64,000 nucleotides of DNA, from NCBI RefSeq assembly GCF_017301635.1, contig NZ_CP071091.1:5840001-5904000 (forward strand), read 5' to 3'. This document shows, in pieces, positions 1-64,000 of the stretch. The position numbers and the translations under genes are program-made. A model generated the notes under the pieces. It had not been told where the DNA came from. It worked only from the letters and a program-made list of their open reading frames with translations, and ran no database searches. Position 1 is the first letter of the stretch; each line of letters starts with the position of its first letter. The DNA comes from Myxococcus landrumus. Lineage in GTDB: Bacteria; Myxococcota; Myxococcia; Myxococcales; Myxococcaceae.

Positions 1-254
1 ATGAGTCTCACCTTCGTCGCAGCTTCCGTCCTCCCCGCACTCTCGCTGCGGGGGGCCTTCGTCGGAGAGCGAGCTTCGAGCCGAGACGCCCTCCTGCGTC
101 TCCTCGGTGGAGCCACACCCCATGAGCACACCGCCGAGCCCCAGACATCCCAGGATGACCACCCATCGCCGATACATGTGCGCCTCCTCGTGTGGAGGCT
201 GGGATTATCATGTGCGCCCCTCTGGGGCCCGGGACAGTTGTTACTGGGTGGCGA
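1..254. other. Gene-free left edge
   Basis: No convincing gene is visible here. Open frames on both strands are arginine- and proline-rich and look like antisense or random GC-rich frames. A 7-bp stem (CCCCGCA at 33-39, TGCGGGG at 47-53, loop of 7) is present but lacks a T tract, and it lies 200 bp past the stop of the next gene, so I do not call it a terminator. Confidence 0.4.
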
Positions 255-2108
255 CTACTGGGACGGCTGCGTCTCCTGGGGGGACGCGTTGGTTCCGGCG
301 GTGTCCTCCTGCGTCGTCGCCACGATGCGCACGGCGCGCCCCTGCCCCTGGGCATCCATGGTGTAGGCGGCTCGGACCTGAGTGCCTTCCTGGATGTCCT
401 CCGCGACGGAGCTGAAGCCGTTCAGCGTGACTTGGGTCCGAGGGTCTACCGACAACTGGAGCTGCGCTTCGCCACTCTGGCCGAGCAGCACTTCGTTCTC
501 GCTCGCCTTCACCAGCTCGCCGACGAACTCCTTCTCGGTGTTCTGCTGAGGCGTCGAGGTCTGGGTTTCCGTGGTCGTGCTGCTGCTGCTCCCTTGTTGC
601 GAGTCCGAGTAGAGGTACGGAAGCATGACCATCGGCGACTGAAACCCTGGCTGGGTGAAGGTTCCGGACGTTCCTGTTCCCCACTGCGTGGGCTGCTGCT
701 CGGAAGTCGAGGGGGCGGTGGCGATGCCCGGCGTCTGCGCGGGGAACTGTGGTGCCTGGGTCCCTTGCGGAGAGGGGGTTCCCGTCGAATCCGTGGGAGA
801 GGGGGCAGTGTACTGCTGCGCCATCCCACTCTGTGGCTGGGTGTCGAGCTGCTCCAGCGGAGAGAGCGCCTGTGGAGCATCCTCCATGGGTTGCCCTGTG
901 CCGGAAGTCGTCGGTGACGAGGATGCCCCCGTGGACGACGAGGACCCCTGCCACGACTGGGGCTCCGTGACTGTTGGCGCGGAGGCCATCTGCTGTTGCG
1001 AGTCCATGCCTGTCGGCGCGGAGGCCACGGGTTGCTGCGATTCCGTGCCGGTGGGGCTAGAGGACTGCGAGGCTTGCTGGGCCCGTTGCTCCGCTCGCAG
1101 CGCGGCCTCTCGCTCAGCTCGAAGCTCGGCCTGCGTGTCCGAGTCACGCGCCTCGTCGTCCGCGGAAGCACTCGCTTGCGACTGCGAGTCTTGAGCCTGG
1201 GCGACTGGCTGCCGCGTGTCCTCCGTCCCCTGTTGGGGTTCCTGTCGCGGAGACGTCTCGGACGCCTGTGATGCCTGGGCAGCGTCCTGCGTGGCCTGCG
1301 GCTGCGCCTCCGCCGACGACCCCGTCTCCGTCGACGGCTGCTCGCTCTGCGTTACCTGCTGCGGTGCCTTTGCGGATGGCTGTCCTGCCTGCGGGGATGA
1401 CTGCGAGCTGTTGGCGTCCTGACTCGCTCGCGCGGACTGCTGCGCGGCCTCCGCGGCCTGCTGACTCGCACTCTTCGCTGGTTGATTCGCCTGCGCGCCT
1501 TGCCCCAAAGGACTCCCCGCCGCCTGCGCGGCCTCGGGGGACTGCGCTGCGCCGGCCTGCGCTGAAGCTTCCGCCGATGGCCGAGAATCCGCCCCTGGTT
1601 GCGCTCTCGCTTCAGTCGCCTGCTGCTGCACGGACTTTGGTTGTGTTGCCGCGTCGGTCGTTTGCTGCCGTGCTGCACCTGACTGTGCCGACGCATCGAC
1701 AGCCTTCTGCTTCGCCGCCACTGGCTGCTTTGACGCATCGGTCGCTTGCTGCTGCGCCGCCGCTGGCTGCTTGGCCGCCTCGGTCGCCTGCTGCTGCGCC
1801 GTCGCTGGCTGCTTTGCCGCCTCGGTGGCCTGTTGCCTCGCAGTCGCGGCCTGCTGCTGAGCATCGGCAAGCTGTTGCTGCGCCTGGGCAACCTGCCGTG
1901 CGTCCGTGTCCTGGGCGGACTCCTGCCGCGCACGGCCCTGTGCCTCCTGCTCCCTCTGAGCCCCGTCCCGCGCACTGTCCACTTGCTGCTGTTGCTCGCT
2001 CGGGGCCGCGGCCGACGACTTCGCGTCCTGGCCTCGCTCGCGGCAACCCGAGATGAGCAGCGCGGCGGTGGCCCCCGCCACCACCCATGCTCTCGTCCGA
2101 AATGTCAT
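255..2108 (-). CDS. Gln/Ala-rich repeat lipoprotein with DUF5666-like C-terminal domain
   Basis: Predicted lipoprotein of 617 residues. The ATG at 2108 is chosen because it starts a classic signal peptide ending in a lipobox (LLISGC, Cys22) and follows a G-rich ribosome site; the frame is open further upstream but without such a signal. After the lipobox comes about 430 residues of low-complexity Gln/Ala/Ser/Pro sequence, including near-perfect 14-residue units of the type ATEAAKQPATAQQQ (DNA around 1620-1840). The last 85 residues or so (from EFVGELVKASENEVLLGQSG) look like a small beta-barrel domain of the DUF5666 type, with the sense of a fixed reference value and a modulating term. Role unknown. 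The middle is probably an extended spacer that holds the C-terminal domain away from the membrane. It is transcribed away from the Hsp70 gene that starts 166 bp beyond. Confidence 0.75.
   Translation of the reverse strand: MTFRTRAWVVAGATAALLISGCRERGQDAKSSAAAPSEQQQQVDSARDGAQREQEAQGRARQESAQDTDARQVAQAQQQLADAQQQAATARQQATEAAKQPATAQQQATEAAKQPAAAQQQATDASKQPVAAKQKAVDASAQSGAARQQTTDAATQPKSVQQQATEARAQPGADSRPSAEASAQAGAAQSPEAAQAAGSPLGQGAQANQPAKSASQQAAEAAQQSARASQDANSSQSSPQAGQPSAKAPQQVTQSEQPSTETGSSAEAQPQATQDAAQASQASETSPRQEPQQGTEDTRQPVAQAQDSQSQASASADDEARDSDTQAELRAEREAALRAEQRAQQASQSSSPTGTESQQPVASAPTGMDSQQQMASAPTVTEPQSWQGSSSSTGASSSPTTSGTGQPMEDAPQALSPLEQLDTQPQSGMAQQYTAPSPTDSTGTPSPQGTQAPQFPAQTPGIATAPSTSEQQPTQWGTGTSGTFTQPGFQSPMVMLPYLYSDSQQGSSSSTTTETQTSTPQQNTEKEFVGELVKASENEVLLGQSGEAQLQLSVDPRTQVTLNGFSSVAEDIQEGTQVRAAYTMDAQGQGRAVRIVATTQEDTAGTNASPQETQPSQ
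1620..1840 (-). repeat. 42-bp in-frame tandem repeats in the lipoprotein gene
   Basis: Units of 42 bp encode 14-residue blocks related to ATEAAKQPATAQQQ. Two adjacent units at about 1740-1823 are nearly identical at DNA level; flanking units are more diverged but keep the periodicity. Because the unit is a multiple of three, copy-number change would lengthen or shorten the protein without a frameshift. Confidence 0.6.
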
Positions 2109-2274
2109 GAAGCCCCCTGTGGGTAGCCCTTCCGAACGAGAACAAGGGAAGCCACCCGACCCCACCACCTCATTCACTCTCCGAGCGTTCGTACCCCCGC
2201 CCGTCCTCCACCGGGCGGGCCAGCTCACGATGCCCTACCCTTTCCCGGGCTTTGGGGATAAGGGGCGCACCCCC

Positions 2275-3528
2275 ATGCACGCCTGCGGACTCGACTTCGG
2301 AACCAGCAACACCGCGGCGGCCCTGCCCGACGGCACGGTGCTGTCCCTGCAACCCCACACCTCGGAGCCGCGCCTCTACCGCTCCGTCATGTTCTTCCCG
2401 GATGACGAGCGCGAAATCTACACAGGCGCCGACGCCATCAATCGCTACATGGAGGACAACACCGGACGCTTCATCCAGTCCGTGAAGTCCTTCCTCCACT
2501 CCTCCTCCTTCCGCGCCACCCAGGTGAAGGGCCGCACCTTCACCATCGAGGAGCTGGTCGCCATCCTCCTGCGCCGGGTCCGCGAGGCCGCGGGTGTCCA
2601 TCTGGGCACGCCCCCGGAAGCCGTCATCCTGGGCCGCCCCGCCGTCTTCACGCCGGACCCGGAAGCGGATGCACTCGCGCAGAAGCGCCTCCACCGCGCC
2701 GCCGAGCTCGCCGGCTTCCAGCACATCGAGTTCCTCATCGAGCCCATCGCCGCCGCGCTCGCCTACGAGGCCCAGCTCCAGCGCGATGAGCTCGTCCTCG
2801 TCGCCGACTTCGGCGCAGGTACCACGGACCTCACGCTGATGCGCCTGGGCCCCTCGCACCGAGGCGCCAAGGACCGCCGCCCCGACGTCGTCGGCTCCAC
2901 CGGTGTGCGCATCGGCGGTGACCGCTTCGACGCCGAAATCATGCGCCACAAGCTGCTGCCCCGCTTCGGCGCCGGCTCCACCTACCGGGTCCGAGGACTC
3001 AGCGACAAGCGCCTGCCCATCCCCCAGCACGTGGTGGCCAAGCTGCTCTCCTGGCACGAGATGTCCTTCATCCGTGAGAAGTCCACCCAGGACCTGCTCG
3101 CGACCATGCTGGAGACCAGCGACAAGCAGGCCGAAATCCAGGCCCTGCACGACCTGGTGATGGACAACCTGGGCTACCGCCTCTTCCGCGCCATCGAGGC
3201 CGCCAAGGTCCGCCTGTCCCGCGAGGAAGTGGCCACCGTGGACTTCGAGGAGGCGCGCATCAACCTCCACGAGCCCATCACCCGCCAGGAGTTCGAGGCG
3301 TTCAGCAAGCCGCTCCTCGACGAGCTGGAGCAGTGCACGGAAGGACTGCTCGCCCGCCACCCCGAGGCCCAGAAAATCGACGCGGTGTTCCTCACCGGTG
3401 GCTCCTCGCAGATTCCCGCCGTGCGCCAGCTCTACGTGCGCCGCTTCGGTGAGGAGCGCGTGCGCACCGCGGACGCGTTCACCTCCGTCGCCGAGGGTCT
3501 CGGCCGCGCCTCCGCCGCCCTGGGCTGA
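2275..3528 (+). CDS. yegD: Hsp70-family ATPase, YegD-like
   Basis: Actin-fold ATPase of 417 residues resembling the Hsp70 nucleotide-binding domain. It has the phosphate-1 motif DFGTSNTAA near residue 7, the phosphate-2 motif DFGAGTTDL in the middle and the adenosine motif LTGGSSQIP near the C terminus, and it ends there with no substrate-binding domain or lid. E. coli YegD is similar in length and architecture, so it is a chaperone-like ATPase of unknown client, probably cytoplasmic. The ATG at 2275 is preferred because the protein then begins just before the first ATPase motif and AAGGGG lies upstream; an in-frame ATG at 2230 would add 15 residues with no obvious domain. The next gene is convergent, 8 bp beyond the stop. 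Confidence 0.85.
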   Translation: MHACGLDFGTSNTAAALPDGTVLSLQPHTSEPRLYRSVMFFPDDEREIYTGADAINRYMEDNTGRFIQSVKSFLHSSSFRATQVKGRTFTIEELVAILLRRVREAAGVHLGTPPEAVILGRPAVFTPDPEADALAQKRLHRAAELAGFQHIEFLIEPIAAALAYEAQLQRDELVLVADFGAGTTDLTLMRLGPSHRGAKDRRPDVVGSTGVRIGGDRFDAEIMRHKLLPRFGAGSTYRVRGLSDKRLPIPQHVVAKLLSWHEMSFIREKSTQDLLATMLETSDKQAEIQALHDLVMDNLGYRLFRAIEAAKVRLSREEVATVDFEEARINLHEPITRQEFEAFSKPLLDELEQCTEGLLARHPEAQKIDAVFLTGGSSQIPAVRQLYVRRFGEERVRTADAFTSVAEGLGRASAALG

Positions 3529-3536
3529 GGCGCGCG

Positions 3537-4415
3537 TCAGAGCGACCGGACCATGTAGGGAGCCTCGACGATGAGCAGCACTTCGCCGACGAGCTCCCCA
3601 TCCCGGAGGGAACGTCCGACCCGGAGGATGGCCTCGTCGAGCTGCGCGAAGTCGCTGACGTACTGAAAGGTCGAGAATCGCGCATGACAGCCCATGGAGC
3701 TCTGACCGGGGAGGCGCTCGGTCTGCTCCACGCCAAGGGCGTCAGCCGTGCGAGTCGGAGTGAGCACGAGGATGCGTGACTCGTACTCGTCCGGCTTGCA
3801 CCAATCCACCGAGTAGCCGTCGTACGTCCCCATCCGGGTCTTGACCTCCTCGGGAACTCCCGGGTGTCGCCACACCTCGACATGGAGGAAGCCCCCGAAG
3901 TCCCCCTCCGCGAGCCAGCGCCCCAGGTACGTGACGAGTGCATCCAGCGACTGGAAGCTCGGCGTCATCAAGGACGTCCCGCTGTTCTCACAGAGCCATT
4001 CAGAGCCCTCGAGGCAGTGCTCATACAGCCACCCCTGCCCTCGCATGAAGTCGTAGTCGAGCCCCTTGACCTGGTTCGCCAGGAGCGCCTCCACCCGAGG
4101 GTCTTCGGGTCCCATCATGATGGGTGAGATGCGAAGCGTCGGAGCCATCCAACGTGCGACTTCGTCTCGCTTCGGCCGAGGCCGCACGACGATGGGGCGC
4201 GACCCATGGCCCTGAATCAGGACGGCTCCGAAGAGCCCCTGAGACGGAGCAGTGAAATCAAACTGCCTCGTCACCGAGTACCCGTCGTGGCGGCCCTCCT
4301 CCGTGTGGAAGTCCTCGACCTCGCCCAGCTTCAGCGGGGGACGGATGCCCTGGTGGGAACAGGCGCCCAGGACCAGGCTGACCGCGAGGCTCATGGAGAG
4401 GAGGAGACGGTTCAT
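3537..4415 (-). CDS. Hypothetical lipoprotein
   Basis: A 292-residue protein with a short signal peptide and a clear lipobox (LVLGAC near residue 20), so it is probably a membrane-anchored periplasmic or outer-membrane lipoprotein. The remainder is globular, with few repeats and several Trp and Cys residues, and matches no family I recognise. The C-terminal part contains a region rich in Glu/Asp and a predicted beta strand-rich end (GEVLLIVEAPYMV). A GGAGA lies 10 bp upstream of the ATG. It converges on the Hsp70 gene and diverges from the DUF2254 gene. Confidence 0.7.
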   Translation of the reverse strand: MNRLLLSMSLAVSLVLGACSHQGIRPPLKLGEVEDFHTEEGRHDGYSVTRQFDFTAPSQGLFGAVLIQGHGSRPIVVRPRPKRDEVARWMAPTLRISPIMMGPEDPRVEALLANQVKGLDYDFMRGQGWLYEHCLEGSEWLCENSGTSLMTPSFQSLDALVTYLGRWLAEGDFGGFLHVEVWRHPGVPEEVKTRMGTYDGYSVDWCKPDEYESRILVLTPTRTADALGVEQTERLPGQSSMGCHARFSTFQYVSDFAQLDEAILRVGRSLRDGELVGEVLLIVEAPYMVRSL

Positions 4416-4626
4416 GGCTCGACAGTCTCCGGTGTGCCTCGTGCCGAAGTCCCCTCATGGAATCCGCATGGTTGCCGCACGCCCGGTCCACACGCGTGTG
4501 CCTGCATCACCCTCGGACAGTGCGAACGCCCGCCTCTCGGGTCGCCCTCACGCTGCGGCGCGATCCCTCCGTCTCCAGCTTTCCGTTCACAGGTCGCCAC
4601 TCGAATGGAGGCCAGGAGGCGAGGCA

Positions 4627-5982
4627 TTGGAAGGACGCACCCGGCGCCCCCACGAAGGGCAGTCCCTGCGCTGGTGGGTGCGCCACCAGTTGTGGATTCC
4701 TCCTCTCGTGGGAGTCCTCGTCGGCGGGTGCCTGGGCGTGCTCCTCGTGCAGCCGTCCCTCCCCGTCGTGGGCAAGCTGCTGACCGGAGCCGCCTGGCAG
4801 GCCACGGCCAACGAAGCACGCAACACCCTCTCCACGGTGCTGGGCATCGTGCTCACCTCGCTCAGCATCATCCTGTCCCTGTCCATGCTCGTGGTGCAGA
4901 ACGCCGCGGGGCAGTACTCGCCGCGCCTGTTGCGGATGTATCTGCACAGCGCGGGTGTGCGCGTGGTCATTCCGGTGTTCGTCGGAACGAGCGTGTTCTG
5001 CCTCGTGGCCTCTCACGCGTTCGGCCTCGTCTCGGAGGTCGAGCGCGCACCCCGCCCCGCCCTCGCGCTGGCCATGGTGCTGCTCGTCCTCTGTGAAGGC
5101 GCGCTCATCTACTCAGTGTTCCAGACGTTTCAGCTCATGCGCGTGGAGAACCTGGTCCGACGCGTGCGCGAGGACACACTGGGCACGGCGCGAACGCTCG
5201 AGGGCTTTCGCGTCCATGACCTGCCCAGGCCCCTTCCCCCGCGCCCTCGCGCGGCGACGGCCCATCCCCTGCGTTCTCGGCACAACGGATTCATCGCGGC
5301 CGTCGATGCCCAGGCGATGCTCGACGTGGCCACGGCGCGAAGGCTGGTGGTCCAGGTGGAGCGCTCCATCGGTGAGCCAGTGACGCGAGGCGAGGCACTG
5401 GGCTGGTTCGACACGGAGACCGACTCACGGCCTGAAGCCTCGGACGAGGCGCTCGTGCTCCGCGCCATCCGCCTGGACCGGTGGCGCGACGACGACAGGG
5501 ACCTCGCCCTGGGCGTACGTCAACTGGTGGACGTGGCCATCAAGGCGTTGTCTCCGGGAATCAACGACCCGTACACCGCCGTCGAGGCCGTGGACCAGCT
5601 CACATTCCTGCTGTGCGAGCTGAGCCGGATGCGATTGGGGCCGAGGGTGCTCGCGGATGATGCTGGAACCCCGCGTGTGTTCCTTCGAGGCCCCACGCTG
5701 CGAGACCTGCTCACCCTGGCCACGGACCAGATTCTCCGCTACGGCGCGGAGGAGCCCGCCGTGGTGCTCCGGCTCCTGCGCCTGACCGCCGCCGTGGGGC
5801 AACGCATGCCCGAAGCGGAGGACCGGCAAGCCGCTCGCGAGCAGCTTCGCGCCTTCCTCGCTGTCTCCGAGCAGACACAACCCGGAGCCTCCTGGCATGT
5901 GCTCCTGCGCCACCACACCGAGGCCCTGGAGCAGGCGCTCGACGGCGGGCCGTGGCCACCCCTCCCCGCCATCGGCTTCTGA
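4627..5982 (+). CDS. DUF2254 family membrane protein
   Basis: About 451 residues with four hydrophobic segments in the first 170 residues (IPPLVGVLVGGCLGVLL, then LSTVLGIVLTSLSIILSLSM, VVIPVFVGTSVFCLVASHAF and ALAMVLLVLCEGALIYSVF) followed by a soluble cytoplasmic domain. The block VQNAAGQYSPRLLRMYL and the later SPGINDPYTAVEAVDQL are typical of DUF2254. Function is not established. The start is uncertain: no good ATG lies close to the first membrane segment. TTG at 4627 has GGAGG at the right distance and gives a family-like length; GTG at 4678 and ATG at 4468 are alternatives. The MgtC-like gene follows after 82 bp on the same strand, so the two may be cotranscribed. Confidence 0.75.
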   Translation: MEGRTRRPHEGQSLRWWVRHQLWIPPLVGVLVGGCLGVLLVQPSLPVVGKLLTGAAWQATANEARNTLSTVLGIVLTSLSIILSLSMLVVQNAAGQYSPRLLRMYLHSAGVRVVIPVFVGTSVFCLVASHAFGLVSEVERAPRPALALAMVLLVLCEGALIYSVFQTFQLMRVENLVRRVREDTLGTARTLEGFRVHDLPRPLPPRPRAATAHPLRSRHNGFIAAVDAQAMLDVATARRLVVQVERSIGEPVTRGEALGWFDTETDSRPEASDEALVLRAIRLDRWRDDDRDLALGVRQLVDVAIKALSPGINDPYTAVEAVDQLTFLLCELSRMRLGPRVLADDAGTPRVFLRGPTLRDLLTLATDQILRYGAEEPAVVLRLLRLTAAVGQRMPEAEDRQAAREQLRAFLAVSEQTQPGASWHVLLRHHTEALEQALDGGPWPPLPAIGF

Positions 5983-6064
5983 GTCACGCGGACTGTCCTC
6001 CCGTGCCGACGCGCACGGGCGCCCTCGTTGCGAGCCACCTCAGGCAGGGCCACTTTGACGCGGG

Positions 6065-6559
6065 ATGGCCGCGGAGTTTGGAAGTGGAGAAGTGCTCGTC
6101 CGGCTCCTCGTCGCGGGGGGCGCCGGCATCATCCTGGGCCTGCCCTATCGCAAGCGGCCAGGCGGCGTGAGGACGCACTACCTGGTGACGCTGGGCGCCG
6201 CGCTCTTCTGCACCTCCGGAGCGAATCTGGCGGGGGCCTCTCCCGTGGAGGCGCTGCGAATCATCCAGGGCGTGGCGTCCGGCATCGGCTTCGTGGGCGC
6301 GGCGAGCGTCCTCAAGAAGGGCAGCGCCATCTTTGGAATCACCACCGCCGCCTCCATCTGGATTGGCGCGGCGGTGGGATGTGAGGCCGCGCTGGGAGAC
6401 CCGCTGCTCGCCGCGTGTGTGGCGCCGGCCATCGCCTTGACGAGCTGGTGGGTGGGTCTGCTGGAGCAGCGAGTGTTCCACCGCAGACGTGTCATGCACG
6501 GCTCACGAGAGCTTCGGGAGCTGCTCGGCGAGAAGAAGGACGAAGACGCGGAGCGCTGA
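6065..6559 (+). CDS. MgtC/SapB-family membrane protein
   Basis: A 164-residue inner-membrane protein with about four transmembrane segments. Residues GGVRTHYLVTLGAALF, GVASGIGFVGAASVLKKG and ITTAASIWIGAAVGC correspond to the conserved AGLRTH, GIGFLGAG and GLTTAA blocks of the MgtC/SapB family, best known for roles in low-magnesium and acid stress through inhibition of the F-type ATPase in some pathogens. It lacks the longer C-terminal ACT-like domain of Salmonella MgtC, and the usual G-x-E-R-E motif before the Thr-His block is replaced by GLPYRKRPG. The role here is therefore less certain than the fold. It follows the DUF2254 gene and ends just before a hairpin. Confidence 0.8.
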   Translation: MAAEFGSGEVLVRLLVAGGAGIILGLPYRKRPGGVRTHYLVTLGAALFCTSGANLAGASPVEALRIIQGVASGIGFVGAASVLKKGSAIFGITTAASIWIGAAVGCEAALGDPLLAACVAPAIALTSWWVGLLEQRVFHRRRVMHGSRELRELLGEKKDEDAER

Positions 6560-6587
6560 CGCGGAGGGCTCGGCTCCACCCTCCGCG
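6560..6587. terminator. Convergent stem-loop terminator candidate
   Basis: A perfect 9-bp stem (CGCGGAGGG at 6560-6568, CCCTCCGCG at 6579-6587) with a 10-nt loop lies directly after the MgtC-like stop and before the convergent sulfatase stop at 6606. There is no T tract, so termination is inferred from position and stem strength. Confidence 0.5.
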
Positions 6588-6605
6588 CCCATCGTTGGTC
6601 AGGGG

Positions 6606-8270
6606 TCAGGCATGGCTTTGCTGGAGGCGGTGGATGGCCTTCTCCACCTCCTTGGCGAACGCCATCACCTGGTCACCGACCTCGGACTTCCCTTGCTTCT
6701 GGGTCTCCTGCATCTTGTGTCTCACCTGGTCCTTCAAGGGGCCGATGCTGAGGCTGCCCGGAGCCTGGCTCGGGACGAAGTCGAGGAGGCTCTGGGCGAA
6801 CTTCTTCACCAGCATCTGGGCCGGGACGAAGAGGAACATCCGCTCGCCATACCAGCGGGTGTAGAGGCCGGAGTAGAGCGACTCCTCGAACGGGTCCGAG
6901 CGGAGGTTGATGAGGTACGGCCACGTGGGGTCGAAGCGCTTGCCGCTGAACCACATGTCCGGCCCGTGGCCATCCTGGTAGGCGAAGATGACCTTCCAGT
7001 CGTCGTACCGGACCGCCGCGATGTTGCCGCTGTCGAGCACGTAGACGAACTCGTGTCGCTGGCCGGGCTCCTTGCCGGACAGGAGACCGCGCTGGTCATA
7101 CCCGTCCAGGTGCACGCGGAACTTCTTGCCGCTGGCGCTGTAGCCCTGCTTGCACTTCTCCACCAGGTCCTCGGGCCCACCCGCCGCTGCGACGAACGTG
7201 GGCATCCAGTCTTCATGGGCGAAGATGTCGTTGATGACCGTGCCCGGCTCGATGACACCGGGCCAGCGCACGACACAGGGCACTCGCACACCGCCTTCCC
7301 AGGTGGAGCCCTTCTCGCCCCGGAAGGGCGCGTTGCCGCCGTCCGGCCAGCTCATCTTCTCCACGCCGTTGTCGGTGGAGAACACGACGAGGGTGTTGTC
7401 CGCGATGCCCAGCTCGTCGAGCTTCGCGAGCAGCATGCCCACGATGTCGTCCAGCTCCGTCATCGCGTCCGCGTAGAGCCCCTTGCCCGTCTTGTTGCGA
7501 TACTTCTCCTGCAAGAAGGTCCAGACGTGGGTGCGCGTGGTGTTGTGCCAGATGAAGAAGGGCTTGTCCGCCTTCACGGCCTCCTCCATGAAGGCCAGGG
7601 ATGAGGCGAGGAACTCTCCGTCCACGGTCTCCATGCGCTTCTGGGTGAGAGGGCCCGTGTCGACGACCTTCTGCTTGCCCACTCGGCCCCAGCGGTGTTC
7701 CTCGGTCGGGTCGTCGCGCTCGGTGGCCCACGAGTGCAGCACGCCGCGCGGACCGAAGTGGTCCTTGAACGCGGGGTCCTTGGGGTAGTCAGGGCACTCG
7801 GGTTCGTTCTCGGCGTTGAGGTGGTAGAGGTTCCCGTGGAACTCGTCGAAGCCGTGCACGGTGGGCAGGTAGCGATTGGAGTCGCCCAGGTGATTCTTTC
7901 CGAACTGTCCGCACGTGTAGCCCAGGGGCTTGAGCAGCTCGGCGATGGTGGGGTCGGAGTCCTGGAGGCCGTAGTCGGCGCCGGGCATGCCAATGGTGGT
8001 CAAACCGGTGCGCAGGGGATTCATGCCAGTGATGAAGGCCGCGCGGCCCGCGGTGCAGCTCTGCTGGCCGTAGCAGTCCGTCATCAACGCGCCTTCCTTG
8101 GCGATGCGGTCGATGTTCGGCGTGCGATAGCCCATCATCCCCTGGTTGTACGCGCTGATGTTCCACAGGCCGATGTCATCGCCCCAGATGACGAGGATGT
8201 TCGGCTTCTTCCCTGACTGCTTGCCGTTGTGGCCGTTGCCGTTGCCCTTGGATTTGCCGTTGCTCGCCAT
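6606..8270 (-). CDS. Arylsulfatase
   Basis: A type I sulfatase of 554 residues that hydrolyses a sulfate ester. After a Lys/Gly/Asn-rich leader of about 20 residues comes KPNILVIWGDD, whose Asp pair (31-32) binds the metal. The formylglycine motif is CTAGR (Cys72) followed by AAFITG, a variant of C-x-P-S-R seen in a subset of bacterial arylsulfatases. Further conserved blocks are GKNHLGD, FFIWHNTTRTH and VVFSTDNGVEK. The Cys must be oxidised by a formylglycine-generating enzyme, which is not in this window. No clear signal peptide is visible, unlike many sulfatases, so location is uncertain. The ATG at 8270 follows AGGGGGCGCGC; the open frame extends upstream without family similarity. Nearby genes do not suggest a substrate. 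Confidence 0.85.
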   Translation of the reverse strand: MASNGKSKGNGNGHNGKQSGKKPNILVIWGDDIGLWNISAYNQGMMGYRTPNIDRIAKEGALMTDCYGQQSCTAGRAAFITGMNPLRTGLTTIGMPGADYGLQDSDPTIAELLKPLGYTCGQFGKNHLGDSNRYLPTVHGFDEFHGNLYHLNAENEPECPDYPKDPAFKDHFGPRGVLHSWATERDDPTEEHRWGRVGKQKVVDTGPLTQKRMETVDGEFLASSLAFMEEAVKADKPFFIWHNTTRTHVWTFLQEKYRNKTGKGLYADAMTELDDIVGMLLAKLDELGIADNTLVVFSTDNGVEKMSWPDGGNAPFRGEKGSTWEGGVRVPCVVRWPGVIEPGTVINDIFAHEDWMPTFVAAAGGPEDLVEKCKQGYSASGKKFRVHLDGYDQRGLLSGKEPGQRHEFVYVLDSGNIAAVRYDDWKVIFAYQDGHGPDMWFSGKRFDPTWPYLINLRSDPFEESLYSGLYTRWYGERMFLFVPAQMLVKKFAQSLLDFVPSQAPGSLSIGPLKDQVRHKMQETQKQGKSEVGDQVMAFAKEVEKAIHRLQQSHA

Positions 8271-8480
8271 GCGCGCGCCCCCTGGTTCATCGGAGTGGTG
8301 GTCTCTCCGAGCGGGAAGGTGCGAAGGGCACCTGTCGAGGGGCAGTGGTTCGCGGGGAGGGAGAGGCGGGCTTGCGGCAGGCTGTCCACCGCGTCGCCAA
8401 GGCACGGGTACTGAGGTCGGGCGCGGAGAAGTGGGCTTGCTCCCCCTCGGCCCCGACGACGAGCTGCTCCGAACGCTCCT

Positions 8481-9359
8481 CTACGGCCCCACGTCCACGT
8501 CGCGCTGGAGCCAGCCCACGCCTCCGCGCCCATCTCGCACCACCACCCAGACCGAGATTCGCTGAGCCTTGTCCGGTGTCTCGTACTTCGACGTGGGGTC
8601 TCCGGGCCGTCCATCCACCGGCTCCTGCGAGCGGAACTCCTTCACCTCGCCATCTCCCGACGCGAACCAGCTGTAGAACACCTGCTCCGTGCGCGGCCCG
8701 TCCTCCGCCGCGTACACCTCCGCGCTGCCCTCCGTGAGCACCGGCCGGAACACCACCTCCGCGTCCACCGGCAACGGCCCCACCAGCGGCGCGTCGTTCC
8801 ACAAGATGTCCGCCACCGCCGGATTGTGGTTCGGCGCCGTCGTCGACCGCACCAGCACCTGGCGAATCCCGCGCTCCACGCCCTCGGGCGTGCCCGAGCC
8901 GTCCGACGCCTCGTACCCCACGAAGAGCGGAATGCCCTTCTCCAACGCCTCGCGCGTCCGAGGGTCATCCGGGTTCGGCGTCGGCCCGCCATTCGGATTC
9001 GCCGCCGTCAGCGCCTGCGCCAGCACCGCCTGCACCTGCGGGTCCTGCAACGACAACACGCCGCCCTGCAACGCCACCCCCGCCTCCCCAGGACACCGGC
9101 CGTCATAGGGATTCCCATCCAGCCGGCACAGCGCATACGTCACCGTCACGGGACGCGCGTCAGGCGTCACCGCCAGCGCACTGAAGGACATCGGCCCCGG
9201 CAGCTCCCCGGTGTCTGGATTCAGCACCAGCTCGGGAGGCTCCGCACGGATGCCCAGCACCCGCACGCGACGGATTTCGCTCTGCAGCTCGAAGTCGGGA
9301 CCACAGCCCAGGTTCGCTCCCAGCAACGCGGCCAGGGTGATGAAGACTCGCGCGCGCAT
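8481..9359 (-). CDS. TonB-receptor partner lipoprotein (copy 1)
   Basis: A 292-residue predicted lipoprotein (signal ending LLGANLGC, Cys19). It starts 3 bp after the receptor stop, so the two are almost certainly translated from one message. It shares its layout with the protein at 36078-37004: an early block VRVLGIRAEPPELV (copy 2 has LRVLGVAVDAPEL) and a final block VVRDGRGGVGWLQR (copy 2 has VVRDGRGGSSWLVR). Between them are segments with Cys pairs and Pro-rich strands that suggest beta-sandwich folds. It is probably a surface or periplasmic substrate-capturing or receptor-associated lipoprotein, by analogy with receptor/lipoprotein pairs such as SusC/SusD, although there is no sequence similarity to SusD that I can see. 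Confidence 0.75.
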   Translation of the reverse strand: MRARVFITLAALLGANLGCGPDFELQSEIRRVRVLGIRAEPPELVLNPDTGELPGPMSFSALAVTPDARPVTVTYALCRLDGNPYDGRCPGEAGVALQGGVLSLQDPQVQAVLAQALTAANPNGGPTPNPDDPRTREALEKGIPLFVGYEASDGSGTPEGVERGIRQVLVRSTTAPNHNPAVADILWNDAPLVGPLPVDAEVVFRPVLTEGSAEVYAAEDGPRTEQVFYSWFASGDGEVKEFRSQEPVDGRPGDPTSKYETPDKAQRISVWVVVRDGRGGVGWLQRDVDVGP

Positions 9360-9362
9360 GCT

Positions 9363-11984
9363 CTAGAAGCTCCCCTTCGCGCCGAGGACGGGGAGGATGG
9401 GCAGTCCCTCGAAGTAGGCGCTCTGGCTGTAGTTGTAGTTGTAGGCGATGCCCTCCACCGCCGGGTTGTGGTACGCGTTCGTCAAATCCAGGTAGAGGTC
9501 CAGCGTCCACGTGTCGAAGACGAGGACCTTGTCGACGCGGATATCCAACTGGTTGAACGACGGCAGCCGCCGCGAGTTCACCGCCGCGAACAACGGCAGG
9601 AACACGTCGTTGGTGTCATCGCGCACCGAGCCCACCACCGGCGTCGTCGGATTCCCCGACGCGAAGCGGAAGCGGGCCCCCACTTCCCAGCCCTTCGGCA
9701 GCTTGTAGGACGCAATCGCCGTCAGCACGTGCGTCTGGTCGTTGTCGAACAAGCGCCACGCAGCCCCTGGCGCATCCCGCCGCTCACTGCGGCTCAGCGT
9801 GTACGAAATCCAGCCGAACAGGCGCTCGGTCAACGAGCGGCGGATGAGCACCTCCAACCCGTAGATGCGTCCCACGCCCCCGTTCTTCAGCCGCTCCGGC
9901 ACCCGCTCCCCACCGCGCTCCACCAGCGCATCCGAGCGCACGATGAGGTCATCCAAGTCGTTGTAGAAGACCTCGCCGCTGACGAACCACTCCTGGCGCG
10001 GCTGCCACTCCGCGCCCACGCTGTACTGCAACGAGCGCTTGGCCTTCAGGTCCGGATTGCCGAAGTCCACGCTGGCCTCATCCTGGATGGGAGGCCCGTG
10101 GTACACGCCCGCGCCTCCCTTCAGCGTCACCGCGTCCGTGAGCGCGTAGCGCACCGCGAGCCTCGGGTTGAGCGAGTACCGGGCCTCCTTCTGGTCCGTG
10201 AACACGTACCCCTCCGCGCGAACACCCGGCACCACGAGCAGCCCCTTCACCGGACTCACGCGGCCCTCCACCCACAGCGAGGGGAAGAACTGCACGAAGT
10301 CCCCATCCGCGGTGACGAGCGCCTCGTTGATGAGCGGCCGGGGTGGCTCGCCCTCGCGCGGCGGGCGCTGGATGAGCGCCTTCACCTGCGCGAAGTTGCT
10401 CGTCACATCCACGCCACCCGCCAGCGTCAGCGACTCGCGCAGCACGTACTCGGCCGTCGAGCGCAGGCTCAGGTCCGTGGACGCGATGCGCAGGTTGCGC
10501 GCCCCCACCGCGAACTCCACCAGCGTGTTGCCCACCAGCGCCTGCGTGTCCAACGTGAGCGCGTCCGCGCGGTACTGATGCCGCAGCCGCAGTTGGTTGA
10601 AGCCCGTGGTGACATCCAGCCCCCCCGTGACGGTGGGGTCGTTGTCCGACGGCCGGTCGAATACCAATCCCAGCCTGTCTCGCGACGTGAGCCCCTGGAG
10701 CGAGAACGTGTGCCGAGGCAGCGCCTTCGGCTTCCACACCAGCTTGAGCTGCGCGTCGTAGTAGCGCGGCGCCACCTGGAGGCTCGGGCCATCTCCCTCC
10801 GGCACCAGCCCCAACACCAGGTCCACGTACGAGCGACGCCCGCCAATCGCGAACCCCAGCGTGTCCGTAATCGGCCCCTCGATGACCGCGTTGGACTCGA
10901 TGACGCTCACGCCCGCCGTGGCGTGGATGCGGTCCATCTTCGGCTCGCGGCTGCGCACGTTGATGACGCCACCCGTGATGTCGCCGTAGTACGAGGAGAA
11001 GTTGCCGGGCAGGTAGTCGAGCGCGTCCAGCAGCTCGGAGTTGTAGACACTCGTCAGCCCGCCGAAGTGGAACAGCAGCGGGATGCGCTGGCCGTCCAGG
11101 AAGACGCCGGACTCCTGCGGACTGGTGCCTCGAATGACGAGCTGGCCTCCGTTGAACGCGGGGCGCGCGACGCCGGGCAGGTTCTGCACCACCTTGAGCG
11201 TGTCGCCCTGCGTGCCGGGCACGCGCTGCACCTCCGCCACTTGAAGCGTGGTGCTCGTCACCTCCTTGCGCTCACGCTCGCTGCGCACCACCGTCTCGAA
11301 GGCGCTGAAGATGCGCTTCTGCACGTAGTACGTGGCGCGCGTCTCCAGGCCCTCCGACAGCGTCTCCTTCGTGCGGAAGCGGTCATATCCGCCCAGCACC
11401 ACCAGCACCTCGTGCGTGCCCAGCGGCACGCCTCGGAAGGAGAAGCGCCCGTCCTCGTCCGCGACGGTGGACAGGCCCAGGTCCGGAATCACGACCTCCG
11501 CGCCCGAAAGCGGCTTGCGCGAGCCCCGCTCCAGCGCCCGGCCACTGAAGTTCACCGGCGCTTCCGGCGTGGCGACGCCGCCGTCCTCGGACGGCTCCGG
11601 CTGCACGGGCCGGAAGACGAACTGGTACGCGTACTGGATGCGCACCGGCGCGGGGACATGGTCCACGTGCGCGGGCTCGAACTGGAACTGCTTCACCGCC
11701 TCCACCGCGGCCTCGTCGAAGCCGTGTCCCGCGGGCCCGGTCACCTCGACATTCGTGACGGTGCCCGTCTCCGAGATGTCGATGACCATCACCACCGTCC
11801 CCTCCAACTGCTGGGCGGCGGCCTCCGGTGGATACGGCGCTTCCACCTGACGCAGCAGCTCCGGGGGCTTGGTCAGCACACCGGTGGGGGCGCCCGCGTC
11901 GGGGTCGGCGACGCCACCATCCGGGGCCTGGGCCAGCGCCCCGGTGGCGACGAAGAAACAGAGGACGGCGAAGAGCGTTTTCAT
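9363..11984 (-). CDS. TonB-dependent receptor with N-terminal TonB-like domain (copy 1)
   Basis: An 873-residue outer-membrane receptor. The signal peptide ends at GALAQ. Residues of roughly 40-125 resemble the TonB C-terminal domain (YPPEAAAQQLEGTVVMVIDI, then GFDEAAVEAVKQFQFEPA). A carboxypeptidase-regulatory-like beta domain follows (GSRKPLSGAEVVIPDLGLST), then the plug (LPGVARPAFNGGQLVIRGT and GGVINVRSREPK) and a beta-barrel ending in a C-terminal Phe (LGAKGSF). The transported ligand is unknown. ATG 11984 is chosen because it starts the signal peptide. It follows the OmpA-like gene by 40 bp and precedes its lipoprotein by 3 bp. The receptor has no exbB/exbD/tonB of its own here and may use those at 39.9-41.8 kb. 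Confidence 0.88.
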   Translation of the reverse strand: MKTLFAVLCFFVATGALAQAPDGGVADPDAGAPTGVLTKPPELLRQVEAPYPPEAAAQQLEGTVVMVIDISETGTVTNVEVTGPAGHGFDEAAVEAVKQFQFEPAHVDHVPAPVRIQYAYQFVFRPVQPEPSEDGGVATPEAPVNFSGRALERGSRKPLSGAEVVIPDLGLSTVADEDGRFSFRGVPLGTHEVLVVLGGYDRFRTKETLSEGLETRATYYVQKRIFSAFETVVRSERERKEVTSTTLQVAEVQRVPGTQGDTLKVVQNLPGVARPAFNGGQLVIRGTSPQESGVFLDGQRIPLLFHFGGLTSVYNSELLDALDYLPGNFSSYYGDITGGVINVRSREPKMDRIHATAGVSVIESNAVIEGPITDTLGFAIGGRRSYVDLVLGLVPEGDGPSLQVAPRYYDAQLKLVWKPKALPRHTFSLQGLTSRDRLGLVFDRPSDNDPTVTGGLDVTTGFNQLRLRHQYRADALTLDTQALVGNTLVEFAVGARNLRIASTDLSLRSTAEYVLRESLTLAGGVDVTSNFAQVKALIQRPPREGEPPRPLINEALVTADGDFVQFFPSLWVEGRVSPVKGLLVVPGVRAEGYVFTDQKEARYSLNPRLAVRYALTDAVTLKGGAGVYHGPPIQDEASVDFGNPDLKAKRSLQYSVGAEWQPRQEWFVSGEVFYNDLDDLIVRSDALVERGGERVPERLKNGGVGRIYGLEVLIRRSLTERLFGWISYTLSRSERRDAPGAAWRLFDNDQTHVLTAIASYKLPKGWEVGARFRFASGNPTTPVVGSVRDDTNDVFLPLFAAVNSRRLPSFNQLDIRVDKVLVFDTWTLDLYLDLTNAYHNPAVEGIAYNYNYSQSAYFEGLPILPVLGAKGSF

Positions 11985-12024
11985 GAGGGGAAGAGCGGGC
12001 AAGACACGCCCTTCCCCGAAGCTC

Positions 12025-12828
12025 TCACAACTTCGGCGCGAGCACGATTTCGATGCGACGGTTCAGGCTGCGGTTCTCCGCCGAATCGTTGGCGGCAATG
12101 GGCTGGTACTGGCCATAGCCCGCCGCCGACAGCCGGGTCGGGTCCACGCCCGAGTCCTGGAGCGTCCGCACCACCGCCATGGCGCGCGCCAGGCTCAGCT
12201 CCCAGTTGGTCTGGAACTGCCCGCCGCCCGTCGGCACGTCGTCCGTGTGGCCTTCCACGCGGATGATCTTGCCCTGCACCGTCTTGAGCGCCTCGGCGAT
12301 CTTCACCAGCGCCGCCGTGCCTTCCTTGCCCACGCGCGACGAGCCGGAGGCGAAGAGAATCTTGTCCTTGAGCTGCACCGTCATCCGGCCCTTGAGCTCG
12401 GACAGCTCAATCTTCCCTTCCGAAATCTCCTGCTTGAGGCTCTGCGCCAGGTTCTCGTACTCGGAGCTCTTCTTCTCCAGCTCCTCCTTCGCCTGCGCCA
12501 GCTTCTTGGAGTTGCGCGCCAGCTCGTCGTTGAGCGCGGAGAGCTTCGCGTTCTCGTCCTGCAGCGCGCGACGCTCGGCGGCGCCCGCAGTGAGCCTCGA
12601 CTCGGAGGTGGTGAGGCGCGTCTCCAGCGCCTGCTTCTCCTGCGCCTGAGCGGTGATTTGCTCCGACAGCTCCTTCACCTTGGCCTCGGCGGCGGCGCGA
12701 GCACCCTTCTCGTCGTTGAGCCCCTTGGAGAGCTGGTCCGCTTCCAGGGCCTTCGCGTCGAACGTGCCTTGCGTGACGCAACCCGTGGAGAGCGCCACCA
12801 GCGATGCCAGAATCAGCCGTGTCCGCAT
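12025..12828 (-). CDS. OmpA-family peptidoglycan-binding lipoprotein
   Basis: A 267-residue lipoprotein (LVALSTGC, Cys19). A long Ala/Glu/Lys-rich coiled coil occupies about residues 25-150, and the C-terminal 110 residues form an OmpA-like domain with ILFASGSSRVGKEG, EGHTDDVP and the RSLNRRIEIVL block that binds diaminopimelate in peptidoglycan. It should tether the outer membrane to the cell wall. ATG 12828 starts the lipoprotein signal; the frame extends upstream without sense. The gene lies between the chalcone-isomerase-like gene and the TonB receptor on one strand, so it may be part of the same transcript. Confidence 0.88.
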   Translation of the reverse strand: MRTRLILASLVALSTGCVTQGTFDAKALEADQLSKGLNDEKGARAAAEAKVKELSEQITAQAQEKQALETRLTTSESRLTAGAAERRALQDENAKLSALNDELARNSKKLAQAKEELEKKSSEYENLAQSLKQEISEGKIELSELKGRMTVQLKDKILFASGSSRVGKEGTAALVKIAEALKTVQGKIIRVEGHTDDVPTGGGQFQTNWELSLARAMAVVRTLQDSGVDPTRLSAAGYGQYQPIAANDSAENRSLNRRIEIVLAPKL

Positions 12829-12951
12829 GTGTATGATTTCTCCCGACAACAATGGTTGGAGCACCAGCGTACCGCTCATGGAGCGCCAGGTCAGGAAGAA
12901 CCCACAGAACATCTGCCGTCCCAGGGCAGCCAGGCGGCCCCAGGGGACGGT

Positions 12952-13506
12952 TCAACGCGGGAAGATGGGGTGCACGTCCAGCCACGCCGAAAAGAGCGCA
13001 TCCGCAAAGGATTTCCCGGGGATGAAGACACCCCCACTGGCTTCCCCTGCGATCTCCAATCCACCCCCGGGCGTGTACGTGATGATGAGGTCCCCGCCCT
13101 TCTCCACGTCTCGCAGCGAGGCCAGCATCACCCCGACCTGCTGGGCCAGGGGCCCCTCGCGCAGGTCCGGGTTGCGGTGCAGGCCGTTGCGCAGGCTCTC
13201 CACCAGTTGGGAGCGGCTGATGTCGCGCAGGAAGCGGAAGTGGAGGCGCTTGACGGAGTTGGAGGCGATGGCCTCCGACGCGTTGCGCGGGTGGTCCTCC
13301 AGGTAGAGGCTCCACACGTAGACCTTGAAGATGAAGCGCTTGTGCAGCTCCATGTGGGCCAGCGCCACGGTGCGGCCTTGGAGCGTCAGCGAGTCCGGCA
13401 TGCGGACCCCGCCCACCTGCTTCTGCCCGGCGAACGCCACCCCGGACAGCAGGGTCAGCCCCAGCACGAGCCCCCGCGCGACACTGCGCAACGCCTGCTC
13501 CTTCAT
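12952..13506 (-). CDS. Exported chalcone-isomerase-like protein
   Basis: A 184-residue protein with a signal peptide (cleavage near GVAFAG) and a chalcone-isomerase-like domain: VGGVRMPDSLTLQG, FKVYVWSLYLE, VKRLHFRFLRDIS and a late GGVFIPGKSFADALFSAWLD. In bacteria this fold is usually not a true chalcone isomerase; plant and fungal relatives bind fatty acids, so a lipid- or fatty-acid-binding role in the periplasm is plausible. It lies downstream of a ketoacyl synthase III gene, which supports a lipid link, but 296 bp separate the two. The ATG at 13506 starts the signal peptide. Confidence 0.75.
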   Translation of the reverse strand: MKEQALRSVARGLVLGLTLLSGVAFAGQKQVGGVRMPDSLTLQGRTVALAHMELHKRFIFKVYVWSLYLEDHPRNASEAIASNSVKRLHFRFLRDISRSQLVESLRNGLHRNPDLREGPLAQQVGVMLASLRDVEKGGDLIITYTPGGGLEIAGEASGGVFIPGKSFADALFSAWLDVHPIFPR

Positions 13507-13802
13507 GCGTCCGACCCCCGCCCTGCCCGAGTCCGGTTCCCCCAGAGGTGCGCACGTCCCCGCCATTGCGCCAGCCGAAGCCCCCGCAGCCCTGTCGCAC
13601 AGTGGACGGCGAAGACCCCAGGTGAGGCCCGCCCCGCGCCGGGCGTCAACACACCGGGCAGACCCTCGCTCGAAGCCAGGAGAGGGGACGAAGGCAGGAA
13701 CTCGCGGGGACTTTGAACCATGACGCTCGTTGGAGAACATACCAGTGCTCTCTGACGTGTGCGCCAGCGGCCTTTGGACAAGGGGCCTCAAGTCCCCCAG
13801 GG

Positions 13803-14813
13803 CTACGGCGAGCCAGGCAGGACACGCTCCAGCAGGGCGCCGGACCAGGTGAGGCCACTGCCGACCACGCTCAGCACCACCGCGTCCCCCAGCGAGGCAT
13901 CGTCCCAGTGCTCGCTCAGCACACCGGGGGCCCCGGCCGCGCCCGTGTTGCCGCGCAGGTGGACGTTGTAGAGGTGGCGGGCATCCGGCACCTCGCAGCG
14001 CCGCTGGACGGACTCCAGCATGCGCAGGTTGGCCTGGTGGCCGATGAAGGTGACGTCCCGCGGGCCCTTGCCTGGATGCTGGGCGAGGTAGTGGCCCCGC
14101 AGGTCCAGCAACGTCTCCCCCGAGCGGCGGATGGCGAACTTCTGCACCTCCGCCCCGTGCTGGGTGAAGTGCCCCACGCGAGGCACCCGAACCTTCTCCG
14201 CGCCCGACGGGTCTCCAGCCAGCCGCGTCTCGGTGACACGCCAGCGGCCGGGCACTCGAGGCGACAGCACGGCCGCGGAGGAGCCATCCCCCCACAGCAC
14301 CGCCGAGGAGCGGTCCGAGTAGTCCACCACGCGCGTGGAGTTGTCCACGTTGACCACCAGCACGTACTCCGGCAGCCGCTCCGGGCGCATGCCGGTGAGG
14401 AAGTGCAGTTGCGTGCAGAACGACGAGCAGGCGGACTGGAGGTCCACCGCCGGCGCGTCGATGCCCAGCTTCTCCGCCACGCGGTTGGACTCGGCGGGGA
14501 TGCACTCATCCGGGCTGCACCCGCCGCCCACCACCAGGCCGATGTCCGACGGCTTCAGCCCCGCGCGCTCCAGGGCCATGCGCGCCGCGCGAGCCCCCGT
14601 CTCCGCGTTGCTGAAGAGCGCCGCCTCCTGCGCCGCGCGCACGTCCCGGTTGCGGGTCTCCCGGAGGTATTCCAGCGGCAGCACCGTGTGCCGGGAGCGG
14701 ATGCCCACCCGCTCCAGAATCCAGGCATCCGACGTCTCGAGCCCCAGTTCCTCGAGGAAGCCATTCGTCAGGAGGTTGGGGGGATGAAAATGACCGAGCG
14801 CGTGCAAGTACAT
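13803..14813 (-). CDS. 3-oxoacyl-ACP synthase III family protein
   Basis: A 336-residue thiolase-fold condensing enzyme. The catalytic triad of KAS III is complete: Cys129 in LQSACSSF, His259 in IGHQANLR and Asn289 in RGNTGAAG. The protein opens with YLHALGHFHPPNLLTN and has the typical glycine-rich late block SVVGSGLTWSGALL. It would condense an acyl-CoA or acyl-ACP starter with malonyl-ACP. Whether it is the housekeeping FabH or a specialised paralogue cannot be told; no other fab genes are adjacent, which favours a paralogue. The ATG at 14813 has GGAGG 7 bp upstream. An ATG at 14843 would add ten residues without support. Confidence 0.85.
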   Translation of the reverse strand: MYLHALGHFHPPNLLTNGFLEELGLETSDAWILERVGIRSRHTVLPLEYLRETRNRDVRAAQEAALFSNAETGARAARMALERAGLKPSDIGLVVGGGCSPDECIPAESNRVAEKLGIDAPAVDLQSACSSFCTQLHFLTGMRPERLPEYVLVVNVDNSTRVVDYSDRSSAVLWGDGSSAAVLSPRVPGRWRVTETRLAGDPSGAEKVRVPRVGHFTQHGAEVQKFAIRRSGETLLDLRGHYLAQHPGKGPRDVTFIGHQANLRMLESVQRRCEVPDARHLYNVHLRGNTGAAGAPGVLSEHWDDASLGDAVVLSVVGSGLTWSGALLERVLPGSP

Positions 14814-14959
14814 GTCAATCCTCCAACCCCGTACCCTGCCCATTCTCTGTCAGCGGCCTGTCACGCCCGCGCCGCTCCGCAAGGCCGCCCGCGCTGCATG
14901 CGGCGCTCCGGACCACCCCAGCCCCCCTCCCTCCATTTCTGACGCAACGTGTCGTCAGC

Positions 14960-15853
14960 TCACTTCTTGGGCGCGCGCGGCAGGACCTTGGACGTGAGGT
15001 GGACGCGCATCTCGCCCTTGCCCTGGACCTCCATGCCGCGCTGGCGCAGCGCCTCCTGGGGGATGAGCTTCACGGGCCCGCCCATGGAAATCTCGGTGAC
15101 GACCGTGCCATCGACCAGGACGTGCAGGGCCCCCTTCGCGCGAATCTCCATGGAGACGGGCGAATCCTCGCTCTCGACGGCCACGATGGTGGTGCTCACG
15201 GAGAAGACCCCCATGAGCCCGCGCGCGTCGTCGCGAATCTCCGACAGCTCGATGCGCGTGTCGTTGTAGCTCATGCCCTCCGGGGCGGTGACTTGGAGCT
15301 CCTCCTCGAACGCCTCGGCCACCGCCTCCACGCTGTCACCGACCTTGAGGGGCTCGGTGGGGAAGGCCGCGACGAGCGGGTCCTCCCGGCCCAGTCCCTT
15401 CAAGTCCCCGCGCACCTTCGTCTGCTCTTCGCTCGGCACGGGCTTGCCCTGGGGGTTGGTCACCACGACGGTGCCCTTCTTGAACTCACCCACGTAGGTC
15501 TTCTTGCTGACGGGAGAGGGCGAACGCGCCTCCTTGCCGTCCTCCATCTTCACTTCGTCCATCTCGCCGTACGCGACCTGCGCGCGCGTCACGGCGCGCC
15601 CCTTCACCGCGAGCACCGTGAAGACCTGGGTCTCAATCACCGTGGTGGACGCGACGATGGGGATGGGCTCGATGCTCGGCGCGGTGGCCTTGAAGTCGAA
15701 GGCCATCTCCATGCGCGTCTCATTCTCCTCGCGCGCGCCCACCACGGGCGCCTTCTTGGTGAAGCGCAGCGTCCGGACCTCCGCCTCGGCTCCCAGGGCG
15801 ACCGGCGATACCACCAATCCCATCACGACGACCCAAGACCACATGTGGCGCAT
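14960..15853 (-). CDS. Hypothetical exported protein
   Basis: A 297-residue protein with a signal peptide (cleavage near ALGAEA). The mature protein is Glu/Lys-rich and predicted to be largely beta-stranded, with alternating blocks such as VETQVFTVLAVKGRAVTRA-like segments and a final MRVHLTSKVLPRAPKK. It has no membrane helix after the signal, no Cys pairs and no catalytic motif I recognise; it resembles periplasmic proteins of unknown function common in myxobacteria. The ATG at 15853 is the one that starts the signal sequence; 15868 is five codons upstream. It diverges from the molybdopterin oxidoreductase gene. Confidence 0.7.
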   Translation of the reverse strand: MRHMWSWVVVMGLVVSPVALGAEAEVRTLRFTKKAPVVGAREENETRMEMAFDFKATAPSIEPIPIVASTTVIETQVFTVLAVKGRAVTRAQVAYGEMDEVKMEDGKEARSPSPVSKKTYVGEFKKGTVVVTNPQGKPVPSEEQTKVRGDLKGLGREDPLVAAFPTEPLKVGDSVEAVAEAFEEELQVTAPEGMSYNDTRIELSEIRDDARGLMGVFSVSTTIVAVESEDSPVSMEIRAKGALHVLVDGTVVTEISMGGPVKLIPQEALRQRGMEVQGKGEMRVHLTSKVLPRAPKK

Positions 15854-15960
15854 TTGTTCTCCCCTCACCCCAATCCTTTCATGTCACTGATATGCCCGTC
15901 AGTGAAAAGAGGGGCGCCCCGCGAGGCAATGACTCGCATGCGCGGGATACAGTGCCGCGC

Positions 15961-18183
15961 ATGAGCACCACGGAAGCGTCCCGCGTTCATTTCCGCACGT
16001 GCAACCTGTGCGAGGCGATGTGCGGCCTTCGCATCGAGCTGAAGGGTGAGCGCATCACCTCCATCCGGGGAGACGAAGAGGACCCGTTCAGCCGCGGCCA
16101 CGTCTGCCCCAAGGCGTTGGCGCTCAAGGACCTGCACGAGGACCCGGACCGGCTGCGCCACCCCCTGCGGCGCACGGCGACGGGCTGGGAGCGCGTGTCC
16201 TGGGACGCGGCGCTGGACGAGGCCGCGACCAGGCTGCACGCGGTGCAGCAGGCCCACGGGAAGGACGCGGTGGCCTCGTACCTGGGCAACCCCAACGTAC
16301 ACAACCTGGGCAACATGGTGTTCGCGCCCGCGCTGGTGAAGACGCTGCGCTCGCGCAACCGCTTCTCCGCGACGTCGGTGGACCAGCTTCCGCACCAGCT
16401 CGTGTCCTACGCGATGTTCGGCCACCAGCTCCTCATCCCCATTCCGGACCTGGACCACACGCGGCACCTGCTGGTGCTGGGCGCCAATCCCCTCGCCTCC
16501 AACGGCAGCTTGATGACGGCGCCGGACATCCGCGCGCGCCTGCGCGCCATCCAGGAGCGCGGCGGCAAGCTCGTCGTCGTGGACCCGCGCCGCACGGAGA
16601 CGGCCGCCATCGCCGACACCCACGTCTTCATCCGCCCCGGCACCGACGCGCTGCTGCTCCTGGCCCTGGTGCACGTGGCCCTGGTGGAGCACACGCCGCG
16701 CCCCAATCACTTGAGCACGCGGCTGGAGGGGCTCGACGCCGTGAAGGAGCTCGTCCGCGACTTCCCTCCCGAGCGCACCGCCCGGCACACGGGGGTCCCC
16801 GCAGAGGTGGTGCGCGGGCTGGCGCGCGACTTCATCACGTCGGAGAGCGCCGTCTGCTACGGGCGCATGGGCCTGTCCACCCAGCCGTTCGGCTCGCTGT
16901 GCCAATGGCTCATCAACGTCCTCAACATCACGACGGGCAACCTGGACCGGCGCGGCGGCGCCATGTTCACCCAGCCCGCGTTCGACATCGTCGGAGGACC
17001 TCGAGCGATGGGGCTGGGACGCGGCAGCCTGGGCCGCTGGAAGAGCCGCGTGCGAGGGCTGCCGGAGTTCGGCGGCGAGCTGCCCTCCGCCGTCATGGCG
17101 GAGGAGATGCTCACCCCCGGCGAGGGACGCATCCGCGCGCTCGTCACCCTGGCGGGCAACCCTGTGCTGTCCACGCCCAACGGCGCGCAGTTGGAGCGCG
17201 CGCTCGCGGGCCTCGACTTCATGGTGAGCCTGGACCCGTACCTCAACGAGACGACGCGCCACGCGCACCTCATCCTCCCGCCCGTCTCCCCGCTGGAGCG
17301 CGGCCACTACGACGTGGCCTTCCACGTGCTGGCCGTGCGCAACACGGCCAAGTACTCACCGCCCCTCTTCCCGCCCGCGCCCGATGCCCACGAGGACTGG
17401 CAGACGACGCTCGAGCTCCAGCACCGGCTCCAGAACCTGCGGCGGGGACGGCCGTCCCTGCGGCAGACGCTCCTGCATCAGGCGCTGCGTCGCATGGGAC
17501 CGGAGCGGCTGCTGGACATCGGCCTGCGCATGGGGCCCCACGGCGCGCGCTTCAATCCGCTGCGCAAGGGAATGTCCCTGGCGAAGCTGCGCGAGTCCCC
17601 TCACGGCGTGGACCTGGGTCCGCTCCAGCCGTGTCTGCCCAGCCGGCTCCAGACGAAGGACCGCCGCATCCACCTGGCCCCCGAGGCCCTCACGGCGGAC
17701 GTGCGACGGCTGCGCGACACCTTCCCGGAGCACACCGCGTCCGATGTGGAGACGGGAGACGAGCGCCTGCTGCTCATCGGCCGGCGCCACCTGCGCGACA
17801 ACAACTCCTGGATGCACAACGTGCAGGGCCTGGTGAAGGGCAAGCCGCGCTGCACGTTGATGATGCACCCGGAGGACGCGGCGCGGCTGGGGCTCTCCGA
17901 CGGGATGAGCGCCGTCGTCACCTCACGCGTGGGCGAGGTGACGGTGCCCGTGGCCGTGACGGGCGACATCATGCCGGGCGTGGTGAGCCTGCCGCACGGC
18001 TATGGCCACCGGCGCGAGGGCACCGGCCAGCGCATCGCCGCCGAGCACGCGGGCATCAGCCACAACGACCTCACGGACGAGCTGTCCGTGGACGTGCCCA
18101 GCGGCAACGCCGCCTTCAACGGTACACCGGTGCGGGTGAAGCCGGCCGGGGTGTCGCCGGCAGCCTCCACACCAGCGGCGTGA
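15961..18183 (+). CDS. Molybdopterin-dependent oxidoreductase with [4Fe-4S] site
   Basis: A 740-residue member of the DMSO reductase superfamily. The N-terminal Fe-S motif is Cys14-x2-Cys17-x3-Cys21-x27-Cys49. Middle blocks ARLRAIQERGGKLVVVDPRR and DTHVFIRPGTDALLLLALVH bind the bis-molybdopterin guanine dinucleotide cofactor, and the C-terminal domain (from about residue 595) carries LLIGRRHLRDNNSWMHN and MMHPEDAARLGLSDG. No twin-arginine signal is visible, so it is probably cytoplasmic. No partner iron-sulfur or membrane subunit adjoins it, and the substrate is unknown. The ATG at 15961 is preferred because the Fe-S motif then begins after 13 residues. Its last 68 bp overlap the convergent membrane-protein gene. 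Confidence 0.87.
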   Translation: MSTTEASRVHFRTCNLCEAMCGLRIELKGERITSIRGDEEDPFSRGHVCPKALALKDLHEDPDRLRHPLRRTATGWERVSWDAALDEAATRLHAVQQAHGKDAVASYLGNPNVHNLGNMVFAPALVKTLRSRNRFSATSVDQLPHQLVSYAMFGHQLLIPIPDLDHTRHLLVLGANPLASNGSLMTAPDIRARLRAIQERGGKLVVVDPRRTETAAIADTHVFIRPGTDALLLLALVHVALVEHTPRPNHLSTRLEGLDAVKELVRDFPPERTARHTGVPAEVVRGLARDFITSESAVCYGRMGLSTQPFGSLCQWLINVLNITTGNLDRRGGAMFTQPAFDIVGGPRAMGLGRGSLGRWKSRVRGLPEFGGELPSAVMAEEMLTPGEGRIRALVTLAGNPVLSTPNGAQLERALAGLDFMVSLDPYLNETTRHAHLILPPVSPLERGHYDVAFHVLAVRNTAKYSPPLFPPAPDAHEDWQTTLELQHRLQNLRRGRPSLRQTLLHQALRRMGPERLLDIGLRMGPHGARFNPLRKGMSLAKLRESPHGVDLGPLQPCLPSRLQTKDRRIHLAPEALTADVRRLRDTFPEHTASDVETGDERLLLIGRRHLRDNNSWMHNVQGLVKGKPRCTLMMHPEDAARLGLSDGMSAVVTSRVGEVTVPVAVTGDIMPGVVSLPHGYGHRREGTGQRIAAEHAGISHNDLTDELSVDVPSGNAAFNGTPVRVKPAGVSPAASTPAA

Positions 18184-19147
18184 GCGCGCCCGCCGTGACG
18201 AAGACGAGCTGCACCAGGTGACTCAGCAGCGCCACGGACATGGCGCGCGCCGCGGTGGTGTCCAGCACGCCCGCCGCCAGCGCGAACGCTCCGTCGCTCA
18301 CGCCCACCTGCCCCGGCACCAGCGAGCCCACCGCCAGCGCGCACAGGTAGAGCCCCTGGGAGAACAGCGCCTGCACGACGGACGTGTCGATGCCCACCGC
18401 GTGCGTGAGCACCGCGTACTGGGCCACCTGGAGTCCTCGGCTGCTCAAGAAGGCCAGCATGGGCCCCCACGGAAGGAGCGCGCCGTGGCACGCCGTCTCG
18501 CGGAACTGCTCCGTGTGGTGCGCCAGACGCGGGGAGCGGCGCGCCAGCCAGGAGCAGGGCCGCCGCGCCCGCATGCACGCGCGCATCCCCGTGGAGGCGC
18601 CCACCAGCAGCACGCCATGCCCCAACATCGCGAAGGTGAAGGCGGACCAGCCCGTCAGCACATAGGACGCCGCCGCGCAGGGAAAGGAGATGAGGCCGCC
18701 AGCGGCCAGTGACGCGGCCTGGGACGTGGCAGCAGCAGCCGCCGCCGTGGCGCCGCCCATGTGAGGGGACAGGAGCGCGGCCTTGGTGGCCTCCGCCGCC
18801 GCCCGGCCCGCGGGCGCCATGCTGGACACCGCGGTGCCGATGAGCTGCGCGCGCGCCAGCAGCCGCAAGGGGACGTGCTCCGCCTTCGCGCCATACGCGG
18901 CCCGCGTGGCGAGCGCGTCCATGGCCTGACGTCCCACCTCCAGGAGCGCCACCCATGGCAACCACGGCGCCGCGTCCAGCAGGACCTGGCCCAGCTCCCT
19001 CGGCCCCACGCGGCGCACCAGGAGCGCCAGCATGCCCAGCCCCATCATCGCGAACAGGGGCCTGAGCCATCCCGCCGCCCTTCGCTTCCAGGGCACCCCC
19101 ACCGGCGGAACCATCACCGCGGCCCGCATCGGCCGCCCCAGGGTCAT
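18116..19147 (-). CDS. Multi-spanning membrane protein, LPG synthase/flippase-like
   Basis: About 343 residues with roughly seven hydrophobic segments and the general look of the lysylphosphatidylglycerol synthase transmembrane family (UPF0104): an amphipathic Arg-rich start, APAGRAAAEATKAALLS in the position of the conserved loop, and GSLVPGQVGVSDGAFALAAG, close to the GxxPGGxGxxE block of that family. Such proteins flip or carry lipids, but the aminoacyl-transferase domain is absent, so no lysyl-PG synthesis is implied. The start is uncertain: ATG 19147, GTG 19165 (GAGGAG upstream) or ATG 19129. The 3' end overlaps the oxidoreductase gene by 68 bp in antisense. Confidence 0.65.
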   Translation of the reverse strand: MTLGRPMRAAVMVPPVGVPWKRRAAGWLRPLFAMMGLGMLALLVRRVGPRELGQVLLDAAPWLPWVALLEVGRQAMDALATRAAYGAKAEHVPLRLLARAQLIGTAVSSMAPAGRAAAEATKAALLSPHMGGATAAAAAATSQAASLAAGGLISFPCAAASYVLTGWSAFTFAMLGHGVLLVGASTGMRACMRARRPCSWLARRSPRLAHHTEQFRETACHGALLPWGPMLAFLSSRGLQVAQYAVLTHAVGIDTSVVQALFSQGLYLCALAVGSLVPGQVGVSDGAFALAAGVLDTTAARAMSVALLSHLVQLVFVTAGALTPLVWRLPATPRPASPAPVYR

Positions 19148-19404
19148 CTCCCCGCGCACGTTGTCCACCGTCACCTCCTCGCCGCCCAGCCACCGTGGAA
19201 GGTGGACAGCCTCCCTCCAGAAGGCGAGGGTCGCCCGCCGCACGGCGGCCCGCGTGCATCCACCTCGCGTCGAGCGGTGGACACCCCGGGCCGCCCGCCC
19301 CACCCCCTGGCGCCGGTTGCCGTGACAACCTGGAGTGTGTGCTCGGCTCTGGCGCCGAAGGCCGCTAGGGTGACACCCGGTTTTTCCACGCACTGGAGCG
19401 ACAC
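19148..19404. other. Divergent intergenic region
   Basis: The 257 bp between the flippase-like gene (-) and the MDR gene (+) are GC-rich on the left. No confident promoter, operator or RNA structure is visible. Confidence 0.4.
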
Positions 19405-20391
19405 ATGAAAGCGGTCCGCTTCTCGAAGTTCGGGCATCCGTTGAAGGTGGTGGAGGTGGTGGAGGAGCCCGACGCGGAGCTCAAGTCCGGCGAGGCGCGC
19501 CTGGAGGTGCTGGCCACGCCCATCAACCCCTCGGACGTCCTCACCCTCACGGGACAGTACGGCTCGCTGCCCAAGCTGCCCGCGGTGCCCGGCAACGAGG
19601 GCGTGGGCCGCGTCGTCGAGGTGAAGGATGCGACGTCCGTGCGCGTGGGGGACCTGGTGTTCCTGCCCCTGGGCTCGGGCACGTGGCGCACGCGGCTGGT
19701 GGCTCCCGCCGAGGGGCTGCAGGTGGTGCCGCCGGGCACGGACGTGAAGCAGGCGTCCATGTTGTTCATCAACCCGCCCACCGCCGACATCCTCCTGCGC
19801 GAGTTCATCTCCCTCCAGCCCGGCGACTGGGTGCTGCAGAACGCCGCCAACTCCGGCGTGGGCCGCTACCTCATCACCCTGGCGAAGCGCGCGGGCTACA
19901 AGACGCTCAACGTGGTGCGCCGCGAGGAGCTGGCCAAGGAGCTCACCGAGCTGGGCGCGGACGTCGTGCTGACGGACACGGATGAACTGCCCAAGCAGGT
20001 GCGCGAGGCGACGGGCGGCGCCAAGGTGCGGCTGGCCATCGACGCGGTGGGGGGAGACTCCACGCGGCGGCTCGGCGATGCGCTGGCCTCGGGCGGCACG
20101 GTGGTCAACTACGGCGTCATGTCCGGCAAGGGCCCCAAGCTGTCGGCGGAGGCCTCCATCTTCAAGGACATCACCCTGCGCGGCTTCTGGCTGGTGCTGT
20201 GGCTCAAGCGCGCCTCGCGCGAGCAGCAGGGCGAGATGTTCGGCCGGCTGGCGAAGCTCGTGACGGACGGCACGCTGAGGACGCCCGTCGAGGGCACCTT
20301 CTCGCTGGACGCCATCCAGGACGCGCTGGCTCGCGCGATGGAAGGCGGCCGCGGCGGCAAGGTGCTGCTCACGCCCAACGGACCTGTTTGA
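19405..20391 (+). CDS. Zinc-independent MDR oxidoreductase, 2-enoyl thioester reductase-like
   Basis: A 328-residue medium-chain dehydrogenase/reductase. It opens with a GroES-like domain containing ATPINPSDVLTLTGQYG and PAVPGNEGVGRVVEV, followed by a Rossmann domain with LQNAANSGVGRYLITLAKRAG. The Asn-Ala-Ala-Asn-Ser-Gly-Val-Gly block is typical of mitochondrial-type enoyl thioester reductases (MECR/ETR1), which reduce trans-2-enoyl thioesters with NADPH; the structural and catalytic zinc ligands of alcohol dehydrogenases are absent. The SDR gene follows after 23 bp, so a two-step reduction of an acyl or keto substrate is a reasonable guess. Confidence 0.82.
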   Translation: MKAVRFSKFGHPLKVVEVVEEPDAELKSGEARLEVLATPINPSDVLTLTGQYGSLPKLPAVPGNEGVGRVVEVKDATSVRVGDLVFLPLGSGTWRTRLVAPAEGLQVVPPGTDVKQASMLFINPPTADILLREFISLQPGDWVLQNAANSGVGRYLITLAKRAGYKTLNVVRREELAKELTELGADVVLTDTDELPKQVREATGGAKVRLAIDAVGGDSTRRLGDALASGGTVVNYGVMSGKGPKLSAEASIFKDITLRGFWLVLWLKRASREQQGEMFGRLAKLVTDGTLRTPVEGTFSLDAIQDALARAMEGGRGGKVLLTPNGPV

Positions 20392-20414
20392 CGAACCCCA
20401 CGGGAGACACGGCC

Positions 20415-21185
20415 ATGAAACGCGTGGAAGGCAAGGTGGCACTGATTACGGGCGCGGCGGGCGGGCTGGGCAGCGCGGCGGCGCGGATGCTCGCGCGCGA
20501 GGGCGCTCGGGTGGTCGTCACGGACCGGGCCGCGCAGGAAGCCGCGGGCCGCGCGGTGGCCGAGTCCCTGGGAGACGGCCAGGGCCTGTTCCTGGCGCTG
20601 GACGTCACGCGCGAGGAGGACTGGGTCCGCGCCATGGAGGCGACCCAGGCGCGCTTCGGACGGCTGGACGTGCTCGTCAACAACGCGGGCATGGGCATCC
20701 CCAAGGACGTGGAGAGCCTCTCCCTGGAGGAGTGGCGGCTGGTGCACGCCGTCAACCTGGACGGCACGTTCCTGGGCTGCAAGCACGGCATCCGCGCGAT
20801 GCGCCAGTGCGGCGCGCGCGGCTCCATCATCAACGTCTCCTCGCAGGCGGGCCTCATGGGAGTCCCCTCCCTGGCGGCCTACGCCAGCGCGAAGGGCGCC
20901 GTGCGCATGTTCACCAAGACGGTGGCGCTGCACTGCGCGGAGAAGGGCTACGGCATCCGCTGCAACTCCATCCACCCCACCTTCATCGAGACGAACATGG
21001 TGAAGGCGCTGCTGGAGGCCAGCGGCGCGCCCGACCGCGCGCGCGAGGGCATGCGCCGCTCCATCCCCCTGGGCTCGCTGGGAGAGCCGGACGATGTCGC
21101 CCACGGCATCGTCTACCTCGCCTCGGATGAGTCGAAGCTGATGACGGGCGCGGAGCTGGTGCTCGACGGCGGCGGCACCGCGTAG
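20415..21185 (+). CDS. Short-chain dehydrogenase/reductase
   Basis: A 256-residue classical SDR. The cofactor motif is TGAAGGLGSAAA (residues 12-22), the structural motif NNAG is present in VLVNNAGMGIP, and the catalytic Ser-Tyr-Lys lie in INVSSQAGLMGVPSLAAYAS followed by AKG. The C-terminal GAELVLDGGGTA is typical of the family. An acidic residue (Asp39 in VVTDRAAQE) after the second strand suggests NAD(H) preference. It sits 23 bp after the enoyl-reductase-like gene in an apparent operon. The substrate is not predictable from sequence; annotation as 3-oxoacyl-ACP reductase or cyclopentanol dehydrogenase would be equally possible. ATG 20415 fits the family start. Confidence 0.88.
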   Translation: MKRVEGKVALITGAAGGLGSAAARMLAREGARVVVTDRAAQEAAGRAVAESLGDGQGLFLALDVTREEDWVRAMEATQARFGRLDVLVNNAGMGIPKDVESLSLEEWRLVHAVNLDGTFLGCKHGIRAMRQCGARGSIINVSSQAGLMGVPSLAAYASAKGAVRMFTKTVALHCAEKGYGIRCNSIHPTFIETNMVKALLEASGAPDRAREGMRRSIPLGSLGEPDDVAHGIVYLASDESKLMTGAELVLDGGGTA

Positions 21186-21204
21186 CCGCCGACGCCCAAG
21201 CACG

Positions 21205-23706
21205 TCAGCGCCAGGGAGTCTCCGACCAGGGAGCCTCCAGGAGCTGGGCGAAGCGCAGGCACAGGTCCCGGCGCTGGGTCATGACCTCCCCCCAGGCCTT
21301 GGCCTGTGCGCTCCACTCCTCCACGGAGAGGCCGTGCGTGGCGAACACCTCCAGCGCGTCGTTCCGCGTCCGGAGCGCCTGAAGCACCCGCGCGAAATCA
21401 AATAGCGTCTCCAGCGCCATTCCCGGCAGGACGACTTCCGAATCCAACGGCACGGGCTTTAGATCTGGCAGCGCCCACCGCGCCATTCCCCCGCCCAGGC
21501 GCCTGGGCGGGGTGGGGGTCGTCGCAGTGGCCTCAACGGCTCCCGTCTGCTGCTGAAGCGCCTGGAGTTGAAGCTCCTGGTCCTTGATTCGCGACGCGGA
21601 GACTCGCCGCATCAGCGCCGCCTGGCGCTCCGCCTCCTCCGCCTCGCGGAAGCGCTCCAGCCACTCACACATCAGCCTCACCTCCACGTGGAGGTCCGAG
21701 AGCAGGTCGTTGTGATAGCTGGACTCGGCATCGCGAACAGGTGCCTCGCGCACGCGCCGCTCGATGTCCGGGACCCAGGCCAGGAAGCGCTCGACGTCGG
21801 GTACGACGACCGCATGTCCCTGGCGCAGCGCCCCACAGAGAGGCGCCGCCGCCAGGAAGACCGCGTGGGAGGTCGAGCGAGGCCACGCGTCCACGCGCGC
21901 CTCCGCCGCCGCCCAGACGGCGGGCAACCTGCGACACAGCTCCTCGGGAGACACCTCTCCCACGAACCACTCCACCAGCCTCGGCAGCCCGAGCTCGGAG
22001 TCCACGCGCCACCACGTCTCGAAGGTGACGACCGGGTCCGGCTCCGAGGCGAGCTGCCGCTCCCAGAATGCCGTCCGCCAGGGCTCGAAGGTGGAGAGCA
22101 GGTCTGCCCGCTCCTCGGGGTAGCGAAGGAAGCGGGACCACAGGGCCTCGATGAACACCTCCCTGCCGGTGATGCCGCTCCAGGAGCGCACCGCCTTCGC
22201 GAGGGGCGCCAGCACCTTCGCGCGGAAGGGGCGCTCCCAGGCGGCCATCAACAGCCGGGCACAGCGCGCATGCCCCTGCCCTGTCTCATCGCGCCACCCC
22301 GGCATCGAAATCAACAAGTCCAACAAGGACTCGGCGCACGCCGCGTCTCTCGCCCACGAGTGCACCAGCGCGAGCTCGTCCACGTCGCCGCGCAAGAGGA
22401 AGAGCCGGAAGGCACTCTCGCCCACCATCCATTTGCGCTCAGCCGACGGCGCGATGGAGAGGGCACGCACCGTGGCGCCTTGAAACGCGGCCGAGACCTC
22501 TTCGTCGAGGGGCTCCCCCTCCCGCGACTCATGAGCCCACTGCCACAACTGGAGCACGCTCCGCGCGGGCCAGGTCCCCAGGGTCTCGCGTGCGCACCGC
22601 ACCCAACGCAAGCGCACCGAGAGCTCGAGCCGCTCGAAGGGAGTCCATCGGGCCCACGCCACCAGGGGCTCCACCAGGACGTTCCCCGTCCTCGCGGCCA
22701 GGGTGAGCACCGCGTCCAGGGCCTCCAGCGAGGGCGGCGACGGCAGCCGCTTCATCACGTCCCGCGCGAACTTCTCGTCACCGGACGACACCATGCGCGC
22801 CAGGAGCTTGGAGGAGTCGAGGGAGGCCAGCGTGAGCCTCGCCAGCGAGGCTTTCTCGGACTCGGTGGAGTCCACCGCCTCGAGCAGTGCCGCCTCATCG
22901 TGAAGACACAGCGCACACTCGAAGCGGAGGTCGTCGTCCGGAGAGCGCAGTCCTTCGCGCAGCGCGAACAGCAGGTCCACCTCCGGCGGCTGACCGGTGA
23001 TGCGCACCCACGCGACGGCGGCGCGGGCTCGCAGGTCCGGGAACTGCTCGAACACGATGCGTGCGTTGCGGGTGATGAGGTCGCGCTGCTCCTTCCACAA
23101 CCGCGTGCGGCTCCACACGCGCCAGCGCGTCAAGGTGAGCGCGGCCTCCAGGCCGACGCGCCCCATCTCGTACAGACATCCCAACGCGGAGGAGAGCAGG
23201 TCGCGAGACGGGTTCCCCTGGTTCACCTCCGCGAGCGCGGTGAGGTGGCGCACCTCGGGCACCTGGCTGCGGTGATGGAGGGCCTCCAATGTTTCATCAT
23301 CCGCGCCATTCTCTTGTCCCAAGGACGAGTCGGGCACCGCCGTCGGGTTCGCCCAGGGGAGCACCTCCGCCCAGCGGTCCTCCGACTCCTCGGCGAAGCC
23401 GGAGAGCACCAGGAAGGGCTCACACCGTCGGACGTCCTGGACGATGCGCCGTGCCTCCCGCCACTGCGCGGCGTATTGCTGTTCGAGCTGGGCGGACAGC
23501 GAAGGCTCCAGCGTCTCCAGCCGCCCCACCAGCGCGAAGCGGTCCACGCCCGCGCGCGACAACATGCGCGCGGCGCCGTAGTGCTCTGCGGGCACGGGAC
23601 CACAGGCACAGCTCGGACAGCGGATGCCCGGCGGGTTGAACCGGGTACAGCCCGGACATCGCACCTGTGTGCCCCGCAGGGCACCGTTCTCCAACGAAGG
23701 AGCCAT
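21205..23706 (-). CDS. Large zinc-ribbon, helical-repeat protein of unknown function
   Basis: An 833-residue cytoplasmic protein. Near the N terminus two CxxC pairs (VRCPGCTRF and IRCPSCACG) form a probable zinc ribbon, and the rest is a long Leu/Ala/Trp-rich helical solenoid that looks like degenerate HEAT-type repeats (for example FECALCLHDEAALLEAVD and LRWVRCARETLGTWP). A coiled coil with a Glu/Arg/Gln run occurs around residue 710. No signal, membrane segment or catalytic motif is seen. It probably acts as a scaffold. ATG 23706 has a GGGG upstream. It lies 40 bp after the ELWxxDGT lipoprotein gene and converges on the SDR gene with a 19-bp gap. Confidence 0.7.
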   Translation of the reverse strand: MAPSLENGALRGTQVRCPGCTRFNPPGIRCPSCACGPVPAEHYGAARMLSRAGVDRFALVGRLETLEPSLSAQLEQQYAAQWREARRIVQDVRRCEPFLVLSGFAEESEDRWAEVLPWANPTAVPDSSLGQENGADDETLEALHHRSQVPEVRHLTALAEVNQGNPSRDLLSSALGCLYEMGRVGLEAALTLTRWRVWSRTRLWKEQRDLITRNARIVFEQFPDLRARAAVAWVRITGQPPEVDLLFALREGLRSPDDDLRFECALCLHDEAALLEAVDSTESEKASLARLTLASLDSSKLLARMVSSGDEKFARDVMKRLPSPPSLEALDAVLTLAARTGNVLVEPLVAWARWTPFERLELSVRLRWVRCARETLGTWPARSVLQLWQWAHESREGEPLDEEVSAAFQGATVRALSIAPSAERKWMVGESAFRLFLLRGDVDELALVHSWARDAACAESLLDLLISMPGWRDETGQGHARCARLLMAAWERPFRAKVLAPLAKAVRSWSGITGREVFIEALWSRFLRYPEERADLLSTFEPWRTAFWERQLASEPDPVVTFETWWRVDSELGLPRLVEWFVGEVSPEELCRRLPAVWAAAEARVDAWPRSTSHAVFLAAAPLCGALRQGHAVVVPDVERFLAWVPDIERRVREAPVRDAESSYHNDLLSDLHVEVRLMCEWLERFREAEEAERQAALMRRVSASRIKDQELQLQALQQQTGAVEATATTPTPPRRLGGGMARWALPDLKPVPLDSEVVLPGMALETLFDFARVLQALRTRNDALEVFATHGLSVEEWSAQAKAWGEVMTQRRDLCLRFAQLLEAPWSETPWR

Positions 23707-23746
23707 GCCCCTGTCTACAACGTCCTGGTCCCTGATTTCCTCTCGC

Positions 23747-25177
23747 TCAGGGAGGGCACCCGCCATCCGGGCGGAAGGGCAGCGCGTACATCCGTCGCAC
23801 ACCGCTCCCATCCGCCGCCGTGAAGAAGACGCTCCAGCCGGCGCGCAGGAAGCCTCGCGGCGAGGAGGAGGCCGGCCCCGGCGCCAGCTCCGTCAGCGCC
23901 ACGGTGCCCAAGCGCAGGCCGTTGCTCACCCACGGCTCCTCGCCCCGTCCGTAGACGTCCGCGCTGAAGAACAGGTGGTCCTCGACCGCGGTCAGCTCCG
24001 AGGGGGACGAGTCTCCCGCCCCCAGCTCCAGGTCTCCGAACAGACGCGTCCTCGCCGCCGTGCCGTCGCTCTCCCAGGGCTCCACGCCATGCGTCCCATC
24101 ATCCGCGGCGAAGAAGAGCCGGTCCCCCAGCACCTCGAAGTTCTCGGGGTGCGAGCCCATCTCGCCCGCCCGAGCCTCCTCGATGACCACGGTGCCCACC
24201 GTCGTGCCGTCGCTGCGCCACAGCTCCATGTTCTCGCTCCCCGCCCCCTGGGCGGCGCTGAACAGGAAGAGGCCATCCACGGACGCCCGGTCTCCCACCA
24301 TCGAGAACACCCCCACCTCCACCGAAGGCGCTCCGGAATCCGTCACCCTCAATGACACCGGGTCGCCGCCATGAGTTCCCCCCGTGGCGAAGAACAGCTT
24401 GCGCCCCACGGACACCAGCGGACGCTGGATGCCGGGGTCACTTGTCGTCCGGAACACCTCGGTGACGCCCAGGTTCGACGCCATGCGCATCAGCCGCGTG
24501 AACAGGCCACTCTCCATCGCGAGGAAGTAGAGCGCGCCATCGCCCCCTCGGGTGAGCTGGTCCGGCGCGGAGTCCTCGACGCCCTGGACCAGGTCCACCA
24601 CCATCGTCGTCCCGTTGGACGTGCCATCGCTGCGCCACAACTCCCGCCCGTGGTCCTCGTCTCCCGCCGTGAAGTACAGCAGCCCGCCATAGGCGTAGAG
24701 CGAGGTGGGGAACGAGCCCGTGGGGCCCGGCCAGATGTCCTTCACCCGGTGCGTGCCACCCACCGTCCCATCCGTCACGAACAGCTCGCGCCCCGCGGCC
24801 GGGTCATCGGCGGCGAAGAACACCCGGCTCCCCACGCGGGTGAACCACCGGGGGTTCGACCCCTGCGGCCCGGGGAAGAGGTCCTTGAGCAGCCGCGTGC
24901 CAGACCCCGGACCTCCGTTGCTCACCCACGGCTCGTGGCCCGACGCCGCGTCCACCACCCCGAACACCATTCCCCCGCCGCTGACCGCCATGAAGGGTGA
25001 GAACGGCTGGTCCTCCACCGGCGTGACGCCCAGCGACATCGCGGTCCTCGAGCAGGTGTCCCAGAGCCCCGAGGCCACGAACGCCACCTCTTCCACTGGC
25101 TCTGGTGTGCTCGTCGAAGAGGAACAACCCGCGAGCAGACCCACCATCACCACCCGGACACAGCTCCAGAACCTCAT
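23747..25177 (-). CDS. ELWxxDGT-repeat lipoprotein (beta-propeller)
   Basis: A 476-residue lipoprotein (GLLAGCSSS, Cys17) built of repeats of about 47-50 residues with the signature (E/G)LWRSDGT(xNG)T, followed by a strand such as VVDLVQG and then LYFxAxD. At least seven copies are visible, including HEPWVSNGGPGSGT, RELFVTDGTVGGT, RELWRSDGTSNGT, MELWRSDGTTVGT, VEPWESDGTAART and EEPWVSNGLRLGT. This is the ELWxxDGT family, predicted to fold as a beta-propeller and common in large myxobacterial lipoproteins. Its role is probably binding or structural at the surface. ATG 25177 follows GAGAGG. Confidence 0.8.
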   Translation of the reverse strand: MRFWSCVRVVMVGLLAGCSSSTSTPEPVEEVAFVASGLWDTCSRTAMSLGVTPVEDQPFSPFMAVSGGGMVFGVVDAASGHEPWVSNGGPGSGTRLLKDLFPGPQGSNPRWFTRVGSRVFFAADDPAAGRELFVTDGTVGGTHRVKDIWPGPTGSFPTSLYAYGGLLYFTAGDEDHGRELWRSDGTSNGTTMVVDLVQGVEDSAPDQLTRGGDGALYFLAMESGLFTRLMRMASNLGVTEVFRTTSDPGIQRPLVSVGRKLFFATGGTHGGDPVSLRVTDSGAPSVEVGVFSMVGDRASVDGLFLFSAAQGAGSENMELWRSDGTTVGTVVIEEARAGEMGSHPENFEVLGDRLFFAADDGTHGVEPWESDGTAARTRLFGDLELGAGDSSPSELTAVEDHLFFSADVYGRGEEPWVSNGLRLGTVALTELAPGPASSSPRGFLRAGWSVFFTAADGSGVRRMYALPFRPDGGCPP

Positions 25178-25413
25178 CAGGACCTCTCTTCCATCCGCGC
25201 GAGGCGACGGTGGCTTCACGGCGCGGACCTCCACGCCACACCCGCTCACGCGAGCGCGCACACCAAGCCACTTCACGGGCCCGGACAACGACCCTCCGGT
25301 GGGAGCGGCACGTCGCGCAGCCGTCATCCCGTGCGACGCGAGAGCCACTCCCCACCCCGCCCGCCGCGCCTAGGTTCTGGCCCGCCTGGACGGTCCGCGC
25401 CCGGAGCCCTGTC

Positions 25414-26832
25414 ATGCCCAAGCACCGCCTCATCCCCTGGCTGTCCCCGCGCGCCATCTGCTGGCTCGGGCTCCTGGTGCTTCCCGTCCTGGCCCAGGCG
25501 CAGACTCCCGACCAGGTCGGCCGCTGGGCCAGCGTCATGACATGGCCCATCTCCGCCACGCACATGATGCTGCTGCCCGACGGCAAGGTGATGTTCTACG
25601 GCGAGTTCGACGAAGGCGCCCTGCCCCCTCGGCGCTGGGACCCCAACACGAACGTCGTCACGTCGTTCCCCTACGTGGGCTACAACATCTTCTGCTCGGG
25701 GCACACCTTCCTCTCCAACGGCAAGCTGCTCGTCACCGGAGGCCACATCGCCCGCGACGTGGGGCTGCCCGACACGAGCTCCTTCGACTTCAACACCACC
25801 AGTTGGACGCGCCTGCCGGACATGAACGCCGGGCGCTGGTACCCCACCAACACCACGCTCAACAACGGCGACGTGGTGGTGACGTCGGGCGAAATCAACG
25901 GGCCCGGCGACATCAACGAGATTCCCCAGCGCTTCATCGCCGGCACCAACTCCTGGCGCACGCTCACCAGCGCGCGCAAGAACGTGCCCTTCTATCCAAA
26001 GATGTTCCTGGCCCCGAACGGCCGGCTCTTCTACGCGGGCTCCCTGCGCGCCTCGTTCTGGCTGGACCCGGCCAGCAACGGCGCGTGGAGCAACGGCCCC
26101 ATCAGCAACTTCGGCACCCGCAGCTACGGCCCCGCCGTGTACATCGACGGCAAGGTGCTCATCATCGGCGGAAGCGAGCCCCCCACCGCCACCGTCGAGC
26201 AAATCGACCTCAACGCGGCGAACCCCACCTGGCAGTACGTGGCGCCCATGAGCATCCGCCGGCGCCAGCACAACGCGGTGCTGCTGCCCGACGGCACCGT
26301 CGTCGTCATCGGTGGCAGCAGCGGCAGCGGTTTCGACGACTCCAGCGCGGCCGTCCGCTACGCGGAGGTCTACAACCCCGCCACCAACACCTGGACGTCC
26401 TGGTCCAGCAACGTGCGCTACCGGGGCTATCACTCCACCGCCGTGCTCCTGCCGGACGGGCGCGTGCTGTCCGCGGGCGGCGCCGACGAGCACACCGCGG
26501 AGGTGTTCTCCCCGCCCTATCTCTTCAAGGGCGCGCGCCCCGCCATCACCTCCGCCCCCACCGTGTCCCTGCCCGGCGCCCAGTTCACCATCACCACACC
26601 CGACGCGGCCACCATCAGCCGCGTGAGCCTCATCGCCCTCAACTCGACGACGCACACGTTCGACATGAACCAGCGCTTCCTCACGCTGAGCTTCACGCGC
26701 GGCGCCGGCAGCCTCAACGTCACCGCGCCGCCCAACCGCAACGTGGCGCCACCGGGTTACTATCAACTCTTCATCGTCAACAACGCGGGCGTGCCCTCCT
26801 ATGGGCGGCGGCTGCGCATCCCCCCTCCTTGA
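25414..26832 (+). CDS. Galactose-oxidase-like copper radical oxidase
   Basis: A secreted protein of 472 residues: signal peptide ending VLAQAQ, a seven-bladed kelch propeller and a C-terminal immunoglobulin-like domain (DUF1929) beginning near residue 375. All galactose oxidase active-site positions appear conserved: the crosslinking Cys94 (IFCSGHT, matching Cys228) and Tyr143 (RWYPTNT, matching Tyr272), Tyr339-His340 (RGYHSTAVLLPDGR, matching Tyr495-His496) and His414 (STTHTFD, matching His581). It should therefore use a Tyr-Cys radical and one copper to oxidise a primary alcohol to an aldehyde, giving hydrogen peroxide; the substrate could be a glycan, as for Streptomyces GlxA. No copper chaperone is adjacent. 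Confidence 0.85.
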   Translation: MPKHRLIPWLSPRAICWLGLLVLPVLAQAQTPDQVGRWASVMTWPISATHMMLLPDGKVMFYGEFDEGALPPRRWDPNTNVVTSFPYVGYNIFCSGHTFLSNGKLLVTGGHIARDVGLPDTSSFDFNTTSWTRLPDMNAGRWYPTNTTLNNGDVVVTSGEINGPGDINEIPQRFIAGTNSWRTLTSARKNVPFYPKMFLAPNGRLFYAGSLRASFWLDPASNGAWSNGPISNFGTRSYGPAVYIDGKVLIIGGSEPPTATVEQIDLNAANPTWQYVAPMSIRRRQHNAVLLPDGTVVVIGGSSGSGFDDSSAAVRYAEVYNPATNTWTSWSSNVRYRGYHSTAVLLPDGRVLSAGGADEHTAEVFSPPYLFKGARPAITSAPTVSLPGAQFTITTPDAATISRVSLIALNSTTHTFDMNQRFLTLSFTRGAGSLNVTAPPNRNVAPPGYYQLFIVNNAGVPSYGRRLRIPPP

Positions 26833-26892
26833 AAGCCCGGAGCTCACTCCGCCTGTGAGCCCGCGAGGGTTTCATGGGAGGATGCTCCACGC

Positions 26893-27594
26893 ATGAACCG
26901 CCACTGCCCCATCTGCCCACAACCTGCCCCCACGCTGCGCGTCATCGACATACGAGGTGTCTCCGTCGACACCTGTCCCCGATGTATCGGGCACTGGCTG
27001 GACGCGGGCGAGCTGGAGCGCCTGGCCCCCGGTTGGAAGACGGAAGCCATCGAGGCCGCCGTGCCCTCGGCCTCCCGGCGCTGCCGTCACTCACGTCACC
27101 ATGTTCCAGTCACGCGGGAAGACTGTGGCTTGTGTGGCTCGCCCGCCTCGCGCTGTCCCGATTGCGAGACGTTCCTCTCGCAGGTCCGCACCGAGGTGTG
27201 CGCCGTGGACCTCTGCGGGTACTGCCGCGGCATCTGGCTGGACGCGAATGAGCTGAAGGCGCTGGTCGCGTGGCATCGGGACACCCGGCGGCCACTCGCG
27301 GTGGGCGCGGCGGTGGCGGGGAGCGCGGCTGCGGCCGCTGCGGCGGCCATCGCGCTCGCCCAGGTGTCGGGGGACTCTGTGGGAGAGTCCAAGGCGGCCA
27401 AGGCCGTGGTGACTACACTGGAGCACGCCGGCCACGTGGTGGACGCGGCGGAGCTGGGCGTGGAGGTGGTCGATGCCGCGGGGATGACCTTGGAGACCGT
27501 GGGCAACGCGGTCGAGGTCGCCGTGGAAGGCGCCAGCGCTATCAGTGAAGCGGTGGGTGGGGTCCTGGAGGCGGTGGCGGGGTTGTTCCCGTGA
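26893..27594 (+). CDS. Double zinc-ribbon (zf-TFIIB) protein
   Basis: A 233-residue protein with two zf-TFIIB-type ribbons. The first has CPIC at residues 5-8 and DTCPRCIGHWLDAGELE; the second has DCGLCG, RCPDCE and LCGYCRGIWLDANELK. The repeated (C)xxxWLDAxEL is typical of the family. After residue 130 the character changes to a hydrophobic Ala/Gly/Val-rich tail (AAVAGSAAAAAAAAIALAQV, then a run of short amphipathic segments) that could be membrane-associated or an assembly helix. No function is known for this architecture. It runs in the same direction as the PilZ gene, 83 bp upstream of it. Confidence 0.75.
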   Translation: MNRHCPICPQPAPTLRVIDIRGVSVDTCPRCIGHWLDAGELERLAPGWKTEAIEAAVPSASRRCRHSRHHVPVTREDCGLCGSPASRCPDCETFLSQVRTEVCAVDLCGYCRGIWLDANELKALVAWHRDTRRPLAVGAAVAGSAAAAAAAAIALAQVSGDSVGESKAAKAVVTTLEHAGHVVDAAELGVEVVDAAGMTLETVGNAVEVAVEGASAISEAVGGVLEAVAGLFP

Positions 27595-27677
27595 CCCACC
27601 TGCACACGGCGGCTGAATCCCTTATGCTCCGTCACAGGCCCGTGAAACCCACCGGATTGTGAATGGGGGGAACGCCG

Positions 27678-28040
27678 ATGATGAACCCAGTCAGTCTCGA
27701 TAGCAGCAGCGTGGCGGATGACCGTCGTTTGTTTCCACGCCTCCAGGCACCGCTGTACGCGCGCCCGGCCCGGCTGAAGTTCGGAGACAAGCAGCGGGTG
27801 CTGGATGCCAGCCTCGGTGGCGTGCGCATCTACTCCGACGAGCTGTACTCCGAGGGCAGCCAGCTCGAGGTGGACCTGTATCCCGGGGACGGCTCCACGC
27901 TGGAGTGCCGCGCCCGCGTCGCGTGGCTGCGCAAGCTGCCCAAGGACGCCGTGGCCCGGTACGAAGTCGGCCTCGCGTTCATGGACGTCTCGCCGGAGAC
28001 GCTCGAGCGGCTCAAGTCGGTGCTCGTCGCCGAGGACTGA
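27678..28040 (+). CDS. PilZ domain protein
   Basis: A 120-residue stand-alone PilZ domain. The two c-di-GMP-binding motifs are intact: RLFPR (RxxxR) near residue 17-21 and DASLGG (DxSxxG) near residue 43. It should act as a c-di-GMP receptor, likely by binding a partner protein. ATG 27678 (or 27681) is chosen because GGGGGGAA lies 6-8 bp upstream; an in-frame ATG at 27663 lies inside that purine run's upstream side and lacks a ribosome site. The last 29 bp overlap the convergent TetR gene. Confidence 0.85.
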   Translation: MMNPVSLDSSSVADDRRLFPRLQAPLYARPARLKFGDKQRVLDASLGGVRIYSDELYSEGSQLEVDLYPGDGSTLECRARVAWLRKLPKDAVARYEVGLAFMDVSPETLERLKSVLVAED

Positions 28041-28701
28041 GCCCCTCCGCCGAGCCCTCCGCGAACTCATCCCAGAGGGCTCGCAGCTCCTGCTCCACGC
28101 CTGGCACCGACGCGGAGGCCAGGCTGCCGCCGCCTCGGAAGAGGGACAGGCCCTCGAAGAACGCCATCAGCAGGGCCGCGCGCCGCTCCCTCCGAGCGGG
28201 GGTGAGGGTGGGCATGAGCTCCTGCAACAGCTCGACGAGCCCCTCGCGATAGCCCCCGTAGAACACGCGCAGCGCGTCCGCGACCATGGCGTCCCGCGCG
28301 GCCAGGGCCCACAGCTCCGCGAAGAGCTGGAAGTGCCGGGGCGAGTCCTGGTCCTCCAGGATGGAGTCCAGCGCGTGGCGCAGCCGCTTCGCGGGCTCCT
28401 TCGCCCCCGCCTCCATCCGCTCCCGGACGCGGCGGATGGTGCCCTCCAGGTAGCGCGAGAGCAGCGCGCGCACCACGTCCTGCTTCGTCGGGAAGTAGTA
28501 CTGGAGATTGCCCAGGCTCAGGCCCGCGCGCTGCGCCACGCCGCGCAGGCTCAGGCCCGCGTAGCCATCCTCCACCAGCACGTCCATGGCCGCATCGAGG
28601 ATGCGCTCCACGCGCTCGTGTCCCTTCGCGTGGACAGCGGTGCCTTCCCGGGGCTTCGCGGAGGGGAGCTTCCCCACCGTGGGCTTCTCACGCCGCGCCA
28701 T
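28012..28701 (-). CDS. TetR-family transcriptional regulator
   Basis: A 229-residue repressor-type regulator. After a basic leader, residues from RVERILDAAMDVLVEDGYAG to LSLGNLQYYFPTKQDVVRAL form the TetR helix-turn-helix, and the C-terminal all-helical domain would bind a small ligand. It starts within the stop of the saccharopine-dehydrogenase-like gene (TGATG overlap), so the two are cotranscribed and translationally coupled. A perfect 6-bp inverted repeat lies just upstream of that operon at 29845-29860, a likely autoregulatory operator. The final 29 bp overlap the PilZ gene on the other strand. Confidence 0.88.
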   Translation of the reverse strand: MARREKPTVGKLPSAKPREGTAVHAKGHERVERILDAAMDVLVEDGYAGLSLRGVAQRAGLSLGNLQYYFPTKQDVVRALLSRYLEGTIRRVRERMEAGAKEPAKRLRHALDSILEDQDSPRHFQLFAELWALAARDAMVADALRVFYGGYREGLVELLQELMPTLTPARRERRAALLMAFFEGLSLFRGGGSLASASVPGVEQELRALWDEFAEGSAEGLSPRRRAPT

Positions 28702-29792
28702 CAGGCGGCCTCCTTCACCCGCGCTTCGTCGATTCTCACCTGGACTCCACACGCGCGCAGCGTGGCCAGTGTCTCATCCGCGCGAGGCTCGTGCTCGGGG
28801 AACCACACCCCCGGCGGAGGTGGCGGCGCGCCATCCCGTCCCAGGAGCCGCTCCACGCCCAGCAGGGCGCCCACGGCCGTGAGGTGTGCCTGGCCCTGGG
28901 GGTCCACGACCTCGATGCGAGCGTGGCCGCGTGCCCCCTCGACGTCGGCCAGCCAGGCGGCCTCGCCCCCTGTCCCCTTCGTCGCCAGCAGGGAGCGGCG
29001 CAGCGGCGTGAGCCGGGGATGCTGGAGCAGCCGGAGGATTCCCAGCCGCTGGAGCACCACCATCGTCCACGTCGCGGAGCCCGAGTCGTAACCCAGCCGG
29101 GTCGACACGCTCCTGGCCCCCAGCACCGCCGGCAGCGTCGCCTGCTCCGGGGTGTCCAGCCGGTACACGCGCGTGCTGCGGCCGTCCGCGAACGTCACCC
29201 GGCGGCCGTCCGTCAGTGGCAACACCTGCCGCTCCTGCCCCTGCTCCGTCACGTCGAAGGACAGCCCGAGCCGGTCCACGTACTCCAGCGAATCCGGCCC
29301 CGCCGCGTCCGCGAGCGCGAAGCGAATCCCCACGTCCACGCGATCCAGCGGGCCGACACGAGGCGCCACCATCGCCACCATGCGCGGCACCAGCCCCGCC
29401 ATCCACGCGGAGCCCAGCAGCACGGGCGCGCGCGGCGGAGTCCCAGACAGGCGCATCAGCGCGGCGCGCACCCGGGACGTCCAGCGGGTGATGTCCAGCA
29501 GGGGCACCCCGTCGCGCGCGGCCGACATCAGCAAGTAGTCCTCCGGGTCATTGACCAGCGACACCACCGCCCGAGGCTTCCCTCCCAACACCGCGAGCGG
29601 CTCCCGGGCGCGGATGTCCAGCGCCACGCCCTGGGCCCGCCCCAGCCGCTCCGCCAGCGCCTTCGCGGGCTCGCTCCTCCGGCCCGCGATGATGAGCGGC
29701 AGCTCCGGATGCCGCTCCCTCAACAGGCGGGCGAGCCTCTCGCCCACCACCCCGTAGCCTCCCACCAGGACCACGCTCTCCTCGGTCACCAT
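28701..29792 (-). CDS. Saccharopine dehydrogenase-like NAD(P)-binding protein
   Basis: A 363-residue protein with a Rossmann fold starting at once: VVLVGGYGVVGERLARLL (glycine motif GGYGVVG) and LIIAGRRSEPAKALAERLG. The C-terminal half resembles the saccharopine dehydrogenase-like family, which includes trans-acting enoyl reductases and membrane-associated reductases rather than true lysine-pathway enzymes. No lysine biosynthesis genes are nearby. ATG 29792 is chosen because GGGAG lies 6 bp upstream; ATG 29804 is four codons earlier. It is the first gene of an operon with TetR, diverging from the ceramidase gene, so its substrate may be lipid-related (inference). Confidence 0.78.
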   Translation of the reverse strand: MVTEESVVLVGGYGVVGERLARLLRERHPELPLIIAGRRSEPAKALAERLGRAQGVALDIRAREPLAVLGGKPRAVVSLVNDPEDYLLMSAARDGVPLLDITRWTSRVRAALMRLSGTPPRAPVLLGSAWMAGLVPRMVAMVAPRVGPLDRVDVGIRFALADAAGPDSLEYVDRLGLSFDVTEQGQERQVLPLTDGRRVTFADGRSTRVYRLDTPEQATLPAVLGARSVSTRLGYDSGSATWTMVVLQRLGILRLLQHPRLTPLRRSLLATKGTGGEAAWLADVEGARGHARIEVVDPQGQAHLTAVGALLGVERLLGRDGAPPPPPGVWFPEHEPRADETLATLRACGVQVRIDEARVKEAA

Positions 29793-29844
29793 GACGACTC
29801 CCATGCTCGAAGCAGGGAGGGATTCCCCCCGCGCCGGGACAATA

Positions 29845-29860
29845 TAGGTCGATTGACCTA
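29845..29860. promoter_or_regulatory. Palindromic operator candidate (TAGGTC-N4-GACCTA)
   Basis: Perfect inverted repeat TAGGTC (29845-29850) and GACCTA (29855-29860) around GATT, in a locally AT-rich patch. It lies 52 bp upstream of the saccharopine-dehydrogenase-like start and 60 bp upstream of the ceramidase start, between divergent genes. Length and symmetry suit a TetR dimer, and the regulator is encoded in the adjacent operon. Confidence 0.65.
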
Positions 29861-29920
29861 AATTTCAGCGGAATCGTCCCGGCGAGGTTTCCGGGCGTGG
29901 GTGCTACGCTGCCGCGCGAC

Positions 29921-30709
29921 ATGTCCGCGACTCCAACGGGCTACTGGGGCCCGAGCACCTCGACCGTGGATTGGTGCGAGACGAACTACCAGCACTTGTT
30001 CCACGTCGGAGAGCTGTTCAACTCCGCCTCCAGCCTCGTCCTCGTGCTCACCGGCTTGATGGGCATCGTGCTGCATCGCCGGGTGCTGGAGCGGCGCTTC
30101 CTGTTCGCGTTCGGCCTGCTCGCGCTGGTGGGCGTGGGCAGCACGGCGTTCCACATGACGCTGCGCCGCGAGCACCAGATGCTGGACGAGCTGCCGATGC
30201 TCTACCTGGCCATCGTCATCGTCTACATCCTCCTGGAGGACCGACCGCAGCGGCGCTTCGGCCACTGGTTCCCGCTGGTGCTATTCAGCCACGCGGTGCT
30301 CGTGACCTACCTGAACGCCTTCATGCAGGGCCCCGTCCAGTTCTTCCTCTTCCAGGTGAGCTTCGCGTCGCTGGAGTTCTTCGCGCTCGGCCGCACCTAC
30401 TTCCTCCAGAAGCGCAGCCCGGACGCAGGAACCCAACGACTGTTCCAGTTCGGCATCGCGTCCTACGCGCTCGCCATCGTGTTGTGGGTCAGCGACATCC
30501 AGTTCTGCCCCACGCTCAACGAGACGCTGCCTTCGCTCGGCGTCCCCAACCCACAGTTCCACGCGTGGTGGCACGTGCTGGTGGCCTTCGGGTTCAACGC
30601 GCTCCTGCTCGTCATCGCGAGGGAGCGGCTGAGGACGCTGGGGACGGAGGCCCGGCTCCAGCCCGTGATGGGGGTGATTCCGCGCGTGGCGACCTCACCT
30701 CGGGGCTGA
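29921..30709 (+). CDS. Alkaline ceramidase family protein, eukaryotic type
   Basis: A 262-residue seven-helix membrane protein strongly resembling eukaryotic alkaline ceramidases. It opens GYWGPSTSTVDWCETNY, and the active-site set of human ACER3 is present at a near-constant offset: calcium ligands Asp17, Trp18, Glu20, Asn22 and Glu31, and zinc-site residues Ser74, His78 (GSTAFHMTL), Asp89 (LDELPM), His214 and His218 (QFHAWWHVL). It should hydrolyse the amide bond of a ceramide or ceramide-like lipid to a sphingoid base and fatty acid. Myxobacteria make sphingolipid-type lipids, so a substrate is available. The start at 29921 matches the N terminus of the family. It is divergent from, and may be controlled by, the TetR operon. 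Confidence 0.88.
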   Translation: MSATPTGYWGPSTSTVDWCETNYQHLFHVGELFNSASSLVLVLTGLMGIVLHRRVLERRFLFAFGLLALVGVGSTAFHMTLRREHQMLDELPMLYLAIVIVYILLEDRPQRRFGHWFPLVLFSHAVLVTYLNAFMQGPVQFFLFQVSFASLEFFALGRTYFLQKRSPDAGTQRLFQFGIASYALAIVLWVSDIQFCPTLNETLPSLGVPNPQFHAWWHVLVAFGFNALLLVIARERLRTLGTEARLQPVMGVIPRVATSPRG

Positions 30710-30734
30710 GCGCCGGGCCGTCCATCGGCGGACC

Positions 30735-32213
30735 TCAGGGAGCGAAGCGGACCGCGAAGCAGCTCCGCGCCTCGTTGCTCCCATGAAGACCGTCATCGAA
30801 GACGAACGGTCCTCCGGTGACCCCCAGGAGCGTGGGCGCGCCGCTCGCGTCCACCGCGAGCCCCCTCATGTTCAAGAGGGGATAGGGGAAGCGGGCGCTG
30901 GCGTCCGCCACCTGGTCCTTGGACGTGTGCACCACCGTGCCCGACGCGTCCCGCTTCGTGTAGTGGAACGACAGGGCCGGCTCCTCACGTGAGAGCCCCA
31001 CGAACGACTGGCCCCACGCATCCACCGCCATGCCGAAGACGCGCTGGTCCGCGTAGCGCTCGAAGGCGTCCGCGTTCGACAGGTCCGAGTGGAGCGTGCC
31101 CACGAAGCCGAACGTGCCCTGCCCCACCACGCCATCTCCCTGGTCCAGGTTCCCCGTGCCCTGGCCTCCCACGAGCACGCGGCCGTTCCCCGCGAGCACG
31201 ACGTCCTCCGGCTCGCAGTCCGTCTCCGCGATGCTCCCTCCCAGCACCCTTCGATGAAGTGGCTTCAGGTTGGGCCCGAGGGCCGCCACGAGACAGCCCG
31301 GGGCCGTCAACACGAGCGGTGTGCTCCCCTCCGAGTCCACGATGGTGCCCTGCCTCAGGCGCGCACCGAGCACGACTCCTCCAGCGTCCGTGACGGCCAG
31401 GGTCCGGAGGACCGACTCGGCGCCGCCCAGGACGTAGGTCGCACGCGGCTGGCCGCTCGATGGGTCGAACGAGAGCACGACACCATTCGCACCCAGTCCC
31501 ACGGGCCGCACCTCCGTCGTCCCCGTGCGCGTCACCAGGAGCAGGTGCTCCTGCGCCACATCGCTCACGGTGAACACGCAGCCCAGGACGCCGACTCCGC
31601 CACGCACCTGGAGCTCCTTGCGGAAGATTCCGCACATGGGTCGCACGTACCGCTCCCCCGAGATGATGCCCAGGGCCCACAGGGCCTTGCCATCCGTGCC
31701 GCGCAGCTTCACCAGGAAGCTCGTCAGCTCTCCCGGGCCAACACCCACCGAGACACCATCCCCGAAGTCGAGCCCATCCTGATTGTCCTTGAGGAGGCCC
31801 GCCACATAGACATCCCCGGCATCATCGAAGGTCACCGCTGTCGCCGACTCGACTTCCGCAGTCGAGAAGGTGCGCTTCCACGCGAGCTTTCCCGTGGACT
31901 CCAGCACCGCCACCAGCAAGTCGTAGTTCGACTTCACGCCTCCCGCGCCGGAGTGGTTGAAGGGGACTCCCGCCACCGTTCCCGCACGGAGGGGAGAGAA
32001 CGCGAACGCCGTGCGCCCCGCCTTGCTCACCGCGAAGGAATCACCCACCGGGTCACCAGGCGTGAGCTCCGCGTACCAGCGAAACGCCCCCGACACCCCC
32101 GGAATGGGCCCTGGCTCGTCGGGAGGCCCGTCCGCCTTGGGCTTCTCATTGGCGCACTGGACGCCCAACAGCAACACCACCAGCACGCAGACTGAACGGG
32201 TACGGTGCCTCAT
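30735..32213 (-). CDS. Hypothetical lipoprotein, probable beta-propeller
   Basis: A 492-residue lipoprotein (LLLGVQC, Cys20) followed by a Pro/Gly/Asp linker and a long all-beta region with a repeating pattern of a strand, then (S)xxVxFDDAGDVYVAG or LAVTDAGGVVLGA, roughly every 45-55 residues (AVTFDDAGDVYVAGLL, LAVTDAGGVVLGARL, VLAGNGRVLVGGQG, AVDAWGQSFVGLS, AVDASGAPTLLGVTGG). This resembles SBBP-type or NHL-like propeller blades of exported myxobacterial proteins. Three Cys are scattered in the mature part. No enzymatic motif is apparent. ATG 32213 follows GGGGGTTAC. Upstream 120 bp is a perfect 8-bp inverted repeat. Confidence 0.75.
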   Translation of the reverse strand: MRHRTRSVCVLVVLLLGVQCANEKPKADGPPDEPGPIPGVSGAFRWYAELTPGDPVGDSFAVSKAGRTAFAFSPLRAGTVAGVPFNHSGAGGVKSNYDLLVAVLESTGKLAWKRTFSTAEVESATAVTFDDAGDVYVAGLLKDNQDGLDFGDGVSVGVGPGELTSFLVKLRGTDGKALWALGIISGERYVRPMCGIFRKELQVRGGVGVLGCVFTVSDVAQEHLLLVTRTGTTEVRPVGLGANGVVLSFDPSSGQPRATYVLGGAESVLRTLAVTDAGGVVLGARLRQGTIVDSEGSTPLVLTAPGCLVAALGPNLKPLHRRVLGGSIAETDCEPEDVVLAGNGRVLVGGQGTGNLDQGDGVVGQGTFGFVGTLHSDLSNADAFERYADQRVFGMAVDAWGQSFVGLSREEPALSFHYTKRDASGTVVHTSKDQVADASARFPYPLLNMRGLAVDASGAPTLLGVTGGPFVFDDGLHGSNEARSCFAVRFAP

Positions 32214-32332
32214 GTAACCCCCAGGTGTCTCTTTCGAGACTCGACCGCTCCGGCCCACGTCGAGCCGGGGGTACGGGGTCTTCACTTCAAGGCACGCGCC
32301 AGAAGCACTTTCACGTCACGGCCATGTCATTC

Positions 32333-32350
32333 CCAGACGTTGACGTCTGG
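32333..32350. promoter_or_regulatory. 18-bp near-perfect palindrome upstream of lipoprotein gene
   Basis: CCAGACGT (32333-32340), TG, ACGTCTGG (32343-32350): eight perfectly paired bases per arm, 120 bp upstream of the lipoprotein start at 32213 and 94 bp beyond the stop of the preceding same-strand gene. A dimer-binding operator is likely. A transcript hairpin is less so, because the loop of two bases is too small and no T tract follows. Confidence 0.45.
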
Positions 32351-32443
32351 CATTGCCGTCCCCACCGCGAAGCGCGCTTCGCGCCCTCCGCGACGTCGCG
32401 GTGGCACTCGGTCCACCGCGACCCGCCACGTCGTCCTCCAGGG

Positions 32444-32986
32444 CTATTTCTTCTGCTTCGCGGGCTTCGCCCCATGCGTCTGGATGCGCTTCACCACGTC
32501 ATCCACGATGTCGTTCGGGATGGGCACCGACAGGTGGTAGTGGGCAATCTTCCAGGCGGCGCCCTCCTTCACCAGCACACCGCTGCCCCGGCTGGGCCCC
32601 AGGTTGGGCGTGTCCAGCATCTCGTCGAACCACGCCACCGTGCCGTCCTTGGACAGGAAGACGTGGCGGGAGACGGCCTTGAACTTCCAGGCCTGGCCCT
32701 TGGAGAAGTAGGGCTTCGCCCACGCGCGGAACTCGTCGCGTGTCCAGCGCTCGGTGGCGTCCGTGCCCAGGTAGATGGCGTCCGGCGTGAAGTGGCCGAA
32801 GTAGCGAGCCTCGTCCGCCTGGGCCGCCGCCTGGTGCCAGTCATCCAACACCGCCGCGATGGTGACCTTGGGGTCTTCGGGCTTCGACTCCTTCACCGGA
32901 GTGGACGCCAGCAGGAGCAACAACAGGGAGACAGTGGACACGCGGAGCCACCTCGGGGATGAGAAGTTCGCGATATGAAGCGGCAC
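32444..32986 (-). CDS. Exported SnoaL/NTF2-like protein
   Basis: About 180 residues: a signal peptide (LRVSTVSLLLLLLAS) and an NTF2/SnoaL-like domain with DDWHQAAAQADEARYFGHF, TPDAIYLGTDATERWT, then FRAWAKPYFSKGQAWKFKAV and a late GVLVKEGAAWKIAHYHLS. This fold serves as a small-molecule pocket or a minor enzyme; here it is probably a periplasmic protein of unknown function (DUF4440/SnoaL-like superfamily). No ATG fits. GTG 32986 gives a good signal peptide with Arg residues ahead of the hydrophobic core; GTG 32941 has a better-placed GAGGTGG but a very short leader. Divergent from the hydrolase gene. Confidence 0.75.
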   Translation of the reverse strand: MPLHIANFSSPRWLRVSTVSLLLLLLASTPVKESKPEDPKVTIAAVLDDWHQAAAQADEARYFGHFTPDAIYLGTDATERWTRDEFRAWAKPYFSKGQAWKFKAVSRHVFLSKDGTVAWFDEMLDTPNLGPSRGSGVLVKEGAAWKIAHYHLSVPIPNDIVDDVVKRIQTHGAKPAKQKK

Positions 32987-33035
32987 GGCCTGCCTGGGGT
33001 CAAGACTCCGGGGTGGCCAGAAAGGTCTGACGCGC

Positions 33036-33815
33036 GTGGTCCTCGAGAGCTTCCAGGTGGGTGAGGGGGATGTGCCCACGGTGCTGCTGCATGGCTTCCT
33101 CGGCTCGGGGCGCAACCTGCGCTCGCTGGCGAACGCGTGGAGCGCGGCGGACCCTCGGCGCCGCTTCCTCCTGCCGGACCTCACGGGCCACGGCGCATCG
33201 CCCGTCCCGCCGCCTGCCGCGGACCTCTTCACCCTGGCGCGCGACGTGGTGGAGACCGCGCGCGCCCAGGGCTTCACCGGCGCGCTCGACTGGGTGGGCC
33301 ACTCGCTGGGCGGACGCGTCTCGCTCGCCGCCAGCCTGCACGTGCCGGAGTCCGTCGCGCGCGTGAGCCTGCTGGACATCGCGCCCGGCCCCGTGCCGTT
33401 CGACCTGTCCGACAGCGGCATGGTGCTGGGCATCCTGCTCCAGGCCCCCTCGCGCGCGGCGAACCGCAAGGACATGCGCGCCGAGCTCTCCGGCCGGGGC
33501 CTCTCCGACGGCCTCACCGACTGGCTCTTGATGAACCTGGTGACGGAGGGCGACAGCGTGCGCTGGCGCTTCGACCGGCAGGCCCTGGCGGAGCTGCACT
33601 CGCGCGTGAATGGCATGGACCTCTGGGCCGCGCTGGAGCGACCGGACCACCCGCCCATGCGCTGCGTCCGAGGCGGCCGCTCGCGCTACGTGTCCGACGC
33701 GGAGGCCGCGCGCATGGAGGCCGCGGGCTGCCCGGTGACGACGCTCCCGAGCGCCGGCCACTTCGTCCATGTGGACACGGCGAAGGAGCTGCTGGAGTGG
33801 CTGCTGCGCGGCTGA
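33036..33815 (+). CDS. Alpha/beta hydrolase
   Basis: A 259-residue soluble hydrolase. The oxyanion block is VLLHGFLGSGRN, the nucleophile elbow GHSLGG (Ser90) and the C-terminal histidine GHFVHVD (His242), with PDLTGHGAS between. The organisation is that of small esterases such as YbfF or the MenH-like group, which act on ester or thioester substrates; the natural substrate cannot be inferred. It starts with GTG at 33036, with AAAGG upstream. It converges on the caspase gene, 13 bp beyond its stop. Confidence 0.85.
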   Translation: MVLESFQVGEGDVPTVLLHGFLGSGRNLRSLANAWSAADPRRRFLLPDLTGHGASPVPPPAADLFTLARDVVETARAQGFTGALDWVGHSLGGRVSLAASLHVPESVARVSLLDIAPGPVPFDLSDSGMVLGILLQAPSRAANRKDMRAELSGRGLSDGLTDWLLMNLVTEGDSVRWRFDRQALAELHSRVNGMDLWAALERPDHPPMRCVRGGRSRYVSDAEAARMEAAGCPVTTLPSAGHFVHVDTAKELLEWLLRG

Positions 33816-33828
33816 GAACCGCGCGCCG

Positions 33829-35982
33829 TCAGATGCGCACGCCCAGGAACAAGCTGGGCCACAGGCGAGAACCGGTGACACCACGGCCAATCTTCCACTG
33901 GGGCAGCCACGTCACCTCGCGGTCCTCGTCATCCGGCGGCGGCTCGTAGATGTTGACCGACAGTCCCCCGAAGAGGGCGAAGCGCCGCTTCAGCTCCCAG
34001 CCCACGCTGGTGCGGAGCTGATAGATGCTGTTGCTCGACGTGTCCCCGAACGACTGGTACTGCCAGCTGCCGGTGGAGAGGTCCACGTCGACGTAGTAGC
34101 GGTCCGCCTCGCCGAAGGGCAGGTGCAGGCCCACGCCCAGCGACTTGAAGGTGCGCCAGGTCTCCGCCTTGGAGCTCACGCCAATGCTCGCGACGACGTG
34201 CACCGTGCGGCTGCCGTACTTCACGCCCACCGACAGCGGTGAGATGTCGTCCGTCCAGACCTCGAAGGAGATGCGCCCCTTGCGCACCAGGCTGAGCAGG
34301 CCGATGGGCACCGACACGTCATCCGCGATGTTGATGATGCCGAGCTGAACCCCGCGCACGTTGTCGGCCACGTTGATGAGGCCCACCTGCGCACCGGACA
34401 CGCTACCCGCCAGGTTGAAGATGCCCACCTGCGCGCCCACCAGGTCCTCCACCATGTTCACGGCGCCCACGAGCTGCAGGCCGCGCATCTCATGGTCCGC
34501 GCGGTTGCCCACCAGCGAGAGCTGGAGGCCAGAGAAGGCCCGCTCCGAGTAGTTGATGACCGCCGCCACCTGTCCGCCCGTCGCGCCACCAAACGCGAGG
34601 TTGCCGCCCATCGCGACCTGGAGCCCCAGCGCCTCGCCGCCGGTGACGTTGGCGATTCCGGCGACCTGCCCGCCCTCCATCGTCCCGTCCACCCAGCCCA
34701 CGCCTCCCGCGAGTCCCAGGCCCCGGAGCTGATACGAGCGGACCGCCAACCCGCCGAGCGCCACGTGGTTCAAGCCGCTGCCGCCCCACAGCGAGGAGGT
34801 GGACAGCGGCGGCACCAGCGACAGGTTGAGGGCCACCGTGGGCAGGTCCTCCCGCGCCGTCGCCGATTCCTGCGCCAGCGGCACATCCTTCGCCGGGCCA
34901 CCCCGCGACGCCGTGCGCGTGAGCGTCACCGGGACGAAGTCGCCCACGCGCAGCTCCACGTCGCTCTTGCTCCCGACGAGCAGCTCCGCCTCGAAGCGCT
35001 GCGAGGGCCGCTCCAGCGTGACGTGGTAGCGCCCCGCGTCCAGGCCCAGCGAGAGCCTCCGCCCGGACGGCTTCTGGAGCTCCGCCACCAGTTGGTTGCC
35101 CCAGTCACGCACGAAGAGGCGGCCCTGCACGTCCTCCGCGATGCGCACGCGCGCGGCGGAGCCTCGCAGGTCCGTCATCACCAGGTCGCCACTGCCCGCC
35201 AGCTGGATGTCATAGGCCGCGTGCTGCGGCCCGCCTTGCGAGCGCTCGGTGCGGGCCAGCGTCTCGTGGAAGGCGAACTGGTAGGCCTCGTGCAGCGTGA
35301 CACGCCCATCGCCCGTGGTGTCCGCCGCGCCACGAAGGCCGGTGACGAGGAAGTGCGTGAAGAAGGACGCGCCGATGACATCCGACTCCTGCGCCACTTC
35401 ATCCGCGGAGCTGGAGGCCAGGTACGCATGGCCGCGCACCTGCGCGGACGCATCCGTGAGGAACGCGGGGCGGCGCAGCCCTCCCTTGAACCGCGTGAGC
35501 GCGCCGGAGCCACACGAGTCGAGGATGGCGATGCGCACCTCCACGGGCACCAGGCCCATGAGCTTGCGCAGGTCCTCGTAGGGGACTCGCTCACCGCGAG
35601 GCAGCAGGCCATCCGCGTCCGAGTGGCCCGAGTAGTACACCACCAGCTCGCGCCGCACGCCCGGCGTCGCGGCCGCTTCGACGAGGGTGCGCAGCCGCTC
35701 CAGCGCCGCGAGCAGCGCGTCCCGGTCCGCCTCCAGCAGGAGCACCCGGTCCGTGGGCTGCACACCGCCCAGGTCCTCGAGGACACGCGACATGGCCAGC
35801 GCATCCGAACCCGCGTACCGCAAGCGCTCGCGCCCTGGCCCGCCCTCGCTGGAGCCGACAATCAGGGCGAAGCGGCGAAGCGTGGCGTCGGGCTCCTCCA
35901 TCCGCGCGGCGGCGTGGGAGTCAGCGCCCCACGCCACCAGCACCAGCGCGGCCAGCACTCCAGCTGTGCTTCTGCTCATCAT
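33829..35982 (-). CDS. Exported caspase-like protein with LA_2272-type surface repeats
   Basis: A 717-residue protein: signal peptide (to about SHAAA), a C14 caspase-like domain with His120 (VVYYSGHSDADG) and Cys157 (AILDSCGSGALTRFKGG), followed by an EF-hand-like stretch (DTTGDGRVTLHEAY), a beta-rich linker, and repeats after about residue 470 of the type GxQxGxxN (GLQLSLVGN, GLQLVGAVN, GAQVGIFN, GAQVGLIN, GVQLGIIN), matching the LA_2272 surface repeat. The C terminus looks like an outer-membrane beta structure. Caspase-type dyads cleave after basic or acidic residues; here the enzyme would act outside the cytoplasm. ATG 35982 and 35979 are adjacent options. Confidence 0.82.
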   Translation of the reverse strand: MMSRSTAGVLAALVLVAWGADSHAAARMEEPDATLRRFALIVGSSEGGPGRERLRYAGSDALAMSRVLEDLGGVQPTDRVLLLEADRDALLAALERLRTLVEAAATPGVRRELVVYYSGHSDADGLLPRGERVPYEDLRKLMGLVPVEVRIAILDSCGSGALTRFKGGLRRPAFLTDASAQVRGHAYLASSSADEVAQESDVIGASFFTHFLVTGLRGAADTTGDGRVTLHEAYQFAFHETLARTERSQGGPQHAAYDIQLAGSGDLVMTDLRGSAARVRIAEDVQGRLFVRDWGNQLVAELQKPSGRRLSLGLDAGRYHVTLERPSQRFEAELLVGSKSDVELRVGDFVPVTLTRTASRGGPAKDVPLAQESATAREDLPTVALNLSLVPPLSTSSLWGGSGLNHVALGGLAVRSYQLRGLGLAGGVGWVDGTMEGGQVAGIANVTGGEALGLQVAMGGNLAFGGATGGQVAAVINYSERAFSGLQLSLVGNRADHEMRGLQLVGAVNMVEDLVGAQVGIFNLAGSVSGAQVGLINVADNVRGVQLGIINIADDVSVPIGLLSLVRKGRISFEVWTDDISPLSVGVKYGSRTVHVVASIGVSSKAETWRTFKSLGVGLHLPFGEADRYYVDVDLSTGSWQYQSFGDTSSNSIYQLRTSVGWELKRRFALFGGLSVNIYEPPPDDEDREVTWLPQWKIGRGVTGSRLWPSLFLGVRI

Positions 35983-36077
35983 CCGCGTCCCACCCACTCC
36001 AGCCTCGGCCCGGCCTCTCGAGAGCACCGCTGGCATACCTCGGATGGCCGCCCCCGTGCGAACCATCCGTCACTGCG

Positions 36078-37004
36078 TTACGGCGACCAGAGCACCCTTC
36101 GGACGAGCCAGGAGCTGCCTCCTCGCCCGTCTCGCACCACGGCCCAGAAGGTGACCTCCTGTGCCACCGCGTCCTTCTCCGGCGGCTCCCACTCCGTGCG
36201 GTGACGGCCGGGCCCACCCGCGAAGTCCGAGCCACCCGTCTGCTCCGGGCTGAACTCGCCCAGCGTCGCGTGCCAGGAGATGGTCCACGACTCCTGGAGG
36301 TTCACCCGCTCCTCGCGAAGGCCGGGCACCACGTAGGACTCCTCCAGGTCGGAGATGTCGTTGGCCCGCACCACGAACGGCCCCTTGCCCTTCAGCGTGG
36401 GCGGCGCCGCGGCGTCCCACGCCTGGTCATCCAGCGTGAGCCCCCGGAGCACCGGCTGCACGTTGGCCACCATGCCGGGCACGATGGGGCAGGAGAAGAC
36501 CATCAGCTTCTGCGCGTGGACGGACTCCGAGCCCGCCGTCACGTGCAGCACCAGCGGCATGCGCAGGCTCCCATAGCCCTTGTAGGGGTCCGCCTGCCGC
36601 ACCTTCTCCAACAGCAGCGTGCCGTCCCGGACCTGGGACGCGCCGGGGCGGATGCGCACTTCCAGGTCGCCCGCCGTCGTCGTGCCCTGCGCCAACTGGA
36701 TGCGCGTGGACTCGTCCTCGCATCGCTCATCATCCGGGTTCGCGCACGCCCACAGCGTGTAGGCGATGGAGCGCCCCTCGCCCTTCGGGTCCGCCAGGAG
36801 CGCGCGGTAGGTCACCTCTTGCGTGAGGACCTCCAGCGACTGCCCGTTGAGCTCGCACGTGGGAGCCATCAGCTCCGGAGCGTCCACCGCGACGCCCAGC
36901 ACCCGCAGGTCCTTCACGTTCGAGGACACGTCGTCCGCGTCGACACACGCCACCGCGCCCGCCGCCACCAACAACAGTCCACCCATCTTGAGCCAGGTGT
37001 TCAT
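36078..37004 (-). CDS. TonB-receptor partner lipoprotein (copy 2)
   Basis: A 308-residue protein with a signal and lipobox-like LVAAGAVAC (Cys20), paralogous to the product of 8481-9359: both have an early (L/V)RVLGxxxxxPEL block and a late VVRDGRGGSSWLVR block. It contains two Cys-linked segments (LMAPTCELNGQ and LWACANPDDERCEDE). It begins 1 bp after the receptor stop, so it is the last gene of the exbB-exbD-tonB-receptor operon. Likely role: surface or periplasmic component of the same uptake system. It has no SusD-like features. Confidence 0.8.
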   Translation of the reverse strand: MNTWLKMGGLLLVAAGAVACVDADDVSSNVKDLRVLGVAVDAPELMAPTCELNGQSLEVLTQEVTYRALLADPKGEGRSIAYTLWACANPDDERCEDESTRIQLAQGTTTAGDLEVRIRPGASQVRDGTLLLEKVRQADPYKGYGSLRMPLVLHVTAGSESVHAQKLMVFSCPIVPGMVANVQPVLRGLTLDDQAWDAAAPPTLKGKGPFVVRANDISDLEESYVVPGLREERVNLQESWTISWHATLGEFSPEQTGGSDFAGGPGRHRTEWEPPEKDAVAQEVTFWAVVRDGRGGSSWLVRRVLWSP

Positions 37005-37005
37005 C

Positions 37006-39726
37006 TTAGAAGCTTCCTTTCACGCCCAACACCGGGAGGATGGGGATGCCAGGAATGTCCCTGAGCTTTCGATACCGGTAGTCGTTGAAGACGAACTCGA
37101 CGTTCTTCGCGTTGTAGAGGTTCTGCACGTCCATGTAGAGCGCCAGGGTCCAGTTGTCGAAGCGCCAGCCCTTCTCGATGCGGACGTCCAACTGGTGGAA
37201 CGTGGAGGCTCGAGCGGAGAAGTAGCGGCCGTACGTGGGCCCGAAGTCGTTTGCATCCGAGTTGTAGATGTCACCCCGATTCGCCAGCGGCGTCGTCGGC
37301 CGACCGGTGGTGAGGCGGAAGCGGCCGCCCAGCTCCCAGCCGTTGCCCAGGAGGTAGGTGCCCACGAGCGTGAGGATGTGCGTCTGGTCCCAGGCGCTCA
37401 GGCCGTAGGTCTCCTCGCCGAAGCCTCCCGGCGGGCCCCCGTTGCCACCGAAGGAGTCGTCACGCTGGGGCTTGGCGCCCGCGCGGCCGTCCTCGGCGTG
37501 GCTGAGCGTGTACGAGAGCCAGCCGTACCACTTGTCCGTGGCGGAGGCGCGCTCCTTCTTCACCATCAACTCCACGCCGTACGCCTTGCCGATGCCCGCG
37601 TTGACGTAGCGGTCCTGGACGAAGCCGCCGTTCTCGGTGGGCCGCACATCACCGGGCGCCACCACGTTCTCGAAGCGGCGGTTGTAGAAGCCGGTGACGT
37701 CCACGTTCCACGACTCCCACAGCCGCTGCTCCACGCCGAGGCTCGACTGGAAGGCGCGCTGGTAGGCGAGGAGCGGGTTGCCGTAGGGCGAGTAGATGAA
37801 CTGGAAGGTGTCCGCGGGCTGGCTGTAGAGGCCCAGCGAGCCCTTGAAGGCGGTGTTCTCGCTGGCGGCGTAGCGGACCCACAGCCGGGGGTCCAGGAGG
37901 ACGTTGCGCGTGTCGCCCACCTTCTGGAGGTTGCCGCGCACGCCGGGGGTGATGGTGACGGGGCCCAGCTTGAAGTCCATCTCGGCGAAAAGGGCCCCGT
38001 CAAAGCCGTTCATCGTGAGCTTCTCGTGAATCATCTCCGCGACGGGCTCGGCGCCAGGGAAGGGCACGTACTCGGTGCCGCCCGGGGCGGGAGTCCTCGC
38101 GTCAATCTTCACGTGGTCGAAGTAGACGTCCAGGCCCGAGCGCAGGGTGAACTCGGGGGCCAGCTCCACCGTCACCAGCTCGCGCGCGCCCAACGAGTAG
38201 ATGGTGTCGTGCTCGGTGAAGGAGCCGACGCTGAAGTCGGTGTAGTCCACGCCGACATAGGGCGTGAAGACGGAGGTGAAGTTCCCCTTCCGGTACGTCC
38301 AGTCGCCCTTCAGCCGGTGGAAGCGCGTGCGCGAGTCCAGGGTGATGTCGCGGTCCTGCTTCTCACCACCCGACACCAGGCGCAGCTTGTCGTCGCTGCC
38401 GAAGGCCATGATGTAGCCGGTGCTGCGCGCGGCCCCGGGCTCCGGCGTCTCGCCGCGCTTGGCGCCGAGGTCCAGGCGCAGCTGGTAGTCCCAGTACACG
38501 GGGACGATGGAGAGCGTGGTGCCCTCGTCCTTCGGGAGGAACGCGGGCAGCAGCGCATCCACGTACGAGCGCCGCGCGGCGGCCGCCACGCTGATGCCCT
38601 CGGTGATGGGGGCCTCCAGGAAGAAGCCCGCGTCGAGCACGTCCACCTTGACGGAGCCGTGCACCGTGTCCGCCGCGCCCTTGCGCGTGCTCACGTCCAC
38701 CACGCCGCCCACCGCGCGGCCGTACTGGCTGCCGTAGCCGCCCGGGTAGAAGTCGAGCGAGTCGATGAACTCGCCGTTGACCACGGACGGGCCACCGAGC
38801 AAGTGGAAGAGGTTGGGGATGCGGACCCCGTCCATCATCGTCGCCGTCTGGCCCGGGTTGGAGCCGCGCACCAGCAGGTCGCCGGAGATGAAGGGCGCGC
38901 GCGCCACGCCCGGCAGCGTCTGGATGACGCGGATGGGGTCGCCGAAGGTGCCCGGCGTCTTCTGCGCCTCCTCGCGCGTGACGGTGCGGCGGACGACTTC
39001 CTTCTTCGGCCGCGCGGAGCGCACCACCGTCTCGAAGGCGCTCCCGGCCGGAGCCAGGTAGAGCTTCACCTCGGTGGTCTCGTTGGCCTTGAGCGTCTCC
39101 TTCGTCTGGTAGAGCTGGTAGCCGGAGGCGATGACGCGCATCGCGCACTCGCCCGGCGGCACCTCGAGGGTGAAGCGGCCCTCCTCGTCGGACACGGCCT
39201 CGGGGGCGTCCGCTTCGTCGCCGCAGCGCACGGTGGCGCCGGCCACGCGCGAGCGGCTGCCTCGGGAGATGAGCTGGCCGGTGAGGGTGGCCTTGGGGGC
39301 CTCGGCCTCGGCGGCGGCGCCTTCCGCGGGCGGCGGCGCGTTGAGGGTGAAGTTGTAGACGTACTCCACCTGCACCGGCGCGGGCACGCCGTCGACCTCG
39401 GCGGGCGAGAACTGGAACTGGCGCACGGCGGCGATGGCGGCCTCGTCGAAGCCGTTGCCGACCGGTTCGGTGGGCTGCACGTCCGTCACCGCGCCGGTGT
39501 CGCTGATGGTGATGATGAGGCGCACGGAGGCGGTGAGGCCCTGGGCGAGCGCCGCTTCGGGGTACTGGGCGCTCACGGACCGCACCAGCTCCGGGGCCTT
39601 GGTGATGGTGGGCTGCGGGGCCTGCGCGGCGGGGGCTTCCGGCTGCGGAGCCTGAGCGAGCGCCGGAGTGGCCACCCACATGGAGGCGGCGGCGAGCGCG
39701 GCGCGAGCTTTCACGTTCGAGGACAT
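37006..39726 (-). CDS. TonB-dependent receptor with N-terminal TonB-like domain (copy 2)
   Basis: A 906-residue outer-membrane receptor. The signal peptide ends at PALAQ. An N-terminal TonB_C-like domain (about residues 45-130) has LVRSVSAQYPEAALAQGLTA and FDEAAIAAVRQFQFSPAEVD; a carboxypeptidase-regulatory-like domain follows (GSRSRVAGATVRCGDE), then the plug with RVIQTLPGVARAPFISGDLL, a gap to GGVVDVSTRKGAADT, and a barrel ending VLGVKGSF. It is more similar in layout to the receptor at 9363 than to anything else here. Ligand unknown. It lies between tonB (179 bp before) and the partner lipoprotein (1 bp after). ATG 39726 is chosen for the signal peptide. Confidence 0.9.
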   Translation of the reverse strand: MSSNVKARAALAAASMWVATPALAQAPQPEAPAAQAPQPTITKAPELVRSVSAQYPEAALAQGLTASVRLIITISDTGAVTDVQPTEPVGNGFDEAAIAAVRQFQFSPAEVDGVPAPVQVEYVYNFTLNAPPPAEGAAAEAEAPKATLTGQLISRGSRSRVAGATVRCGDEADAPEAVSDEEGRFTLEVPPGECAMRVIASGYQLYQTKETLKANETTEVKLYLAPAGSAFETVVRSARPKKEVVRRTVTREEAQKTPGTFGDPIRVIQTLPGVARAPFISGDLLVRGSNPGQTATMMDGVRIPNLFHLLGGPSVVNGEFIDSLDFYPGGYGSQYGRAVGGVVDVSTRKGAADTVHGSVKVDVLDAGFFLEAPITEGISVAAAARRSYVDALLPAFLPKDEGTTLSIVPVYWDYQLRLDLGAKRGETPEPGAARSTGYIMAFGSDDKLRLVSGGEKQDRDITLDSRTRFHRLKGDWTYRKGNFTSVFTPYVGVDYTDFSVGSFTEHDTIYSLGARELVTVELAPEFTLRSGLDVYFDHVKIDARTPAPGGTEYVPFPGAEPVAEMIHEKLTMNGFDGALFAEMDFKLGPVTITPGVRGNLQKVGDTRNVLLDPRLWVRYAASENTAFKGSLGLYSQPADTFQFIYSPYGNPLLAYQRAFQSSLGVEQRLWESWNVDVTGFYNRRFENVVAPGDVRPTENGGFVQDRYVNAGIGKAYGVELMVKKERASATDKWYGWLSYTLSHAEDGRAGAKPQRDDSFGGNGGPPGGFGEETYGLSAWDQTHILTLVGTYLLGNGWELGGRFRLTTGRPTTPLANRGDIYNSDANDFGPTYGRYFSARASTFHQLDVRIEKGWRFDNWTLALYMDVQNLYNAKNVEFVFNDYRYRKLRDIPGIPILPVLGVKGSF

Positions 39727-39904
39727 GGGTCTTTCAGGGACGGCTGCGTGAAGAAGGGAGTCAGCCTCCCACCGGCAAAGGGACGGAGCGAGGAAGGGGT
39801 GGAGGAACCAGTGGACTTGCTCGGGCCGTGGAAGTGAGAGGCCCACTGGTGCACTCCCCCGCTCCGGCCCTTTCCCGGCGGGAGGGTGTTTCAAACTCAC
39901 AAGC

Positions 39905-40708
39905 TCAATCGAGGAGGAACGTATAGGCGTACTTCATCTCCGTGGAGACCGCCTCGCCCCCCTTGTAGGCGGGAGAGAAGCGGAAGCGGAGGATGGCGTT
40001 GCGAGCCGCTTCTTCCAGGCCGTAGCCCGGCCCCTTCAGCACGCGCGCCGCCACGACGCGCCCCTCGGGGTCGATGGTGATGGACAGCGTCACCGTGCCT
40101 TCGATGCCCGCGCGGCGGGCCTCTTCGGGATACGGAATCTTCACCTCGCTGGCGAGCTGCGGCTCACGGTCCACCTGGTAGATGGGCGTGTACTTGGGCG
40201 CGCTGTACGCCTTCACTTCTTGCGGCGCCTTGGCCCGGTCCGCGGTGCGTCCGTAGAGGGTGTTGCCCACCGGGGCCGCGAAGCCGCCGGCGCTGGTGGT
40301 CGAGGACATGGACATGCCGACGACCAGGGGCGTGGGCTTCGCGTTGGGAGGCGGCGGCTCGTTGGGCGGAGGCGGCGCGTCCTCGGGCGGCGGTGGCAGG
40401 GGCTTGGGGGCCTGGGCAACCTTGATGGGCGGAGGCTTGATGCGGACCTTGGGCGGAGGAGGAGGCTCCGGCTTGGGCTCCTCCTTCACCTCGGGCGGAG
40501 GCGGCGGCGGTGGCTTCGTCACCTCCACCATCACCAACTCCACGGGCTTCTGCGGGGCGGTGCGCTCCGGAGGCTTCGTGTGCAGCACCACCAACCCCAG
40601 CCCGTGCAGCGCGAGCGAGCCCGTGACGAACCCCACCAGCAACCCACTGCCGCCCCGTCGGGGCAGGACCAGACCATTGTCGAGCGCGCTCGTCGTCATT
40701 GCGTTCAC
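39905..40708 (-). CDS. tonB: TonB energy transducer
   Basis: A 267-residue TonB: cytoplasmic N terminus, one transmembrane helix (GLLVGFVTGSLALHGLGLVV), a Pro/Lys/Glu-rich periplasmic rod (PPPPPPPEVKEEPKPEP and PLPPPPEDAPPPP) and a C-terminal TonB domain (IPYPEEARRAGIEGTVTLSI, GLEEAARNAILRFRFSPAYK) that contacts receptor TonB boxes. It begins 1 bp after the exbD stop, so is translationally coupled. The receptor gene follows after 178 bp. Confidence 0.92.
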   Translation of the reverse strand: MNAMTTSALDNGLVLPRRGGSGLLVGFVTGSLALHGLGLVVLHTKPPERTAPQKPVELVMVEVTKPPPPPPPEVKEEPKPEPPPPPKVRIKPPPIKVAQAPKPLPPPPEDAPPPPNEPPPPNAKPTPLVVGMSMSSTTSAGGFAAPVGNTLYGRTADRAKAPQEVKAYSAPKYTPIYQVDREPQLASEVKIPYPEEARRAGIEGTVTLSITIDPEGRVVAARVLKGPGYGLEEAARNAILRFRFSPAYKGGEAVSTEMKYAYTFLLD

Positions 40709-40709
40709 G

Positions 40710-41135
40710 TCAGCCCCGCGGCGCGGGGGCGACGTCCTTCTCGATGTTGAGCGCGAACTTGGCGATGCCCTGGCCCTTCACCGTGTCGATGAGCCGCATC
40801 ACCTGTCCGTACGCGATGCTCTGGTCGGCGCTGATGATGGCGCGGGTGTCCTTGTCCTTGGCGACGGCCTCGGCCACCTTCTGCGTCAGCTCCACTTCCG
40901 TCACCTGGGTGCCGTCGAAGTAGAACTTCCCTTCCTTGTCGAGCACCACGTTGACCAGGCCCTGCACCGTCTCGCCGCCGTTGGCCGCGCGGGGCAGGTC
41001 CACTTCCACCGTCTCACGGACGATGAAGTTGGCGGTCACCATGAAGATGATGAGGAGCACCAGCACGACATCCACGAGCGGTGTGACGTTGATGCCCGTG
41101 ATTTCCTCTTCGTTGTCCTGCGCGCCGCCGGCCAT
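40710..41135 (-). CDS. exbD: Biopolymer transport protein ExbD
   Basis: A 141-residue protein with the ExbD/TolR plan: short N-terminal cytoplasmic part, one membrane helix (TPLVDVVLVLLIIFMVTANF) carrying the essential Asp (Asp22), and a periplasmic domain ending in LNIEKDVAPAPRG. With ExbB it forms the proton-driven motor that energises TonB. It starts 2 bp after the exbB stop and ends 1 bp before tonB. Confidence 0.93.
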   Translation of the reverse strand: MAGGAQDNEEEITGINVTPLVDVVLVLLIIFMVTANFIVRETVEVDLPRAANGGETVQGLVNVVLDKEGKFYFDGTQVTEVELTQKVAEAVAKDKDTRAIISADQSIAYGQVMRLIDTVKGQGIAKFALNIEKDVAPAPRG

Positions 41136-41137
41136 GA

Positions 41138-41812
41138 CTAGCGAGCCTCCGCGCGCAGGCTGCCGACCAGGGCGTGGCCCAGGGCGTTGGCGCGACTGGT
41201 GAGCGTCTTCAGCTGGCGGTTGAAGATGTTGAAGGCGACGACGGCGGGAATCGCGACGGCCAGGCCCACGGCGGTGGCGACGAGCGCCTCCGAAATGCCG
41301 CCCATGACGGTCTGCTGGATGGCGGCGCCCTTCACGTTCATGGAGCCCAGGTCGTGGAAGGCCTTGATGATGCCGAGCACGGTGCCGAAGAGGCCGATGA
41401 ACGGGGCGTTGTTGCCCAGCGTGCCGAGGAAGGACAGGAAGCGCTCATACTGGGGGCGCTCACGGGCCATGGTGGAGGCGATGACCTGCTCGACGGAGTC
41501 GGCGCCTTGCGCGGAGGAGGCCAGGCCCTCGCGGATGATGGCGGCCTCCATGCCCCGGCGTCCCTGGATGGCGACGCGGACCGCATCGAGCTCGCCGCGG
41601 GCCAGCCTCACGGCGAGCGCCTCCGAGTCCGGGAGGCGGTTGCGGGCGAAGTACACCGCGCGCTCCAGCATGATGCCGATGGACAGCACCGACAGGAACA
41701 CCAGGATCCACAGCACCCACTCGGCGGAGGTGAGTGTGACGCCGAGAAGCTTGCTGCTGAGCCACCCGAGATTCTCCGCGGGAACCTGGGCGAGGACGGC
41801 GATGGACGACAT
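41138..41812 (-). CDS. exbB: ExbB/MotA/TolQ proton channel protein
   Basis: A 224-residue protein with three membrane helices: an N-terminal one (WVLWILVFLSVLSIGIMLE), and two late ones in LGNNAPFIGLFGTVLGIIKA and ISEALVATAVGLAVAIPAVV, the conserved ExbB core. It forms the stator pentamer around ExbD. It is the first gene of the exbB-exbD-tonB-receptor-lipoprotein operon. ATG 41812 follows AGGGGAAAG. The region immediately upstream folds into a hairpin that includes this ribosome site. Confidence 0.93.
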   Translation of the reverse strand: MSSIAVLAQVPAENLGWLSSKLLGVTLTSAEWVLWILVFLSVLSIGIMLERAVYFARNRLPDSEALAVRLARGELDAVRVAIQGRRGMEAAIIREGLASSAQGADSVEQVIASTMARERPQYERFLSFLGTLGNNAPFIGLFGTVLGIIKAFHDLGSMNVKGAAIQQTVMGGISEALVATAVGLAVAIPAVVAFNIFNRQLKTLTSRANALGHALVGSLRAEAR

Positions 41813-41856
41813 GGTGTTCTTTCCCCTCTTGAATGCGTTGGCGGGAAGGGAACACC
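41813..41856 (-). promoter_or_regulatory. Leader stem-loop overlapping the exbB ribosome binding site
   Basis: On the minus strand the 44 bases directly before the exbB ATG form an imperfect hairpin: GGTGTTCCCTTCCC (41856-41843) can pair with GGGGAAAGAACACC (41826-41813), 12 of 14 positions paired with one 2-nt mismatch. The AGGGG ribosome site lies within the 3' arm. GGTGTTC occurs a third time at 41926-41932, farther upstream in the same intergenic region. Confidence 0.5.
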
Positions 41857-41960
41857 GAAGCGGTGGATATGTGTCACTCGCCATTTGTGGATCTGTTTCC
41901 GGCCTGTAGGCGGGTGTGGGCCCAGGGTGTTCTCGACGGGTGTGCGGGGGTGGGGAGAGA

Positions 41961-42773
41961 ATGTGCGCCATGCAAGGCAAGAGCGTGGTGATCACAGGTG
42001 CGTCCATGGGGATTGGCGAGGAGCTGGCGGTGGCGCTGGCGGCCCGGGGGGCGAACCTCGTCCTGGCGGCGCGCAGCGAGGACGCGCTCCAGAAGGTGAA
42101 GCAGCGGTGCGAGGCGGCGGGCGGCCGAGCGGTGGCGGTGGCCACCGATGTGGGAGACCCGGAGGCGTGCCGGCGGATGGTGGAGCGGGCGGTGGAGGCG
42201 TTCGGGGGGGTCGACGTGCTCGTGAACAACGCGGGGGTGTCGATGGATGCGTTGTTCGAGGAGATCACGGACCTGGGCGTGTTCGAGCGGCTGATGCGCA
42301 TCAACTACCTGGGCGCGGTGTACAGCACGCACCATGCGCTGCCGCACCTGAAGGCGCGGCGCGGGTTGCTGGTGGCCATCTCGTCACTGACGGGGAAGAC
42401 GGGCGTGCCGACGCGCACGGGCTATGCGGCGAGCAAGCATGCGATGCACGGGTTCTTCGACTCGCTGCGCGTGGAGCTGATGGGGACGGGAGTGGACGTG
42501 ACGGTGGTGTGTCCGGGCTTCGTGGACACGAATGTGCGAGCCAACGCGCTGGGCAAGGACGGCAAGCCGCTCCAGCAGAGCAAGCACAACGAGGCGGATG
42601 GCACCAACATGGACCTGGGCACGTGCGTGTCCATCATCCTGAAGGCCATGGACCAGCGCGAGCGCGAGGTGGTGATGACCGCCAAGGGGAAGCTGGGTCA
42701 GTTCCTCAAGGTGTTCACCCCGGGCCTGCTGGACCGCATCGTGTTCAAGACGATTCGGGACCGGCGGCGGTAA
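41961..42773 (+). CDS. Short-chain dehydrogenase/reductase, DHRS7-like
   Basis: A 270-residue classical SDR with TGASMGIGEELAVALA, NNAG in VLVNNAGVSMD, and the catalytic Ser-Tyr-Lys in ISSLTGKTGVPTRTGYAASK. The C terminus (HGFFDSLRVEL, VVCPGFVDTN, then RKAM-type segments) matches the DHRS7/11beta-HSD-like group acting on lipid or steroid-like alcohols. ATG 41961 follows GGGGAGA at close spacing; ATG 41970 gives the usual distance from the N terminus to the glycine motif. It is divergent from the exbB operon and ends before a strong hairpin. Confidence 0.87.
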   Translation: MCAMQGKSVVITGASMGIGEELAVALAARGANLVLAARSEDALQKVKQRCEAAGGRAVAVATDVGDPEACRRMVERAVEAFGGVDVLVNNAGVSMDALFEEITDLGVFERLMRINYLGAVYSTHHALPHLKARRGLLVAISSLTGKTGVPTRTGYAASKHAMHGFFDSLRVELMGTGVDVTVVCPGFVDTNVRANALGKDGKPLQQSKHNEADGTNMDLGTCVSIILKAMDQREREVVMTAKGKLGQFLKVFTPGLLDRIVFKTIRDRRR

Positions 42774-42774
42774 C

Positions 42775-42816
42775 GAGACCGTCACGGGAGCCTCAAGGGC
42801 TCCCGAATCAGGTCTC
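42775..42816. terminator. Bidirectional terminator-like hairpin
   Basis: Nested inverted repeats: outer GAGACC (42775-42780) with GGTCTC (42811-42816) and inner CGGGAGCC (42785-42792) with GGCTCCCG (42798-42805). It lies between the convergent SDR stop and the stop of the 872-residue protein at 42808, so it partly covers that stop codon. No long T run is present. Confidence 0.55.
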
Positions 42817-45426
42817 TCCGCCGCTCGTCCCAGTTCGGCGCTCCACACGGGTCAGCAGGCCCGTGAGGCCCTCGAAGCTGGCGTTGCCCACCTGGTGCAG
42901 GCCGAAGCCCCAGAGGAACGCCGTCATGCCCGCGCCGAAGCCTCCCCACGTCGGAGAGAAGACGTTGAGGAGCTGAAGCCCCAGCACCACGGCCACACCC
43001 GTCAACAGCACCAGCATCACCAACTCCACCATCCACAGGTGCCGCGCCGCGGGCAGGGGCAACGCCTCCAGCGCCACCAGTCCCCCCATCGCGTCTTCCG
43101 ATGGAGCCTCTGGCAAGGACGTCCAGACGCCTCCTGTCGGCGCGCTCGGCAGTGCGCTTCCAGGCACCGCCGCGCGCGAAGGGCTCGGCGGCGCGGGACT
43201 CTGCGGCATCGACTCCAGGGGCTCCGCCTCGGGACCCGACGCGGAGTCCTCCAACGCAGGGGTGGAGAACGGCGGCATCCGCGTGGACATCGAGACCCGG
43301 CTGACACTCGGATAGCTCGCCAGCGCCATCTCCGCCTTGTCGACCTGCGACTCCGCCTCCAGCAACGTCTCCGGCGTCAGCACCTGCTCCGCCTGGTTCA
43401 GCAACACATTGACGTGGCCCAACTCCGCCAGCTCGTGCTGCTCACGCGTCTCGCTCCGCTTGCGCGCCACGTCCTCCCGCAGCGTCACGATGCGCCGCCG
43501 CAGCTCTCCCGTCTGCGCACGCTGAAGCGCGTCGCCCACCTCCCGGTACTTCGCCGCCGCCTCGTGCGGCGACTCCGCCGCCAACGCCAACATGGCCTCC
43601 CGCAGCTTCGCCTCGGCGATGTCCAGCTCGGGCTTCTGCGTCTCCGTCGCCCCGGTCCGCGCTTCCACCACCACGCCGCGAAGCTCCATCAACAGCCGCC
43701 GCACGTAGTGCGCATACGCGCCCTGATACAGCCGGAAGCCCTCGTCCACGTTGGCATCCGCACGCGCTCGCGCCTGCCGCAGCCGCTCCTTCACGTCCGT
43801 GGTCAGCTCGCGCCACTCCTCCGGCGAGAAGCCCCTCGGATTGCGCGGCGACGCCACCGCCGAGGACAGCTCCGCGCAGAGCACATCGAAGTACGAACGC
43901 CGCGCCATCTCGAACTGCTGCCGCGCCGCGCCCAGGTCTCCCTGCCCCAATCGCGAGCCCATCTCCTGAAGCAAGGGCAACAGCTCATACGTGATGCGGA
44001 ACCCCAGGCTGTCGTCCCCCAGCTTCTGCGCCAGCGTCCGCGCCTGCGCCTCCAGCTCCTGCAACTTCGCCTTCAGCCCCGCCCGCGCCAGCTCCTGCAC
44101 GTTCTGCCCACGCAGGTCCTTGAGCTGCTCCTCCAATCGCTCCAGCGGCACGTTGCCCACGCGAAGCGACGCCTCCGCCGCCTCCAGCGCCCGGCTCGCC
44201 TGCGCGGGACGCATCTCCGAGGGCAGCGCGTGCAGGTCCTTCGCGCAGACACACCACGCCTCGAACAACCGCAGCTCTGACTCCCCCCGCATCAGCTCCG
44301 CGTCCGCTGCCCGGCTGCCGCGCACCGAGCCTCGAATCCTCGGGATGACCGCGTCGATGCGCCCGCGCACCTCCAGCCCCACCTTCCGCGCCGCCTCCTC
44401 CTGCCCCTCCAACAACGCGCTCGCCCGCTGCCACAACACCCGCGCCCGCTGAAGCTGCTGCGCCCGAGGCCGGATGCTCTGCGTGTACAGCCGCACCCCA
44501 TACGAAGACACCGCCCCCGCCGCGATGAGCAACGCCCCCCACAGCCACGGCGTCCTCACCCACACCGTGAACGGCTGCTCCACCGCCACCCCCTGCGGCA
44601 CCGCCAGCCGCACCGTCCCCGTGTACTCCCCCGGCCCATCCAACCCCCGCAGGTGCAGGAGCAACGTGCCGCTGCCATTCGCCGCCACCTGGACGCCGCC
44701 CGCCGCCGCCGCGAGGACCTGGTCCTTCCCATCCTTCCCGCCCCCCTCCAGCAAGAACGTGGCCCCCGCGAACCGGGGCTGCACCACCGTCGCCCCCAGG
44801 TCCGGCTTCTTGTGCTGAAGCTGAATCAACTGCGGCACCGCCACCTCCCCCGTCACGCCCGCCGTCTCCTTGAACGGCAGCCGCACCACCGCGTCCACCG
44901 GGCCCAGGCCCCACCCCGGCTCCGCCACCGCGGGCGACGTCGCGATGAACTGCACCGCGGGCACCGCCTGCACTCGCGTGACGATGAGCGTCGTCATCTC
45001 CCGCCCGCCCCCATGCACCAACACCACCTGCCCCGTGTAGACACCGGCCTGCGGCAACGCTCCCGCCAGCTCGATGTACAGCGGCGAGCGCGAGGAGATG
45101 GGCGCCCCCAAGCTCGTCTCCGACGGCGCCTTCTCGCGCACCACCGCGGACAGCGTCACCTGGGTACCGTCACTCGCCTGGAGCGGATCCACCAGCACCG
45201 TCACCCCACCCTCGAGCGCGGCCTCCGTCCCCGACGGAGGAGCCAACAAGTCCACCCGCAGCACCGTCCGGAAGTCCTCCGACGTCGTGCGCAGCTTCAC
45301 CTCGTTGTTCGCCGTGGCTCCCGCCACACGCAGGCGCGCCTGGGCTCGCGCCGGACTCCAGGGCGCGACAGCCGACAGGAGCAGCACCAGGCACCAGAAA
45401 CCCTGACCACGAAGGAAGCGGGGCAT
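42808..45426 (-). CDS. Envelope-spanning coiled-coil membrane protein
   Basis: An 872-residue protein with a signal peptide (LVLLLSAVAPWSPARAQ), two beta-rich periplasmic domains (about 30-300), one membrane helix (WLWGALLIAAGAVSSYGV), a long Glu/Arg/Gln-rich coiled coil (about 330-730, cytoplasmic), a Ser/Pro linker and two further membrane helices at the C terminus (LVMLVLLTGVAVVLGLQLL; FGAGMTAFLWGFGLHQVG). No known catalytic motif. It starts 51 bp after the EAD1-protease gene on the same strand and probably belongs to that operon. It could be a scaffold linking periplasmic sensing to cytoplasm. Confidence 0.7.
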   Translation of the reverse strand: MPRFLRGQGFWCLVLLLSAVAPWSPARAQARLRVAGATANNEVKLRTTSEDFRTVLRVDLLAPPSGTEAALEGGVTVLVDPLQASDGTQVTLSAVVREKAPSETSLGAPISSRSPLYIELAGALPQAGVYTGQVVLVHGGGREMTTLIVTRVQAVPAVQFIATSPAVAEPGWGLGPVDAVVRLPFKETAGVTGEVAVPQLIQLQHKKPDLGATVVQPRFAGATFLLEGGGKDGKDQVLAAAAGGVQVAANGSGTLLLHLRGLDGPGEYTGTVRLAVPQGVAVEQPFTVWVRTPWLWGALLIAAGAVSSYGVRLYTQSIRPRAQQLQRARVLWQRASALLEGQEEAARKVGLEVRGRIDAVIPRIRGSVRGSRAADAELMRGESELRLFEAWCVCAKDLHALPSEMRPAQASRALEAAEASLRVGNVPLERLEEQLKDLRGQNVQELARAGLKAKLQELEAQARTLAQKLGDDSLGFRITYELLPLLQEMGSRLGQGDLGAARQQFEMARRSYFDVLCAELSSAVASPRNPRGFSPEEWRELTTDVKERLRQARARADANVDEGFRLYQGAYAHYVRRLLMELRGVVVEARTGATETQKPELDIAEAKLREAMLALAAESPHEAAAKYREVGDALQRAQTGELRRRIVTLREDVARKRSETREQHELAELGHVNVLLNQAEQVLTPETLLEAESQVDKAEMALASYPSVSRVSMSTRMPPFSTPALEDSASGPEAEPLESMPQSPAPPSPSRAAVPGSALPSAPTGGVWTSLPEAPSEDAMGGLVALEALPLPAARHLWMVELVMLVLLTGVAVVLGLQLLNVFSPTWGGFGAGMTAFLWGFGLHQVGNASFEGLTGLLTRVERRTGTSGGET

Positions 45427-45477
45427 TCCCCGACGATAACAGGCACGCCCCCCGCCTCCAGTTCGCTCCCTCGCCTG

Positions 45478-46515
45478 CTACCTCCAACCCAGCAACAGCT
45501 TCACCTCGGGCGGCAGGCTGCGGCGGATGGTGTCGGCTGGAATGCCTTCATTGTGCCCGGTAGAGGACGGCAGGCGAGGACCGCCGCTGTGATGCAGCGC
45601 GGCCAGCCGCAGGTCCTGCGTGAAACACGGCGCCCCCGATGAGCCCGGGCTCGTCGACGTGCGATACGTCACGCGCGTGCGCGACGCATTGACGCCCAGG
45701 AACTCATCCAGCACCACGCTCATCGGCTGCCCCTCCGGGTGCTGGACGATGAGCGCCAGGTTCCCCGGCACGAAGGGCACCTGCTCCTCGGGCAGCTCCA
45801 GCCACCCGCGCCCCTCTCCCTCCTCCACCTCCTCCTCGCCCGGCAGCCCTTCCACTTCCAGGAAGGCATAGTCGAGCTCGTCGGCGGTGGCCTCGCGCGG
45901 GCGCGGGTGCATCAGGTCCGCGGGGCTGTACGAACTGCGCGCGATGCAACGCTTCACCGCGTAGTGCTTGCCCTGCTGCAACAGCGTCCGGTCCGGCAGC
46001 ACCTTGTGGTCGAAGCGCACGCGCAACGACTCCAGCAGCCGGTTCTCGATGACGTGGAAGTTGGTGAGCACCACGTCCCTCGACACGAGGAAGCCCGTGC
46101 CCAGCGAGGCCCCCACCACGGGCTCCACCCGGCACACGCGCCGTTCAATGGCCGCCAGCCTCCGCCGCCAGCCGTCCGCACCGCCCCGGTCCCACGCCGA
46201 GCCGACGATGCGCTCCAGGCTGCGCCGCGGAATGCTCCGCTGCACCGACGCGAGATACCCCTGCACGAAGCGATGCAACCGAGGATGCCGGGGCTGGGCA
46301 CCATGCACGCCTGTCACCAGCTCACGCGTCCATCCTTCCGATTCGGCTCGATGTATCAAACCCCACGCGCGCTCCCGCGGGCCGCCCGTTGGAACGAGTG
46401 CCTCCAAGTCCCGATGGCAAACCGAGGCGACCACCCGGCGAAGCTCTTCCACCGAGGGGAATGCGCCCAGCAATGCCAGCAGCAACTCGTCTCTCTCCCC
46501 GCCGTCGAGCTCCAT
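45478..46515 (-). CDS. EAD1-like domain fused to trypsin-like serine protease
   Basis: A 345-residue protein. Residues 1-80 (ELDGGERDELLLALLGAFPS, ending RAESEGWTRELVTGVHGAQP) closely resemble effector-associated domain 1, an adaptor of bacterial conflict and signalling systems. Residues of about 125-345 form a chymotrypsin-fold protease with a full triad: His154 (LTNFHVIEN), Asp215 (DELDYAFLEVE) and Ser293 (SPGSSGAPCF). No signal peptide is visible, so it is probably a cytoplasmic protease activated by oligomerisation through the adaptor. ATG 46515 starts the adaptor; the frame is open farther upstream but without similarity. It lies between the split A2M genes and the coiled-coil membrane protein gene. 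Confidence 0.82.
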   Translation of the reverse strand: MELDGGERDELLLALLGAFPSVEELRRVVASVCHRDLEALVPTGGPRERAWGLIHRAESEGWTRELVTGVHGAQPRHPRLHRFVQGYLASVQRSIPRRSLERIVGSAWDRGGADGWRRRLAAIERRVCRVEPVVGASLGTGFLVSRDVVLTNFHVIENRLLESLRVRFDHKVLPDRTLLQQGKHYAVKRCIARSSYSPADLMHPRPREATADELDYAFLEVEGLPGEEEVEEGEGRGWLELPEEQVPFVPGNLALIVQHPEGQPMSVVLDEFLGVNASRTRVTYRTSTSPGSSGAPCFTQDLRLAALHHSGGPRLPSSTGHNEGIPADTIRRSLPPEVKLLLGWR

Positions 46516-46724
46516 GGTGTCACCCGTGAAGAACCACTGACGAAGCCTGCACCGGCATGTCGACGCTGCTGTGAATCTTCCCGTATTCCTAGAGCGGATT
46601 CCCACCAGAAGCAGCCCCCCTGCCCCGACGTGCAGGGTCTTCCCCACCCGGAAGACCTCGGGCCGACAATCTTCCCGGGCCGGCTTTCTCACCGCCCGGG
46701 ATTTGCAGTCCTCACGGACCCGTT

Positions 46725-49151
46725 TCAGCGCACCGCCCACGTAGCGGGAGGTACGTAGGACAGTCGGACGGGCGAGTTCTCCACCCACAGCGAGGAGGCA
46801 CCCGTCTGGAACGTTCCCGCGAGCGTGGGAATGACCCGGAAGGTCCCCTGGAACGGCTCGGCGTGTCCACGCGGAGGCAGCTTCAAAGTCACCGCGCCAT
46901 CCTCGGACGTCCACGAGGACACTCTCCCCTCGGACACCAGTGCATCCAGGCTCGTGGGGTCCACCTGCACGCCCGCGGGCAGGCTGTGGCGCAGCTCCAA
47001 CGAGAGCCCCGCCGGAGTGGACGCCTGCACCGCCACCTCCACCGGCTGCCCCACCCGTGCCTCGCGAGGCGAGTGGATGACCAGTTCTCCACCATCAGCC
47101 CCCTCGCGCTTCCACGGCACCGCCGCGGACAACACCAGCGAGAACCCCAGGCCGGGCACCGCGGGCTCCGCCTTCACCGTCCAGGAGTGCGCCCCCGCCG
47201 AGCCCGCCGCCGAGGCCTCCAACACCCGCACCTCGCGCAGCGCCTGGGCGTCGTACGTCCCCTCCGTCACCACCTGGCCGTCGCGCTCCAGCACCACGCG
47301 CACCCGGGAAGGCAGCGGCGCCTTGAAGAGCGTCACCACCGCGCGCAGCGCCACGCGGTTCGCGCGCCCGCTGCCCCAGCCCCTGGCCGGGTGGTAGCCC
47401 GAGAGCAACGAAGCACCCAGGTCCGCCAGCGGCGCCTTCTCGTCCCCCTCCAGGCCCAGCACCGCCAGCGCGGTGGCCTCCGCCTCCGAGGGCGACTCAC
47501 CGTTCGCCGCCACCACACCCGTCACGACGGGCAGGTACATGGAGCCATCCTCGCGGGTCTTCAGCGCCTCGCGAACCTGAGCCCGCAGCGAGTCCCGCAG
47601 CGAGCCCTTCGTCAGCCCGCTCGCCAGCAGCGCCGCCGCCGTATAGCCATCCTTCACGTGCGCCCGGTTGCGCTCCAGCGCCCCCGACGCCAGCGTGGTG
47701 AAGCGAGCCGCGCGACGGAACCCCGCGGGTGTTCCTCCCGCGGAAACCACCGCCTGGGCACAGTCCGCCGTGGCCACCAGCAGCCGCTGCAGCGACCAGC
47801 CGTCGCCGCCCTGACACGTGCCATCCGGACGCTGCGCTCCCGCCACCACGCCCGCCAGACGCTCGCCCAGCCGCGCCAGCACCGGGTTGTCCGGATGGAG
47901 CAGCGCGCCCTCCACCAGCAGCGCCGCCGACGCCACATCCGGCGCACGGCTCAGCCGCAGCGCCCGCTGCGTCGACTGCGCGACGAGGACCCGCACCGCC
48001 TCCCCATCCACGAGCGCGCCCTCGGGAGACTGCGAGGTCGTCCGCCGTCCCTCCTTGCCGGAGAGGGCCGACTTCACCATCGCCGCCGCCGCGGGCTCGC
48101 CCAGCGCCGTCAACAGCTCCGGCATCCGTCCCGCCAGGAGCAGCGCATACGCCACGTCTTCCGAGCTCGTGCGCCCCCCCGCCGACGACAGCTCCGAGCG
48201 CAACACGCCCAGGCCACCGGGATACACCTGCAACCGGACTCGCTCGCTGCCGGGCTGCGCATCCTCGGGCCCGGAGAGGGACACCGTGCGCGGTGCCGCC
48301 AACGTTCCGCCCCGCGTCTGCACCACGGGCATCCCCGTGGGCCACACCTCGAGGGAGCGCTCCACGCGGTCCGCGTCGCCCAGTGCCGCGCGCACCGCGA
48401 CAGGCCCCGGCCCCGAGGCGCGCACCGTCACGTACTCCACCACGCTGCCTCGCGCGGGCACGCGCACCGTGCGCAGGGCGCCTTCCACGACGACACCCGT
48501 CGCCTCGAACTTCAGCGGGGCCTCCACGACCGCGTCCGTCGTGTTCACCACCTGCACCGGCACGCGCGCGACGTCTCCCGCGCGCAGGAAGGCCGGCAAC
48601 ACCGGGTCCACATACGTGGGCAACGTCCCCACGAAGCTCGTCACCGCACCGGACTGCGCGCCGGAGCGAGAGTGAGCCAGCGCCAGCACGCGCCAGCGCG
48701 TGAGCCGGTCCGGCACACGCACCGGAAGCGTCGCCGAGCCGGAAGCATCCGTCACCACCAACGGCTCGAAGAGGAACGTCTCCGGGAACCAGGCGCGCCC
48801 CGGGGCTCCTCCCGTCGGAGCGGGCTTCTCCTCACCGTCGCTCGGAGAGCGGGCGTCGGCCTCCGCCGAACCAGGCGCCCCAGCGGAGATGCCTCCCTCC
48901 ACCACAGGGGCGACGCCGCCCATCGCGGGAGGAGGAGGCGGCGGTGGTGGCGCGGGCTCCGCGACCATCTCCTTGATGGACACCTCCGCGAGTTCTTCCT
49001 GCGCGGGCTCGTTGCGCTGAAACGCGGCGTCACCCGCCAGCGCAGCCGCGGACGAACCGAACGCACGCCGCATGCCCCCCCCCACCATGAACACCGCCAG
49101 GCCAAACCCGATGACGAGGCACACCGCTCCGATGATGACCGTGCGCTTCAT
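46725..49151 (-). CDS. Alpha-2-macroglobulin C-terminal half, thioester-less
   Basis: An 808-residue protein with an N-terminal membrane anchor (TVIIGAVCLVIGFGLAVFMV), a Pro-rich linker (about 65-120), the A2M domain opening FPETFLFEPLVVTDASG (residues 122-138) and an alpha-toroid-like region plus a terminal receptor-binding-like beta domain. The thioester motif C-x-E-Q is absent; the corresponding region (about 315-340) reads LSSAGGRTSSEDVAYALLLA. The N-terminal MG domains are missing because they are encoded by the preceding gene, whose stop overlaps this start (ATGA at 49148-49151). Together they make one complete A2M-type inhibitor split in two chains. Confidence 0.8.
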   Translation of the reverse strand: MKRTVIIGAVCLVIGFGLAVFMVGGGMRRAFGSSAAALAGDAAFQRNEPAQEELAEVSIKEMVAEPAPPPPPPPPAMGGVAPVVEGGISAGAPGSAEADARSPSDGEEKPAPTGGAPGRAWFPETFLFEPLVVTDASGSATLPVRVPDRLTRWRVLALAHSRSGAQSGAVTSFVGTLPTYVDPVLPAFLRAGDVARVPVQVVNTTDAVVEAPLKFEATGVVVEGALRTVRVPARGSVVEYVTVRASGPGPVAVRAALGDADRVERSLEVWPTGMPVVQTRGGTLAAPRTVSLSGPEDAQPGSERVRLQVYPGGLGVLRSELSSAGGRTSSEDVAYALLLAGRMPELLTALGEPAAAAMVKSALSGKEGRRTTSQSPEGALVDGEAVRVLVAQSTQRALRLSRAPDVASAALLVEGALLHPDNPVLARLGERLAGVVAGAQRPDGTCQGGDGWSLQRLLVATADCAQAVVSAGGTPAGFRRAARFTTLASGALERNRAHVKDGYTAAALLASGLTKGSLRDSLRAQVREALKTREDGSMYLPVVTGVVAANGESPSEAEATALAVLGLEGDEKAPLADLGASLLSGYHPARGWGSGRANRVALRAVVTLFKAPLPSRVRVVLERDGQVVTEGTYDAQALREVRVLEASAAGSAGAHSWTVKAEPAVPGLGFSLVLSAAVPWKREGADGGELVIHSPREARVGQPVEVAVQASTPAGLSLELRHSLPAGVQVDPTSLDALVSEGRVSSWTSEDGAVTLKLPPRGHAEPFQGTFRVIPTLAGTFQTGASSLWVENSPVRLSYVPPATWAVR

Positions 49152-52100
49152 GGCGCCTCCCGGGCAACCCACTCGTTCCAGTTCTCCACGTCCTCCGGCA
49201 GCCGCGTCCCACGCGACACCACCGCCCGAGGGTCCGTCAGCTCCAGCAACTCCCGGGGCAGCCGCGACAACCTGAGGCGATTGCCGAAGGCATCCGTCAC
49301 CTTCTCGCCGCGCTTCTCACACGCGACCAGCGCCTGCGACCACAGCTTCGCCACCCCCGAGGGGACCAGCGTCTCTCCCTCCGGAGCCTTCTCCTCCCAC
49401 TGGCGCACCTGCTCGTGCAGCTCCGAGAGCACCGCGTAGAAGGGCTCGACCACCTCCGCCTCCGCGTCGAAGAGGCTCGCGCCGCTCGCGCTCACGCGGG
49501 CCTCCACGTCCTGGAGCATCGGCACGGAGCTCACGCGCACCAGCGTCGCGGCGGCGGCGTTGGAGCCTCGGATGCGCCCCTGCGCCAGGGCCATTCCATC
49601 CAGGACACCAAAGGCCGGCTGCGACGTGGCCGGCGCGGGCCGAACACCGGCGAGCACCTCTCCGCCCGGCAAGGGCACGAGCTGCCCCAGCGTCTCATCC
49701 ACACCGAAGAGCCCCACCGCCGCGGGCCCGTCCTTCCCATCCACCTGCGTGTGCACTTGCAGCCGCGCCAGGTCCCCGGGGGCATAGACGGGCTTCTCCG
49801 GCGACACCTCCACCGAGAGCTTCGCGCGCGGCGCCACGTACACCCGCGTCGTCGCGCCCATCCAGGACGACTCGGCCCAGCCCTCGAAGTCCGCTGGCAA
49901 CCGGAAGCGCGCCGACGTCGCGCCCTTCTCCAACTTCACCACCAGCTCTTCCTTCCCTGCTTGCAGCTTCAGCTCCTCGGGGAGCGCCCCTCGGTATCCA
50001 GGCCCTCGCATCAGGTCGATGCGCACCTCGTCCCCCGCTCGCGCCAACACCGGCGTCGCCCTCAAGCGCAGGGGCGGCAGCTTCGCGGGACGCAGCACCC
50101 ACTTCGTGTCCCCCACCGGCTTGCCGTCCACCTTCGCCACCACCTTCAGCTCGTAGCCGAGGAACGTCGTGGCCCGGCCCGCGTCCTTCTCGAAGACCTC
50201 ATTGACGGAGTGCACCGCGAGCCACATCACCCCCAGCGCCTGCGTCCCGGGCTCCTTCTCATCCACTCGCACGCGCGAGAAGCGCTCCCGGACACACGCC
50301 TCCGCGGAGGCACCCAGTCCGCCCTTGCCTCCCGGCACGGTGGACCAGGACGTCGTCACCGCCTGCTTCGCGCCCACCCGCCAGGACAGCACCGCCGGGA
50401 GCCGAGGACTCGACTCCACGTTCATCGGCAGGCACGTGCGTGCATCCTTGGCCGCCGTCTCCAGCGAGCTCATCAGCGAGGTGCTCGCACCAAAGGCGGG
50501 CTCGACCACCAGCTCGAACCACGGCAGGCCCGGGTCCTCCACGCGCAACGACAGCGACAGCACCCGCTCCCGTCCCGAGGGCAGCGCGCGCGAACGCACG
50601 ACCTGCGCCATGCACGTCGAGAGCGCATCCTCTCCCGCGACCACGTCCACCACCGCGCCCCCCGCCCCCGAGCGCACACCCAGCTCGACCGAGGCGATGC
50701 CATCGTCCGGCAGGACGAAGCGCGCACACGGATAGAGCGCCGACAGCCAGGACTCCACCGCGAGCCGCTCCTGGAGCGTCGGCTCGTTTCCCGGCTCCAG
50801 CAGGCTGCGCATCGAGCTCAGCGTCACCGGCGGAGGCGGCGGCGGGCGACGCACGGGCATCGGCGGCACCACCACGTTGATGGGGGGCCCCGGGTCCAGT
50901 TGGAAGGCCGCGACGCCGTCCTCATCCGTCACGCCGCGCACGCCCTCATCCCGCTCATCCCACGCCCGCGTCACCGTCAGCTCCGCCCCCGGCAACACCC
51001 GACCCTCCGGCGTGGTGGCGCGCAGGTAGACACGATTGCTGAAGCCCTCGACCAGGCCGTCCTCCAACTCCGTCACCGACGAGACGGCCAGCGCGTCCTC
51101 GGTGAGCAGCAGCGACACGGCGCCCTCGACCCGGTCTCCCGCGGCGTCTCGCGCGGCCACTCGCGCCGCCAGCGACACCTGTCCCCGCAAGTCCTCCGGC
51201 ACTCGGGGCAACGTCACCTGGAACCGTCCCGTCGCGTCCGCGCGAGCACGCGTGGGCAGCCCGCCCGTGGTCCACTCGGGAGGCGGTGGCCAGTCGCCAT
51301 GGACCCGCCACGTCAGCTCCACCTCCGCGTTCCCCACCGGAGCGCCCGACGCGTACACCACCTGTCCATGCACTTCCGGCGACTCACCCGCGCGCCAGAA
51401 GGGCTGGGGGCTCAGCGCCTCCACCTGGAAGCGAGGCAGCGTGAAGGGCTTCACCTCGAACGTGGTGTTGGCCTGCGTGGCACCACTCCGCCACGACAAC
51501 GTCCACGTGCCCACCGCCGCGCCCCGGTCCAGCGGGAAGCCACCGGCCACCACACCCCACGGGCCCGCGGGAGCACGCTCCTCCAGCACCACCTCGCCCG
51601 ACGCATCCATCAGGAGCCACGTCCCGGGCCGCCCATCCAGCGGGGCCAGGTCCTTCGCGCGCAGCACCACCGCGCGGAAGCGCACCTCGTTGCCGGGCTC
51701 GTACAGCGGCCGGTCCGTCAGCACGTGCGCCACCGCGGGCGCATACAGCGGCAGCGCCGCGTCCACCGTGTCCGTGCCCAGCGGCGTGGAGAGGCGCGCG
51801 CGCAGCCGGTAGTCCCCATCCGTCACCGCTGGCAGCGTCACCTTCGCCACGAGCGAGTCGCTGTCGGAGCGCGTCCAGCCGTCCTTCTTCTCGACCTCCA
51901 GCGGCGTCTCCTTCCCCTCGGCGTCCACGAGGAACAGCTCCGCCGAGCCGCGCCGCACCCGCGCGCTCATCAGAGAGCCTCGGGCATCGGGCGCATGCGC
52001 GTCCGCCCAGACACGCACCGTGCCCGGCAGGCCCCGCCCCAGCTCCTGGACGCTCACGGCCACTGTCTGTCGAAACCGCCCCTCCGGGCACTGGGGCACC

Positions 52101-52222
52101 TTCACCCCACTCAGCACCCAGGCGGAAAGACATACGTCCCAGGCCGCGAAGACCCAGACGCCCAGCAGCACCAGCGCCCCGAGCCCACCCGTCTTCCATC
52201 GACGGCGGAACCGCTCTGTCAT
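49148..52222 (-). CDS. Alpha-2-macroglobulin N-terminal half (MG domains)
   Basis: A 1024-residue membrane-anchored protein (GALVLLGVWVFAAWDVCLSA near the N terminus) made of macroglobulin beta-sandwich domains: LTDRPLYEPGNEVRFRAVVL near residue 185, PPMPVRRPPPPPPVTL in the middle, and SPEKPVYAPGDLARLQVHTQ about residue 815, where MG5 and the bait region typically lie. It ends NWNEWVAREAP, after the bait-like part, so the usual second half (A2M, thioester, toroid) is absent here and is supplied by the downstream overlapping gene. ATG 52222 has GGGGAGG 6 bp upstream. Confidence 0.8.
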   Translation of the reverse strand: MTERFRRRWKTGGLGALVLLGVWVFAAWDVCLSAWVLSGVKVPQCPEGRFRQTVAVSVQELGRGLPGTVRVWADAHAPDARGSLMSARVRRGSAELFLVDAEGKETPLEVEKKDGWTRSDSDSLVAKVTLPAVTDGDYRLRARLSTPLGTDTVDAALPLYAPAVAHVLTDRPLYEPGNEVRFRAVVLRAKDLAPLDGRPGTWLLMDASGEVVLEERAPAGPWGVVAGGFPLDRGAAVGTWTLSWRSGATQANTTFEVKPFTLPRFQVEALSPQPFWRAGESPEVHGQVVYASGAPVGNAEVELTWRVHGDWPPPPEWTTGGLPTRARADATGRFQVTLPRVPEDLRGQVSLAARVAARDAAGDRVEGAVSLLLTEDALAVSSVTELEDGLVEGFSNRVYLRATTPEGRVLPGAELTVTRAWDERDEGVRGVTDEDGVAAFQLDPGPPINVVVPPMPVRRPPPPPPVTLSSMRSLLEPGNEPTLQERLAVESWLSALYPCARFVLPDDGIASVELGVRSGAGGAVVDVVAGEDALSTCMAQVVRSRALPSGRERVLSLSLRVEDPGLPWFELVVEPAFGASTSLMSSLETAAKDARTCLPMNVESSPRLPAVLSWRVGAKQAVTTSWSTVPGGKGGLGASAEACVRERFSRVRVDEKEPGTQALGVMWLAVHSVNEVFEKDAGRATTFLGYELKVVAKVDGKPVGDTKWVLRPAKLPPLRLRATPVLARAGDEVRIDLMRGPGYRGALPEELKLQAGKEELVVKLEKGATSARFRLPADFEGWAESSWMGATTRVYVAPRAKLSVEVSPEKPVYAPGDLARLQVHTQVDGKDGPAAVGLFGVDETLGQLVPLPGGEVLAGVRPAPATSQPAFGVLDGMALAQGRIRGSNAAAATLVRVSSVPMLQDVEARVSASGASLFDAEAEVVEPFYAVLSELHEQVRQWEEKAPEGETLVPSGVAKLWSQALVACEKRGEKVTDAFGNRLRLSRLPRELLELTDPRAVVSRGTRLPEDVENWNEWVAREAP

Positions 52223-52319
52223 GCAACCTCCCCGAAGCCTCACTCTATGCCGAGACTCCCCCGAACCGGTGAGCCCGTCTTCGCGCGGCCCTCACCCGTG
52301 CGGTAGCGTTCCGCGCCCC

Positions 52320-53510
52320 ATGCCTCCCACGCCAGCCAAGCCCCGTGCGCCCCAGGATGCATTGCCCTCGCGTCTGGAGGCGCTCCTCGAGTCGCTCACG
52401 GACCGGCACCTCGCGGACCGCCTGGAGCGCGTGCACCGCGCGGCGGCGGTGGCCATCGACCGGTTGGGACACCTGAGCATCGCGCGGTACGAGCCCACCA
52501 CCGTGGAGTCGGATGGCAGCGCGGACCTCGCCCTGTGGGAGACCATGGCTCCGGCCATCGGCGACACCCTGGTGGGCGTCAACCAGCTCGTCACCGCCAT
52601 CCACCAGCAGTTCCCTCCTCCCGCGCGCGCCACGTCCTCCGGCGGAGGCTGGGCCCCTCCTCCCGCCAGCTCCGACGAGCGGCTGTCCCAAGAGGTCGAG
52701 GCGGTGCTCCACGCCTGCGCGGAGCGGCTGTCGAAGCAGGTGTCGGAGCTGGGCCAGCAGATGCGCCGCCCCGAGGTGGTGAGCGACCGCTGGACGTTGA
52801 TGGCGGAGCTGCAGTCGTTCCGCGCGGACTTCCGCGTGCGCATCGGCGACCTCGTCTACCTCACCGCCGCGGCCTTCGAGCACGTGCGCCGCGAGGACGT
52901 GGTGCCCGGCTACGTCCACCAGGTGGGCGCACGCGCGGCCCTGCGCGCGGCCGCGGCGGACCTGCGCCGCTCCCTCCAGGGACGGCTGGAGCGCGCGGCC
53001 AAGGCGGAGGCGCCCTCACGGCCCGCGCTGGCCCGGCAGGTGACCGAGAGCCTGGCCGCGTTCATCACCCTCCCCGCCTCCGTGGCGCTGCGCACGCCGC
53101 AGAAGCATCACATCCTGAGCCTGCACTCGAGGCTCCAGGACAAGGCAGGCCAGAAGGAGCTCGCGCAGGACGTGCTGCCCTCGCTCGTGGAGCCGTTCCT
53201 CGGCTTCCTGGACGAGGCCATGGAGGAGGTGACGCGCACGTGGCTCATCGTGCATGACCGCGGGGTGTGGACCTCCTGCGGCGTGAAGCTGGAGCAGGCG
53301 GAGATGCACCTGGGGCTCAACTCGCCGGGCGCGGCGCGGGTGCTGGCCGACGCGGTGGAGGCGGCGGGGGCGCTGTATGGACGCTCGGCGCCCTTCGACG
53401 GCTTCCTTCGCAAGGCGCGGCAGGAAGCCGCCGAGGGACTGGATGAGGCGGGCTCGCGAGGTCTGCTCGAGCGATTTCGCGAGCGCCTCGCGGCCCTGCC
53501 CTTCAGCTAG
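52320..53510 (+). CDS. Hypothetical helical protein
   Basis: A 396-residue cytoplasmic protein, rich in Ala, Arg, Glu and Leu and predicted to be nearly all helical, with a short Pro/Ser-rich linker (PPPARATSSGGGWAPPPASS near 100-120). No signal peptide, membrane helix or known motif. The region from VTESLAAFITLPASVALRTP to SLVEPFLGFLDEAMEEVTRT looks like a helical bundle. It diverges from the split A2M operon with a 97-bp gap, which makes a shared regulatory region possible. Function unknown. Confidence 0.68.
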   Translation: MPPTPAKPRAPQDALPSRLEALLESLTDRHLADRLERVHRAAAVAIDRLGHLSIARYEPTTVESDGSADLALWETMAPAIGDTLVGVNQLVTAIHQQFPPPARATSSGGGWAPPPASSDERLSQEVEAVLHACAERLSKQVSELGQQMRRPEVVSDRWTLMAELQSFRADFRVRIGDLVYLTAAAFEHVRREDVVPGYVHQVGARAALRAAAADLRRSLQGRLERAAKAEAPSRPALARQVTESLAAFITLPASVALRTPQKHHILSLHSRLQDKAGQKELAQDVLPSLVEPFLGFLDEAMEEVTRTWLIVHDRGVWTSCGVKLEQAEMHLGLNSPGAARVLADAVEAAGALYGRSAPFDGFLRKARQEAAEGLDEAGSRGLLERFRERLAALPFS

Positions 53511-53513
53511 CGG

Positions 53514-53792
53514 CTACTTCTGGGTGTCGGCGGGGAGCGCGGGGGCCTGCGGCGCGGTGGGCAGCACGCGCAGCTCGTTGAAGCGCTCGGCCAGCGTCAG
53601 CGGCGTCATCTCTTCCTGCCACTGCTTGGGGTTGGTGTTCCACCCGAAGTCCGCCGGCACCTTGCCGCCGCCCTGGCTGGTGTAGCCAATCATGTCCGGG
53701 AACTTGTTGGACCAGCGGCCCGCGGGGTCCGACTCCTGGGTGATGTGCTGACGGTTCGGCCGGTGGAGGAAGTTCTTGCTCGCGTCGCTCAT
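53514..53792 (-). CDS. Small hypothetical protein
   Basis: A 92-residue hydrophilic protein with several Asn, Gln and Trp residues (FGWNTNPKQWQEEMTPLTLA) and no signal or membrane segment. It is convergent with the preceding gene (4-bp gap) and codes with normal GC bias for this genome. No family recognised. Confidence 0.6.
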   Translation of the reverse strand: MSDASKNFLHRPNRQHITQESDPAGRWSNKFPDMIGYTSQGGGKVPADFGWNTNPKQWQEEMTPLTLAERFNELRVLPTAPQAPALPADTQK

Positions 53793-53883
53793 GGCGCGGA
53801 AGCCTCTCCGAAACCCGCCCGCAAGGGTAGAGGGAAGCCGAGGTCATGGCGCCCGGAGGCCCGGTCCCCCGGCCCACGCCGCC

Positions 53884-54078
53884 TCAGGCGGCCCGCCGGC
53901 CCTTCACCCGGCGCACGGGAGGCAGCACCCGGGGCCCCAGCGCGAAGACGGCGGCGAAGTAGCGCGCCTGGGCCTCGCTCTCGTACCGGTAGCGCCGCAC
54001 CTCACCCTCCAGGGTGGACACCTCGACCTTCCAGGCCCCTCGCTCCGCGCGCACCGCCACCCGCATGACGCCCTGCAT
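53884..54078 (-). CDS. Small basic hypothetical protein
   Basis: A 64-residue basic protein (QGVMRVAVRAERGAWKVEVS and a C-terminal RRVKGRRAA). The ATG at 54078 follows GGAAGGAGGGG at ideal distance; the frame also contains ATGs at 54099 and 54132. It has alternating strand-like hydrophobics and might be a small beta protein. Function unknown. Confidence 0.5.
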   Translation of the reverse strand: MQGVMRVAVRAERGAWKVEVSTLEGEVRRYRYESEAQARYFAAVFALGPRVLPPVRRVKGRRAA

Positions 54079-54323
54079 GCCGTGCCCCTCCTTCCCCATT
54101 CTCGGCGTCTTGGAGATCAATCCATGTGCCAATCACTTCACCGGAGTGTGGAGGGTTGCGGTGTCCGGCGGAGGTCAGTTGGACACCGGCCGGTAAGGAC
54201 TTCAGGAGGGCTTGCCCGCTTGCCTGCTGACAGCGGGCTGGGAGGGCGATGCCCTGCGGGGCCCGTACCTCAGTACAGGAGCGGACAGCTTGTGCCGCGC
54301 GTTTCCTGCGTTAACTCAGAAGC

Positions 54324-54533
54324 ATGACTGAATTCGAGAGCAACCTCGGCGAGCGCTTCGCCGAATTCGTCCTTCCCGACGGCTGTGTGCTCTGCGGCGG
54401 TGCCGTGAGCGTGCGTGCCACTCCCGCAGGCGCGCACAGTTACTGCGCTCGCTGCCATTGGTTGTCCAAGCCGCGCATGCGCGTGAAGGAGAACGGCGTG
54501 GAGCTGTCCTTCGGAGCGACGGCGACCGCTTGA
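54324..54533 (+). CDS. Small putative zinc-binding protein
   Basis: A 69-residue protein with two CxxC pairs (CVLCGGAV and CARCHW) about 20 residues apart, the layout of a zinc ribbon. No known family. Its ribosome site is weak, so this call rests on the paired Cys and normal codon use. Confidence 0.5.
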   Translation: MTEFESNLGERFAEFVLPDGCVLCGGAVSVRATPAGAHSYCARCHWLSKPRMRVKENGVELSFGATATA

Positions 54534-54606
54534 GTGGAGCGCGGAGCACCGCGCGCGTCGAGCCCTCGGTGGGCTCGGCGCACGCGACCCGTGAGGTCTT
54601 TCTTCT

Positions 54607-54996
54607 TCAAGGTGTGACGGAGCAGGCCCAGGTCCCGCCAACCATGCAGTAGCAGTTCCCGGTGGGCTTGCGGTTGATGCAGCACTTGCGCTCGCTTCCC
54701 ACGGGCGAACAGGTCTTGCCCGCGAGGTTCGAACACCAACTGCTGGAGAACAGGCACGTCGAGTCCGGCACGCAGATTCGATAGAAGCCATCACACTCCA
54801 CGGACTCCCCCGGGATGGTGGAGCACGTGTTTCCCGAGCACGACACCGTCGACCCGTTGGAGCAGGTGGTGGAACAGGTGACGAGGGCGCTCGACTCCTG
54901 GGCCAGGGGTTCGCTGGCTTCAGGGGCCTCCGTCCCACCGCAGGCGAGCAGACCGGACAGCACGAGGGCCGACAGCACACTCCAGCACAGCTTCAT
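54607..54996 (-). CDS. Cysteine-rich lipoprotein
   Basis: A 129-residue lipoprotein (LVLSGLLACGG) followed by a linker and about 14 Cys in the mature part (CSTTCSNGSTVSCSGNTCST, then ICVPDSTC, WCSNLAGKTC, KCC, CYC, WAC). Such a density suggests a disulphide-rich extracellular or periplasmic domain. The start at 54996 begins the signal peptide. No known family. Confidence 0.7.
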   Translation of the reverse strand: MKLCWSVLSALVLSGLLACGGTEAPEASEPLAQESSALVTCSTTCSNGSTVSCSGNTCSTIPGESVECDGFYRICVPDSTCLFSSSWCSNLAGKTCSPVGSERKCCINRKPTGNCYCMVGGTWACSVTP

Positions 54997-55146
54997 GGGG
55001 GACTCTCTTTCCATGGAGAATGGGCAGGCGCCCATTCGCGCGCGCGGTGCACGCGTGAAAGAGATTGAAGCACGTCCCGCGGAGGGTGGCCTCAGGTGCC
55101 ACGACAGCGATTGCGCTTCACTTGCACGTTTCCGCGTGGAGCGGCG

Positions 55147-55818
55147 TCATGGACGCGTGCCTTCATCGAGGCCCGGGCCTTCGAGGGTGCGCCCATGGTC
55201 GGGGGCCTCGCGAGGAGGCGCGGGAGGAAGGCCCGCCTCGGAGAGCAGCAGGGACAGGAGCACGGCCTGCTGCGTCTCACCGAGCGCGCGGAAGTTCTCG
55301 GGCAGGCCCAGGGCGACGGAGATGGGCTCGCTGTCGGGATTCGGCTGACAGGTGCGCCAGCCCGTGTAGTTCCCTCCCGCCACCGTCAGGGAGTAGCTGC
55401 ACCCACCCACGTCTCCGGAGAGCCCCACGGGAGAGACGACGAGCGCGGCGGGCCATCCCGCGAGCTCGCCATCCACTCGGAAGCCCTGCTGCGCGGAGTA
55501 GCGCGAGAGCTCCAGGCGCGTGTCCGCCGAGCCCACCCGCCCATCGACGCCCGCTCCGCGCCAGCGCAGGTCCACGTCTTCCCCATGCAGACGCCCTTGG
55601 ATGGAGGTCGGCGTGCTTCGCAGGTCGAAGCCGCCTCCGCGCAGCCTGTCCTCATCCAACGTCACCGCGAGGAACTGGTCGCCCACGCGGAGGCGGATGT
55701 CTCCCGTGCGCTCAGGGGAGGCCACCTGGGCGCTGACGGGCGCGGCGACACCGAGCGACAGCACCACCGCGCTCAGCCTTCCGAGCGCTTGTCGAAGTCC
55801 GGACTCACGGCGTGACAC
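55147..55818 (-). CDS. Hypothetical exported protein
   Basis: A 223-residue protein. A GTG at 55818 gives a signal peptide (LSAVVLSLGVAAPVSAQ); the open frame extends to 55884 without a good signal. The mature part is beta-rich and low in Cys (three), with an acidic C-terminal tail. No family recognised. Confidence 0.55.
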   Translation of the reverse strand: MSRRESGLRQALGRLSAVVLSLGVAAPVSAQVASPERTGDIRLRVGDQFLAVTLDEDRLRGGGFDLRSTPTSIQGRLHGEDVDLRWRGAGVDGRVGSADTRLELSRYSAQQGFRVDGELAGWPAALVVSPVGLSGDVGGCSYSLTVAGGNYTGWRTCQPNPDSEPISVALGLPENFRALGETQQAVLLSLLLSEAGLPPAPPREAPDHGRTLEGPGLDEGTRP

Positions 55819-55914
55819 GAGGCACCTGCCTTTCCTCCGGAACAGTAGGGGCTCGAGTCCGGAGGAGGCATGGCATGGCCCCACGGGGGCTCGCCTGACG
55901 GCACGTCGGGCTTC

Positions 55915-56769
55915 TCAGTGGGGCCCATGAGGGCCTGGAGCCTCCTGGGCTCCGAGCGCGGGGTCCTCGCGCTGGCGCTGGCGCGCATCCCACGCCCCGC
56001 CGTCCTCGTAGCCCCACTCGTCGATGTCGACGCGATAGCTGACGGGCGAAAGCAGCCGTCCGCGGCAGATGCGCTCGCTCCAGTTGCCTTCGTCCACCGA
56101 CGCATCCGCCCGAGCCAGCAGCTCGCGCATCACCCACGACGGGACGATGTCCCGGTCCGAGGGGTATGCGAAGCGGAAGAAGAGCAGATGGGAGAGCAGC
56201 ACCTCCCAGTAGCGCTCGAAGCGCCGCATCAAGCGGGGCCAGTCGAACGTCGGGCCCATCTTCAGGAGCAGGTGGGTGAGCTCATGGCCGTCGAAGCGCT
56301 CTCGCTCGAGGACGAACGCCTTGCTCCAGAAAATCTCCTCGGCGGGAGGCACGCGGCACGGACAGCCCAGCACCTGCGCGGGGACAGCGTGCTCGAACCA
56401 GGCCTCGTCGATGGTCGTCAGGCCGTTGCCCGCGCCGTAGATGAGGTCGACGAGGAAGTCCTCCCAGAAGGCCTTGTGCAGCCAGCCGTGGACCTCGCTC
56501 TCGGTGCGCCACTCATGGCGCGCGAGGAGCTCCAGGGCCCGGTCCCCATCCGCGCGGTGGAGGAACAGGTCCAGGTCCTTGGTGTCGCGGTAGATGCCCG
56601 TGTAGTGGGCGAAGGCATACGCGCCGCCCACGAGGAAGGGGATGCCCGCGTCGGAAAGCAATTGGATGGCGTAGGTGCGCGCGCCCAGCTCCGCCACGGA
56701 GCGCCGCACTTCCATCCGCCTCGGGTCTCCTCCAGGGAGTCCGGAGGCCTTCGGTGGTTGCTCGGCCAT
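55915..56769 (-). CDS. Nucleotidyltransferase-fold protein
   Basis: A 284-residue protein with the polymerase-beta-type nucleotidyltransferase signature: GG at 48-49 (PFLVGGAYAFAHYTG) followed by the metal-binding D-x-D (Asp65, Asp67 in KDLDLFL). The family transfers a nucleotide to an unknown acceptor; it resembles AbiEii-like and HEPN-partner enzymes but no antitoxin is adjacent. ATG 56769 is used; ATG 56712 is an alternative. Confidence 0.7.
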   Translation of the reverse strand: MAEQPPKASGLPGGDPRRMEVRRSVAELGARTYAIQLLSDAGIPFLVGGAYAFAHYTGIYRDTKDLDLFLHRADGDRALELLARHEWRTESEVHGWLHKAFWEDFLVDLIYGAGNGLTTIDEAWFEHAVPAQVLGCPCRVPPAEEIFWSKAFVLERERFDGHELTHLLLKMGPTFDWPRLMRRFERYWEVLLSHLLFFRFAYPSDRDIVPSWVMRELLARADASVDEGNWSERICRGRLLSPVSYRVDIDEWGYEDGGAWDARQRQREDPALGAQEAPGPHGPH

Positions 56770-56875
56770 GAGGGAAGATAGGGGTACATGGCCTGCACGT
56801 CAGCGAGCCGTCCGCGCACCCGCTCACCGGGCATCCGGGCGGACAGGGCGTCGCTCTCCCGGGGCCTGCTTGCGC

Positions 56876-57781
56876 CTACCGCACCAGCCACAGCATCAGC
56901 GGCGCGGTGAGGAAGGACAGGGGAATCCCCACGCCCACCATCAGCACGGCCAGGTCCGGGTCCAGGCGGTGCTCGGCCGCGAGAATCGCCGCGCTCACCA
57001 TGGGGGCCATCGCCGACTGGAGCACCGTGGCCTGCACGACGACGGGCGGCAGCCCTGGCACCGCCAACAGCGCCAGCACCACGACGCCAGGGACCAGCAC
57101 CAGCTTGTAGAAGAGGCCCAGCGACAGCGCGGGCAGGCGCGCCTTGAATCCCGAGAAGCGCAGCTGCAAGCCCACGGAGAACAACGCCAGCGGCGTCAAG
57201 AGCGAGCCCAGCCGCTCCAGCACGGACTCCACCCACGCGGGATAGCCCACGGGCCGCAGGAGCAGCGACACCACCAGCGCGACGAACGGAGGAAACGTCG
57301 CCACCTTCTTCACGAGCGCGCGGAAGGGAAGCTCCGCCTCCGCGCTGGCCCGCGCCGCGCCCAGCGTCGCGAGCGTGGACAAGGCCAGGAACGAGCCCAG
57401 CTGGTCCACCACCACGGCCACCGCCAATCCCTCCGAGCCGAGCAGGGCCTCCGCCATGGGCAGCCCCACGAAGGCGGTGTTGCCCAGCCCTCCCGTCAGC
57501 ACCAGCGCGGCCACCGTCTCCTTCGACCACCCCAGGCGCGAGCCCCACCACTTGAAGAACGGTCCCGCCGCCAGGAAGTACAGCCACGGCACCAGCGCGG
57601 CCACGAGCAGGGACGGCACGAACTCCAACCGGTGCATCACCCGCAGCACCAGCGCGGGCAGCGCCACGTACAACACGAACGTGTTGAGCGGGCCCGCCGA
57701 GCCCGGAGGGAACTTCCCACTGTGCCGGGCCAGGAGACCCAGCACCAGACATGTCCCCAGCAACCCGATGACCTGACTCAT
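56876..57781 (-). CDS. AEC-family transporter
   Basis: A 301-residue inner-membrane carrier with ten hydrophobic segments, of the auxin efflux carrier (AEC) family. Typical sequences are VLYVALPALVLRVM after the first helix, GGLGNTAFVGLPMAEALLG in the middle and SAMAPMVSAAILAAEHRLDP near the end. Bacterial members export organic acids or other anions; substrate unknown. Confidence 0.85.
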   Translation of the reverse strand: MSQVIGLLGTCLVLGLLARHSGKFPPGSAGPLNTFVLYVALPALVLRVMHRLEFVPSLLVAALVPWLYFLAAGPFFKWWGSRLGWSKETVAALVLTGGLGNTAFVGLPMAEALLGSEGLAVAVVVDQLGSFLALSTLATLGAARASAEAELPFRALVKKVATFPPFVALVVSLLLRPVGYPAWVESVLERLGSLLTPLALFSVGLQLRFSGFKARLPALSLGLFYKLVLVPGVVVLALLAVPGLPPVVVQATVLQSAMAPMVSAAILAAEHRLDPDLAVLMVGVGIPLSFLTAPLMLWLVR

Positions 57782-58013
57782 GACGCTCGCGCCTTAGCAG
57801 CCCACGGCGGCACCTGGCCACTCACACGCGCATCGACGTTGACGGCGCGTCATCCCCCGGCCAGTCACCAATCCATCCAGAGCCGCCGTCAGCGCGCCCT
57901 GCCCTGGCAAGGACTCACATCATTCAGGGAGGGCACCAGGAGGTTCGATGCATCCAAAGACAGACCCCTCCGTCTCCTGCCTCTGGATGGACATTGAAAG
58001 CCGCGCGCGGCGA

Positions 58014-58922
58014 CTACGGGAGCGGCACCATCCCGTTCTCCTTCCCGCGCTCCGCAGAGTCGGGCCAGCCGAAGTGGCCTTCGTACTCCTCGACACACAG
58101 CTCCGCCGTCGCCGAAACGCGCAGGGCCTCGAACTGGCCGCTGTCCCGCATCTCGAGCAGCGTCGCGACGAGCATCTTCCCCAAGTGCACCTCGAGTCGC
58201 GCGTGCGCCTCGGGCGTACCCCAGGTCCCATCCTCGCGCGCCGCGAGCTTCGCGCCATCCAGGCTCACCAGGGATGCCTTGTGCTCCTTCACGTCGGGCC
58301 AGCGCGGGACGAGGAGCTCCGCGAAGCCGAAGTGGGTCATCGCGTCGCCACGCCCCGGCTCGGCCGCCGGGTCCAGGTCGATGCACACGCTCAGCGTCCC
58401 GTTGTCGGTGGAGTAATGCAGCTCCAGCCGCTGGAGCGGCCGCGCGTCCTGGACCCGGGCGAAGTCCTTCACCGCCTTGGCGACGAACTTCGCGACACGC
58501 TGGCGCTCCTTGCCCAGGTCCAACGGGGCGACCTTCTTCTTCGGGGGAATCTCGACGTAGTACGAGGCGCGGAAGGCCCCCTCGGCGCCCTCCCACGGAG
58601 CCAGGGCGATGAAGGCCTCGGTCTCGTGGCCCTTCTCGTTCCTCAGCACCAGGTCACACCAGTACGTCGGTGGTGGGTGCAGGCGGCTCATGCGGAAGAT
58701 GGACCACCGGGGCTGCACGAAGGGCTTCAGCGTCGCGCTCTTGACTCGAAAGCCGCTGTTGCCAAGCCCGCGGATGAAGCTGTCGTTCTGACGAGGAGGA
58801 CCGGACTCGGGAAAGTCGGGGTGCTCGTGCGCCCGCAGGCCGGACCAGTCACAGGCGTCGAACAGCTCACGCCAGCGGTCCACGAAGGCGACCGCACCCG
58901 GGGGAAGAGGAGAGGACGTCAT
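58014..58922 (-). CDS. Hypothetical protein
   Basis: A 302-residue soluble protein with an N-terminal region like a SnoaL-type fold (VDRWRELFDACDWSGLRAHE), a beta-rich middle and no signal or membrane helix. No clear family. The C-terminal half contains a repeating pattern of charged strands. Its antisense frames are shadows. Confidence 0.65.
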   Translation of the reverse strand: MTSSPLPPGAVAFVDRWRELFDACDWSGLRAHEHPDFPESGPPRQNDSFIRGLGNSGFRVKSATLKPFVQPRWSIFRMSRLHPPPTYWCDLVLRNEKGHETEAFIALAPWEGAEGAFRASYYVEIPPKKKVAPLDLGKERQRVAKFVAKAVKDFARVQDARPLQRLELHYSTDNGTLSVCIDLDPAAEPGRGDAMTHFGFAELLVPRWPDVKEHKASLVSLDGAKLAAREDGTWGTPEAHARLEVHLGKMLVATLLEMRDSGQFEALRVSATAELCVEEYEGHFGWPDSAERGKENGMVPLP

Positions 58923-59198
58923 GCCTCCGCTTTACCTCAAGGACCCCGACGCTTGGACTCCACCTCGTCGCCCGCATACGTGGCTTCCGGGTTCATCGCG
59001 CCATCCAGATTCAGGCTCTCGGGCGCCGCCACGGAATTACTCTGAACTCCAAGCAATGCATGTCCTGTCAGGGTCCAACACGCCATGCGTGCGTGCGCCT
59101 CTCCCCTGACGCATGCTGGCCCTCAGCCCTATGTCTTTTCGACTCGCCGTCTGGTGTCCCGTCTCCTGCTGCCTGGCACGACTCGGAGGGCAGCCTTG
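58923..59198. other. Divergent intergenic region
   Basis: The 276 bp between the hypothetical gene (-) and the MFS gene (+) include a patch of lower GC around 59025-59070 (ACGGAATTACTCTGAACTCC), where a promoter for the MFS gene might lie, but no clear -10/-35 pair is assigned. Confidence 0.35.
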
Positions 59199-60455
59199 AT
59201 GGGCACGCTGCGACGGGCGTTGCACGACATGGCGGGCGGCTTCCCCCGCACGTACTGGGTGCTGTGGATCGGCACACTCGTCAACCGGCTGGGAAGCTTC
59301 GTCGTCCCCTTCCTCGCGCTGTACCTCACCCGTGAGCGCGGCTTCACCATCGAGCGCGCGGGACTCGTCGTCTCCCTCTACGGCGTGGGCGCCGTCATCG
59401 CGAGCCCCCTGGGCGGAATGCTCGCCGACCGCGTGGGCCGGCGCCTCACCCTCGCCGGTGGCCTGTGGCTCGGCTCCATCGGCATGGTCTGCCTCGGCTT
59501 CGCCCGAGACCCCATCGCCATCTCCGTCGCGGCCTTCTGCCTGGGCATCATGGGCGAGCTCTACCGGCCCGCGGTGTCCGCCGCCGTCGCGGACGTCGTC
59601 TCCCCCCAAGACCGACAGCGCGCCTTCGGCCTGCTCTACTGGGTCATCAACGTGGGCTTCGCCATCGCCGTGCCCCTGGCCGGGCTGATGGTCCGCTACG
59701 GCTACCTCACCCTCTTCATCGCCGACGCCCTCACCACCTTCACCTACGGCTGCTGCATCTGGTTCATGCTCCCGGAGACGCGTCCCGCGCAGCCTCCCAG
59801 GCAGGACGCCTCCACCGCCCCCAGCGCCGCCCGCTCGCTGCTGGCCCCCTTCAGGGACCCGGCCTTCCTCGCCTTCGCCGTCCCTGTCTTCGGCGTGTCG
59901 GTCATCTTCTATCAGTCCCAGGTGGCGCTCCCCATGGACCTGAGCGCACGCGGACTCACCGAGGCGCAGTTCGGCACCGTGCTCGCCGTCAACGGCGTGC
60001 TCATCGTGCTGCTCCAGCCCTTCACGGGCCGCGTGCTGAAGCACCTGCGCCGCGCCCAGGCCCTGGCCATCGCCGCGGCCCTCACCGGACTGGGCTTCGG
60101 GCTGCACAGCGTGTCCGCGCACATGGGCCTCGCCGCCTGCGCCGTCGCCGTGTGGACGCTGGGCGAGATGCTCCAGGCGCCCGTCGCCCCGTCCGTCGTC
60201 GCCGACCTGGCCCCCTCCGGCCTGCGCGGCAGCTACCAGGGCGCGTTCCACATGCTCTGGGGCATGGCCTCCAGCGCCGCCCCCGCGCTGGGAGGCTGGC
60301 TGCTGGGCCGCGCCGGCTCCACCAGCTTGTGGATGACCTGCCTCGCGCTGGGGTGCGTCTGCGCCGCGTGGCAGCTGGCCATCGCCGACTCCCGTCGCCG
60401 CCGCCTGGACGCCCAGCGCGCGCTGCGCACGGACCTGAGCCCGCTGGTCGACTGA
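59199..60455 (+). CDS. Major facilitator superfamily transporter
   Basis: A 418-residue membrane protein with 12 predicted helices in two six-helix halves. The MFS motif A is clear in GGMLADRVGRRLTLAGG between helices 2 and 3. It is probably a proton-coupled exporter of the drug-resistance kind; substrate unknown. ATG 59199 follows GGAGGG by 8 bp; the frame is open to 59085. The gene ends 13 bp before a strong bidirectional hairpin. Confidence 0.9.
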   Translation: MGTLRRALHDMAGGFPRTYWVLWIGTLVNRLGSFVVPFLALYLTRERGFTIERAGLVVSLYGVGAVIASPLGGMLADRVGRRLTLAGGLWLGSIGMVCLGFARDPIAISVAAFCLGIMGELYRPAVSAAVADVVSPQDRQRAFGLLYWVINVGFAIAVPLAGLMVRYGYLTLFIADALTTFTYGCCIWFMLPETRPAQPPRQDASTAPSAARSLLAPFRDPAFLAFAVPVFGVSVIFYQSQVALPMDLSARGLTEAQFGTVLAVNGVLIVLLQPFTGRVLKHLRRAQALAIAAALTGLGFGLHSVSAHMGLAACAVAVWTLGEMLQAPVAPSVVADLAPSGLRGSYQGAFHMLWGMASSAAPALGGWLLGRAGSTSLWMTCLALGCVCAAWQLAIADSRRRRLDAQRALRTDLSPLVD

Positions 60456-60468
60456 ACCCAAAAAACCA

Positions 60469-60498
60469 CGGGCGGCCTCCCTTCCAGGAGACCGCCCG
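60469..60498. terminator. Bidirectional rho-independent terminator
   Basis: CGGGCGGCCTCC (60469-60480), loop CTTCCA, GGAGACCGCCCG (60487-60498): 11 of 12 pairs with one mismatch. It is flanked by AAAAAA (60460-60465) on the left and GTTT on the right, so it can stop transcription from the metalloprotease gene (minus) with a U tract and from the MFS gene (plus). Confidence 0.75.
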
Positions 60499-60525
60499 CG
60501 TTTCAACCTCGAACCCCGCCGATGA

Positions 60526-61983
60526 CTACGGCTTGGTGTAGTTGACGGTCAGGCTGTACGTGGCCGCCGTGTAGCCGCGGACCATGACGTGGGCCTGCGT
60601 GACACCGGCCGGCACCGTCAGGTTGCAGGACTCCGTCGCACCGCTCTGGTACGGGCGGCAGTCGTACAGCGCCGTCGTCGGCGCGGAGCCGAAGCGCACG
60701 TACAGGTCCGGGTCACCCGTGCCCGTCATCGCCACGCTGAACGTCGTGCCAGCCACCACGCTGTAGGCGGGGATGGTCGCGTTCGCGTTCGCCGCCACGC
60801 TGCCGGACTTGCTGTCCGTCGTCGGCGTGCCGCCGCCCGAGGTGCCCGGCTTGGTGTAGTTGATGGTCAGGGTGAACGTGGCCGCCGTGTAGCCGCGGAC
60901 CATGACGTACGCCTCCGTCACACCGGCGGGCACCGTCACGTTGCAGGACTCGGCCGCACCACCCAGGTACGGACGGCAGTCATAGGCCGTCGTCGTCGGC
61001 GCGGAGCCGAAGCGCACGTACAGGTCCGGGTCGCCCGTGCCCGTCATCGCCACGCTGAACGAGGTGCCCGCGACGACGCTGAAGGGACCGAAGTTGGAGT
61101 TGGCGCTCGCCGCCACGCTGCCCGTCTTCGTCTCCGTCGTCGGCGTGCCCGTGCCGGGGCCAGGGCCGCCACCGGGCTGGCCGTAGAGCAGCGCCGCGCC
61201 CTGCGCGTCCTTCGCCGTGATGACCAGGTCACCCGACTGCGAACCGTTGCACTGGGGGTAGTGCATCACGGAGGCGGAGTCGTACGTCGTCAGCGCGCGC
61301 CAGTTGTTGTCCTCGAAGCACGTGCCCGACTCGGGGCGGGTGTGCTCGTGACGGAAGCCCAGCGTGTGGCCCAGCTCGTGACGGAGGATGCCCGTCAGGG
61401 TCCAGGGCGGGTTGTTGCCGAACGCCGTGTTGTCGATGAGGACGTTGCGGTCCGCGCGGACGTCATCCGGGAAGAACGCGCGCGCCAGGTACTGGCCACC
61501 CGAGTTCACGGGACGCACGTCGAACACCACGTTGTTGTTGCTCGCGGTGCAGCTGCCGTCCTGCGCGCTCACGTAGACAAACTTCACGTCCGCCACGGCT
61601 TCCCACGCCGCCGCCGCGTTCGCCATCGCCGTCACGGCCGAGTTGTAGTTCGAGCCGAACGTCGAGCTCACGCAGTACGTGATGTTCTTCTTCTGCGTGT
61701 CGTTCCACTTCGCATCCACGCCGCCGCTCGTGTGGACGATGAGCTGGCCGTTGCGGATGTTCTTCTCGTAGAACTCGCGCAGCTTCTTCTCGTTGGAGAA
61801 CGTCGTGTCGCCGTTGGCGACGAAGATGCCCGTCTCCGGCTCCTGGTAGACCATCGAGAGGAACTGCTCGTAGGTCATTCCCTGACCCACCGTCTCCGGA
61901 GCCGGGGTGGACGCATCACCACCGCCGCAACCCGCCAGCAGCGCCAGGCCCGTGACTGCGCCGATAAACTTGGACTGAGACAT
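60526..61983 (-). CDS. Secreted zinc metalloprotease with two PPC domains
   Basis: A 485-residue lipoprotein-type or secreted metzincin. Signal/lipobox ALLAGCGG (Cys19), a propeptide-like region, the zinc motif HELGHTLGFRHEH (His202, His206, His212) and a Met-turn SVMHYPQ. Two C-terminal pre-peptidase (PPC) domains of about 100 residues each follow, nearly identical (TGTGDPDLYVRFGSAPTT in both). It resembles M12/M57-type proteases of myxobacteria. ATG 61983 has AAGGA at -10; ATG 61989 is an alternative. It is divergent from no gene; upstream lies a likely sigma-54 promoter. Confidence 0.88.
   Translation of the reverse strand: MSQSKFIGAVTGLALLAGCGGGDASTPAPETVGQGMTYEQFLSMVYQEPETGIFVANGDTTFSNEKKLREFYEKNIRNGQLIVHTSGGVDAKWNDTQKKNITYCVSSTFGSNYNSAVTAMANAAAAWEAVADVKFVYVSAQDGSCTASNNNVVFDVRPVNSGGQYLARAFFPDDVRADRNVLIDNTAFGNNPPWTLTGILRHELGHTLGFRHEHTRPESGTCFEDNNWRALTTYDSASVMHYPQCNGSQSGDLVITAKDAQGAALLYGQPGGGPGPGTGTPTTETKTGSVAASANSNFGPFSVVAGTSFSVAMTGTGDPDLYVRFGSAPTTTAYDCRPYLGGAAESCNVTVPAGVTEAYVMVRGYTAATFTLTINYTKPGTSGGGTPTTDSKSGSVAANANATIPAYSVVAGTTFSVAMTGTGDPDLYVRFGSAPTTALYDCRPYQSGATESCNLTVPAGVTQAHVMVRGYTAATYSLTVNYTKP
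60530..61130 (-). repeat. Duplicated PPC-domain segment (318-bp period)
   Basis: Two direct copies of about 280 bp (60530-60810 and 60848-61130) offset by 318 bp, encoding the two PPC domains. They are nearly identical in DNA, including GACCATGACGT and CACGTACAGGTCCGGGTC blocks, so the duplication is recent or kept homogeneous by conversion. Confidence 0.7.
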
Positions 61984-62044
61984 GAACATCCTTCTTCGAA
62001 GAGGAGGGATACTCCCGGGCTCCCACAGCCCGGAGCCCTTCTCC

Positions 62045-62062
62045 TAAGCAGCCGTCATGCCA
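62045..62062 (-). promoter_or_regulatory. Sigma-54 promoter candidate for the metalloprotease gene
   Basis: Minus strand TGGCATGACGGCTGCTTA: GG and GC are exactly 10 bases apart, as in the sigma-54 consensus TGGCAC-N5-TTGC. It lies about 62 bp upstream of the metalloprotease ATG, predicting a start of transcription near 62036. An inverted repeat, AAATCCG-N7-CGGATTT (62062-62082), directly abuts it upstream. Confidence 0.5.
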
Positions 62063-62168
62063 AATCCGTAACTAGCGGATTTCCCTCAGAATACTCCAGA
62101 AAATCACGACATCCTCGGAGCACCAAGACTCCAGGCTCCGCGTCGGAATCGTAAAGTCTCCTGCCATT

Positions 62169-62291
62169 CTGAAACACGTGCCGTGATGTTTCAGTGACTT
62201 ACGAACATGTCTCGGGGACGTCCTGAAACAGGACACCCCCGTCGCAAACTGTCGCGGGTCAGGCCGGACTACAGGCCCAGCAGTGTTTCAG
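62169..62291. repeat. CTGAAACA inverted repeats upstream of the metalloprotease
   Basis: The octamer CTGAAACA or its complement TGTTTCAG occurs four times in 123 bp: 62169-62176, 62187-62194, 62223-62230 and 62284-62291. The first two form a perfect inverted repeat with a 10-base spacer. They lie about 130-255 bp upstream of the predicted transcription start, suiting enhancer sites; the last one is inside the end of the adjacent gene. Confidence 0.55.
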
Positions 62292-64000
62292 GGCGGTTGA
62301 GGCCGCGGGCCCGGGCCAGGGGCTGGAGGATGTCGGGCGGGGGCGCGTCGGCGGTGAGCAGCAGCGCGCGCACGGCGGTCTCCACCACGTCCTCCGCACC
62401 CGGGCGCACCATGCCTCGGCGGGCGTCCTCCACGCGCTTGCCCCGGTACTCGTCGAAGCGCTCCTTCACGCGGCGAGCCAGGTCGGCGACGGCCTTGTCC
62501 CCCACCTCCACGCGAAGCTCCAGCTCGTTGCGAAGCTGCACCGGGTCCGCCAGCACGCCGTACCTGTCGTAGCCCTTGTGGGCCAGGTCCTCGTGCGTCG
62601 CCGCGAAGTCCTCCGTGCGCGGCGCGGGGACCTGCGACTTGAGGAGGTCTCGCATCACCGCGGTGACGGAGGCCGTCACGGTGAGGCGGTGGAGCTGCAC
62701 GTCGTAGACGAAGTCCGAATACATGGGCTCCTCCACGGTGACGGGCTCACGGAAGACGGTGTCGCGGTGGCGCCGCACGTCCACGCGCTGCGTCTCCGAG
62801 CGCTCCAGCGCGGCCTCCAACTGCTTCTCCTTCTCCTTCACCGCGAACACCTTCTGCGTCAGCAACTGCTCCTCCTTGGCGCACAGCCCGCTGGCGCACC
62901 GCGCGGGGCTGCAGTCGCTGGGGAGCTGGCCGGGGCTCTTCGCATCCATCGCGGCCTCGCCACACTCCCGCAGCGCGTCCAGGCACTCGCGGCGCTCGCG
63001 GTCCCGACAGCGCTCGGCGCCCTCGCGCAGCGTGGTCAGCTCCCCCTGGAACCGCAGGTACTCGCGCAGGGCCGCGGCCTGCTTGCGGTCCACCTCCTCC
63101 TGCTGACGCTCGGCCTGCAGGAGCTTCGTCTCGAAGCCGGAGCGGCGGGGGTTGGGCACGGACATCTTCCCCGCGAGGTAGCGGTGCGAGCGCTGCGCCT
63201 CCTCCATCGCCTTGAGGGGCAGCACCCGCTCCAGCGACAGGTCCAGCTTCACGCCCTCGCGGCCCTCCGGGGCCTCCGTGACGACGCGCAGGGGAAGCTG
63301 CGTGGGGAGCACCGACGCCAGCCGTCCCGCGCCCAGCCGCTGCGCCACGTCCGGCGCGCCCGCATGGTCCTCCACGGGCGTGGCCACCACGAGGAAGGCC
63401 ACCTCGTCGCGCAGCCTCGCGCGCACCACCTCCGCCCGCTCCCGCGCCGCGGTGGCACCCACGCGCTCCTGGTCCGCGCGCACGTAGGCCACCAGCGCGT
63501 TGCCCAGCTTGCCCGCCTTCTCCAGCCCGTCGCCCGTCGTGAACCAGCGCTTCGCCCACGCCACCTGCACCGCGTCCACGCCCTTCTTCGCGCCCGCATG
63601 GTCCGGCGCCACCGCCAGCACCGCGTCCAGCTCCGCGCGCGCCTCCTGGAGCTTGTCGTCCTTGAGCGCCGCCAGACCCACCGCCACGCGCTCATCCATC
63701 GTCGTGCCCAGCAGCTCTCGCGCCACGGCGTTGTCCGCGTCCAGCTCCAAGGCCCGCACCAGCCGCTTCATGGTGCCATCCAGGTCCCCGGAGACACGCA
63801 CGCTCCGCGCCTCCTCCAGCACCACCTGGCTCCACGCCTTGCGCACCTCGCGCAGCTTCACGGTGACTTCGGACGCCTCCGGGTCCGCGGCCAGCGCGCG
63901 CAGGTACGCCGCCTCCGCGTCCGCCCACTTCTGCTGCTCGCTGGCGGCGTCTCCCTCCTTCACCGCTCGCGAGAAGGCCGAACAGGCCGTCAGGGCAAGC
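62269..64000 (-). CDS. TPR-like, coiled-coil lipoprotein, 5' end outside the window
   Basis: At least 576 residues, continuing past the right edge. The frame runs through 64000 and its last visible upstream codons encode LALTACSAFSRA, a lipobox with the signal start beyond the window. The N-terminal half has helical repeats of the TPR kind (AEAAYLRALAADPEASEVTV, LQEARAELDAVLAVAPDHAG), followed by a Glu/Arg coiled coil around residues 280-430 and a Cys-rich patch (CRDRERRECLDALRECGEAA). The C-terminal part is helical and ends at TLLGL. Function unknown, probably a periplasmic scaffold. A GTG at 63963 is not the true start. Confidence 0.75.
   Translation of the reverse strand, partial: LALTACSAFSRAVKEGDAASEQQKWADAEAAYLRALAADPEASEVTVKLREVRKAWSQVVLEEARSVRVSGDLDGTMKRLVRALELDADNAVARELLGTTMDERVAVGLAALKDDKLQEARAELDAVLAVAPDHAGAKKGVDAVQVAWAKRWFTTGDGLEKAGKLGNALVAYVRADQERVGATAARERAEVVRARLRDEVAFLVVATPVEDHAGAPDVAQRLGAGRLASVLPTQLPLRVVTEAPEGREGVKLDLSLERVLPLKAMEEAQRSHRYLAGKMSVPNPRRSGFETKLLQAERQQEEVDRKQAAALREYLRFQGELTTLREGAERCRDRERRECLDALRECGEAAMDAKSPGQLPSDCSPARCASGLCAKEEQLLTQKVFAVKEKEKQLEAALERSETQRVDVRRHRDTVFREPVTVEEPMYSDFVYDVQLHRLTVTASVTAVMRDLLKSQVPAPRTEDFAATHEDLAHKGYDRYGVLADPVQLRNELELRVEVGDKAVADLARRVKERFDEYRGKRVEDARRGMVRPGAEDVVETAVRALLLTADAPPPDILQPLARARGLNRPETLLGL

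What the first reader, a model, noticed from the sequence alone, without database searches (positions are those of the whole stretch)
29921..30709. Eukaryotic-type alkaline ceramidase in a bacterium with all metal ligands kept
Seen: calcium (Asp17, Trp18, Glu20, Asn22, Glu31) and zinc-site (Ser74, His78, Asp89, His214, His218) residues in the spacing of human ACER3, with block identity such as DELPM and FHAWWH. Known: ACER-type ceramidases are chiefly eukaryotic; myxobacteria make sphingolipids. Inference: a ceramide-turnover enzyme, possibly of lateral or shared ancient origin.
Basis: partly seen in the sequence, partly recalled or inferred. Interest (0 to 1): 0.68.

Follow-up and report, generated by a model that had tools for sequence, protein, structure and literature searches.

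The report
Bacterial copy of human-type alkaline ceramidase
A predatory soil bacterium (a Myxococcus) carries a membrane enzyme with every metal-binding residue of human alkaline ceramidase 3, almost certainly of that same family and most likely cutting the bacterium's own ceramides, although nobody has yet shown the activity.

Summary
Window 29921-30709 (+) encodes a 262-aa seven-helix protein. It matches Pfam Ceramidase (197 bits); its only solved relative is human ACER3 (5e-36), and its AlphaFold model finds ACER3 first (E 1.6e-9, TM 0.73). The five Ca ligands, five Zn-site residues and the disulfide pair align exactly with ACER3. It is not unique. A full-site clade occurs in 36 of 195 Myxococcota genomes. 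That clade plus ACER3 separates at 100/100 support from a second myxococcotal PF05875 branch whose Ca site is broken. The full-site clade tracks serine palmitoyltransferase (32/36 against 53/159, Fisher 7e-10); the second branch does not (7/29). The host genome has an SPT-acyltransferase-epimerase cluster resembling the bacterial ceramide operon. New inferences: loop charge puts the Ca site and active site on the periplasmic face, and the gene has its own conserved start-proximal promoter-like motif (21 of 25) in otherwise unrelated neighbourhoods. Best reading: a bona fide ACER trimming self-made ceramides. Transfer direction between bacteria and eukaryotes is unresolved. Activity is untested. 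New member of a known kind.

The parts
29921..30709 (+). ACER-family alkaline ceramidase gene, 262 aa, seven transmembrane helices
   Evidence: Pfam PF05875 197 bits; PDB ACER3 5.4e-36; AF2 model pLDDT 84, best PDB fold match 6g7o E 1.6e-9
29969..29986 (+). Ca2+ loop D17-W18-C19-E20-x-N22 (= ACER3 D19WCE(X)N24)
   Evidence: Alignment; Ca site as described in PMC6303388; invariant in 26/26 full-site sequences
30011..30013 (+). E31, last Ca2+ ligand (= ACER3 E33, the leukodystrophy residue)
30140..30154 (+). S74xxxH78 of the Zn2+ active site (= ACER3 S77, H81)
30185..30187 (+). D89, active-site Asp in DELPM (= ACER3 D92)
30560..30574 (+). H214xxxH218 Zn2+ ligands in HAWWH (= ACER3 H217, H221)
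30506..30508 (+). C196, partner of C19 in the ACER3-type disulfide (= ACER3 C21-C196)
   Evidence: Both Cys kept in 26/26 full-site sequences; disulfide from PMC6303388
29902..29910 (+). Extended -10-like element TGcTACGCT ending 10 nt before the start codon: predicted own promoter, near-leaderless mRNA
   Evidence: TAnnnT ends 6-11 nt before the start in 21 of 25 homologous genes; 0-2 of 25 in upstream control windows

Best explanation
The gene encodes a genuine member of the ACER (alkaline ceramidase) branch of the CREST superfamily: a seven-helix inner-membrane Zn2+ amidase that hydrolyses ceramide or dihydroceramide to a free sphingoid base and a fatty acid, with a Ca2+-stabilised N-terminal loop as in human ACER3. 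Its likely substrate is the cell's own ceramide, made by SPT and predicted ceramide synthase and reductase genes elsewhere in the genome. Shown here: family membership, all ligands, fold, co-occurrence with SPT, conserved promoter-like motif. Inferred: the activity, Ca2+ dependence, a periplasm-facing active site (loop charge 2 versus 13), and the role (trimming or turnover of ceramides on their way to the outer membrane).
For: Pfam 197 bits, against 262 for ACER3 itself and 62-72 for the second myxococcotal branch. ACER3 is the sole clear PDB relative and first fold match. Full Ca/Zn/Cys sets invariant in 26/26. Tree: full-site clade with ACER3, 100/100. SPT co-occurrence 32/36 against 53/159, p 7e-10; by genus 8/11 against 16/79, p 9e-4. 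SPT in the same genome, 402 bits to Sphingobacterium SPT, beside a GNAT-like acyltransferase and an NAD epimerase-like gene. In Caulobacter, ceramide is finished on the periplasmic side of the inner membrane (PMC11087976).
Against: No activity data exist for this protein or any close bacterial homologue in the papers I could search. Four full-site genomes (G048, G081, G073, G077) lack this SPT type. Ten of 27 sampled genomes of the genus have SPT but no ACER, so it is dispensable for making sphingolipids. The gene is not near the sphingolipid genes. The N-terminal Ca loop is low-confidence in the model (pLDDT 47-59).
Confidence: 0.74

Rival explanations
1. It is an ACER-fold hydrolase that acts mainly on another N-acyl or O-acyl lipid of myxobacteria (ornithine-type lipid, ether lipid, N-acyl amino lipid), not on ceramide.
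For: CREST members cut diverse acyl lipids (PMC3146951); four full-site genomes lack the SPT type searched for; activity untested.
Against: Full ACER Ca loop and DELPM block, which the other bacterial CREST branch lacks; strong SPT co-occurrence for this clade only.
Confidence: 0.14
2. It mainly works in reverse or both ways, joining free fatty acid to a sphingoid base, so acting as a salvage ceramide synthase.
Against: The genome already has an SPT-acyltransferase-epimerase cluster that looks like the dedicated pathway; ten genus members with SPT do without this gene.
Confidence: 0.06
3. It processes ceramides taken from eukaryotic or bacterial prey rather than self-made ones.
For: Myxobacteria are predators (own knowledge); four full-site genomes lack the SPT type searched for.
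Against: The genome carries a separate neutral ceramidase of the PF04734/PF17048 type (572 and 184 bits), a better candidate for foreign ceramide; the ACER is an integral membrane protein; SPT linkage.
Confidence: 0.06

Closest known systems
Human ACER3 (PDB 6G7O, 6YXH)
   Same: Whole-length alignment, 7TM fold, all Ca ligands, Zn ligands, active-site Ser and Asp, disulfide Cys pair, DELPM and FHAWWH blocks
   Different: About 33% identical; bacterial; loop charge predicts the N-terminal Ca site on the periplasmic face, whereas PMC6303388 places it in the cytoplasm
CREST 'hypothetical groups 1 and 2' of bacteria (PMC3146951), here taken to include the low-scoring myxococcotal PF05875 branch
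   Same: Same Pfam family, Zn-site Ser/His/Asp/His/His kept in nearly all
   Different: Ca ligand D17 is mostly K/C/S and N22 mostly T/V; DELPM absent; separate clade at 100/99 to 100/100; not linked to SPT
Neutral ceramidase (PF04734/PF17048)
   Same: Same reaction, also encoded in this genome
   Different: Unrelated fold with a large water-soluble domain (PMC6303388)
Yeast Ypc1/Ydc1
   Same: Group with ACER3 next to the myxococcotal clade

Membership tests
Alkaline ceramidase (ACER) family, PF05875 | Whole-length match over the curated Pfam cut-off | tested here: met
   197.4 bits against cut-off 32.5, profile 1-241 of 259
Alkaline ceramidase (ACER) family, PF05875 | Zn2+ site: Ser, three His and Asp of CREST hydrolases | tested here: met
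   S74, H78, D89, H214, H218 align with S77, H81, D92, H217, H221
Alkaline ceramidase (ACER) family, PF05875 | Ca2+ site D-W-C-E-x-N plus Glu, said to be strictly conserved among ACERs | tested here: met
   D17 W18 E20 N22 E31; definition from PMC6303388
Alkaline ceramidase (ACER) family, PF05875 | Disulfide Cys pair (ACER3 C21-C196) | tested here: met
   C19 and C196 present, 26/26 in the clade; the bond itself not tested
Alkaline ceramidase (ACER) family, PF05875 | Seven-helix ACER fold | tested here: met
   AF2 model, seven long helices; 6g7o best match E 1.6e-9, TM 0.73 by query length
Alkaline ceramidase (ACER) family, PF05875 | Tree position with known ACERs, apart from other bacterial CREST proteins | tested here: met
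Alkaline ceramidase (ACER) family, PF05875 | Ceramide hydrolysis, alkaline optimum, Ca2+ dependence | not testable with these tools
   Needs an enzyme assay
Neutral ceramidase (PF04734) | PF04734/PF17048 domains | tested here: not met
   No such match for this protein; a separate gene in the genome has them

The most novel reading that the evidence does not exclude
Myxobacteria own a periplasm-facing, Ca2+-set ACER that releases free long-chain bases from self-made ceramides, and this bacterial lineage and the eukaryotic ACERs share one gene passed between the domains, although bacterial ceramide synthesis itself is built from different enzymes.
Probability: 0.3. Interest if true: 0.62.

Novelty: new member of a known kind. 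Interest (0 to 1): 0.44.

Why it matters
Bacterial ceramide synthesis is now well mapped, but in the papers I could search I found no intramembrane ceramidase reported for bacterial sphingolipid turnover. This protein is a ready candidate, a possible bacterial model for the enzyme whose E33 mutation causes leukodystrophy in people, and a probe of how eukaryotes and bacteria came to share a ceramide-cutting enzyme. It also suggests a simple rule (intact DWCExN...E loop plus DELPM) to separate likely true ceramidases from the many bacterial proteins annotated 'ceramidase domain-containing'.

Tried and rejected
Functional hint from neighbours: rejected. Genes next to the ACER differ between genera. 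The adjacent saccharopine-dehydrogenase-like and TetR genes are kept in ACER-less Myxococcus genomes, and the palindrome TAGGTC-N4-GACCTA between them and the ACER stays with the dehydrogenase when the ACER is 7 kb away (L021, L022), so it is not an ACER operator.

Spread by plasmids or phages: no hit in either collection; two viral-contig scans gave no relative.

Eukaryotic contamination: rejected; complete one-contig genome, GC3 like its neighbours, close homologues in named Myxococcus, Pyxidicoccus and Hyalangium genomes.

Remnant of the gene in ACER-less relatives: none found at the syntenic site (tblastn E 1e-4).

Direction of transfer: tested by AU tests, unresolved.

Full report
WHAT IS THERE. 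The window lies at 5.84-5.90 Mb of a complete 10,367,529-base genome. Named relatives of the gene come from Myxococcus qinghaiensis, M. eversor, M. dinghuensis, Pyxidicoccus and Hyalangium; the closest genome, G014 (95% protein identity), has 10,350,586 bases, which I recall as the length of Myxococcus stipitatus DSM 14675, so the host is probably M. stipitatus or a sister species (inference). The ORF 29921-30709 (+) encodes 262 residues. It is the only PF05875 gene in the genome.

RESIDUE CHECK. Numbering of the Ca2+ site in ACER3 (D19, W20, E22, N24, E33; disulfide C21-C196) was read from PMC6303388, and of the Zn2+ site (S77, H81, D92, H217, H221) from PMC9436119. In the alignment these fall on D17, W18, E20, N22, E31, C19, C196, S74, H78, D89, H214 and H218. 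Across 26 full-site myxococcotal sequences, down to about 30% identity with the window protein, all these positions are invariant.

FAMILY AND FOLD. Pfam Ceramidase 197 bits, against 262 bits for human ACER3 itself and 62-72 bits for three members of the second myxococcotal branch. phmmer against PDB gives ACER3 at 5.4e-36 and nothing else below 0.1. The AlphaFold2 model (31 sequences, mean pLDDT 84.4, pTM 0.84) has seven long helices; Foldseek returns ACER3 first at E 1.6e-9 with TM 0.73 by query length, then, far behind, other CREST proteins (Myomaker, adiponectin receptor 1) among unrelated seven-helix proteins. The N-terminal Ca loop is low-confidence in the model, so the geometry of the Ca site is not shown.

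DISTRIBUTION. In 195 Myxococcota genomes, PF05875 splits in two. A full-site type (137-215 bits over nearly the whole profile, plus one gene cut by a contig end) is in 36 genomes and 11 of 90 genera. A low type (about 22-75 bits) is in 29 genomes. The low type keeps the Zn site but mostly has K, C or S for D17 and T or V for N22, and lacks DELPM. With six eukaryotic rows, the tree puts the full-site type and eukaryotic ACERs together against the low type at 100/99. PMC3146951 describes alkaline ceramidases as a tight group populated in eukaryotes, with two bacterial hypothetical groups nearby; I infer that the low type belongs to the latter.

DIRECTION OF TRANSFER. In one search ACER1/ACER2 fall outside a clade of myxococcotal ACERs plus ACER3, yeast and plant rows, but the AU test does not reject eukaryotic monophyly (p 0.064) or bacterial monophyly (p 0.36, or 0.25 with verified rows only). 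Long branches are present. The question stays open, and other bacterial phyla could not be sampled.

LINK WITH CERAMIDE SYNTHESIS. The host genome has a Bacteroidota-type serine palmitoyltransferase (P0002; 402 bits to Sphingobacterium SPT; below the curated NCBIfam cut-off for SerpalmtaseCFB, though that is its best match). On the same strand follow a 393-aa GNAT-like acyltransferase and a 335-aa NAD epimerase-like protein, which resemble in kind the spt, bcerS and cerR genes of Caulobacter (PMC11087976); no direct comparison with Caulobacter sequences was made. Full-site ACER genomes carry this SPT in 32 of 36 cases against 53 of 159 for the rest (Fisher 7e-10); at genus level 8/11 against 16/79 (p 9e-4); the low type shows 7 of 29. 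Genome counts are not independent, so the genus figure is the one to trust. The exceptions G048, G081, G073 and G077 show only 33-39% identical paralogues.

LOSS OR GAIN WITHIN THE GENUS. Ten of 27 sampled genomes of the genus lack the gene, nine of them 9.0-9.5 Mb (by size probably the M. xanthus group, inference), though all have SPT and neutral ceramidase. In five such genomes the flanks (caspase-like, alpha/beta hydrolase, SnoaL-like on one side; dehydrogenase-like, TetR, PilZ on the other) are still in place with other DNA between and no ACER trace. In the Pyxidicoccus-like genomes the ACER is at another site. So the gene moves or is lost as a single unit.

OWN PROMOTER. In 21 of 25 homologous genes a TAnnnT hexamer ends 6-11 nt before the start codon, against 0-2 of 25 in upstream control windows; here it is TACGCT at 29905-29910, with TG before it. 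Related sequences share it by descent, but it persists in genes encoding proteins only 46% identical and in unrelated neighbourhoods. I infer a gene with its own promoter and a near-leaderless mRNA; it also supports ATG 29921 as the start.

MEMBRANE SIDE. With helix limits from the model, the N-terminus and loops 2, 4 and 6 hold 2 Lys/Arg and loops 1, 3, 5 and the C-terminus 13; the same direction holds in all 26 full-site sequences. By the positive-inside rule the N-terminal Ca loop, the Cys pair and the Zn site face the periplasm. This differs from the cytoplasmic placement of the ACER3 N-terminus in PMC6303388 but agrees with the cytosolic C-terminus reported for ACER2 (cited in PMC3146951). 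It would suit a disulfide, a steady Ca2+ supply, and access to ceramide, which in Caulobacter is completed on the periplasmic side. This step is inference.

VERDICT. A real ACER, confirmed ligand by ligand, most likely turning over self-made ceramide. Not unique to this genome and already covered by a Pfam family, but not described as a bacterial enzyme in the papers I could search. Interest moderate.

Noticed in passing
29845-29860: Perfect palindrome TAGGTC-GATT-GACCTA upstream of the saccharopine-dehydrogenase-like gene; TAGGTC-N4-GACCTA recurs beside that gene in L020, L021 and L022, so it is probably the operator of the nearby TetR repressor (28012-28752).
   Followed up: partly
L114:5899-9676 (G000:C1:1508898-1512675): SPT, GNAT-like acyltransferase and NAD epimerase-like genes in a row: a likely complete ceramide-synthesis cluster, with MMPL transporter and MlaC-like genes nearby.
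   Followed up: partly
L115:1362-3623 (G000:C1:6176361-6178622): Separate neutral ceramidase (PF04734 and PF17048) in the same genome.
   Followed up: no
L116:5094-5726 (Hymenobacter plasmid NZ_CP049908.1): A low-type 'ceramidase domain-containing protein' sits among RND efflux, metal-binding and multicopper oxidase genes, which suggests that this branch may not be a ceramidase.
   Followed up: no
33829-36066 (-): Caspase-domain (Peptidase C14) protein in a syntenic block kept across the genus; beyond it a gene (37009-39930) with TonB_C and TonB-receptor Plug domains.
   Followed up: no
L057:7745-8485 and L058 (G163): Two low-type CREST proteins that have DWCEEN/DWCEEE like true ACERs but N instead of the last Ca-ligand Glu: possible intermediates.
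   Followed up: no
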